This document shows positions 1-33,792 of a stretch of 33,792 nucleotides of DNA, piece by piece. The notes beneath the pieces were generated by a model, which was not told the DNA's origin, ran no database searches, and saw nothing but the letters and a program-made list of their open reading frames with translations. The stretch is taken from assembly GCA_937872685.1 (NCBI GenBank), contig CALMTS010000069.1, positions 1-33,792 on the forward strand, written 5' to 3'. Numbering within the stretch: the stretch's first letter is position 1; each line of letters opens with the position of its first letter. A program made the translations under genes and the position numbers. Origin of the DNA: an uncultured Desulfomicrobium sp. Its GTDB lineage: Bacteria; Desulfobacterota; Desulfovibrionia; Desulfovibrionales; Desulfomicrobiaceae.

Positions 1-416
1 CTTGCAGACGCCTATCTTAACATCGCGGCAGAATGCGGGGTTTCCCGCGTATATACCCTTGGAGGATACGGAGTTGGGCACCTTGTTGATGAACCAAGGG
101 TGCTCGGCGCTGTCAACCAGCCGTATCTCCGAGGGATGATTGAGTCCGCGGGAGGAGTCGTCGGAAGAGATGAGCCCGGTGGCGGGATCATCGGTGCGGC
201 AGGGCTTCTCCTCGGGCTTGGGATTTCCCGAGGGATCGAGGGGGTCTGCCTTATGGGGGAGACTTCGGGGTATCTCGTGGACCCGAGAAGTGCTGCAAGT
301 CTCCTGAAAGTCCTCACCACGCTCCTTGAAATCGAGATCGATCCCACGAGGCTCGAGCAGCGGGCGTGCGAGATGGAGCACGTGCTCCAGAAACTGATTG
401 ACGGGGAGCGGGTACC
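1..416 (+). CDS. PAC2-family protein fragment (archaeal type), truncated at both ends
   Basis: Frame 1 is open from the first base and encodes about 137 residues typical of the archaeal PAC2 / COG2047 family (proteasome assembly chaperone-like, ATP-grasp-annotated proteins of methanogens). Visible family signatures are TLGGYGVGHLVDEPRVLGA near the start, RDEPGGGIIGAAGLLLGLG in the middle and GVCLMGETSGYLVDP, followed by the helical tail ending in EMEHVLQKLIDGER. The natural protein would end within a few residues of that point, but here the frame runs on without a stop into unrelated DNA (to position 738). The start of the gene lies off the window. Base composition and codon choice (ctt, gca, gga) are less GC-rich than the rest. 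The function of archaeal PAC2 proteins is poorly defined. I take this as foreign DNA joined by assembly, not as a gene of the main organism. Confidence 0.8.
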
Positions 417-1025
417 GTGGCCCGCACGGTCCTGCGCGAGGCCCAGGTGGCCTACAGCCACGGCATCGTCAGCTCGACCCTGGCCGGGGTGGTCAACAAG
501 GTCTACGTCGATCCCGGCGAATTCGTGGCCGAGGGCGCGCCCGTGGCCGACGTGGTGGACGCTGGCACCATGCGCGTCAATTTCAGCGTGCCCGAGGCCG
601 ACGTGCGCTACCTTGCCCAGGGGCAGGACGTGGAACTCCGCGTGGACGCCTACCCCGAGGCGCGCTGGCCAGGCCGCGTCGATTTCGTGGCCTGGAAGGC
701 CGACCCCGCGACCCGCACCTTCCAGGTCCGCGTGGTGACGGACAATGCCGACGGCAGAATCCGCCCGGGCATGATCGCGCGGGCCGCCTTCCTGCGCCGC
801 CTGGTCGAGGGGGCCGTCGCGGTTCCGCTCTTCACCGTGCAGGACAAGGGCGGCGAGCGCGTCGTCTTCATCGAGGAGGGCGGCGTGGCCCGGGCCCGGA
901 CCGTGCTGCCCGGAGTCATCGAGGGCGACAGGGTGCAGATCGTCAGCGGGCTGCAACCCGGCGACCGGCTCATCGTGGCCGGGCAGACCGAGGTCGAGGA
1001 CGGGACGAAGGTGAACGTGCGATGA
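417..1025 (+). CDS. RND efflux membrane-fusion protein, C-terminal fragment
   Basis: The frame gives 202 residues matching the second half of a HlyD/AcrA-type periplasmic adaptor. It begins in the return strand of the coiled coil (VLREAQVAYS), continues through the second half of the lipoyl domain (LAGVVNKVYVDPGEFVAEGAPVADV), the beta-barrel domain, and the membrane-proximal domain (RPGMIARAAF, VAVPLFTVQDKGGERVVFI), and ends at GDRLIVAGQTEVEDGTKVNVR. Family members are usually 350-400 residues, so the signal peptide, first lipoyl half and outgoing coiled-coil helix are missing. The GTG at 417 has no ribosome-binding site and is only the first open codon after a stop at 399 in this frame; the true start is not in the window. 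The stop overlaps the start of the pump gene (ATGA at 1022-1025), so the two are one transcription unit. The truncation coincides with the switch from archaeal-type sequence. Confidence 0.85.
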   Translation: MARTVLREAQVAYSHGIVSSTLAGVVNKVYVDPGEFVAEGAPVADVVDAGTMRVNFSVPEADVRYLAQGQDVELRVDAYPEARWPGRVDFVAWKADPATRTFQVRVVTDNADGRIRPGMIARAAFLRRLVEGAVAVPLFTVQDKGGERVVFIEEGGVARARTVLPGVIEGDRVQIVSGLQPGDRLIVAGQTEVEDGTKVNVR

Positions 1026-4000
1026 TCGTCAACGAAGGAGCCCTCGCCCGGCAGCCCCTGGTCCTGGTCACCCTGCTGCTCATCGTCGTCGCCGGCCTCT
1101 ACAGCTACGCGAAGCTGCCGCGCGAGGCCGCGCCGGACATCCAGATCCCCTACATCTTCGTGACCACGGACTACGAGGGCGTGGCCCCGGAGGACATGGA
1201 AAAGCTCGTCACCGTCCCCCTGGAGCGCAAGCTGAAGGGGCTCGAAGGGGTGGAGGAGCTGACCTCCCAGTCCGACGACGGGAAATCGACCATCGCCATC
1301 AAGTTCCTGCCGAGCGTCGACATCGACGACGCCCTGCAGAAGGTCCGCGACAAGGTGGACCAGGCCCAGGGCGACCTGCCTTCGGACCTGGAGGACGACC
1401 CCGTCATCAGCGAGATGAACTTTTCCGACATGCCCATCATTCAGGTGGTGCTGTCGGGCCCCTTCAGCCTCAAGCGCCTGAAAGTCTTCGCCGAGGATCT
1501 GGAGGACCGTTTCGAGTCCATTCCCGGCGTCCTCGACGCGCGCATCATCGGCGGCCTGGAGCGCGAGATCCACGTGGAGTTCGACCTGGACCGCGTGGGC
1601 GCCTACAACGTGCCCTTCACCTCCATGCTGCAGGCCGTGGAGCGCGGCAACGTGAACATGCCCGGCGGGTCCATGGACATCGGCGACATGCGCTATCAGG
1701 TGCGCGTGCCCGAGGATTTCCGCAACCCGGCCGAGATCGACTCCATCGTGGCCTTCGTGCGCGACGGCCGCCCCGTGTACCTGCGCGACGTGGCCTCCAT
1801 CCGCGACCACTACAAGGACCAGACGAGCCTCAGCCGCCTGAACGGCGAGAACGCCGTGACCCTGCAGGTCATCAAGAGAAGCGGCGAGAACATCATCGCC
1901 ATCAACGACCAGGTCGCGGCCATCGTCGCCGAGATGCGGGAGATGCTGCCGCCCACCCTGACCATCAGCCTGACGGCGGACATGGCCGACGACATCCGCA
2001 GCATGGTCTCGGACCTGGAGAACAACATCCTCTCGGGCCTCATCCTGGTCCTGGCCGTGGTGCTCCTCTTCATCGGCGGGCGTTCGGCCGTGTTCGTGTC
2101 CGTGGCCATCCCGCTGTCCATGCTCATCACCTTCGCCATGCTGCGGACGCTGGACATCACCCTGAACATGGTGGTGCTCTTTTCCCTGATCCTGGCGCTG
2201 GGCATGCTCGTGGACAACGGCATCGTCATCGTGGAGAACATCTACCGCCACATGCAGGAGGGAAAGGGCCGCTTCCAGGCCGCCCTGGACGGCACCTCGG
2301 AGGTGGCCTGGCCCGTCATCACCTCGACCCTGACCACGGTGGGCGCGTTCTTCCCCATGATCTTCTGGCCGGGCATCATGGGCGGGTTCATGTCCTTTTT
2401 GCCCAAGACCGTCATCCTGGCCCTGACGGGCTCCCTCTTCGTGGCCCTGGTGGTCAACCCCGTGCTCTCGGCCCGCTACCAGACGGCCAAGGCCCCCCGT
2501 TTCGCAGCCGACGGCGGCCGGGCCGATTCGCGTTCCAAGCGGGCCTACCGGCGGATGCTCGAGTGGTCCCTGGACCACCGGGCCGTGGTGCTCGCGGCCT
2601 GCCTGCTCATGTTCTTCGGTTCGGCCTTCGCCTTCGGGAAGTTCGGCAAGGGGGTGGAGTTCTTCCCCGAGACCGAGCCCAAGCGCGCCTACGCCAACGT
2701 CAAGATGCCCGTGGGCACCAACCTCGACGCCACGGACCGCCGCGTCCGCCAGATCGAGACCGTGGCAGGGGAGTACGGCGACGTGCGTTACGTCATCGGC
2801 GGCACGGGCGCGGCCACGGGCGGCGGCTTCGGCGGTGGCGGCTCCGGCACGCACCTGGGCTCCGTGACCCTGGACTTCAAGCCCATCGCCGAGCGCGAAA
2901 GGAATTCCTTCGACATCATCCGGGAGGTCCGCGAGCGGCTGGCAGCCATGATCACGGGCGCCGAGGTGCGCGTCGAGAAGGAAGACGAAGGGCCGCCCAC
3001 GGGCGATCCCGTCAGCCTGGAGATCTACGGCGACGACATGCAGGTGCTGGCTTCGCTGGTCGAGCAGGTGCGCGCCATCATGCGCGACATCCCCGGCATC
3101 GTGGACATGAAGGACAACCTGGTCACGGGCAAGCCCGAAATCCAGATCCGCGTGGACAAGGAGAAGACGGCGCTTCTGGGCCTCGACACCTACACCGTGG
3201 CCTACACGGTCAAGGCGGCGGTCAACGGCGCCAAGGTCGGCGTGTACCGCGAGGGCAAGGACGAGTACGACATCGTGGCCAGGCTGCCCGAGAAGGACCG
3301 GCAGTCCGTGGAGGCCCTGCGGCGCATCACCGTCTCGGGGCCGGGCGGCGAGCCCGTCCCCCTGACCACCCTGGCCAGCGTGGAGCTCGAGAGCGGCCTG
3401 GGCGTCATCAACCACAAGGACCAGAAGCGCGTCGTGACGGTCTCCTCCGACGTCAGCGGCAGGCTGGCCAACGACATCATCCGCGAGCTGGACGGGAAAC
3501 TGAAGGCCATGAGCTGGCCGCGAGGCTACTCCTACGGCTTCGCCGGCGAGCAGGAGGAACAGCGCAAGGCCGAGGAATTCCTGACCGAAGCCTTTGTCGC
3601 GGCCATCTTCCTCATCTTCATGGTGCTCGTGGCGCAGTTCAATTCCATGGTCACGCCGTTCATCATCCTGACGTCGGTCATCCTGTCCTTCATCGGCGTG
3701 TTCCTGGGGCTTCTGGTCACGGGCACGGCCTTTGGCATCATCATGACGGGCGTGGGCGTCATCTCCCTGGCCGGGGTGGTGGTCAACAACGCCATCGTGC
3801 TCATCGACTACTTCGAGCAGCTCAAGAAAGGCGGCATGGAGACGCGCCAGGCCCTGGTCACGGCCGGGCTGACCCGCTTCCGGCCCGTGCTGCTGACGGC
3901 CGTGACGACCATCCTGGGCCTTCTGCCCATGGCTGCGGGCGTGAGCTTCGACTTCTTCAGGATGGAGCTGATCACCAAGTCCGAGTCGGCCCAGTGGTGG

Positions 4001-4129
4001 GGCCCCATGGCCGTGGCCGTCATTTTCGGCCTGCTGGTGGCGACGCTGCTGACGCTGGTGGTGGTGCCGGTGCTGTGTTCCCTGCAGGATGGCGGGCGCC
4101 GGAGGCTCCAGGCGCGCAAGGCCGCGTAG
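1022..4129 (+). CDS. RND efflux pump, AcrB/HAE-1-like inner-membrane subunit
   Basis: The 1035-residue product has the normal RND length and layout. TM1 lies at about residues 10-30, followed by a large periplasmic loop, a first TM bundle (about 335-480), a second periplasmic loop and a closing TM bundle (about 850-1030). It is the proton-driven pump subunit of a tripartite efflux system; the adaptor lies immediately upstream and overlaps by 4 bases. No outer-membrane TolC-like gene is present in the window. In TM4 the proton-relay pair reads VDN (D398-N399) instead of the AcrB Asp-Asp pair, and the TM10 segment reads VVVNNAIVLIDY, without the lysine of AcrB. This points to a non-AcrB subgroup. 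A glycine-rich stretch (about residues 593-613) sits in the second periplasmic loop. Substrate cannot be read from the sequence. Confidence 0.93.
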   Translation: MIVNEGALARQPLVLVTLLLIVVAGLYSYAKLPREAAPDIQIPYIFVTTDYEGVAPEDMEKLVTVPLERKLKGLEGVEELTSQSDDGKSTIAIKFLPSVDIDDALQKVRDKVDQAQGDLPSDLEDDPVISEMNFSDMPIIQVVLSGPFSLKRLKVFAEDLEDRFESIPGVLDARIIGGLEREIHVEFDLDRVGAYNVPFTSMLQAVERGNVNMPGGSMDIGDMRYQVRVPEDFRNPAEIDSIVAFVRDGRPVYLRDVASIRDHYKDQTSLSRLNGENAVTLQVIKRSGENIIAINDQVAAIVAEMREMLPPTLTISLTADMADDIRSMVSDLENNILSGLILVLAVVLLFIGGRSAVFVSVAIPLSMLITFAMLRTLDITLNMVVLFSLILALGMLVDNGIVIVENIYRHMQEGKGRFQAALDGTSEVAWPVITSTLTTVGAFFPMIFWPGIMGGFMSFLPKTVILALTGSLFVALVVNPVLSARYQTAKAPRFAADGGRADSRSKRAYRRMLEWSLDHRAVVLAACLLMFFGSAFAFGKFGKGVEFFPETEPKRAYANVKMPVGTNLDATDRRVRQIETVAGEYGDVRYVIGGTGAATGGGFGGGGSGTHLGSVTLDFKPIAERERNSFDIIREVRERLAAMITGAEVRVEKEDEGPPTGDPVSLEIYGDDMQVLASLVEQVRAIMRDIPGIVDMKDNLVTGKPEIQIRVDKEKTALLGLDTYTVAYTVKAAVNGAKVGVYREGKDEYDIVARLPEKDRQSVEALRRITVSGPGGEPVPLTTLASVELESGLGVINHKDQKRVVTVSSDVSGRLANDIIRELDGKLKAMSWPRGYSYGFAGEQEEQRKAEEFLTEAFVAAIFLIFMVLVAQFNSMVTPFIILTSVILSFIGVFLGLLVTGTAFGIIMTGVGVISLAGVVVNNAIVLIDYFEQLKKGGMETRQALVTAGLTRFRPVLLTAVTTILGLLPMAAGVSFDFFRMELITKSESAQWWGPMAVAVIFGLLVATLLTLVVVPVLCSLQDGGRRRLQARKAA

Positions 4130-4234
4130 GGAGGCCTGTCCGGTCTTGTCAATCGCGCGGGCGTCATCTATGCACTGGCGAATCCGCCGCCCGGGGAAAG
4201 CCTGACCGGCGCATCACACCTCAAGGAGTTCATC

Positions 4235-4660
4235 ATGCTCTGGATTCATCCCCTGCTGCAGCTCGCCGCCACCGTTCTGGCCCTCTACGTGCTCTCCCTC
4301 GGGTGGGTCCGCTTCCAGGTCAACCATTTCGGGAAGCGGGGCAAGTTCATGTGGGCCGATCACGTCAAGCTCGGCAAGATCACGCACATCCTGTGGATGG
4401 CCGGGCTGGTCCTGGGCCAGTTTGCCGTGACCCGGGAGTGGGGCAGCAACGGCGTGACCGGCAACCACTACATCATCGGCCAGTTCATGATGCCCTGCAT
4501 CGCCGGCGGCTACATCACGGGCGTGATCATGGACCGCGACAAGAAGAAGCGCCGCTACATGCCCCTGGTGCACGGCGTGTTCAACATGCTGGCCGTGCTA
4601 CTGGCGCTGGTCGAAGTGGTCACGGGATCGCTGGTCATCCGCCATTTCCTGCTGTCCTGA
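4235..4660 (+). CDS. DUF4079-like four-helix membrane protein
   Basis: A 141-residue protein with four predicted membrane helices (about residues 5-26, 49-66, 77-99 and 111-137). The start ATG at 4235 follows AAGGAG at 4223-4228 with six bases between. It resembles the DUF4079 family found in Desulfovibrionales and cyanobacteria, whose role is not established. Each helix carries a histidine near one end (H5, H51, H78, H113), and the loop GSNGVTGNHYIIGQ resembles loops of b-type cytochromes of the b561 fold. A heme or redox role is therefore possible but unproven. The gene stands alone about 100 bases after the RND pump and ends in front of a terminator, so it may be transcribed with the pump or by itself. 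Confidence 0.8.
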   Translation: MLWIHPLLQLAATVLALYVLSLGWVRFQVNHFGKRGKFMWADHVKLGKITHILWMAGLVLGQFAVTREWGSNGVTGNHYIIGQFMMPCIAGGYITGVIMDRDKKKRRYMPLVHGVFNMLAVLLALVEVVTGSLVIRHFLLS

Positions 4661-4685
4661 AGAGGCCGCGGACGCGACGTCACGG

Positions 4686-4717
4686 AGGCGCTCTTCATGC
4701 GAGGGGCGCCTTTTTTT
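4686..4717 (+). terminator. Intrinsic terminator after the DUF4079-like gene
   Basis: AGGCGC (4686-4691) pairs with GCGCCT (4706-4711) and is followed directly by seven T (4711-4717). It closes the preceding transcript 17 bases before the start of the dihydrouridine synthase gene, which must then have its own promoter or depend on read-through. Confidence 0.7.
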
Positions 4718-4734
4718 GATTCCGGAATACACCC

Positions 4735-5757
4735 ATGCAGCCAGCTCACCCCCTGCTCGACACACCGCTCAAAGCCGGCGCCGCCGTCTTCCCCTCACGC
4801 CTGGTCCTCGCGCCCATGGCGGGGTTGGGGCACGTGGCGTTCCGCGAGGTGCTGGCGGCATACGGCGGGTACGGGTTCATGGTCACGGAGATGTGCAACG
4901 CCCGCGCCGTGCCCCGGGAGAACCGCCGCCTCTCGCCGGTCTTCCGCTGGCGCGACGAGGAGGCCGGGAGCCTGGTCTGCCAGATTTTCGGCGGCGAGCC
5001 CGGGGAGATGGCCGCGGCCGCCCGGCGCATCGAGGCCGAAGGGCTTTCGGGCGTGGACATCAACATGGGCTGCTCCGTGGCCGCAATCTGCAAGAAGGGC
5101 TACGGCGCGGCCTTGCTGAAGGACCCGGAGCGCGCCGTGGCCATCGTCCGCGCCGTGCGTGAGGCCGTGCGCTGCCCCGTCATGGTCAAGTTCCGGAGCG
5201 GCTGGGAGAACACGCCGGACCTGGCCGTGGACCTGGCCCGGCGCTTCGAGGACGCCGGCGCGGACCTGCTGACCTTCCACCCGCGCGTGGCCCCGGACCG
5301 CAGGTCCCGCCCGCCGCGCTGGGAGCACATCCGCGCCGTGGCGCGGGCCGTGTCCATCCCGGTGCTTGGCAACGGCAACGTCTTTTCCGCCGCGGACTGC
5401 GCCCGGATGCTCGACGAGACGGGCTGCGCCGGGGTGTCCATCGGGCGCATGGCCATCGCCCGGCCGTGGATCTTCGCCGAACTGTCCGGCGCCTTCGAGC
5501 CGGACGAGGGCGTCTTCCTGCGCGCGGCCCTGGCCGTCATCGAGGCCGTCTGGCGCCACTACGAGCCCGAGCGGGCCATCAAGATGTACAAGAAATACGC
5601 GCCGTACCTGGCCGCCAACTTCGTCTACGGCCACAGCCTCTGGCCCGGCCTGGTGCGGGGGCAGACGCGCGAGGACATGACGGAGAACGCCGTGCGCATC
5701 CTGGGCGCCGGGCCCAGGGTCGCCTCCACTCCCAACGCCTTCCTCTTCACGGCCTGA
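4735..5757 (+). CDS. dus: tRNA-dihydrouridine synthase (Dus family)
   Basis: A 340-residue TIM-barrel flavoprotein that reduces uridine to 5,6-dihydrouridine in the D-loop of tRNAs using FMN and NAD(P)H. The N-terminal signature LVLAPMAGLGHVAFREV (about residues 23-39), the active-site block VDINMGCSVAAICKKGYGAALL, MVKFRSGW, the FMN-binding GNGNVFSAAD and GVSIGRMAIARPWIF are all present. The catalytic cysteine is C113. The usual GCP of this motif is GCS here, a small departure. The product is somewhat longer than DusB/DusC types (about 320), and the subfamily (hence the modified tRNA position) cannot be fixed by eye. The start at 4735 lies just after the terminator. The gene is followed one base after its stop by the YqaA-like gene, so the two are co-transcribed. 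Confidence 0.92.
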   Translation: MQPAHPLLDTPLKAGAAVFPSRLVLAPMAGLGHVAFREVLAAYGGYGFMVTEMCNARAVPRENRRLSPVFRWRDEEAGSLVCQIFGGEPGEMAAAARRIEAEGLSGVDINMGCSVAAICKKGYGAALLKDPERAVAIVRAVREAVRCPVMVKFRSGWENTPDLAVDLARRFEDAGADLLTFHPRVAPDRRSRPPRWEHIRAVARAVSIPVLGNGNVFSAADCARMLDETGCAGVSIGRMAIARPWIFAELSGAFEPDEGVFLRAALAVIEAVWRHYEPERAIKMYKKYAPYLAANFVYGHSLWPGLVRGQTREDMTENAVRILGAGPRVASTPNAFLFTA

Positions 5758-5758
5758 C

Positions 5759-6193
5759 ATGGAACAGTTTTTCCTGGATTACGGCCTCTACGGCCTCTTC
5801 GCCCTGGCCTTCCTGGCCGCCTCGGTTTTCCCGGTGCCTTCGGAGCCGGGCTTCGCGGCCATGATCCTGGCCGGGGCGGACCCCGTGGCCTGCGTCCTGG
5901 CGGCCACCCTGGGCAACACCTTGGGCGCGGCAACCACCTGGGCCGTGGGGCGGTGGGGGAGCGAGGCCTTCCTGCGGCGTTTCCTGGGACTGTCGGAGGC
6001 CAACCGCGAGCGGGCGCGCCGCATTTTCGCGCGATACGGACCGTGGAGCCTGCTCCTGGCCTGGGCCCCGGTCATCGGGGACCCGCTGTGCGCCGTGGCC
6101 GGGCTCTTCAGCCTGCCCATGCTGCGCTTCTTCCCGCCGGTCCTCATCGGAAAATTCGCCCGCTACGCCGGGCTTGCCTATCTTCTCTCCTGA
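5759..6193 (+). CDS. YqaA / DedA-like (VTT-domain) membrane protein
   Basis: A 144-residue membrane protein starting one base after the dus stop codon. It shows the compact YqaA-type SNARE-associated/VTT architecture: an N-terminal helix (GLYGLFALAFLAASVFPVPSEPGF) with the proline-containing re-entrant motif, a glycine-rich second segment (LAATLGNTLGAATTWAVGRWG), a polar amphipathic stretch (FLGLSEANRERARRIFARYG), then two further helices (SLLLAWAPVIGDPLCAVAGLF and a C-terminal one). DedA-superfamily proteins are implicated in lipid transport and membrane homeostasis, but YqaA itself has no firm function. Length matches the YqaA branch. Confidence 0.82.
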   Translation: MEQFFLDYGLYGLFALAFLAASVFPVPSEPGFAAMILAGADPVACVLAATLGNTLGAATTWAVGRWGSEAFLRRFLGLSEANRERARRIFARYGPWSLLLAWAPVIGDPLCAVAGLFSLPMLRFFPPVLIGKFARYAGLAYLLS

Positions 6194-6218
6194 TATAGCT
6201 GGTTGAATTGGAGGTTTC

Positions 6219-7199
6219 ATGCTGACCCTGCACTCGCCCCTCGACATGCATGTCCACCTGCGCCAGGGCGACATGCTCAGGCTGGTCGCGCCGCACACGG
6301 CCCGTTCCTTCGCGGCGGCCGTGGTCATGCCCAACCTGGCCCCGCCGGTGACCGGCGCGGCGCAGGTCCTGGAATACCGGCAGGCGATCCTCGAGGCCGC
6401 CGGACACCCTTTCGAACCCCTCATGACCCTCTTTTTCCGGGAATACTCGCGCGCCGAGCTTGAGGAGGCCAAACCGCACATCGTCGGCGTCAAGCTCTAT
6501 CCGGCCGGCATGACCACGGGTTCCGAGGCCGGCCTGGCCGACATGGAGCGGGCCGCGCCGACCCTGGCGCACATGGAGGCGCTGGACATCCCGCTGCTGA
6601 TCCACGGGGAGGGATGCGGCTTCGTCATGGACCGCGAGGCGGCGTTTCTGCCAGTGGTGGAGCGGTGGTCCCGCGATTTCCCGAAACTGCGCATCGTCCT
6701 CGAACATGTGACCACGGCGGCCGGGATCGCGCTGCTGGAACGCTGCGGCAACCTCTTCGCCACCGTGACGCTGCACCACCTGCTCATCACCCTGGACGAC
6801 GTCATCGGGGGGCTCATGCGGCCGCACCTGTTCTGCAAGCCCGTGGCCAAGCGCCCCGAGGACCGCGCGGCCCTGCGCGAGGCCGCCCTGAGCCACCCCA
6901 GGGCCTTCTTCGGCAGCGACACGGCCCCGCATCCCGTCACGGCCAAGGAGGCCCCGGGCTGCGCCGCCGGCATTTTTTCCGCGCCCGTGGCCCTGCCGGC
7001 CCTGGCCGCCCTCTTCGAGGAGCTGGGCGCCCTGGACCGCCTGCAGGCCTTTGTCTCGGACCGGGCCTGCGCGGCCTACCGCCTTGCGCCGCCGGCGCGG
7101 GAGGTGACGCTCAGGCGCAGGGCGTGGACCGTGCCGGAACGCATCGGAACCGTGGTCCCGTACCTGGCCGGGCAGACCTTGAACTGGATGGTGGATTAG
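6219..7199 (+). CDS. pyrC: Dihydroorotase, class II (PyrC)
   Basis: The 326-residue product aligns by eye along its length with the class II (E. coli PyrC-like) dihydroorotase, which cyclises N-carbamoyl-aspartate to dihydroorotate in pyrimidine synthesis. The zinc-binding HVH is at H11/H13. DMLRLVAPHTARSFAAAVV then MPNLAPPVT is almost a family signature. The carbamylated lysine is K92 (VKLYPAGMTT), further zinc ligands are H129 (LLIHGE) and H163 (LEHVTT), and the catalytic aspartate is D234 (FGSDTAPH). All metal and catalytic residues are present, so the enzyme should be active. The start ATG follows a GGAGG (6209-6213) with five bases between. It lies 25 bases after the YqaA-like gene and one base before the J-domain gene, which suggests a dus-yqaA-pyrC-dnaJ-like operon. 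Confidence 0.95.
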   Translation: MLTLHSPLDMHVHLRQGDMLRLVAPHTARSFAAAVVMPNLAPPVTGAAQVLEYRQAILEAAGHPFEPLMTLFFREYSRAELEEAKPHIVGVKLYPAGMTTGSEAGLADMERAAPTLAHMEALDIPLLIHGEGCGFVMDREAAFLPVVERWSRDFPKLRIVLEHVTTAAGIALLERCGNLFATVTLHHLLITLDDVIGGLMRPHLFCKPVAKRPEDRAALREAALSHPRAFFGSDTAPHPVTAKEAPGCAAGIFSAPVALPALAALFEELGALDRLQAFVSDRACAAYRLAPPAREVTLRRRAWTVPERIGTVVPYLAGQTLNWMVD

Positions 7200-7200
7200 G

Positions 7201-8178
7201 ATGTATGTCGCGGCCCTGAGGGAAAAGGGAAGGGCGCGCTTCGAGCTGCGCCGGACCGTGCCGCTGGACGGGGGGCTCGGCTTCGAGGTCCTGGCGGACC
7301 TGGGCGCGGACCCCGGGCGGGTTGCGCATTTCGGACGCTTCGGCATGAACTACGACGGGGAACTCCTTGCCGCCCTGGCGCATCTGGACCTGGACGCGGA
7401 CGCCCTGGACGAGGCCTTCGCCCCTTTCGCGCCCCACGGCTACAGGCCGCCGGCGGACCGGGGCAAGCCGTGGCGGCGGACGGTGCTGACCTCGGTCCAG
7501 GAGGACGAAATCCGGGCCCTGCATCCCTTCGACCGCAGGCGCATGGCCTACCTGCGCTCGGGCGAGGTCAACCTGAGCCGCATCGACGAGGTCAACCCCA
7601 GGATGTTCCGCTCCCTCACGGGAAAATGCCGGGACGAGACGGAACAGCTTTTCCTGCGCATGGAGCGCGAGTTGCCGAAGGGCGAGGCCAGGACCTACGT
7701 GCATGCCATCCTGAACCTCCAGCGCCATTTCGCCAACCTCACGGCCCGGACCATGCCCGAGGCCCTGGACCCGGAGCGGCTCGACGAGGCCTTCATGCAC
7801 GAGTTCTGTTCCATCCTCGCCGACCCCGCCTTCGGTTTCGGCCTGCCTTCCGGTGCGCAGCACTATCTGCGGCGCTACGCCTTCATGCATTTCGATTACG
7901 ATTTTCCTGAATCGGACGGGTTCCGGCGCATCTACGAGGATTTCATGAACGATTTCCGGCGCCCGCAGCCCCGGCCCCGGCCCGTTCAGCCCGAGCGGGT
8001 GAAGGAGCTCTTCGGGGTGTCCATGCAGGAGATCAGGAGGATGTCGCGCCGGGAGTTCGCGCGGGTGTTCCGCAAGAAGGCCATGGCCATGCACCCGGAC
8101 AAGGGCGGGGATCACGAGGCCTTCGTGGAGTTGCTGGAGACGTACAAGCGGGTAGTGACGACAAAGCCGGAAGCATGA
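7201..8178 (+). CDS. J-domain protein with unknown N-terminal region
   Basis: A 325-residue protein whose last 60 residues form a J-domain. It starts around VKELFGVSMQEI, has the amphipathic helix RREFARVFRKKAMAM, and carries the HPD tripeptide at H298-P299-D300 followed by KGGDHEAFVELLETY. J-domains stimulate the ATPase of DnaK-type Hsp70 chaperones. The remaining ~260 residues show no zinc fingers, no Gly/Phe linker and no domain I recognise. They are soluble, charged and mostly helical (for example LPKGEARTYVHAILNLQRHFANLT). The J-domain at the C-terminus instead of the N-terminus is the reverse of DnaJ/CbpA and suggests a dedicated client-specific cochaperone. It begins one base after pyrC. 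A proline-rich linker (RRPQPRPRPVQPERV) separates the two parts. Confidence 0.85.
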   Translation: MYVAALREKGRARFELRRTVPLDGGLGFEVLADLGADPGRVAHFGRFGMNYDGELLAALAHLDLDADALDEAFAPFAPHGYRPPADRGKPWRRTVLTSVQEDEIRALHPFDRRRMAYLRSGEVNLSRIDEVNPRMFRSLTGKCRDETEQLFLRMERELPKGEARTYVHAILNLQRHFANLTARTMPEALDPERLDEAFMHEFCSILADPAFGFGLPSGAQHYLRRYAFMHFDYDFPESDGFRRIYEDFMNDFRRPQPRPRPVQPERVKELFGVSMQEIRRMSRREFARVFRKKAMAMHPDKGGDHEAFVELLETYKRVVTTKPEA

Positions 8179-8181
8179 GGG

Positions 8182-8290
8182 CAGATGGGCCAGATGGCCA
8201 GATGGACGAAATGGACGTTATGGACCTTATGGACAGGGTCGTGCCTGGTCCATAACGTCCATAACGTCCATGAGGTCCATTTCGTCCATC
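8182..8290. repeat. Inverted and tandem ATGGAC 9-mer repeats forming a long hairpin
   Basis: The gap between two convergent genes is built from degenerate 9-base units. Three CAGATGG copies (8182, 8191, 8199) lead into ATGGACGAA, ATGGACGTT and ATGGACCTT on the left, mirrored on the right by GTCCATAAC (twice), GTCCATGAG and GTCCATTTC. The outer 16 bases (8201-8216, GATGGACGAAATGGAC) pair perfectly with 8275-8290. The inner units pair imperfectly, and the right arm has one unit more than the left. No T-tract follows on either strand, so this is not a classical intrinsic terminator, but it could stop or stabilise both convergent transcripts. Confidence 0.8.
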
Positions 8291-8303
8291 AAAACCTCAG
8301 CCT

Positions 8304-9203
8304 TTAAGCCGTGGCGTCCTCGCCGTTCAGCATGGCCAGGACCATGGTCTTTTCCGTGTCCATGCGGCCGCGGACGCTGGCCTGCACGCTGGCCGTGGAG
8401 GAGCCGAACTGCGTCTTGCGGTTGTCGTAAACCTTGTCGATGAGCTTCTCGGCGAACCGGTTTTCGGGCAGGTTCTTGTCCAGGGATTTCATGGCGCGGC
8501 TGAAGATGCGGCTCGCCCCGGCCGGCCCGTGCTGGACCGCCGTGCTCCACAGCGCCTCGCGGGCGGCCGCGGGCAGGGTGTCCATGTCCACGCCGGTGCG
8601 CGCCAGGATTTTGTCCCGGGCGGGTTCGTAGTGGCTGGCGGCGATGAATTCGCGCTGGAGCCGGCCGAACTTTTCGGGGTCCTGGTCGGCGATTTTGCGC
8701 CAGACGTCGGGCATGCGCCCCTTGGTCGAGCCCGTGTTGGCCGGTCCCGCCTTCTTGAGGGCGGCGGCCCATTCGGGCTCCCTGTCCTTCATGAAGGAGA
8801 TGAACTCCTTCATGGTGCCGGGCCTGGAGGCGATCTGGTAGGTGCCGTAGGAGGTCCCGCCGTTGCGGTCGTAGCCGATGGCGCCGACCCCTTCGGTGCC
8901 GGACTCGAAGGCGGCGGAGAGGTCGCCCACAGCGGCGGTGGAGCCGGTTTGCGCGGCGTGGTCGGCCCTGGCGGTGGCGGAAGGTTGACGCATGAGAGCG
9001 GCCAGGCCGTTCAGGGCGCTCTGCATGAGGGAGTTGTCCATGGCCGACCCGCCCAGCCGGGCTCCGAGTTCGCGCGCGCTGCCGCCGTCCATGGCCTGAC
9101 GCATGTGGGTCTGGAACCCTTCACCGGCGGCTGCGGAGCGGCTCCGGCGTTCAGGGGTTGTCCCGAGAATGTTCATCAGTTGGATGGGGTCGATAAGGCT
9201 CAT
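8304..9203 (-). CDS. Putative muralytic/lysozyme-like protein, function unassigned
   Basis: A 299-residue protein on the minus strand. I prefer the ATG at 9203 (MSLIDPIQLM) because GGAG stands seven bases upstream; an in-frame ATG at 9227 lacks a site. The first ~105 residues are low-complexity, Ala/Ser/Arg-rich and without a signal peptide. The C-terminal ~180 residues form a compact domain with FESGTEGVGAIGYD, GGTSYGTYQIASRPGTM, FGRLQREFIAASHYEPARDKIL and ALWSTAVQHGPAGASRIF. An early Glu followed by GTSYGTYQI and later STAVQHG recalls glycan-cleaving folds of the lysozyme type found in phage and secretion-system proteins. I cannot name the family, and the catalytic assignment is inference. 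It is convergent with the J-domain gene and transcribed alone. Confidence 0.7.
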   Translation of the reverse strand: MSLIDPIQLMNILGTTPERRSRSAAAGEGFQTHMRQAMDGGSARELGARLGGSAMDNSLMQSALNGLAALMRQPSATARADHAAQTGSTAAVGDLSAAFESGTEGVGAIGYDRNGGTSYGTYQIASRPGTMKEFISFMKDREPEWAAALKKAGPANTGSTKGRMPDVWRKIADQDPEKFGRLQREFIAASHYEPARDKILARTGVDMDTLPAAAREALWSTAVQHGPAGASRIFSRAMKSLDKNLPENRFAEKLIDKVYDNRKTQFGSSTASVQASVRGRMDTEKTMVLAMLNGEDATA

Positions 9204-9532
9204 GCTTCGTCTCCGCGTCAAAATCATGTCATGAAAAGGGGGCTTTGAGCCCTCGAAGCAGATTTCGGGCCATCCCGCGGAAAACGTCGTTCGAGGGCGC
9301 GATTTTCTAGTGGACGGCCGGACTTATGTTCATTAGATACGCCTCAACTTTTGCCGCGGAAGCGTGGCATTATTTTCCCAACTTTCTTTATCATCCTGTA
9401 CATATTGACATTTTTTCGATGTGGCGATGGCCAGGGCTCGTGCCCGAAGCCGGCGGTCAGACGTGTCCGGGCACGTGACCGCGCGATGTGCGCTAGCCTG
9501 TCTCCCGCGGCCAGCCTTCGTGGGGTTTGGGT
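9204..9532. other. Divergent intergenic region (about 330 bases)
   Basis: The gap separates two divergently transcribed genes and must contain both promoters. It has a perfect 9-bp inverted repeat, GCCCTCGAA (9249-9257) and TTCGAGGGC (9290-9298), about 45 bases upstream of the minus-strand gene, and an AT-rich stretch (about 9340-9420) with a TTGACA hexamer at 9405-9410. I find no well-spaced -10 partner, so no promoter is called. Confidence 0.5.
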
Positions 9533-10570
9533 ATGCATTTGAGGTCCTTCGAATATTTTCGGGCCGTGACCATCGTCATCATCGTCCTGGGGCACAGCTA
9601 CGGCATCGCGGGCTGGGAACTCGAGACGTTCTGGGACCGGGCCCTGGCCAACCTCATATCGGGCGGCACATCGCTTTTCGTGTTCATCTCGGGATTTCTT
9701 TTCCATCACGTCTTCTATCCCAAATTTCATTACGCAACATTCATCAAGAAGAAATTCAAGAATGTGTACGTGCCGTATCTGCTACTCTCCATATTTCCCG
9801 TGTGCATGGCCCTGTACACACGAATCCCGTATGAAGAGTTTTATTTTGGACCAGAGAATACTTTTTTTGATCAGATAATTCGCCCTGTTTTACTTCATTA
9901 CTGGTATGGAGGAGTCATGGTATATTGGTATATACCTTTTATCATGGCTGTTTTTCTTATATCTCCTGTCTATATAAAATTCATTCATTTGACTACAAAG
10001 AGCAAGATTATTCTGGTTTCAGCTTTGACCGTTCTTTCTCTCTTTATGCACCGGCCTGTGAATAACTGGTCTGTGGTTCAGTCGGTGATATATTTTTCGC
10101 CGGTGTACATGTTTGGAATTTTGTGTTCCATGGAACGTGACTGGATATATGAGAAATTTCGCGGAAAAGACGGCTTGATTTTTCTTTTTGTGATTTTTCT
10201 GGCGATTTTACAGGCAGCTGTCATGAAAACGAGCGGAAATCTGCAGAAATCGCCCTTCGAGTTCAACGGAATCGACATCTCCCTGCTGCAGAAGATGAGC
10301 CTGTGCGTGTTCTTCATGGTCTTCCTGCACCGCTTCGAAGACCTTGATTCCAAGCTTCTCAAACAGTTGGCGGCCTCCAGCTTCTCCATCTATTTCCTGC
10401 ACGGATGGTTCATCTACTTCATCTGGCTGGCCAAGGACCTGTACGCCCCCATCGCCGGGCTGCATCTGCTCCCTTTCCTCTCCGCCCTGGTCATATGGGT
10501 GTCCTACGCCACGGCCCTGCGCATCAGAAAGGCCTTTCCGGACAAGAGCCGCATGATCATCGGCTGGTAG
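9533..10570 (+). CDS. Acyltransferase 3 family membrane protein
   Basis: A 345-residue integral membrane protein with about ten hydrophobic segments, typical of the acyltransferase_3 (COG1835/COG3274-like) family that acylates cell-surface sugars or lipids. The family's early histidine is in LGHSYGIAG, and SGGTSLFVFISGFLFHHVF is the next conserved block. ASSFSIYFLHGWFIYF near the end is the usual late signature. I chose the ATG at 9533 (GGGG at 9522-9525) over an in-frame TTG at 9527. It stands alone between a divergent gene and potD. The middle of the gene (about 9700-10240) is strikingly AT-rich compared with both its own ends and all neighbours, which suggests acquisition or recombination. 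The acceptor substrate is unknown. Confidence 0.85.
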   Translation: MHLRSFEYFRAVTIVIIVLGHSYGIAGWELETFWDRALANLISGGTSLFVFISGFLFHHVFYPKFHYATFIKKKFKNVYVPYLLLSIFPVCMALYTRIPYEEFYFGPENTFFDQIIRPVLLHYWYGGVMVYWYIPFIMAVFLISPVYIKFIHLTTKSKIILVSALTVLSLFMHRPVNNWSVVQSVIYFSPVYMFGILCSMERDWIYEKFRGKDGLIFLFVIFLAILQAAVMKTSGNLQKSPFEFNGIDISLLQKMSLCVFFMVFLHRFEDLDSKLLKQLAASSFSIYFLHGWFIYFIWLAKDLYAPIAGLHLLPFLSALVIWVSYATALRIRKAFPDKSRMIIGW

Positions 10571-10647
10571 CCGCCGTCACCTCCGGCCACGCGGCAGGGC
10601 ATTCCGACGCTGCGCCTGGGTTCCCGCATGTGTTCCGTTTCCTTTTT

Positions 10648-10682
10648 GAAACGGCTGCTGACGGGGTTGTTTCGGCCGTTTC
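10648..10682. repeat. 8-bp inverted repeat between acyltransferase gene and potD
   Basis: GAAACGGC (10648-10655) is the reverse complement of GCCGTTTC (10675-10682) with a 19-base loop. There is no T-tract after it. It could be a weak terminator for the acyltransferase gene or an operator upstream of potD; nothing decides between these. Confidence 0.35.
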
Positions 10683-10719
10683 GAAGCTGTCTATAACCTG
10701 TCGTTGTCCTGTCACATGC

Positions 10720-10748
10720 TTGTCAGTTTTGGTTGCCAGTGGTAGAAG
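10720..10748 (+). promoter_or_regulatory. Candidate sigma70-type promoter of potD
   Basis: TTGTCA (10720-10725) and TAGAAG (10743-10748) are separated by 17 bases. The predicted start near 10755 leaves a leader of about 36 bases that includes AAGGAG at 10777-10782. The -10 box is only a fair match. Confidence 0.4.
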
Positions 10749-10790
10749 CCGTACTGGTTTTCCACCACACCCTCATAAGGAGAATTTCGT

Positions 10791-11846
10791 ATGAAACGGA
10801 TCGTTCTGCTGGCAGTTCTGATGCTTGCCGGGTCTTCCCTGGCCATGGCCGACACCTTGCAGCTGCTGACCTGGAAAGGCTACGCGCCCAAGGAACTCGT
10901 GGACAAGTTCGAAGCCGAGACCGGCGTCAAGGTCGAGGTGACCTATTCCAACAACGAAGAGATGATCGCCAAGCTGCGTGCCACCCGCGGAGCGGGCTTC
11001 GATCTGGCCCAGCCCAGCCAGGACCGCATCTCCTCGGTGCAGGAGGAGTTCGGCATCTATCAGCCCATCGACTATGCCAAGATCCAGTCCGACCTGTTCA
11101 TCCCCTCCATGCTCGAAGCCGTGAAGAAGAACACCCTGGTAGGCGGCAAGTCCTATGCCGTGCCGTTCTGCTGGGGCACCTCGGGCCTGGTGGTCAACAC
11201 CGCCCAGGCCAAGGGCGCCACGTCCTGGAAGGCGCTGATCGATCCGCAGTACAAGGGACGCATCAGCTACCGCCTGAAGAGGCCCGCGCTCATCGGCCTG
11301 GGATTCGCCCTGGGCTATGACCCCTTCGCCCTGTACGGCGACGAGAAGGCCTATGGCGAGATGCTGGACAAGATCGAAGCCGAGCTGATCAAGGCCAAGC
11401 CCCTGGTCAAGAACTACTGGGCCAACGGCGATCAGCTGCTGGAATCCGTCCGCTCGGGCGAGGTGACCGTGGCCGAGGCGTGGGACAACGGCGGCTGGAA
11501 GCTGCATGAGGAAAACAAGGACCTCGACTTCGTGGCCCCGAGCGAAGGCGCCCTGGGCTGGATCGATACCTTCACCATCCCGGCCAAGGCCAAGAACGTC
11601 GACGCCGCCTACAAGTGGATCAACTTCATGCTCAAGCCCGAAAACAGCGGCGCCTTCACCTCCGCCGAGAAGACCCCCACGGCCTCCAAGGGCGCCGGCC
11701 CCTTCATCGACCCGGCCTTCCAGGCCAACTTCGACCGTTCCTTCCCCCAGGCGGTCATCGACAACATCAAGTGGTATCCGCCCGTTCCTGCCAAGCTCGA
11801 AGCCATGGAAGGCAAGGTGCTGGACAAGGTCAAGGCCGCCAACTAA
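10791..11846 (+). CDS. potD: Polyamine-type ABC transporter substrate-binding protein (PotD family)
   Basis: A 351-residue periplasmic binding protein with a clear signal peptide (MKRIVLLAVLMLAGSSLAMA, cleavage before DTLQLL). The mature start LQLLTWKGYAPKELVDKFEAETGVKVEVTYSNNEEMIAKL is the classic opening of spermidine/putrescine-binding proteins. LVVNTAQAK, VAEAWDNGGW and GALGWIDTFTIPAKAKNVDAAYKWINFML are the further family blocks. It captures a small cationic substrate, most likely a polyamine, and delivers it to PotBC. AAGGAG sits eight bases before the ATG. The gene leads a four-gene operon, and a strong hairpin after it should make its mRNA more abundant than that of the membrane subunits. 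Exact ligand specificity is not visible. Confidence 0.9.
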   Translation: MKRIVLLAVLMLAGSSLAMADTLQLLTWKGYAPKELVDKFEAETGVKVEVTYSNNEEMIAKLRATRGAGFDLAQPSQDRISSVQEEFGIYQPIDYAKIQSDLFIPSMLEAVKKNTLVGGKSYAVPFCWGTSGLVVNTAQAKGATSWKALIDPQYKGRISYRLKRPALIGLGFALGYDPFALYGDEKAYGEMLDKIEAELIKAKPLVKNYWANGDQLLESVRSGEVTVAEAWDNGGWKLHEENKDLDFVAPSEGALGWIDTFTIPAKAKNVDAAYKWINFMLKPENSGAFTSAEKTPTASKGAGPFIDPAFQANFDRSFPQAVIDNIKWYPPVPAKLEAMEGKVLDKVKAAN

Positions 11847-11854
11847 CAGCTGAA

Positions 11855-11894
11855 AAGGTCCGGAGCGATTGCGCTTCGGACCTTCATTTTTTTT
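11855..11894 (+). terminator. Terminator-like attenuator between potD and potA
   Basis: A 13-bp stem (11855-11867 with 11872-11884, one G-T pair) closes a four-base loop ATTG and is followed by CA and eight T (11887-11894). It has full intrinsic-terminator form yet lies inside the operon, 15 bases before the potA start. Partial termination here would give excess binding protein over transporter. Confidence 0.8.
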
Positions 11895-11909
11895 CGACAA
11901 GGAAAGCGC

Positions 11910-12998
11910 ATGCAACACGATCTGGTCATTTCCCGTCTGGTCAAGGAGTTCGGAACGTTCAGGGCCGTGGACGACGTGTCCTTCGAGGTGCCCAAGGGCT
12001 CCTTCTTTTCCATCCTCGGCCCCTCGGGCTGCGGCAAGACGACGCTGCTGCGCATGATCGCGGGCTTCGAGGAACAGACTGGCGGGAACATCGAGATCAG
12101 CGGCCAGGACATGCGCGGGGTCACGCCCAACAGGCGGCCCGTGAACCTTGTTTTCCAGCACCTTGCGCTTTTCCCGATGATGGACGTGGCCGAGAACATC
12201 GCCTTCGGCCTTCGGCGCCGCAAGGTGCCCGCGGCCGAGATCCGCAGGCGCACGGAGGAGATCCTGGAACGGGTCGATCTGCCCGGTTACGGCGCCAAGC
12301 GCATCCACCAGCTCTCCGGCGGCCAGAAGCAGCGCGTGGCCATCGCCCGCTGCCTGGTGCTCGACCCCAAGCTGCTGCTCCTGGACGAACCCCTGGGCGC
12401 CCTGGACCTGAAGCTCAGGGAGCAGATGAAGGTCGAGCTCAAGAAACTCCAGGCCAAGGTCGGCACGACCTTCATCTACATCACCCACGACCAGTCCGAG
12501 GCACTGGTCATGTCCGACACCGTGGCGGTCATGAACCGCGGGCGCTTCGAGCAGGTCGGCTCCCCGCAGGAACTCTACGGGGACCCGCAGACGCCCTTCG
12601 TGGCGGGGTTCGTCGGGGACAACAACCGCTGGGAAGGCACGGTGGAGGAAATGGACGGGGAGACCGTCCTGATCCGCACCGACGAGGCCCTGGTCTTCCG
12701 CGCGCGCCGCAAGGCCGATGCGCACAAGGGCCCGGCGACCCTGTTCCTGCGGCCCGAGGCCATGGTCATCGATCCGGCCGGAACCGACGGGCTGAACACG
12801 TTCCCGGTCACGGTCAAGGCCATCCTGTTCGACGGCGCCAACAGCCGTCTGCTGACGGCGGCCCCGTCGGGGCACGAGCTCCTCGTGGCCCTGCCCCAGA
12901 ACCGCGCTTTCGACCACATCCGGCCCGGCGCGGAGATCACCCTGGGCTGGCACCCCCACTCGGGCATCGTCTTCGCCCGCGGGGAGGAGCGCCCATGA
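11910..12998 (+). CDS. potA: Polyamine-type ABC transporter ATPase (PotA family)
   Basis: A 362-residue ATP-binding subunit. Walker A is GPSGCGKTT from residue 37, the Q-loop lies in LVFQHLALFPMM, the ABC signature LSGGQ is at 135-139, Walker B LLLLDEP is at about 155-161, and the switch histidine is in YITHDQSEA. A C-terminal TOBE_2-type regulatory domain follows from about residue 240 (NRWEGTVEEMDGETVLIRT to the end). It powers import through PotB/PotC. AAGGAA lies 8-10 bases upstream of the ATG, just after the internal terminator. The stop codon overlaps the potB start (ATGA), so translation of the two is coupled. Normal length for the family, with all motifs intact. Confidence 0.93.
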   Translation: MQHDLVISRLVKEFGTFRAVDDVSFEVPKGSFFSILGPSGCGKTTLLRMIAGFEEQTGGNIEISGQDMRGVTPNRRPVNLVFQHLALFPMMDVAENIAFGLRRRKVPAAEIRRRTEEILERVDLPGYGAKRIHQLSGGQKQRVAIARCLVLDPKLLLLDEPLGALDLKLREQMKVELKKLQAKVGTTFIYITHDQSEALVMSDTVAVMNRGRFEQVGSPQELYGDPQTPFVAGFVGDNNRWEGTVEEMDGETVLIRTDEALVFRARRKADAHKGPATLFLRPEAMVIDPAGTDGLNTFPVTVKAILFDGANSRLLTAAPSGHELLVALPQNRAFDHIRPGAEITLGWHPHSGIVFARGEERP

Positions 12999-13831
12999 AA
13001 CGATCCGGCCTCTTCTGGGTCTTCCTGACGCCGGTCCTGATCTGGCTCTTCCTGCTCATCGTGCTCCCGCACCTGGACCTGCTCATCCTGAGCTTTCGGG
13101 CCGACGGGGGCTGGAGCCTGGAGAACTACGGCAACTTCTTCACCGAGCCCATCTATTGGCTGACCTTCGTGCGCACGGCGGCCTACTCCATCATCACCAC
13201 GTTTCTCACGCTGGTCGTGTCCCTGCCCGTGGCCTTCTACATCACCAAGCTCTCCCGGCCGGGGGTGCGCGGCTTCCTGATGGTCCTGCTGCTCCTGCCG
13301 TTCTGGGTCAGCGAGCTGGTCCGCGTCTACGGGTGGATGATCCTGCTGCGCGAGTCCGGCGTGCTGAACTACTTCCTGCTGCAGCTCGGGCTTCTGGAAC
13401 GTCCCGTGGAGATGCTCTACAACGACGCGACCATGATCATGGGCCTGGTCTACACGTCCATGCTCTTCATGGTGGTGCCCCTGGTCTCGGTCATGGAGAG
13501 CCTCGACGACAGCCTGGTGGAGGCCGCCTACGACCTCGGCGCGAGCAAGATCTGCATCTGGCGCACGATCATCATCCCGCACTGCAAGCCGGGCATCACC
13601 TCCGGCGCCATCGTGGTCTTCATGCTGGTGCTCGGCAATTACCTCACGCCCAACCTCATGGGCGGCAAGAACTCCCTGTGGTTCACGGAGCAGATCTACA
13701 ACCAGTTCATCGCCAGCTTCAACTGGAACCAGGGCGCGGCCTTCGGCTTCCTGCTGCTGGTGCTGAGTTCGGGCATCATCTGGGTCGGGCTCAAGATCAC
13801 CGGCCAGAAGCTGGACGAGGTGGCGTCATGA
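12995..13831 (+). CDS. potB: Polyamine-type ABC transporter permease (PotB family)
   Basis: A 278-residue inner-membrane permease with six predicted helices. The first is at residues 6-29, and the typical GRSAAY-like entry to the transport domain appears as FVRTAAYSIITTFLTLVVSLPVAFYI. The EAA loop that docks on PotA reads EAAYDLGASKICIWRTIIIPHCKPGI. It belongs to the binding-protein-dependent transport family and forms a heterodimer with PotC. It starts in a 4-base overlap with potA and ends in a 4-base overlap with potC. The earlier in-frame extension upstream of the ATG is only shadow coding of potA. Confidence 0.92.
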   Translation: MKRSGLFWVFLTPVLIWLFLLIVLPHLDLLILSFRADGGWSLENYGNFFTEPIYWLTFVRTAAYSIITTFLTLVVSLPVAFYITKLSRPGVRGFLMVLLLLPFWVSELVRVYGWMILLRESGVLNYFLLQLGLLERPVEMLYNDATMIMGLVYTSMLFMVVPLVSVMESLDDSLVEAAYDLGASKICIWRTIIIPHCKPGITSGAIVVFMLVLGNYLTPNLMGGKNSLWFTEQIYNQFIASFNWNQGAAFGFLLLVLSSGIIWVGLKITGQKLDEVAS

Positions 13832-14682
13832 TCCGCTCGCTGCCGAGATCCAGAGCCTACGACAGGGCCTTCGTCGTCTTTGTCGTCCTGTATTTCATCT
13901 TCCTTTTCGCGCCGCTGCTGGTGACGTGCGTGCTGGCTTTCAACGACTCGGACTTCCCGTCCCTGCCCTGGCGGGGTTTCACCCTGGACTGGTTCCTCGC
14001 GGCCGGGCCGAAGCGCGTCGGCATTTTCGAGGACCCGGACAACCTGCGCGCCATCTGGGTCAGCTTCCGGACGGCCGTCTGGGTCTCCATGTCCTGCGTG
14101 GCGGTGGGGGTGTGTGCGGCCTTCCTGTTCGAGCAGGAGAATTTCAGGGGGAAGAATTTCCTCTACTTTCTCATGCTCGCCCCGCTGGTCATCCCGGGCG
14201 TCATCCTGGGCATCTCGATCCTGCTGGGCGCGACCACGGCGGGCATCTATTTCGAGGACCACTGGAACCTCGACATCGAACTCTTCCGGCCCAGCTTCTG
14301 GCTGGTGGTGGCGGGGCAGTTCTCCTTCATCACCACCTTCGTGACCCTGGTGGTCTCGGCCCGGCTGCGCAAATTCGACCATTCCCTCGAAGAGGCCGCC
14401 CTGAATCTCGGCGCCACCCGCCTTCAGGTCATCTGGTACATCACGCTGCGCTATCTGCGCCCGTCCATCATCGGTTCGGCCGCGGTGGCCTTCCTGATGA
14501 GCTTCGAGAATTTCAACACCACGCTCTTCCTGGTCGGCTCCCAGCCCACGCTGCCCATCAACCTCTACCTGCAGGTGCGCGACGGCTCCACGCCGGTCAT
14601 CAATTCCATCTCGTTTCTGCTGATCCTGGGGACGTCGGTGCTGGCGCTGGCGAATCTGTACTTTGACAGAAAGCAGGAATGA
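13828..14682 (+). CDS. potC: Polyamine-type ABC transporter permease (PotC family)
   Basis: A 284-residue second permease with six predicted helices. Markers are LYFIFLFAPLLVTCVLAFNDSDFPSLPWRGFTLDWF (the PotC-like opening), a conserved transport domain, and the EAA loop EEAALNLGATRLQVIWYITLRYLRPSI, followed by SFENFNTTLFLVGSQPTLPINLYLQVR. It pairs with PotB. A slightly longer second periplasmic region (GATTAGIYFEDHWNLDIELFRPS) is present. It is the last gene of potDABC, whose order differs from the E. coli potABCD order, and is followed by a bidirectional terminator. Confidence 0.92.
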   Translation: MIRSLPRSRAYDRAFVVFVVLYFIFLFAPLLVTCVLAFNDSDFPSLPWRGFTLDWFLAAGPKRVGIFEDPDNLRAIWVSFRTAVWVSMSCVAVGVCAAFLFEQENFRGKNFLYFLMLAPLVIPGVILGISILLGATTAGIYFEDHWNLDIELFRPSFWLVVAGQFSFITTFVTLVVSARLRKFDHSLEEAALNLGATRLQVIWYITLRYLRPSIIGSAAVAFLMSFENFNTTLFLVGSQPTLPINLYLQVRDGSTPVINSISFLLILGTSVLALANLYFDRKQE

Positions 14683-14720
14683 GGGCTGCGCGGGGTTTGA
14701 CTTTCAGGCGTTCAAAGCCC

Positions 14721-14750
14721 AAAAAAAAAGCCGCTGAATGCGGCTTTTTT
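14721..14750. terminator. Bidirectional intrinsic terminator
   Basis: GCCGC (14730-14734) pairs with GCGGC (14740-14744), flanked by nine A on the left and six T on the right. It therefore works in both directions, ending potDABC on the plus strand and the zinc-ribbon gene on the minus strand, whose stop is about 20 bases away. Confidence 0.85.
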
Positions 14751-14770
14751 CGTTCCAGGGCGGGCAGGGG

Positions 14771-15088
14771 TCATTTGCGGGCGCTTTTGTTGATGGTCTC
14801 CACGAGTTCCGCTGCGGCCTGGGACGAGGCGGCCTGCTGGGCCTGGTCGTCGAGGGACTGGGCCTTGGGCCAGCGGCAGCGGTGGTAGGAGATGGTCGCT
14901 TTCTGCGACAGTTGTTCTATCTTGGCGAGCATGACGCCCATGGCATCCTGGGTTATGGTCACGTGTCCGCATTCGGCGCACCTGGGCGCAGGCACGTCTT
15001 CGAAACAGAACAGGTGGTTCCGGCACTCCATCTGATAGGAGATGTTTTCTTCGGCGACGCAGTCGCTTCCGCATTTTTGGCAGATCAT
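14771..15088 (-). CDS. Small zinc-ribbon protein (YgiT-type finger-like)
   Basis: A 105-residue protein on the minus strand. Two CxxC pairs (C3-C6 and C37-C40) flank a short beta-rich segment with extra cysteines at 10, 22 and 28. The block VPAPRCAECGHVTITQDAM resembles the end of the YgiT/MqsA-type zinc finger (VPAxxCxxCG). Unlike MqsA there is no helix-turn-helix domain after it. The C-terminal half is a polar, probably coiled helix (LDDQAQQAASSQAAAELVETINKS). Start ATG at 15088 with GAGG five bases upstream. Possibly a metal-binding regulatory or structural protein. No partner toxin gene is next to it, so a toxin-antitoxin role is not supported. Confidence 0.75.
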   Translation of the reverse strand: MICQKCGSDCVAEENISYQMECRNHLFCFEDVPAPRCAECGHVTITQDAMGVMLAKIEQLSQKATISYHRCRWPKAQSLDDQAQQAASSQAAAELVETINKSARK

Positions 15089-15128
15089 GGCAACCTCGTA
15101 TGGTCTGATTTAACCTCGACAATCGTTC

Positions 15129-15157
15129 CTTATAAGCATGTTTTCCGCATTTGGCAA
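15129..15157 (-). promoter_or_regulatory. Candidate sigma70-type promoter of the zinc-ribbon gene
   Basis: Read on the minus strand, TTGCCA (15152-15157) and TATAAG (15129-15134) are exactly 17 bases apart. The predicted start lies about 34 bases before the ATG at 15088. Both hexamers are good matches and the local sequence is AT-rich. Confidence 0.6.
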
Positions 15158-15291
15158 TTGGTTGTCTACCTTGTTGAAATCATGCTTTTTTATATTTTTT
15201 CCGGCGGCAGTATCCGGGTTGTCGTCCCGGATTGTGGCGGTCGCGGTATCGTGCACGTTGGCACTCATCTTGTATAAACTCTGGAGGAAAC

Positions 15292-16170
15292 ATGAGTAAA
15301 ATCGGTTGGGTCGGAATAGGTGTCATGGGGCGGTCCATGTGCGGCCATCTGCTTGCCGCCGGTCATGAAGTCCGGGTGTTCACCCGCACCAAGGCTTCGG
15401 CCGAGAGCGTCCTGGCGGCCGGGGCGCAGTGGTGCGACAGTCCCGGGGACGTGGCCGAAGGCTCGGACTTCGTGTTCAGCATCGTGGGATACCCGTCCGA
15501 TGTGCGCGCCGTGTACATGGGCGAGGGCGGGCTCATCGACCGCGCCGCGCCGGGAACCGTGCTCGTGGACATGACCACCTCGGAGCCGGCCCTGGCCGTG
15601 GAGATCCACCAGGCGGCCGCGGCCCGCGGGGTGCATGCCCTGGACGCCCCCGTTTCCGGCGGCGACCTCGGCGCGCGAAATGCGGCCCTGGCCATCATGG
15701 TCGGCGGCGAGGCGGGGCCCTTCGAACGGACCATGCCCCTCTTCGAGAAGATGGGGAAGAACATCCGCCTCATGGGCGGGCCCGGAGCGGGCCAGCACAC
15801 CAAGATGAGCAACCAGATCCTCATCGCCGGCACCATGATCGGCGTGGTCGAGTCGCTCCTCTACGCGGTGCGCTCAGGCCTCGATGTGGACGCGGTCATC
15901 GACGTCATCGGCAGCGGGGCGGCCGGATCCTGGTCCATCAACAACCTGGGCCGCCGCATCGCCAAGGACGACTTCGACCCCGGCTTCTACATCAAGCATT
16001 TCGTCAAGGACATGGGCATCGCCCTGGCCGAGGCCAGGAGGATGCGCATCGCCCTGCCGGGCCTGGCCCTGGTGGAACAGCTGTATGTCGCAGCCATGGC
16101 CCAGGGACTCGAGAACATGGGCACCCAGGCTCTGTACATTGCCCTGAAGAACATCAACGCCGAAAGGTAG
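15292..16170 (+). CDS. 3-hydroxyisobutyrate-dehydrogenase-like NAD(P)-dependent oxidoreductase
   Basis: A 292-residue beta-hydroxyacid dehydrogenase. The Rossmann fingerprint is G8-I-G10-V-M-G13, the substrate-binding motif DAPVSGGDLGAR starts at D118, the catalytic lysine is K171 in GAGQHTKMSNQ, and the cofactor/substrate-closing block DFDPGFYIKHFVKDMGIALAEA is present. The family oxidises or reduces short beta-hydroxyacids or semialdehydes (3-hydroxyisobutyrate, tartronate semialdehyde, succinic semialdehyde); which one cannot be told by eye. I chose ATG 15292 because GGAGG (15283-15287) precedes it. The gene stands alone, ahead of a hairpin and then the sensor kinase gene. Confidence 0.9.
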   Translation: MSKIGWVGIGVMGRSMCGHLLAAGHEVRVFTRTKASAESVLAAGAQWCDSPGDVAEGSDFVFSIVGYPSDVRAVYMGEGGLIDRAAPGTVLVDMTTSEPALAVEIHQAAAARGVHALDAPVSGGDLGARNAALAIMVGGEAGPFERTMPLFEKMGKNIRLMGGPGAGQHTKMSNQILIAGTMIGVVESLLYAVRSGLDVDAVIDVIGSGAAGSWSINNLGRRIAKDDFDPGFYIKHFVKDMGIALAEARRMRIALPGLALVEQLYVAAMAQGLENMGTQALYIALKNINAER

Positions 16171-16176
16171 CCCGCG

Positions 16177-16204
16177 GGCCGCAGGGCCCCGGGGTCCTGC
16201 GGCC
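16177..16204 (+). terminator. Probable terminator after the dehydrogenase gene
   Basis: GGCCGCAGG (16177-16185) pairs perfectly with CCTGCGGCC (16196-16204), leaving a 10-base loop, and is followed by TTT and, a little later, another five T. The broken T-tract makes it weaker than the others in the window. It separates the dehydrogenase from the kinase gene. Confidence 0.5.
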
Positions 16205-16230
16205 TTTCCACGGATTTTTGCGGAGAGTGT

Positions 16231-19200
16231 GTGCGAACAGCCCTGATTTTCCTTTGCCTGCTTTTTTTCGTTCCTCAAGCCTGGGCGCAGGACGAGCAGA
16301 AGATCAATATCTTCTACCTCAACTCCTACCATAACGGGTACCAGTGGTCCGATTCCATTTTCGATGGCGTTCGCGACACCTTTCGCAAGAGCGGGAAGAA
16401 CATCTATCTGCAGATAGAGTACATGGACTCCAAGCGCTTCACCGGGAAGAAGATCAACGAGATCCTGCTCAATTATTACAAGTTCAAGTTCAAGAACATG
16501 CACTTCGACCTGATCGTCACCTCCGACAACAACGCCTACGAGTTCATGTCGCAGCACGGTGACGAGCTTTTCCCGGATACGCCCATCGTCTTCTGCGGCA
16601 TCAACGACGTCGAGGCCGGCAAGGTGCCCATGCGCAACCGCATGACGGGCGTCCTCGAGGAGTTCGACGTGCCGAGCAACATCGAGATGGCCCTGAAGTT
16701 CCACCCGGGCAAGAAGCGGCTGGTGGTCATCGGCGACAAGAGCCTCACGGGCGTGGCCATCGCCAACCAGGTGCGGGCGCAGGTGCCTCTCCTTCCGCCC
16801 GGCATCGAGGTCGAGTTTCTGGACGAGTTCAGCCTGGACGAGCTGATCTCCAAGGTGCGTTTTGCCGCCGGCGACAGCATTTTCTTCTTCATTCCCTTCT
16901 ACAAGGACGTCGGCGAAGCCGTCTATTCGGCCCAGGACCTGCTCAAGATCGTCTGGGAACAGACGGGCGCGCCCCTGTACGGCGCGTGGGAGTTTCTGCT
17001 CGGGCACGGGCTGGTGGGCGGCAAGCTCATCAGCGGCTACGGCCACGGCCAGGCCGCCGCCGAGATGGGCCTGCGCATCCTGAACGGCGAGTCCCCGGCG
17101 GACATCCCCATCACCGTGAGCCCCGACGAGCCGCCCAAGTTCGATTACCGGGTGCTCATGCGCCTGGGCATCAACCTGAAGCTGCTGCCCGAAGGCAGCG
17201 TGCTCATCAACGAGCCGTCGCCGTTCTATTCCATCAACCGCCACCAGTTCTGGACCATCATCATCAGTCTGGTCCTGCTTTCGATGGTTCTCGTGCTGCT
17301 GGTCATCAACATCCTCGAGCGCAAGCAGATCGAGGTGCGCATCAAGAACCAGCTGTCCTTCCTGCGCACCCTCATGGACACCCTGCCCGTGCCTCTCTGG
17401 TTCACGGACCGCAGCGGCGCCATCGCCGGCATCAACCGCGCCTTCGAGCACTGGTTCGGGGTGAACTGGCAGAACGACAGGGCGTTTGCCGCACAGGAGC
17501 TGGCCCTGGCCGACTCGCGGTTCTCCCCCATGCTCGACAGGCGCATGGACTCCTACGAAGCCCAGATTCTGCATGGCGACGGGTCCCTGCGCTCGGCCGT
17601 GCTGCACAAGGCTACCTATGCCGACGCCCAGGGCGACAACGCCGGCATCGTCGGCGTCATCTACGACATCTCGGACCGCAAGAAGGCCGAGGACGACCTG
17701 CGCGCGGCCGAAGAAAAGTACCGCACCATCTTCGAGAACTCCGCTCTGGGCATCTTCCAGACCACGCCCGACGGGTCGTGGATCGTGGCCAACCCCGCCC
17801 TGGCCCGCATGCTCGGGTACTCGAGCCCCGAGGAGCTCATCGCCGTCAACCCCAACATCGCCACCCTCTACTATCAGCAGAGCGACCGCGAACGCGTGGT
17901 GGAACTCTACCAGCAGAACCGGGGCAGCATCGAGTTCGAGGTCCTCTTCCGCACCCGCGACGGCTCCGTCATCACGGCCAACCTGAATGCCCGTGCCGTG
18001 CGCGGCTGCGACGACGACTTCTGCCATTTCGAAGGGTTCGTGGAGGACATCACGGACCGCAAGGCCGCGGAGCTGGCCCTGGCCGCCTCCGAGGCCATGC
18101 TGCAGCTGGTCCTCGACACCATCCCGCAGCTGGTCCACTGGAAGGACAGGCGCCTGCGCATCATCGGCGCCAACCGCAACTTCCTGGCCCACGTCGGCCA
18201 GCCGGATCTTCCGGCCATTCTTGGCAAGACCTACGGCGAGGTCCTGACCGACGCCGGGGAGATCCAGCGCATCGCGGACCTCGACAAGGAGGTCATCGCG
18301 AACAACGAGCCGCGATTCCGCATGCGCCTGGAGACTCGCAACGCCGCGGGCGAGCACATGTGGCTGCTGGTCAACAAGGTCCCGCTGCACGGGCCGCGCG
18401 GCGAGGTGGTCGGCATCCTGAGCACGGCCGAGGACATCACCCAGACCATCAGCCTCGAAAAGCAGCTCCTGCAGTCCCAGAAGATGGAAGCCATCGGCAC
18501 CCTGGCCGGCGGCATCGCCCACGATTTCAACAACATCCTGACCTCCATCATGAACTCGACCGAACTGGCCATGGAGGACATCCCCGAAGGCAGCATCGTC
18601 TGGAAGGACCTGGAGCGCTGCCTCAAGGCCGCGGTGCGCGGCAGCGGGCTCATCAAGCAGATCCTGACCTTCAGCCGGCCGACCCAGGAGGGCTTCGTGC
18701 CCACGGACCTGCGGGAAGTGGTCAGCGAGGCCGTGGCGCTCATCCGCGTTTCCATGCCGCGCAACATCACCGTGCATTCGGCCGTGGAGGAGAGCCTGCC
18801 CATGTGCCTGGCCGACCCGACGCAGGTGCACCAGATCGTCATGAACCTGGCCACCAACGCCTTCCAGGCCCTGGGCGAGCGGGGAGGGCTCATCTCCATC
18901 GGCCTCGGCCGGCTGTCCCTGGACCGGGAAGACCCGCAGTGCGGCAACCTCGCCCCGGGCGTCTACAGCCTGCTGACCATCGAGGACAACGGACCGGGCA
19001 TCCCGGAGGGCATCCAGGACAAGATCTACGACCCCTTCTTCACCACCAAGGGCAAGGGGGAGGGCACGGGTCTCGGCCTGGCGGTGGTGCACGGCATCGT
19101 GCGCAACCACGGCGGGGAGATCAGGCTGTCGAGCGGCCCCGGCCGCACCCGTTTCGACATCCTGCTGCCCTCCATGAGCGACTTCTGCCTGCTCCCTGGC

Positions 19201-19593
19201 GAGTGCGACAGCGCCGTGGCCATGGGCAGCGAGCGCCTGGCCTTCATCGAGGACGACGAGGACCAATTGCAGCTCATCCCGCGCGTGCTTTCGCAGCTGG
19301 GCTACACGACGCACCCGTTCCACAAGGCGGCCGAGGCCATCGAGGCCATCTGCGGAGGACTGGAGGTGGACCTGGTCATCACGGATTTCGACATGCCGGG
19401 CAAAAATGGCATCGATGTTGCGTTGGCGTTGGAGGAGTGCCGCCCCGAACTGCCGGTGATCATGATCTCAGGGCGCAAGCAGGCGGCGGAATTTTCGGCG
19501 CAGGCGGGAAATATCAAGCTATTCGTAAGCAAACCCTACAACAAGGACATGCTCGGACGAGCCATCCGTGATGTCTTCGACAAGGACGCATGA
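16231..19593 (+). CDS. Hybrid sensor histidine kinase with periplasmic ABC-type binding domain (DVU3022-like)
   Basis: A 1120-residue membrane sensor. GTG start at 16231 with GGAG five bases upstream. Layout: signal peptide (1-20, ending AWAQ), a periplasmic ABC-type substrate-binding domain (about 25-330, INIFYLNSYHNGYQWSDSI onward), one membrane helix (about 338-362), three PAS domains (about 371-485, 494-610, 622-745), a dimerisation domain with phospho-histidine H764 (GGIAHDFNNILTSI), a HATPase domain with N-, G1- and G2-boxes (MNLATNAF, EDNGPGIPEG, GEGTGLGLAVVHG), and a C-terminal receiver (acidic E1007-D1008-D1009, phospho-acceptor D1052, K1101). It overlaps the regulator gene by four bases. 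Position and partner match the kinase preceding LurR in D. vulgaris, so it probably senses an extracellular organic acid or a related signal; the ligand is inference. Confidence 0.92.
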   Translation: MRTALIFLCLLFFVPQAWAQDEQKINIFYLNSYHNGYQWSDSIFDGVRDTFRKSGKNIYLQIEYMDSKRFTGKKINEILLNYYKFKFKNMHFDLIVTSDNNAYEFMSQHGDELFPDTPIVFCGINDVEAGKVPMRNRMTGVLEEFDVPSNIEMALKFHPGKKRLVVIGDKSLTGVAIANQVRAQVPLLPPGIEVEFLDEFSLDELISKVRFAAGDSIFFFIPFYKDVGEAVYSAQDLLKIVWEQTGAPLYGAWEFLLGHGLVGGKLISGYGHGQAAAEMGLRILNGESPADIPITVSPDEPPKFDYRVLMRLGINLKLLPEGSVLINEPSPFYSINRHQFWTIIISLVLLSMVLVLLVINILERKQIEVRIKNQLSFLRTLMDTLPVPLWFTDRSGAIAGINRAFEHWFGVNWQNDRAFAAQELALADSRFSPMLDRRMDSYEAQILHGDGSLRSAVLHKATYADAQGDNAGIVGVIYDISDRKKAEDDLRAAEEKYRTIFENSALGIFQTTPDGSWIVANPALARMLGYSSPEELIAVNPNIATLYYQQSDRERVVELYQQNRGSIEFEVLFRTRDGSVITANLNARAVRGCDDDFCHFEGFVEDITDRKAAELALAASEAMLQLVLDTIPQLVHWKDRRLRIIGANRNFLAHVGQPDLPAILGKTYGEVLTDAGEIQRIADLDKEVIANNEPRFRMRLETRNAAGEHMWLLVNKVPLHGPRGEVVGILSTAEDITQTISLEKQLLQSQKMEAIGTLAGGIAHDFNNILTSIMNSTELAMEDIPEGSIVWKDLERCLKAAVRGSGLIKQILTFSRPTQEGFVPTDLREVVSEAVALIRVSMPRNITVHSAVEESLPMCLADPTQVHQIVMNLATNAFQALGERGGLISIGLGRLSLDREDPQCGNLAPGVYSLLTIEDNGPGIPEGIQDKIYDPFFTTKGKGEGTGLGLAVVHGIVRNHGGEIRLSSGPGRTRFDILLPSMSDFCLLPGECDSAVAMGSERLAFIEDDEDQLQLIPRVLSQLGYTTHPFHKAAEAIEAICGGLEVDLVITDFDMPGKNGIDVALALEECRPELPVIMISGRKQAAEFSAQAGNIKLFVSKPYNKDMLGRAIRDVFDKDA

Positions 19594-20978
19594 TGGCCAG
19601 GATCCTGATCATCGACGACGACCCCCAGGTCTGCGAGACCCTGGAGAGCCTGGTCGCCCGGCTGGGGCACGAATGCTTCGCCGCCCATACCCTGCGTGAC
19701 GGCCTGCGGCTGCTGGACGGCGCGGAATTCGACCTCGTCTTTCTGGACGTGCGCCTGCCCGACGGCAACGGGCTGGAGGCCCTGGGACAGATCCGCAACC
19801 AGCCGTCGCCGCCCGACGTCATCGTCCTGACCGGGCAGGGCGACCCCGAAGGCGCGGAACTGGCCATCCAGGGCGGGGTCTGGGACTATCTGGTCAAGCC
19901 TTCGCCCATCAAGCAGATCAAGGAGACCCTGAACCGGGCCCTGACGCACAGGCAGGAGAAAATGGCCCGGGACCTGTCCCTGGACCTGACGGACGTGGTG
20001 GGGGAGAGCAACGCCATGCGGCAATGCTACGAGAGCATCGCCCAGGCCAGCGGCTCGGACTCGACGGTGCTGGTCACCGGTGAGACGGGCACGGGCAAGG
20101 AGCTTCTGGCCCGCACCATCCACCGCAATTCCAGCCGCGCCGACCGGGCTTTCGTGGTCGTGGACTGTGCTGCCCTGACCGAATCGCTCCTGGAGAGCAT
20201 CCTCTTCGGGCATACCAAGGGTTCCTTCACGGGAGCCGCCCGGGACCGGGTGGGCCTGGTCAAGCTCGCGGACCAGGGAACCCTCTTTCTGGACGAGATT
20301 GGGGAACTGCCGCTCTCGGCCCAGAAGACCTTCCTGCGCGTCCTGCAGGAGCGCAGGTTCCGGCCGGTGGGCGCGAGCCAGGAAATGGAGAGCGATTTCC
20401 GCCTCATCTCCGCCACCAACCGCGACCTGGCGGCCATGGTCCGGGAGGGGGAATTCCGGCAGGACCTCTTCTACCGCATCAACACCATCCACCTGGTCCT
20501 CCCGCCCCTGCGCGAACGGGAGGAGGACATCCTGACCCTGGCGCGCCACCACATCGACAAGCTATGCAGGCAGCGGAACATCCCGCTCAAGGAAATGGAC
20601 CCGGAATTCATGGATATGCTCAGGCGGTACGAATGGCCCGGCAACGTGCGCGAACTGTTCAACACCATCGAGCAGGCGTTCGTGCTCTCGGGTGCGGAGA
20701 AAACCGTCTATGCGCAGCATCTGCCGCAGACGGTGCGTATTCGCGTGGCCAAGTCCATGTTGATCAGGGGCAGAGAAGAGACGTCGGCGGAAAATGGGCA
20801 GGAGAGGGAGAAAGAGGCGCTTCCGACACTGAAGGACTTCAAGAGTTCCATGGAAAAGGAGTACTTGCAGAGGCTCTTGCGGACTCATGGCAAGGACATC
20901 CCGAAGATGCTCAGCGTCTCGGGGCTTTCCCGTTCTCACCTGTATGCCATGCTCAAGAAACACGGCCTGGAGGCGTGA
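19590..20978 (+). CDS. lurR: Sigma54-dependent response regulator, LurR-like
   Basis: A 462-residue NtrC-type activator. It has a receiver domain (1-120; phospho-acceptor D53, K103), an AAA+ sigma54-interaction domain (about 135-370) with Walker A GETGTGKE (K170), the sigma54-contact loop GSFTGA (211-216; the usual second residue Ala is Ser), Walker B TLFLDEIGE (231-239), sensor arginines in FRQDLFYRI, and a Fis-type helix-turn-helix at the C-terminus (about 420-462, ending SGLSRSHLYAMLKKHGLEA). It needs phosphorylation by the upstream kinase and activates a sigma54 promoter. In D. vulgaris the equivalent DVU3023 (LurR) controls the adjacent lactate-oxidation operon, and the same gene order here supports that role. 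Two adjacent in-frame ATGs (19590, 19593) are possible starts. Confidence 0.92.
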   Translation: MMARILIIDDDPQVCETLESLVARLGHECFAAHTLRDGLRLLDGAEFDLVFLDVRLPDGNGLEALGQIRNQPSPPDVIVLTGQGDPEGAELAIQGGVWDYLVKPSPIKQIKETLNRALTHRQEKMARDLSLDLTDVVGESNAMRQCYESIAQASGSDSTVLVTGETGTGKELLARTIHRNSSRADRAFVVVDCAALTESLLESILFGHTKGSFTGAARDRVGLVKLADQGTLFLDEIGELPLSAQKTFLRVLQERRFRPVGASQEMESDFRLISATNRDLAAMVREGEFRQDLFYRINTIHLVLPPLREREEDILTLARHHIDKLCRQRNIPLKEMDPEFMDMLRRYEWPGNVRELFNTIEQAFVLSGAEKTVYAQHLPQTVRIRVAKSMLIRGREETSAENGQEREKEALPTLKDFKSSMEKEYLQRLLRTHGKDIPKMLSVSGLSRSHLYAMLKKHGLEA

Positions 20979-20984
20979 GGGACT

Positions 20985-21179
20985 TTACTCTTCGTCCGCT
21001 TCCTTGCCCAGCCAGTATTCCTTCCATGAATCGAGAATGTATTCCGTCTTGACCAGCACGCTGTCGCCGTCGTTGATGCGCTGACGTTGAATGGGAGTCA
21101 GCAGCTGCGACAGCTGCATCGTCTCGTTCTGCGACAGGCCCCTGATCACTCCGCTTTTCGTTATGCTTTTTCCTTTCAT
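20985..21179 (-). CDS. Small protein of unknown function between lurR and por
   Basis: A 64-residue protein on the minus strand, starting at the ATG at 21177-21179 because GGAGG stands six bases upstream; longer upstream in-frame starts lack such a site. The stop is six bases from the stop of the regulator gene (convergent). The product is charged and soluble. It opens MKGKSITKSGVIRGLSQNETMQLSQLL, continues with TPIQRQRINDGDSVLVKTEYIL, and ends in an aromatic-acidic tail (DSWKEYWLGKEADEE). I recognise no domain. D. vulgaris gene numbering (DVU3023 regulator, DVU3025 por) leaves one gene at the same place, which hints that it is conserved, but I cannot compare sequences. A promoter with good boxes precedes it. 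Confidence 0.72.
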   Translation of the reverse strand: MKGKSITKSGVIRGLSQNETMQLSQLLTPIQRQRINDGDSVLVKTEYILDSWKEYWLGKEADEE

Positions 21180-21238
21180 CGTAAACCTCCGATACGTACT
21201 CCATAATGCACGATTTCCATTTGTGGCAAGATGGACCG

Positions 21239-21266
21239 AATATATTTCAAGCAAAAAAATTGCCAA
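21239..21266 (-). promoter_or_regulatory. Candidate sigma70-type promoter of the small minus-strand gene
   Basis: On the minus strand TTGGCA (21261-21266) and TATATT (21239-21244) are 16 bases apart; each differs from consensus at one position. The predicted start leaves a leader of about 50 bases to the ATG at 21179. Confidence 0.6.
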
Positions 21267-21293
21267 AATGGCCGCAACGCCACGCCATAAACC

Positions 21294-21313
21294 GAGAATA
21301 AAATGATATTCTC
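21294..21313. repeat. 7-bp inverted repeat upstream of the small gene's promoter
   Basis: GAGAATA (21294-21300) and TATTCTC (21307-21313) are perfect reverse complements with the spacer AAATGA. It lies about 30 bases upstream of the minus-strand -35 box, a plausible operator position, but no regulator is known to me for it. Confidence 0.45.
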
Positions 21314-21484
21314 TTGAATTCCGAGGTGTTGTCGTGGAGAGCTTTTCTCGGCAGGGCGCGTAGCGGCAGTGTCAATTTCTGCGTGTGTGCCGATTCGAAA
21401 CACCAGGTGTCCCGGTATGAGACGATTCCGGTACACAGGTGGGTCGGGGGCAGGTGCAGAAGCGAAATCAAGCTGCAGAAAAAT

Positions 21485-21500
21485 GGTTGTTTAGTCAACC
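21485..21500. promoter_or_regulatory. Inverted repeat GGTTG-N6-CAACC in the por control region
   Basis: GGTTG (21485-21489) and CAACC (21496-21500) are separated by six bases. It has the same 5-6-5 geometry as the three GTCYG-N6-CGGAC sites but a different half-site, and lies 31 bases upstream of the first of them. It may bind another factor. Confidence 0.35.
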
Positions 21501-21531
21501 AAATTGTTGTAGCACGGCTTGTCATACGGGC

Positions 21532-21547
21532 GTCCGGAAAAACGGAC
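21532..21547. promoter_or_regulatory. Candidate LurR-type binding site 1 (upstream activating sequence)
   Basis: GTCCGGAAAAACGGAC is a 16-bp inverted repeat with 5-bp arms and a 6-base spacer. It is the most distal of three related sites, centred about 389 bases before the predicted por transcription start. Confidence 0.65.
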
Positions 21548-21669
21548 AGACTTTTTGCCGCCTCGGCCCGCCCCGGCGCCCTGTTTGCGCCTTTCGGCAT
21601 GGATTGTGCCTGTCTTTTGCGGTTCGGGCCGATCCGTGACACCTTCTCCGGTGATGGCGGTCTGCTTTT

Positions 21670-21685
21670 GTCCGGAAAAACGGAC
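21670..21685. promoter_or_regulatory. Candidate LurR-type binding site 2 (upstream activating sequence)
   Basis: The same 16 bases as site 1 (GTCCGGAAAAACGGAC), 138 bp downstream of it. It is centred about 251 bases before the predicted por transcription start. An exact 16-base repeat in an intergenic region is unlikely by chance. Confidence 0.7.
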
Positions 21686-21803
21686 GAGTTTCCCGTGAGC
21701 GGTAATTTCGCCTTTAACCTAGGAATTACGCGCGCTAACCGGATTGAAGTTGTTTGTTTGCATTCCCTAAATAACGTGGTAAATCTTTCAATAAATTTTT
21801 CTT

Positions 21804-21819
21804 GTCTGTTTTTTCGGAC
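21804..21819. promoter_or_regulatory. Candidate LurR-type binding site 3 (upstream activating sequence)
   Basis: GTCTGTTTTTTCGGAC keeps the right arm CGGAC and the 6-base spacer, with one change in the left arm. It lies 134 bp after site 2 and is centred about 117 bases before the predicted start, a usual distance for an enhancer of a sigma54 promoter. Confidence 0.65.
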
Positions 21820-21902
21820 AAACCAGAGGGGGGTTGATGGGAAAAATGCGCTCTTTCGTATAATCTTTTTTTATTTCTGGTGGTTATTTCTTTTTTTCCG
21901 GA

Positions 21903-21918
21903 TGGCATAAAACTTGTT
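21903..21918 (+). promoter_or_regulatory. Sigma54-type promoter of por
   Basis: TGGCAT (21903-21908), five bases, then TTGTT (21914-21918). The spacing is exact for the -24/-12 consensus TGGCAC-N5-TTGCW. The -24 box has one change, and the -12 box has T in place of C. Predicted start near 21929, giving a leader of about 62 bases. The neighbouring sigma54-dependent regulator and the upstream repeats support the call. Confidence 0.65.
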
Positions 21919-21924
21919 TCATGA

Positions 21925-25635
<3,711 letters not shown>

Positions 25636-25646
25636 GTAAAGGCACG

Positions 25647-25690
25647 CCGCCGGTCCGTGGGGTGGGGTACCCACGGACCGGCGGTCTTTT
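25647..25690 (+). terminator. Long GC hairpin with short T-tract between por and lctP
   Basis: CCGCCGGTCCGTGGG (25647-25661) pairs perfectly over 15 bp with 25670-25684, with an 8-base loop, followed by TCTTTT. It is placed 12 bases after the por stop and 25 bases before the permease start. It probably lets only part of the transcripts pass, or protects the por mRNA 3' end. Confidence 0.65.
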
Positions 25691-25714
25691 CATCAGTTTT
25701 ACTTGGAGGGAGAT

Positions 25715-27427
25715 ATGTCAATTCCTGTCTTGGCAATGGTGGCTCTGCTGCCGATTCTTGTTGCTCTCGTACTCATGGTCGGCATGCGCTGGCCGTCGAC
25801 GAAAGCCATGCCGCTCGCATGGCTTGTGTGTGCGCTCGGCGCCATCGGCGCGTGGAACCTGCCTGTCGGCTACGTGACCGCACTTTCTCTGCAGGGCATC
25901 GTCATCGCCATCGGCGTGCTCATCATCGTCTTTGGCGCCATCATCATCCTGTACACCCTGAAGTACTCGGGTGGCATGGAAACCATCCAGTACGGGATGC
26001 AGAACATCAGCCGTGACAAGCGCATCCAGGCCATCATCATCGGCTACATGTTCGCGGCCTTCATCGAAGGTGCGGCCGGCTTCGGCACTCCCGCGGCACT
26101 GGCGGCTCCGCTGCTCCTGTCCCTGGGCTTCCCGCCCCTGGCCGCCGCGGTCATCTGCCTGGTCTTCAACTCCTTCCCCGTATCTTTCGGCGCGGTCGGC
26201 ACGCCCATCCTCGTCGGACTGAAGTTCCTCGGGCCGCTTGCCAAGACTGCCGTTGAAGCCGGCACCCCCGGCCTGAACTTCGTCGACTTCGGTTCCTTCG
26301 CCAAGGTCATCGGCCAGTGGGTGACCATGATGCACGGCCCCATGGTCGTCATCCTGCCCATCTTCATGCTCGGCTTCCTGACCCGCTTCTTCGGCAAGAA
26401 CAAGTCCTGGTCCGAAGGCTTCGCCGCCTGGCAGTTCTGCATCTTCGCCGCCGTGGCCTTCCTGGTGCCTTACCTGACCTTCGCCTGGCTGGTCGGACCG
26501 GAATTCCCGTCCCTGATCGGTGGTCTCGTTGGCCTGGGCATCATCGTGGCCGGCGCCAAGGCCGGTTTCTGCGTGCCCAAGGACACTTGGGATTTCGGCC
26601 CGCAGTCCACATGGGACGCTGACTGGACCGGCACCATCGCCACCTCCACCAGCACCGAATTCAAGCCCCACATGAGCCAGTTCAAGGCATGGCTGCCCTA
26701 CATCCTGATCGGCGCCATCCTGGTCGTGACCCGCATCCCCGAACTGGGCCTGAAGGCCGTCCTGGCCGCCCAGAAGCTGCCGTTCACCGACATCCTCGGC
26801 TACAAGGGCGTCTCCGCCTCCATCGACTACCTGTACCTGCCCGGCACCATCCCCTTCATGCTGGTCGCCATCCTGACCATCGCCATCCACGGCATGAAGG
26901 GCGAGGCCGTCAAGCAGGCCTGGAGCGAGTCCTTCGTCAAGATGAAGGCCCCGACCATCGCGCTCTTCGCCGCCGTGGCCCTGGTTTCCATCTTCCGCGG
27001 CTCCGGTGTGGCCGATGCCGCGCTGAACCCCAACAACTACCCCTCCATGCCCCTGGCCATGGCCAAGACCGTCGCCGCCATTGCCGGTAACGCCTGGCCC
27101 ATGCTGGCCTCCTACGTGGGTGGTCTGGGCGCCTTCATCACCGGCTCCAACACGGTCTCCGACCTGCTGTTCGCCGAGTTCCAGTGGGGTGTGGCCCAGC
27201 AGCTCGAACTGCCGCGCCAGATCATCGTGGCCGCTCAGGTCGCCGGCGGCGCCATGGGCAACATGGTTTGTATCCACAACATCGTGGCCGTCTGCGCCGT
27301 CACCGGCCTGATCGGACGCGAAGGCATGATCCTGAAGCGCACCTTCTGGCCCTTCATGCTCTACGGCGTCGTCGTGGGCATCATCGCCTCCCTGATGAGC
27401 TTCGTCTTCCTGCCGAACCTGTTCTAG
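25715..27427 (+). CDS. lctP: Lactate permease (LctP/LldP family)
   Basis: A 570-residue integral membrane protein with 12 or more hydrophobic segments that imports lactate (family also takes glycolate) with protons. I chose ATG 25715 (GGAGGG at 25705-25710) over an in-frame TTG at 25703. The family core AAGFGTPAALAAPLLLSLG, followed by FPPLAAAVICLVFNSFPVSFGAVGTPI, is intact. Later signatures include GGLGAFITGSNTVSDLLFAEFQ and AAQVAGGAMGNMVCIHNIVAVCAVTGL. It lies in the same order as DVU3026 of D. vulgaris, between por and the lactate dehydrogenase genes, and so feeds the pathway. Confidence 0.95.
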   Translation: MSIPVLAMVALLPILVALVLMVGMRWPSTKAMPLAWLVCALGAIGAWNLPVGYVTALSLQGIVIAIGVLIIVFGAIIILYTLKYSGGMETIQYGMQNISRDKRIQAIIIGYMFAAFIEGAAGFGTPAALAAPLLLSLGFPPLAAAVICLVFNSFPVSFGAVGTPILVGLKFLGPLAKTAVEAGTPGLNFVDFGSFAKVIGQWVTMMHGPMVVILPIFMLGFLTRFFGKNKSWSEGFAAWQFCIFAAVAFLVPYLTFAWLVGPEFPSLIGGLVGLGIIVAGAKAGFCVPKDTWDFGPQSTWDADWTGTIATSTSTEFKPHMSQFKAWLPYILIGAILVVTRIPELGLKAVLAAQKLPFTDILGYKGVSASIDYLYLPGTIPFMLVAILTIAIHGMKGEAVKQAWSESFVKMKAPTIALFAAVALVSIFRGSGVADAALNPNNYPSMPLAMAKTVAAIAGNAWPMLASYVGGLGAFITGSNTVSDLLFAEFQWGVAQQLELPRQIIVAAQVAGGAMGNMVCIHNIVAVCAVTGLIGREGMILKRTFWPFMLYGVVVGIIASLMSFVFLPNLF

Positions 27428-27435
27428 TTGTCAAT

Positions 27436-27471
27436 GCGGTCCCGGAAGTTGCGCAAGGCTTCCGGGACCGC
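27436..27471 (+). promoter_or_regulatory. 13-bp intercistronic hairpin between lctP and the D-lactate dehydrogenase gene
   Basis: GCGGTCCCGGAAG (27436-27448) pairs perfectly with CTTCCGGGACCGC (27459-27471). No T-run follows, so it is better read as an mRNA-stabilising or processing element than as a terminator. It sits eight bases after the permease stop. Confidence 0.55.
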
Positions 27472-27509
27472 TTCATGAATATAATTGCATCTCACGCAAG
27501 GAGAGAACC

Positions 27510-28898
27510 ATGATTTCGACGAGTCTGCTCACCGAGTTCCAGACCCTGCTGGGCAAAGATAACGTCCTCGAGAGCGAGTCCGACCGCCATGCGTATTCGT
27601 ATGATGCAGCGGTCCTCGATTCGGTCATTCCGGAGCTGGTGCTTCGGCCGACCAACAGCGAACAGCTGGGCAAGACCGTGGCGCTGTGCAACGAGAACAA
27701 GCTGCCCATGACCGTGCGCGGCGCCGGCACGAACCTCAGCGGCGGGACCATCCCGACCAAGGAACACGGCGTCGTCATCCTGACCAACGGTCTCAACAAA
27801 ATTTTGGAAATCAACGAGCAGGACCTCTATGCCGTGGTCCAGCCCGGTGCCGTGACCGCCAAGTTCGCGGCCGAAGTGGCCAGGCGCGGCCTGTTCTATC
27901 CGCCGGATCCGGGCTCCCAGGCCGTGTCCACCCTGGGCGGCAACGTCGCCGAGAACGCCGGCGGCCTGCGCGGCCTGAAGTACGGCGTGACCAAAGACTA
28001 CGTCATGGGCGTGAATTTCTGGAACGCCGAGGGCGAGTACTGCAAATCCGGCGGCAAGACCGTCAAGTGCGTCACGGGCCTGAACATCGCCCAGCTCATG
28101 GTCGGATCCGAAGGGACGCTGGGCGTCTTCGACGAGATCATCCTCAAGCTCGTTCCGCCGCCAGTGGCCTCCAAGGCCATGCTGGCCGAGTTCGACGACA
28201 TCAACAAGGCCTCCGAAACCGTCGCGGCCATCATCGCCAACAAGATCGTGCCCTGCACCCTTGAGCTCCTGGACAACGCGACCATCAACCTGGTCGACGA
28301 CTTCACCAAGGCCGGCCTGCCCCGCGACGCCGCGGCCATCCTGCTGATCGAAGTCGACGGCGGGCACATCGCCCTGGTCGAGGACGACGCCGAGAAGGTC
28401 GTGGAGATCTGCAAGAAGAACGGCGCCAAGCGCGTGCAGATGGCCAAGGACGCCGCCGAGAAGAACAAGCTGTGGGAAGCCCGCCGCAACGCGCTGCCGG
28501 CCCTGGCCCGCGCCCGTCCGACCACCGTGCTGGAAGACGCCACCGTGCCGCGCAGCCAGATCCCGGCCATGATCAAGGCCATCAACGACATCGCCGCCAA
28601 GTACAAGCTGCAGATCGGCACCTTCGGCCACGCCGGCGACGGCAACCTGCATCCGACCATCCTCACGGACCGCCGCGACAAGGAAGAGTTCCACCGCGTG
28701 GAACTGGCCGTCGACGAAATCTTCGACGTGGCCCTGTCCCTGGGCGGTACCCTGTCCGGCGAGCACGGCATCGGCACGGCCAAGTCCAAGTGGCTGGAGA
28801 AGGAGACGTCCAAGGCAACCATCATCTACTCGCGGAGGCTGAAAAAGGCAGTTGACCCCAACTACCTGCTCAATCCCGGCAAGATCATCGGAGGCTAG
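27510..28898 (+). CDS. FAD-dependent D-lactate dehydrogenase subunit (GlcD-like, DVU3027-like)
   Basis: A 462-residue FAD-linked oxidase of the GlcD/D-lactate dehydrogenase family. The FAD-binding domain contains RGAGTNLSGGTIP (about residues 70-82), PPDPGSQAVSTLGGNVAENA, GGLRGLKYGVTKDYVMG, and GSEGTLGVFDEIILKL. The C-terminal cap has FGHAGDGNLHPTI and LSGEHGIGTAKSKWL, whose histidines belong to the active site. It oxidises D-lactate (or glycolate) to pyruvate, passing electrons to the iron-sulfur partner encoded two bases downstream. AAGGAG is six bases before the ATG. In D. vulgaris the pair DVU3027-3028 is reported as D-lactate dehydrogenase, and operon context favours lactate over glycolate here. 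No membrane segment; it probably attaches to the inner membrane through its partner. Confidence 0.93.
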   Translation: MISTSLLTEFQTLLGKDNVLESESDRHAYSYDAAVLDSVIPELVLRPTNSEQLGKTVALCNENKLPMTVRGAGTNLSGGTIPTKEHGVVILTNGLNKILEINEQDLYAVVQPGAVTAKFAAEVARRGLFYPPDPGSQAVSTLGGNVAENAGGLRGLKYGVTKDYVMGVNFWNAEGEYCKSGGKTVKCVTGLNIAQLMVGSEGTLGVFDEIILKLVPPPVASKAMLAEFDDINKASETVAAIIANKIVPCTLELLDNATINLVDDFTKAGLPRDAAAILLIEVDGGHIALVEDDAEKVVEICKKNGAKRVQMAKDAAEKNKLWEARRNALPALARARPTTVLEDATVPRSQIPAMIKAINDIAAKYKLQIGTFGHAGDGNLHPTILTDRRDKEEFHRVELAVDEIFDVALSLGGTLSGEHGIGTAKSKWLEKETSKATIIYSRRLKKAVDPNYLLNPGKIIGG

Positions 28899-28900
28899 TC

Positions 28901-30190
28901 ATGCATGAAGATCTTCATCAGCTAGCCAAGATGCTGCACGAGCTCGACGACCAGATGGTCGCGTGCATGAAGTGCGGCATGTGTCAGGCGGTCTGCCCGG
29001 TCTTCTCGGAGACCATGAAGGAGGGCGACGTCGCCCGCGGCAAGATCGCTCTCCTTGAAAACCTGTCCCACGAGATGATCGCCGACGCAGCAGGCGTGCA
29101 GGACAAGCTCAACAAGTGCCTGCTCTGCGGCTCCTGCGCGGCCAATTGCCCCAGCGGCGTGAAGGTGCTCGACATCTTCTTCAAGGCCCGCGTCATCGTG
29201 AACACGTACATGGGGCTTTCGGCCACCAAGAAGGCCATCTTCAAGGGCCTCTTGACCAAGCCGGCGCTCTTCAACACCGTGCTGGACGTGGCGTCCAAGT
29301 TCCAGGGCGTCTTCACCAAGACGGCCAACGAGGTCATCGGTTCGTCCTGTTCGCGCATCAACGCCCCGGTCATCGGCGAGCGGCATTTCATGCCCCTGGC
29401 CAAGAAGCCCCTGCGCAAGCTGGAGCCGGCCCTCAACACCCGTCCCGGCAAGGGCGGCTACCGCGTGGCCTTCTTTCCCGGCTGCGTCGTGGACAAGATC
29501 TACCCCCATGTGGGGCAGTCCATCCTGAAAGTCCTGCGTCACCATGAACTGGGCATCTACATGCCCGCCGGGCAGGCCTGCTGCGGCATCCCGGCCCTGG
29601 CTTCGGGCGACAAGGAATCCTTCGACAAGCTCGTGAAATGCAACCTCGAGCTCTTCGAGAAGGAGAACTTCGACTACCTTTTGACCCCGTGCGCCACCTG
29701 CACGGCCACGATCCACGAGATCTGGCCCCTCATGTCCGGCGACAAGTCCGAGAGCATGAAGGAGCGCATCGCCGCCATGGCCGCCAAGGTCATGGACGTG
29801 AACCAGTTCATGGTCGACGTGCTCAAGGTTGCCAACCCCGTCCAGGGCCACGGCCAGAAGGTCACGTATCACGACCCCTGTCACCTCAAGAAGTCCATGA
29901 AGGTCTTCGAACAGCCCCGGGCGCTCCTCAAGAGCTGCTCCAAGGTCGAGTTCGTGGAGATGGCCGAACCGGACCGCTGTTGCGGTTGCGGCGGCAGCTT
30001 CAACCTTCAGCACTACGGCCTGTCCAAGGACATCGGCAAGATCAAGCGTGACAATATCGTCGCTTCCGGCGCCGATGTCGTGGCCACGGGTTGCCCGGCG
30101 TGCATGATGCAGATCTCCGACATGCTTTCGCAGCATGGCGACAAGATCGCGGTCAAGCATGTGATGGAAATCTACGCAGAAACACTGTAA
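28901..30190 (+). CDS. Iron-sulfur subunit of D-lactate dehydrogenase (GlcF-like, DVU3028-like)
   Basis: A 429-residue protein with two [4Fe-4S] motifs at the N-terminus (C22/C25/C28/C32 and C73/C76/C79/C83) and two CCG (DUF224) domains. The first CCG reads FFPGCVVDKIYPHVGQ with GQACCGIPALASGD. The second reads YHDPCHLKKSMKVF with DRCCGCGGSFNLQHYG, and a late CPACMMQ closes it. CCG domains of heterodisulfide-reductase-like proteins bind further iron-sulfur centres. It takes electrons from the FAD subunit and passes them to the quinone pool or another membrane acceptor. It starts two bases after the stop of the FAD gene (coupled translation) and is followed by a terminator. Confidence 0.92.
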   Translation: MHEDLHQLAKMLHELDDQMVACMKCGMCQAVCPVFSETMKEGDVARGKIALLENLSHEMIADAAGVQDKLNKCLLCGSCAANCPSGVKVLDIFFKARVIVNTYMGLSATKKAIFKGLLTKPALFNTVLDVASKFQGVFTKTANEVIGSSCSRINAPVIGERHFMPLAKKPLRKLEPALNTRPGKGGYRVAFFPGCVVDKIYPHVGQSILKVLRHHELGIYMPAGQACCGIPALASGDKESFDKLVKCNLELFEKENFDYLLTPCATCTATIHEIWPLMSGDKSESMKERIAAMAAKVMDVNQFMVDVLKVANPVQGHGQKVTYHDPCHLKKSMKVFEQPRALLKSCSKVEFVEMAEPDRCCGCGGSFNLQHYGLSKDIGKIKRDNIVASGADVVATGCPACMMQISDMLSQHGDKIAVKHVMEIYAETL

Positions 30191-30195
30191 TGAAG

Positions 30196-30249
30196 AAGGC
30201 GTCGATACTCTGGCACATTGCCGAGTGTCGGCGCCTTTTCAACTTTTTG
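30196..30249 (+). terminator. Terminator after the lactate dehydrogenase genes
   Basis: A 15-bp stem with two G-T pairs (30196-30210 with 30223-30237) is extended inside the loop by GGC/GCC (212-214 and 220-222 of the 30 kb block). TTTT ends the stem and a second run of five T follows at about 30244. It separates por-lctP-glcD-glcF from pta-ackA. Confidence 0.75.
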
Positions 30250-30407
30250 TCGTAACATACCGCATTTTTTGAATGAGCAGTTCGGGCTCGGTGGAGCTTG
30301 TTCTCTTTGAAAAATAGCTTGTGTAACCAACCAATTTGATTTACCCACCGTGGCACAACACGGGACGGGTCACGTCGGAAACCGTACCGGCATCCAAGGG
30401 AAGGAAT
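30250..30407 (+). other. Leader region of pta
   Basis: About 160 bases between the terminator and pta, AT-richer than the genes. A promoter for pta-ackA is expected here, but I find no convincing paired boxes. A lone TGGCAC at 30350 lacks a matching -12 element. Confidence 0.35.
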
Positions 30408-32510
30408 ATGGCCAGAAATTTGTACATCACGGCGACGGAATCTCGCAGCGGAAAATCAGCCATTGTCCTCGGCGTCATGCAGATGCTCCTGCGCGACATC
30501 CGCCGGGTCGGCTTCTTCAGACCCATCATCAACGACGTGCCGGACCGCAAGGACCACGACATCGACCTGGTCCTGTCCCAGTTCTACCTGGGCCTGCAGT
30601 ACCACGAGACCTACGCCCTGACCATGCGTCAGGCCAAGGAGCTGGTCAACGCCGGGCAGCACTCCATCCTGATCGAGAAGATCATCAACAAGTACAAGGA
30701 ACTGGAGAGCAAGTGCGATTTCGTGCTGCTCGAAGGCACCGACTTCGAGGGCACCAGCCCCGCATTCGAGTTCGACATCAACGCCGACATCGCCGCCAAC
30801 CTCGGCAGCCCCCTGCTGGTCATCTCCAACGCCTGCCAGAAGACCGAGCACGAGATCATCAGCACCACCAAGCTGGCCGTCGAGTCCTTCGGCGACAAGG
30901 CCGTGGACATCATGGGCGTGGTCATCAACCGCACCGACGTGCCGGACCGCGAGGCCCTGCGCATCGCCCTGAAGAAGACGCTCAACAAGCCCGACATGCT
31001 CCTCTACATCATCCCCGAGGTGGCCATCCTGGGCAAGCCTACGGTGGGCGACGTCATGAAGTGGGTCGGCGCCGAAGTCCTTTACGGCGGTGAGAATCTC
31101 GGCGCGCAGGTCGACGACATCGTCGTGGCCGCCATGCAGATCGAAAATTTCCTGAATTACATCGAGCGCGGCAGTCTCGTGGTCACCCCGGGCGACCGTT
31201 CGGACATCGTCGTCAGCAGCCTGGCCTCCCGGCAGTCGTCGTCCTACCCCGACATCGCCGGCATCCTGCTCACGGGCGGCATCCGCCCGGGCAAGAGCGT
31301 GGACCGGCTCATCGAGGGCTGGACCGGCGTGCCCGTTCCCGTGCTCCTGGGCAAGGAGGCCACCTTCCAGACGGCCCGCCGCCTGTACAACATGTACGGC
31401 AAGATCGAGCCGGGCGACCAGAAGAAGATCGCCTCGGCCCTGGGCGTGTTCGAGGAGAACGTGGCCACCGACGAGCTGCGTCAGCGCCTCAACACCAGAA
31501 AGTCCACCAAGGTCACCCCGCAGATGTTCGAGTACGGCCTCATCGAAAAGGCCAAGAAGCACCGCCAGCACATCGTTCTGCCCGAGGGCGGGGACGAGCG
31601 CATCCTGCGCGCGGCGGACATCCTGCTGCGCCGCGGCGTGGTCGACCTGACCATCCTGGGCAATCCCAAATCCATCGCCACAGCGACGTCCCAGCTGGGC
31701 CTCAACCTGTCCGGCGTGAACATCATCGACCCGGTCGCTTCGCCCGATTACAACGATTACGTCTCCACCTTCATGGAACTGCGCAAGAAGAAGGGCGTGT
31801 CCAAGGAAGTGGCCTGCGACTGCATGGTCGACCCGACCTATTACGGCACCATGATGGTCTTCAAGGGCCAGGCCGACGGCATGGTCTCCGGCGCCATCAA
31901 CACCACGGCGCACACCATCCGCCCGGCCTTCCAGATCATCAAGACCAAGCCCGGCGCGTCCATCGTGTCGAGCGTCTTCCTCATGTGCCTCAAGGACCGC
32001 GTGCTGGTCTTCGGCGACTGCGCCGTGAACCCCAACCCCACGGCCCAGCAGCTGGCCGAGATCGCCATCAGCTCCGCCGAGACGGCCCGCATCTTCGGCG
32101 TGGACCCGCGCGTGGCCATGCTGTCCTATTCGACGGGCGACTCCGGCGCCGGCGGCGACGTGGATGTTGTCATCGAGGCTACCCGCATCGCCCGTGAAAT
32201 GGTCCCGAACCTCCTGCTCGAAGGCCCGCTGCAGTACGACGCGGCCATCGACCCCGACGTGGGCGCCAAGAAGCTGCCCGGCAGCGAGGTCGCAGGGCGG
32301 GCCACGGTCTTCATCTTCCCGGACCTCAACACCGGCAACAACACCTACAAGGCGGTCCAGCGCGCCGCCAACGCAGTGGCCATCGGCCCGGTCCTGCAGG
32401 GCCTCAACAAGCCCGTCAACGACCTGAGCCGCGGCTGCACCGTTCCCGACATCGTCAACACCGTCGCCATCACGGCCATCCAGGCTCAGGCGGAAAAAGG
32501 TTTAATATAA
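30408..32510 (+). CDS. pta: Phosphate acetyltransferase, long form with DRTGG domain
   Basis: A 700-residue enzyme interconverting acetyl-CoA plus phosphate and acetyl phosphate plus CoA. I chose ATG 30408 (MARNLYITATESRSGKSAIVLG) with AAGGGAAGG just upstream; the longer open frame has no better site. Three parts are visible: an N-terminal P-loop domain of the BioD/dethiobiotin-synthetase type (ESRSGKSA, about residues 1-210), a DRTGG regulatory domain (about 215-330), and the catalytic PTA domain (about 375-695) with VLPEGGDERILRAADILLRRG, DGMVSGAINTTAHTIRPAFQIIKT, SYSTGDSGAGGDVDVVIEA and FPDLNTGNNTYKAVQR. This is the usual long Pta of enterics and Desulfovibrio. It runs in the ATP-forming direction with AckA, ten bases downstream. 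Confidence 0.95.
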   Translation: MARNLYITATESRSGKSAIVLGVMQMLLRDIRRVGFFRPIINDVPDRKDHDIDLVLSQFYLGLQYHETYALTMRQAKELVNAGQHSILIEKIINKYKELESKCDFVLLEGTDFEGTSPAFEFDINADIAANLGSPLLVISNACQKTEHEIISTTKLAVESFGDKAVDIMGVVINRTDVPDREALRIALKKTLNKPDMLLYIIPEVAILGKPTVGDVMKWVGAEVLYGGENLGAQVDDIVVAAMQIENFLNYIERGSLVVTPGDRSDIVVSSLASRQSSSYPDIAGILLTGGIRPGKSVDRLIEGWTGVPVPVLLGKEATFQTARRLYNMYGKIEPGDQKKIASALGVFEENVATDELRQRLNTRKSTKVTPQMFEYGLIEKAKKHRQHIVLPEGGDERILRAADILLRRGVVDLTILGNPKSIATATSQLGLNLSGVNIIDPVASPDYNDYVSTFMELRKKKGVSKEVACDCMVDPTYYGTMMVFKGQADGMVSGAINTTAHTIRPAFQIIKTKPGASIVSSVFLMCLKDRVLVFGDCAVNPNPTAQQLAEIAISSAETARIFGVDPRVAMLSYSTGDSGAGGDVDVVIEATRIAREMVPNLLLEGPLQYDAAIDPDVGAKKLPGSEVAGRATVFIFPDLNTGNNTYKAVQRAANAVAIGPVLQGLNKPVNDLSRGCTVPDIVNTVAITAIQAQAEKGLI

Positions 32511-32520
32511 AGGGGATACC

Positions 32521-33726
32521 ATGAAAATCTTTGTCATCAATTCCGGGAGTTCCTCCCTCAAATACCAGCTTCTCGACATGGAAACCGGCGCCGTCATGAC
32601 CACGGGCCTCGTGGAGCGCATCGGCGACGCCATGGGCAAGCTGAGCCAGAAGAACTGGCCCGGCGAGGAGAAGCAGGCCGAAGTGGAGCGGGAGATGCCG
32701 TTCCCCGACCACCGCGCCGCCATGCACACCGTGGTCGACCTGGTCACCGGCAAGGATACGGGCGTCATCGCCTCGGCCGCCGAGATCGACGCCATCGGCC
32801 ACCGCGTGGTCCAGGGCGGGGAGACGCTGTTCAAGAGCACTCTCATCGACGACGACGTCGTGGCCAAGATCCGCGCCAACTGCCCCCTGTCGCCCCTGCA
32901 CAACCCGGCCAACCTGGTCGGCATCGAGGTGGCCCGCGAACTTTTCGCCGGCGTGCCGCAGGTGGCCGTGTTCGACACGGAATTCCACCAGACCATGCCC
33001 GCCGAAGCCTTCATGTACCCGATCCCCTACGAGCTCTACGACGAGCTCAAGATCCGCCGTTACGGCTTCCACGGCACCTCGCACCGCTACGTGGCCCAGC
33101 AGGCCGCGGCCATGCTCGGCAAGGCCGAGGACGAGGTCAACCTGGTCACCCTGCACCTGGGCAACGGCTGCAGCATGGCCGCCGTGCGCAAGGGCAAGTG
33201 CATCGACACCTCCATGGGCCTGACTCCCCTGGCCGGCGTGATGATGGGCACCCGCAGCGGCGACATCGACCCGGCCATCCTGCCCTTCCTGATGAAGGAG
33301 AAGGGGCTGACCATGGACCAGGTCGATTCCATCCTGAACAAGCAGAGCGGCCTCAAGGGCATCTGCGGCATGAACGACATGCGCGACATCCATGCCGCGG
33401 CCGAGAAGGGCGACAAGAAGGCCGCCCTGGCCGTGGACATGTTCGTCTACCGCATCAAGAAGTACATCGGCGCCTACTACGCCGTGACCGGCCCCCTGGA
33501 CGCCCTGGTCTTCACCGCCGGCATCGGCGAGAATGACGAAGTGGTCCGTGCCCGCGTCTGCGCGAATCTCGAACATCTCGGCATCAGCATTGACCCCGCC
33601 CGCAACGCCGGCCGCAAGAAAGTCGCGACGGCAGTGCAGGCAGACGGAAGCAAGGTCGCCATCCTCGTTATCCCCACCAACGAGGAACTGGCCATCGCCA
33701 AGGCGACCTTGAGCGTCCTGAAATAG
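32521..33726 (+). CDS. ackA: Acetate kinase
   Basis: A 401-residue ASKHA-fold kinase that makes ATP and acetate from acetyl phosphate and ADP. Residues corresponding to the known catalytic set are in place: N7 (INSGSSSLKYQ), R95 (GHRVVQGG), D152 (FDTEFHQTMP), H184 (YGFHGTSHRYV), R245 (MMGTRSGDIDP) and E388 (TNEELAIA). GIGEND and LHLGNGCSM mark the nucleotide-binding loops. AGGGG lies just upstream of the ATG, ten bases after pta. This is the substrate-level ATP step of lactate oxidation to acetate. In D. vulgaris further lactate genes follow; here a terminator closes the unit. Confidence 0.97.
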   Translation: MKIFVINSGSSSLKYQLLDMETGAVMTTGLVERIGDAMGKLSQKNWPGEEKQAEVEREMPFPDHRAAMHTVVDLVTGKDTGVIASAAEIDAIGHRVVQGGETLFKSTLIDDDVVAKIRANCPLSPLHNPANLVGIEVARELFAGVPQVAVFDTEFHQTMPAEAFMYPIPYELYDELKIRRYGFHGTSHRYVAQQAAAMLGKAEDEVNLVTLHLGNGCSMAAVRKGKCIDTSMGLTPLAGVMMGTRSGDIDPAILPFLMKEKGLTMDQVDSILNKQSGLKGICGMNDMRDIHAAAEKGDKKAALAVDMFVYRIKKYIGAYYAVTGPLDALVFTAGIGENDEVVRARVCANLEHLGISIDPARNAGRKKVATAVQADGSKVAILVIPTNEELAIAKATLSVLK

Positions 33727-33749
33727 CCTCTCTGGCCTCCCCCTCCTTA

Positions 33750-33789
33750 GTCCCCCCGGAGAATTCGTTTTCCGGGGGGACGCTTTTTT
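33750..33789 (+). terminator. Intrinsic terminator after ackA with UUCG loop
   Basis: GTCCCCCCGGA (33750-33760) pairs with TCCGGGGGGAC (33771-33781). Three further pairs (one G-T) close a TTCG tetraloop at 33764-33767, and GC plus six T follow (33784-33789). A very stable, complete terminator. Confidence 0.9.
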
Positions 33790-33792
33790 CCG

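Follow-up and report, generated by a model that had tools for sequence, protein, structure and literature searches.

Between two convergent genes of an uncultured Desulfomicrobium sp. lies a hairpin that belongs to a dispersed family of GGAC repeats, found across phyla and linked to the gene for a four-helix-bundle protein with a C-terminal suffix (FHBS). Copies of the repeat occur in frame within that gene, unit number turns over between orthologous sites, and in one genome the hairpin is part of a dispersed element. On balance, we lean towards reading the hairpin as a non-autonomous copy of this family, with FHBS as its cognate protein, which most likely binds the arrays. Together, GGAC arrays and FHBS suggest a repeat-and-protein partnership that has not been described. 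The window referred to below is the whole stretch of DNA that was analyzed (33,792 nt of contig CALMTS010000069.1).

A Palindromic Array between Convergent Genes

The hairpin fills a 125-nt gap and consists of two facing arms of a 9-nt unit, ATGGAC followed by three free nucleotides (Table 1). The left-arm spacers are GAA, GTT and CTT, and those of the right arm, read on the minus strand from the outside inward, are GAA, CTC, GTT and GTT. Complementarity is perfect over the outer 16 bp (8201-8216 against 8275-8290) and is 91% between 8201-8234 and 8257-8290. Folded as RNA, positions 8160-8310 give -78.2 kcal/mol (z = -8.8), a value equalled in none of 200 shuffles, and the minimum-energy structure adopts a shifted register rather than plain outer-to-outer pairing. 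Allowing up to one mismatch, the unit pair ATGGACNNNATGGAC has seven matches in the window, all of them in the hairpin (0.18 expected; 0 of 100 shuffles reached seven). Coordinates, complementarity and folding thus bear out the sequence-only reading, which had described a hairpin of ATGGAC 9-mers between convergent genes with a perfect 16-bp base. The same reading had seen Met-Asp-X repeats in the units when translated; the units are noncoding here, and the coding copies of other genomes are in another frame, giving Gly-X-X and then Ser-X-X, so that peptide-coding Met-Asp-X repeats were ruled out. Genes were called with a custom codon-bias script and no published gene finder. The product of the left-hand gene has the sequence HPDKGG in its C-terminal part, which we take to resemble a J-domain motif.

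Table 1. Features of the hairpin locus and of a compared site in the window.
Feature	Positions	Strand	Evidence
Left-hand convergent gene, without a Pfam match, whose orthologues identify this site in relatives	7201..8178	+	
Outer degenerate units ATGGGC (8185) and ATGGCC (8194), before the left arm	8185..8199	+	sequence, repeat search
Entire palindromic array, outer 16 bp perfect	8201..8290	.	folding, repeat search
Left arm, four exact ATGGAC units at 8202, 8211, 8220, 8229	8202..8234	+	
Loop, 13 nt; edges AGG..CCT able to lengthen the stem	8235..8247	.	
Right arm, five exact GTCCAT units at 8248, 8257, 8266, 8275, 8284	8248..8289	-	
Right-hand convergent gene, PF21277 (T6SS VgrG3-like, C-terminal)	8304..9227 (or to 9203)	-	
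Empty site: array between stop codon and T-tract terminator in three relatives, none in the window's genome	14683..14737	.	

The Array Family in Desulfomicrobium

A pattern of three consecutive units has 17 matches in the 506-contig genome from which the window comes, and its reversed control has none. It is present in seven of the 16 genomes of the genus (controls, 0), the richest being G014 (50 matches), G003 (44) and G007 (25). Pairs of the variant CACGGAC were found in eight of the 16, again with no matches to controls, and include dispersed places in G002 and G013. The arrays read in seven Desulfomicrobium genomes number 63 (31 two-armed and 32 one-armed), a count that is inflated by orthologues, as are those of arms, spacers and gene contexts given below. 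All 31 two-armed arrays have the order ATGGAC then GTCCAT, and none the opposite. Among 97 arms, two units are found in 7, three in 13, four in 37, five in 38 and more in 2, and arms of four or five units make up 75 of the 97 (22 of 28 in G003 alone).

The composition of the spacers is far from random, their first letter being G in 186 of 309 cases and A in 13. When the two arms are paired in the outer register, spacers are equal in 7 of 81 comparisons against 5.9 in shuffled arrays (p = 0.37), and spacer complementarity was rejected as evidence that the stem is under selection; in the best register the figure is 24 of 53 against 15.3 (p = 0.0015).

Arrays lie between genes in 55 of the 59 cases with a clear context (seven genomes). 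Convergent ends hold 5 of 18 arrays in G003 against a baseline of 19 of 104 (p = 0.35), and a general enrichment at such ends was accordingly dropped. Convergent placement is more frequent for two-armed arrays (15 of 28) than for one-armed ones (4 of 27; p = 0.004, with orthologues counted separately), and another four of the 28 two-armed arrays are flanked by divergent gene pairs. A stop codon is found within 32 nt of 18 of the 19 arrays at convergent sites.

Comparison of Orthologous Sites

The window array occupies the same place in G003, G014 and G007, with three to seven units in its left arm. In G011 the convergent pair is kept and the array is absent, while six other genomes have a different right-hand neighbor at this site and no array. 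At the empty site in Table 1, the relatives with an array are again G003, G014 and G007, and an ordinary T-tract terminator is present in all four genomes. Arrays are otherwise common to the loci compared, for example 21 of 21 between G003 and G014 (both directions counted), although the fetched loci were picked for holding arrays and empty sites are under-sampled. They are retained at the same sites between species with about 83% flank identity, and as most compared sites are common to several species, turnover of arrays appears to be slow. Within orthologous arrays of equal length, spacers disagree at 77 of 237 letters (a count over both directions, restricted to exact cores), compared with about 6% divergence in the flanks, and part of these differences amounts to a shift of whole units.

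The repeats had been thought to look like a family of small mobile or expanding elements, and this agrees with the 17 matches against none in the control and with the changes in unit number between orthologous sites. Copying is not directly visible in Desulfomicrobium, since none of 59 arrays (five genomes) shares flanks with another array of its genome.

Spread across Phyla and a Dispersed Element

A search pattern for hairpins with two units in each arm matched at least 117 stretches of public genome contigs from about a dozen phyla, as counted by eye from record titles. Among the stretches listed are at least 33 from Lentisphaerae, 22 from Chlamydiae, 14 each from Chlorobi and Hydrogenedentota, eight from Sumerlaeota/BRC1, six from Cloacimonadota (at least seven with Stygibacter) and four from Planctomycetes, together with several proteobacterial and desulfobacterial groups, Verrucomicrobiota, Kapaibacterium and Flavobacteriales. 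The core is the same in loci whose G+C content ranges from 37 to 72%. The ATGGAC of the window is replaced elsewhere by GTGGAC, TCGGAC or, at 10-nt spacing, CACGGAC. The CsrA site motif is ANGGA, which ATGGA and ACGGA fit and GTGGAC units break, and a role as a CsrA sponge seems unlikely on account of the latter. Outside Desulfomicrobium, arms of more than five units occur, and other groups have modes of two to five units, some with long tails. A very long arm is seen in a Chlorobiaceae locus (L130, 1635-1979), and the longest in the Chlorobi set has 34 units. Dense GTCGGAC/GTCAGAC arrays at 9-nt spacing lie in and after the FHBS gene of another locus (L295, G106:C1:20001-40000), a genome that has ATGGAC arrays elsewhere.

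The mobility proposed for the repeats is supported by one Lentisphaerae genome (JAAZKQ, L132-L245), in which a dispersed element bounded by inverted GTAACCGGTCAC ends contains the hairpin. Among 27 aligned hairpin copies, the left end GTAACCGGTCACCCATTGAT is present in 18 and its inverse on the right in 16, within the span read. Both ends occur in 11 copies, 192-449 bp apart, and the element is mostly about 190-270 bp long. Agreement between copies over 40-nt stretches is 26% just outside the left end and 74% just inside it. The element ends in GTAA. In this genome, the hairpin is carried by an element that is mobile or was so in the past.

Carriage by phages or plasmids was rejected: the hairpin pattern occurred once in viral contigs and was not found in plasmid records, and FHBS was not found in viral contigs or phage records and gave a single partial match, from Prevotella, in plasmid records.

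The Partner Gene FHBS

When the genes near 110 of the at least 117 stretches were compared, members of a single gene family turned up at 11 loci, in different phyla, and the array was either within the gene or next to it. The encoded protein is a four-helix bundle extended by a C-terminal suffix, corresponding in NCBIfam to TIGR02436 plus TIGR04258 (four helix bundle suffix). The four FHBS proteins that were scored all match TIGR02436 (27.9-33.0 bits, cut-off 24), and PF05635 (23S_rRNA_IVP) scores just under its Pfam cut-off. No transposase domain was seen among the NCBIfam and Pfam domain matches of FHBS. TIGR04258 occurs in nine of the 16 Desulfomicrobium genomes, and the window's own assembly, a MAG, has no FHBS match.

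The position of the repeat relative to the gene varies. One FHBS gene of G003 ends in GEMD-stop, with an ATGGAC array continuing from that stop codon, and in G012 an array likewise follows the FHBS stop codon. Four genomes (G002, G013, G014 and G003) have an FHBS copy with an in-frame CACGGAC hairpin between its two domains, and in G011 this linker carries a GTGGAC hairpin. At 14 further loci from other Desulfobacterota, most FHBS linkers have GGAC units to one side and GTCC units opposite, which read Gly-X-X and then Ser-X-X, and several of these loci have an additional array upstream. The FHBS gene of L285 looks broken. Beyond the array behind the FHBS gene of G003 there is another hairpin, which was not counted as evidence.

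Sixteen FHBS proteins from several phyla share 57-82% identity with the FHBS of a Geobacter MAG. This level of identity across phyla, together with a patchy distribution (TIGR04258 in 51 of 395 sampled Desulfobacterota), points to horizontal transfer of the gene.

Co-occurrence of Arrays and FHBS

Outside Desulfomicrobium, TIGR04258 was detected in 39 of 46 hairpin genomes and in none of 14 control genomes, compared with 51 of the 395 Desulfobacterota; excluding the 11 hairpin genomes with a fetched array in or beside an FHBS gene gives 28 of 35. The seven of the 46 without it are those of L137, L148, L157, L165, L167, L186 and L220. Among the 395 Desulfobacterota, at least six TGGAC three-unit matches (9-nt spacing) were found in 12 of 51 genomes with TIGR04258 and in 1 of 344 without (p = 7e-11), the exception being the genome of the window itself. 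At four or more matches the figures are 13 of 51 and 3 of 344, and at one or more they are 26 of 51 and 39 of 344, a threshold with much coding background at which the reversed control occurs, by eye, at a similar rate. Six is the clean threshold, as the highest control total seen was five (G197). The remaining 25 of the 51 TIGR04258 genomes have no three-unit TGGAC match, though other cores exist. Fisher tests used per-genome counts transcribed by hand from tables, and the samples of 395 and 46 genomes are not matched for phyla.

The linker sequence gives a prediction for the rest of the genome. G002 and G013, whose FHBS linkers contain CACGGAC, have further CACGGAC arrays at other places, as predicted, while for the GTGGAC of G011 the prediction hardly held (four matches, all but one in its own FHBS gene). 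Protein binding had been offered as one possible role of the hairpin; the co-occurrence and cis-linkage with FHBS favor it indirectly and supply a candidate for the binding protein.

Predicted Fold of FHBS

An AlphaFold2 model made from an alignment of FHBS (pLDDT 80.9) has three long and two short helices. Residues 137-164, which correspond to the linker coded by the array, are disordered in the model and are followed by the suffix helix (168-201) and the last helix. The closest folds in the PDB are the S23 proteins 2GSC and 2RLD (ranks 1-5, probability 0.95-1.00, E 0.03 to 0.33), and a profile search of PDB sequences with FHBS returned no match. FHBS is thus predicted to take the S23/Avd four-helix-bundle fold. 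The Xanthomonas S23p is reported to be a homopentamer of four-helix bundles, and the same report describes S23-type proteins as having no known function (PMC4990558). For Coxiella it describes an S23p encoded within an rRNA insert, tandem GACAGAT heptamers lying upstream of the ORF (PMC4990558), and PF05635 proteins are said to resemble the Avd of retroelements (PMC10053308). FHBS would share with S23p and Avd the fold and the TIGR02436 match, the GAC-containing heptamers upstream of the Coxiella gene being a further likeness, and differs in its extra linker, in the suffix domain TIGR04258 and in its location among protein genes rather than in rRNA. The near-stop of Desulfomicrobium arms at five units would suit a pentamer, a reading that we hold loosely because other groups have modes of two to five units and long tails.

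Proposed Mechanism and Alternatives

Units line up in short tandem runs, many of them opposite an inverted run, and the FHBS gene has such runs too, within its reading frame ahead of the suffix helix, at the stop codon or a short way upstream. In the favored reading, FHBS most likely binds these arrays, either as DNA or in hairpin form. It would plausibly do so as a ring of five subunits, each taking one unit, and may thereby maintain the arrays and now and then spread them, much as RAYT is thought to do for REPs. The most specific form of this proposal is a transposase-free, cross-phylum system, in which each subunit of an S23/Avd-type pentameric ring reads one unit, and the protein maintains or spreads the hairpins along the chromosome and has its own recognition site as an in-frame loop of variable length; we put this forward tentatively, as something that may well prove wrong.

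The arrays might instead be hitchhikers without function, born in the FHBS linker, where a 9-nt unit keeps the frame, enlarged by slippage and hairpin-templated repair, and leaking to other places by recombination, with no recognition by FHBS. Such an origin would account for the variable unit number and differing spacers of orthologous arrays, for spacers that are unconstrained when the arms are paired in the outer register and for the long unit-number tails of some phyla. It sits poorly with a core that stays the same from 37 to 72% G+C, with Desulfomicrobium arms that nearly stop at five units, with the single arm order of two-armed arrays, with the retention of sites between species at about 83% flank identity, and with the rarity of many matches in genomes without TIGR04258, and we consider it unlikely. 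A role at the RNA level, in which FHBS would bind GGAC repeats or the hairpin in transcripts and control its own mRNA and those ending in arrays, has a parallel in TRAP, which wraps NAG repeats. The RNA hairpin is very stable and arrays at convergent sites are close to stop codons, and the likeness of PF05635 to Avd (PMC10053308) and the heptamers of the Coxiella rRNA insert (PMC4990558) fit as well. However, one-armed arrays are either sense or antisense to co-directional genes (about six and three site groups, by eye) and two-armed arrays also occur between divergent genes, so we judge regulation of this kind to be quite improbable.

Termination of both convergent transcripts without T-tracts, one of the functions first suggested for the hairpin, is the least credible of the alternatives, and we give it very little weight. 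A strong palindrome in a 125-nt convergent gap, and the frequency of convergent placement among two-armed arrays, are what would be expected of a bidirectional terminator. Against this, a terminator scan detected none formed by the hairpin, G011 has the same convergent pair and no array, and one-armed arrays are unable to form a hairpin. An intrinsic terminator was rejected, as the hairpin is not followed by a T-tract and at the compared site (14683-14737) the array precedes a separate T-tract terminator. This separate terminator, and the existence of arrays between divergent genes, speak against ending convergent transcripts as the function of the family.

Relationship to Known Repeat Systems

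The closest parallel to the arrays with FHBS as cognate protein is the REP/REPIN and RAYT partnership, which likewise has short chromosomal palindromes that are mostly intergenic, a gene that carries the repeat, and hardly any presence on viruses or plasmids. As with REPs, the arrays include imperfect palindromes (31 of 63 are two-armed) and are dispersed between genes (55 of 59). Unlike REPs, their arms are tandem GGAC cores with free nucleotides, the repeats also occur in the reading frame of the partner, and that partner, an S23-type four-helix bundle, shows no transposase domain. The cognate gene of REPs encodes a Y1 tyrosine transposase and is flanked by the repeats, whereas the repeat-carrying gene here is TIGR02436 plus TIGR04258 and gave no transposase hit. 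REP repeats have a GTAG- or CGTC-type tag at one end (PMC3733652), and no such tag was seen by eye in the Desulfomicrobium arrays. For want of the transposase and the tag, the arrays are not assigned to REP/RAYT, and we file them among dispersed palindromic repeats with a cognate gene, outside that system. Rickettsia palindromic elements are palindromes found both in frame in proteins and between genes, and we know of no partner gene for them; unlike the arrays described here, they are not known to be tandem.

Multicopy sequences of Geobacter metallireducens include four heptanucleotide GGACCGG repeats and paired three-repeat TCTCCGT sites, which the authors regard as regulatory elements or as binding sites of regulators (PMC2700814). 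They resemble the arrays in having tandem short units (one with GGAC), inter- and intragenic locations and some opposite-strand pairs, and differ in having 7- or 8-nt units and in coming from one species, and the available text of that paper makes no link to FHBS. No link of the arrays to FHBS was found in the literature searched, where the phrase 'four helix bundle suffix' was likewise absent. Since the array accompanies one branch of S23 proteins across phyla, it is a candidate ligand for that branch, and a single binding assay could test it. If the partnership is real, it would be a transposase-free counterpart to that of REP and RAYT, and would provide a case in which the repeat that codes for a protein's loop also occurs elsewhere in the genome.

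Genomic Neighborhood of FHBS

The FHBS loci examined sit among protein genes, outside 23S rRNA genes. By Pfam, four of 12 such loci (L276, L277, L278 and L279) have FHBS within a type I restriction operon, where its neighbors are specificity or restriction subunits, and in L276 a RhuM-type gene adjoins it. Some of the FHBS genes in these four loci reach a few bases into the beginning of the following gene.

Follow-up and report, generated by a model that had tools for sequence, protein, structure and literature searches.

Predicted LurR sites upstream of the lactate oxidation operon of a Desulfomicrobium-type genome: a conserved distance from the nearest site to the sigma54 promoter, with variable spacing between sites

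Results and discussion

In this Desulfomicrobium-type genome, the DNA separating lurSR from the lactate operon por-lctP-dld-pta-ack contains three 16-bp palindromes, which we predict, with high confidence, to be the LurR upstream activating sites of the lactate oxidation operon. A comparison with about 80 relatives revealed that the distance separating the promoter from its nearest site is what evolution keeps constant, rather than the site-to-site spacing. Sites of this kind, in this number and with this regulator, are already known, since the layout of lurSR and the operon has been published and the corresponding sites of D. vulgaris are bound in EMSA. The features of the window, by which we mean the whole stretch of 33,792 nucleotides that was analysed, are listed in Table 1.

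Table 1. Features of the lurSR-por region and the basis of their assignment
Feature	Position	Strand	Basis and remarks
lurS, hybrid sensor kinase	16231..19593	+	ABC_sub_bind-like N-terminal domain, PAS domains, HisKA, HATPase, receiver (Pfam scan)
lurR, response regulator	19590..20978	+	sigma54-activator AAA+ domain, GSFTGA loop, Fis-type C-terminus (Pfam scan; 15-ortholog alignment)
LurR-like site 1 (distal), GTCCGGAAAAACGGAC	21532..21547	.	palindrome GTCCG-N6-CGGAC; one of five A/T-core sites in the genome
LurR-like site 2, GTCCGGAAAAACGGAC	21670..21685	.	132-135 bp from site 3 in 13/13 genus loci
LurR-like site 3 (proximal UAS), GTCTGTTTTTTCGGAC	21804..21819	.	exact sequence; kept in 13/13 genus loci
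predicted sigma54 (-24/-12) promoter, TGGCATAAAACTTGTTT	21903..21919	+	consensus match; fixed position in relatives
por, pyruvate:ferredoxin oxidoreductase, first lactate operon gene	21991..25635	+	Pfam scan
remaining operon	25703..33726	+	Pfam scan; start codons from the ORF list, unrefined
lactate permease	start 25703		
FAD D-lactate dehydrogenase-type	start 27510		
CCG/Fe-S subunit	start 28901		
phosphotransacetylase	start 30336		
acetate kinase	start 32521		

Three clustered palindromes resembling LurR sites

The sequences and coordinates that an earlier note on this DNA had given for the palindromes were exact. In sites 1 and 2, perfect GTCCG/CGGAC arms flank a 6-bp core, while site 3 has a mismatch in one arm (GTCTG) and a symmetry that extends to TTGTC...GACAA. 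Genome-wide scans, which were pattern searches only, gave a divided answer to the suggestion that the motif be sought across the genome. The bare form GTCYG-N6-CRGAC was found 32 times in the 4.08-Mb genome and its reversed control 34 times, a chance level at which it is rejected as a genome-wide regulon marker. The form with an A/T core (GTCYGNWWWWNCRGAC) was found at five places versus none for the reversed control. Three of these five sites fall inside 288 bp of this region, where about 0.0004 would be expected at genome density, a clustering far above chance. Across 16 genomes of the genus, the A/T-core pattern was found at 36 places versus nine in the control, most of them upstream of por or dctP.

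In D. vulgaris, EMSA showed binding of LurR to three 16-bp sites in front of por (ATCCGCTTTTTCAGAC, GTCCGCTTTTCAAGAC, and GTCCACTTTTTCAGAC), the por operon has the sigma54 promoter ATTGGCACATTTCTTGTTA, and deletion of lurR lowers por about two-fold on lactate (PMC6456213). Most genomes with lurR have one to four sites, usually three (PMC6456213). The comparison with the published D. vulgaris motif that the earlier note had called for showed agreement in the 16-bp form, and this form together with the three-site layout at por supports its proposal that the palindromes are LurR-type binding sites, as predicted from sequence. This likeness is apparent by eye and is thus independent of our scoring matrix, by which the three sites reach 19.7-19.8 bits and the published sites 15.9-17.8, a difference that arises partly by construction because the matrix includes these three sites. 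By analogy with D. vulgaris, LurR would bind here and activate the operon in a lactate-dependent manner. A contribution of a sigma70 promoter is reported for D. vulgaris por and may also occur here.

The surroundings of the palindromes are those of a LurR regulon promoter, with lurSR immediately before them and the expected operon after them (Pfam). The note had placed a sigma54-type promoter about 90 bp past the last site and a gene for a sigma54-dependent regulator next door, and both were recovered. The promoter begins 99 bp past the start and 83 bp past the end of site 3, and the neighbouring regulator displays a receiver (PF00072), a sigma54 AAA+ domain (PF00158), and a GAFTGA-type loop, seen as GSFTGA in the ortholog alignment. 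The C-terminal SGLSRSHLYAMLKKH of LurR is conserved, yet the Pfam scan returned no HTH model above the cut-off. A Desulfomicrobium MAG, with a LurR 87% identical to this one, is the closest named relative of the window.

Several further elements were observed in this region. The ABC_sub_bind-like domain of LurS (residues 41-299, E = 1.3e-7) is a candidate sensing domain. Between lurR and por, a 64-aa ORF (MKGKSITKSGVIRGLSQNETMQL...) lies on the minus strand at 20985-21179; it is 75-98% conserved in the 12 other lurR-por loci of the genus, and no counterpart appeared in the remaining loci searched. Near this ORF, at 21266-21239, is a sigma70-like promoter match. A second palindrome, TGGTTGTTTAGTCAACCA (21484-21501), lies about 30 bp upstream of site 1 and is kept in most genus genomes; it is not a LurR motif.

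All 13 loci of the genus in which lurR adjoins por have exactly three sites, including a counterpart of site 1 at variable spacing, and a sigma54 promoter of the TTGT/TTGA type. No site was found at por in G010, G026, G034, and G042, which are without a LurR ortholog and in which the region upstream of por is fully readable, nor in G056 within the 308 bp that are readable. In the g22 genomes G080, G093, and G146, lurR does not directly adjoin por; the LurR-linked por copy bears sites, 102 bp from the promoter, and a second copy has none. Four genomes with LurR (G005, G015, G018, and G183) had no site found at por, so the link between LurR and the site is not absolute. A site without a detected LurR was seen in G073, a genome only 83% complete.

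A fixed distance between the proximal site and the promoter

The order-wide sample comprised 80 lurR-downstream regions of other genera and 30 further loci. Sites were scored with a matrix made of five published D. vulgaris sites and the three window sites. The top sigma54 match within 450 bp upstream of the gene was taken as the promoter, irrespective of where the sites lie. Of the 76 operons having both elements, 65 place the proximal site 99-103 bp from the sigma54 promoter; when the spacer sequence was shuffled, the best promoter fell at this distance in 2.0% of trials. With the further loci included, 69 cases lie at 99-103 bp, 11 at 87-92 bp, none at 93-98 bp, one at 106 bp, and six at 169 bp or above (at least 169 bp). 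The 99-103 bp class spans ten genera, and the 87-92 bp class three. Among the loci at the greatest distances, four of the six belong to g21 (probably Solidesulfovibrio); judging from congeners, these may have a weaker site, about 91 bp away, that scores below the threshold.

Within the genus, the distance from site 3 to the promoter TGGCA is 99-100 bp (sd 0.28, 13/13 loci), and the spacer on the promoter side shares only 40-65% identity with its counterpart in the window, so that length is retained as sequence drifts. From genus to genus, spacers are 27% identical versus 25% for shuffles, a small excess, and conserved spacer sequence is rejected as the cause of the fixed proximal length across the order. 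An IHF site in this spacer is likewise a weak candidate cause, the best scoring 7.2 of 9 versus 6.8 in shuffles. The 5' leader varies in length, with genus medians from 82 to 353 bp, so the distance between promoter and site is not conserved merely as a piece of an invariant region. As the operons share ancestry, they do not count as independent cases; the argument for a fixed length is therefore built on the number of genera, ten with 99-103 bp, in which the spacers are unrelated.

The two distance classes differ by about one helical turn. The gap from 92 to 99 bp is compatible with such a turn, the shorter class being represented by three genera. The classes were also observed to differ at the -12 element, which is TTGC in g8 and g17 of the 87-92 bp class (loci L192, L224, L234, L235, L245, L250, and L252) and TTGT or TTGA in most of the 99-103 bp class; this difference may be phylogeny only.

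In the distance distribution of a D. vulgaris sigma54 survey, the largest fraction has its nearest activator site no more than 100 nt away (PMC4641369), and a Clostridiales survey gives distances of 100-250 bp (PMC6615313). No regulator is described in the passages on these distances as keeping one distance from genus to genus (PMC4641369, PMC6615313), and the text of the LurR paper mentions neither spacing nor distance (PMC6456213). With the comparison limited to these texts, priority for the fixed distance is not established.

Additional copies of the motif

The other two A/T-core sites of the genome lie away from por. One of them (C373:7539; L054:1501-1516) precedes a DctP-type TRAP gene by 347 bp; the product of this gene has C4-dicarboxylate-binding proteins as its closest solved relatives. 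A LurR-like site is found 342-347 bp upstream of dctP in eight of the nine genus genomes having this gene, and the gene on the upstream side of the site differs between genomes, which leaves dctP as the common element. We consider dctP a candidate additional target of LurR. A pattern search found no sigma54 promoter near this site, which suggests either another type of promoter or a site of another regulator. The remaining copy (C27:10376; L047:3377-3392) is 134 bp upstream of a sensor kinase gene, the partner regulator of which is 49% identical to LurR; in the genus comparison it was seen in this genome only.

Spacing between the sites and alternative interpretations

The start-to-start distances of 138 bp (sites 1-2) and 134 bp (sites 2-3) had been read in the earlier note as about 13 DNA turns each, placing the sites on about the same face. 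At 10.5 bp per turn they correspond to 13.14 and 12.76 turns, with offsets of +1.5 and -2.5 bp; the distances thus stand, and the same face holds only approximately. We weighed the possibility that three sites on one face, about 13 turns apart, build a fixed three-dimer looped complex. In addition to the turn counts, this would be in line with the 132-135 bp (sd 0.77) that separate sites 2 and 3 in 13/13 genomes of the genus. Against it, sites 1 and 2 are separated by 108-148 bp (sd 11.9) in the same 13 loci, and their phase, in five clusters, gave R = 0.58 with p ~0.18. Order-wide, spacings range from 23 to 169 bp, longer gaps excluded, and when inter-site distances below 200 bp were reduced to 28 clusters from 13 genera, no 10.5-bp phase was present (R = 0.13, p ~0.62), with nearby periods behaving likewise. 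Across homologs the distances are thus not the whole multiples of 10.5 bp of a helically phased multi-site enhancer, and helical phasing between sites was rejected as a general rule. The fixed length between sites 2 and 3 may have another cause, as their spacer holds a conserved block that may itself set this length. We regard the phased arrangement as unlikely. The meaning that the note had attached to the even spacing does not survive these data, and its further suggestion that regularity is a sign of a looped or oligomeric complex draws no specific support from the spacing; a looped hexamer is the standard inference for any sigma54 activator of this type. The conserved block itself (21711-21770; TTTAACC...GCGCGYTAACCGGATTGAAGTTGTWTGTTTGCATTC) is present in nearly all genus genomes and contains TTAACC-type repeats about 21 bp apart; it could be a second promoter or a site of another regulator.

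Alternatives also bear on what the palindromes are. They might serve another sigma54-dependent response regulator, either NrfR-like or the LurR paralog encoded on C27, with or without a role for LurR. In D. vulgaris, the LurR sites at por are also bound by NrfR (PMC6456213), and many related sigma54 activators are encoded in this genome, so one of these might use the sites beside LurR or in its place; the paralog with an A/T-core site in front of its partner kinase is one of them. Nevertheless, NrfR required more protein in EMSA (PMC6456213), lurSR is directly adjacent to the sites and co-conserved with them, por lacks sites in genomes without LurR, and the C27 site is confined to a single genome, which together make this reading improbable. 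There is very little to be said for the palindromes as transcription terminators or RNA hairpins downstream of lurR. Site 1 was flagged as terminator-like in a scan (5-bp stem, loop of 6, then AGACTTTTTG), but each stem has just 5 bp and the A/T run falls in the loop, neither site 2 nor site 3 was flagged on the plus strand, and the motif recurs at a like distance before sigma54 promoters in ten genera with differing flanks. The short stems and the distance kept across these genera led us to reject the terminator reading, and we retain LurR as the regulator predicted to use the three sites.

Proposed mechanism and significance

Based on these findings, we propose that LurS would phosphorylate LurR on lactate or a related signal, and that LurR dimers would then occupy the three sites and assemble into an AAA+ ring. 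Through a short DNA loop, this ring would contact RNA polymerase-sigma54 at the promoter and start transcription of por-lctP-dld-pta-ack. Remodelling of RNA polymerase-sigma54 by an AAA+ ring through looping is established for this class of proteins, and ring assembly and looping are attributed to LurR by analogy with sigma54 activators in general. From the spacing data we infer that site 3 would act as the proximal enhancer, at a geometrically constrained distance from the promoter (about 93 bp between its centre and the -24 GG). Sites 1 and 2, in this view, may raise occupancy and help oligomer assembly while tolerating much looser spacing.

Lactate oxidation is the central energy pathway of these sulfate reducers, with LurR as its main activator, and enhancers are usually held to act at flexible distances. 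These operons offer a natural experiment on the geometry of sigma54 enhancers, with one distance held within a few bases across an order, next to spacer sequence that is near random and inter-site distances that are not fixed. The sites themselves were to be expected; the useful addition is the comparison of enhancer geometry, which corrects the tempting reading, from a single genome, of even site spacing as a functional feature. For LurR promoters across the Desulfovibrionales, the length rule may be stated as a proximal site 99-103 or 87-92 bp, and never 93-98 bp, before the promoter, with the other sites moving freely. Whether this rule reflects direct selection on short-loop geometry across the order, together with a Desulfomicrobium LurR regulon that reaches a C4-dicarboxylate-type TRAP transporter, is a proposal on which we are evenly divided.

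Comparison with known systems

The closest system is that of D. vulgaris Hildenborough, with LurR (DVU3023) and por (DVU3025), which has the same 16-bp palindrome consensus (PMC6456213, PMC3333781). Both have three sites, an adjoining lurSR, an identical operon content (DVU3025-3033), and a promoter with the -12 variant TTGT. They differ in the arms, mostly CGGAC here and CAGAC in D. vulgaris, and in the spacings, which are 138 and 134 bp here versus 39 and 100 bp there (published positions -389/-350/-250, with the reference point unstated). The promoter string published for D. vulgaris was not found among eight genomes of genus g24. NrfR (DVU0621) of D. vulgaris is also a sigma54-dependent response regulator with a very similar motif, and it binds the por sites in vitro; unlike LurR, it is a regulator of nitrite stress with its own targets, nrfHA, and is not encoded beside por. 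The nearest parallel described is NorR of E. coli, for which three enhancer sites at norVW scaffold the oligomer (PMC2941729). As at por, a sigma54 activator is there served by three upstream sites, whereas NorR senses nitric oxide through a GAF domain and recognizes another motif, and LurR is a two-component response regulator.
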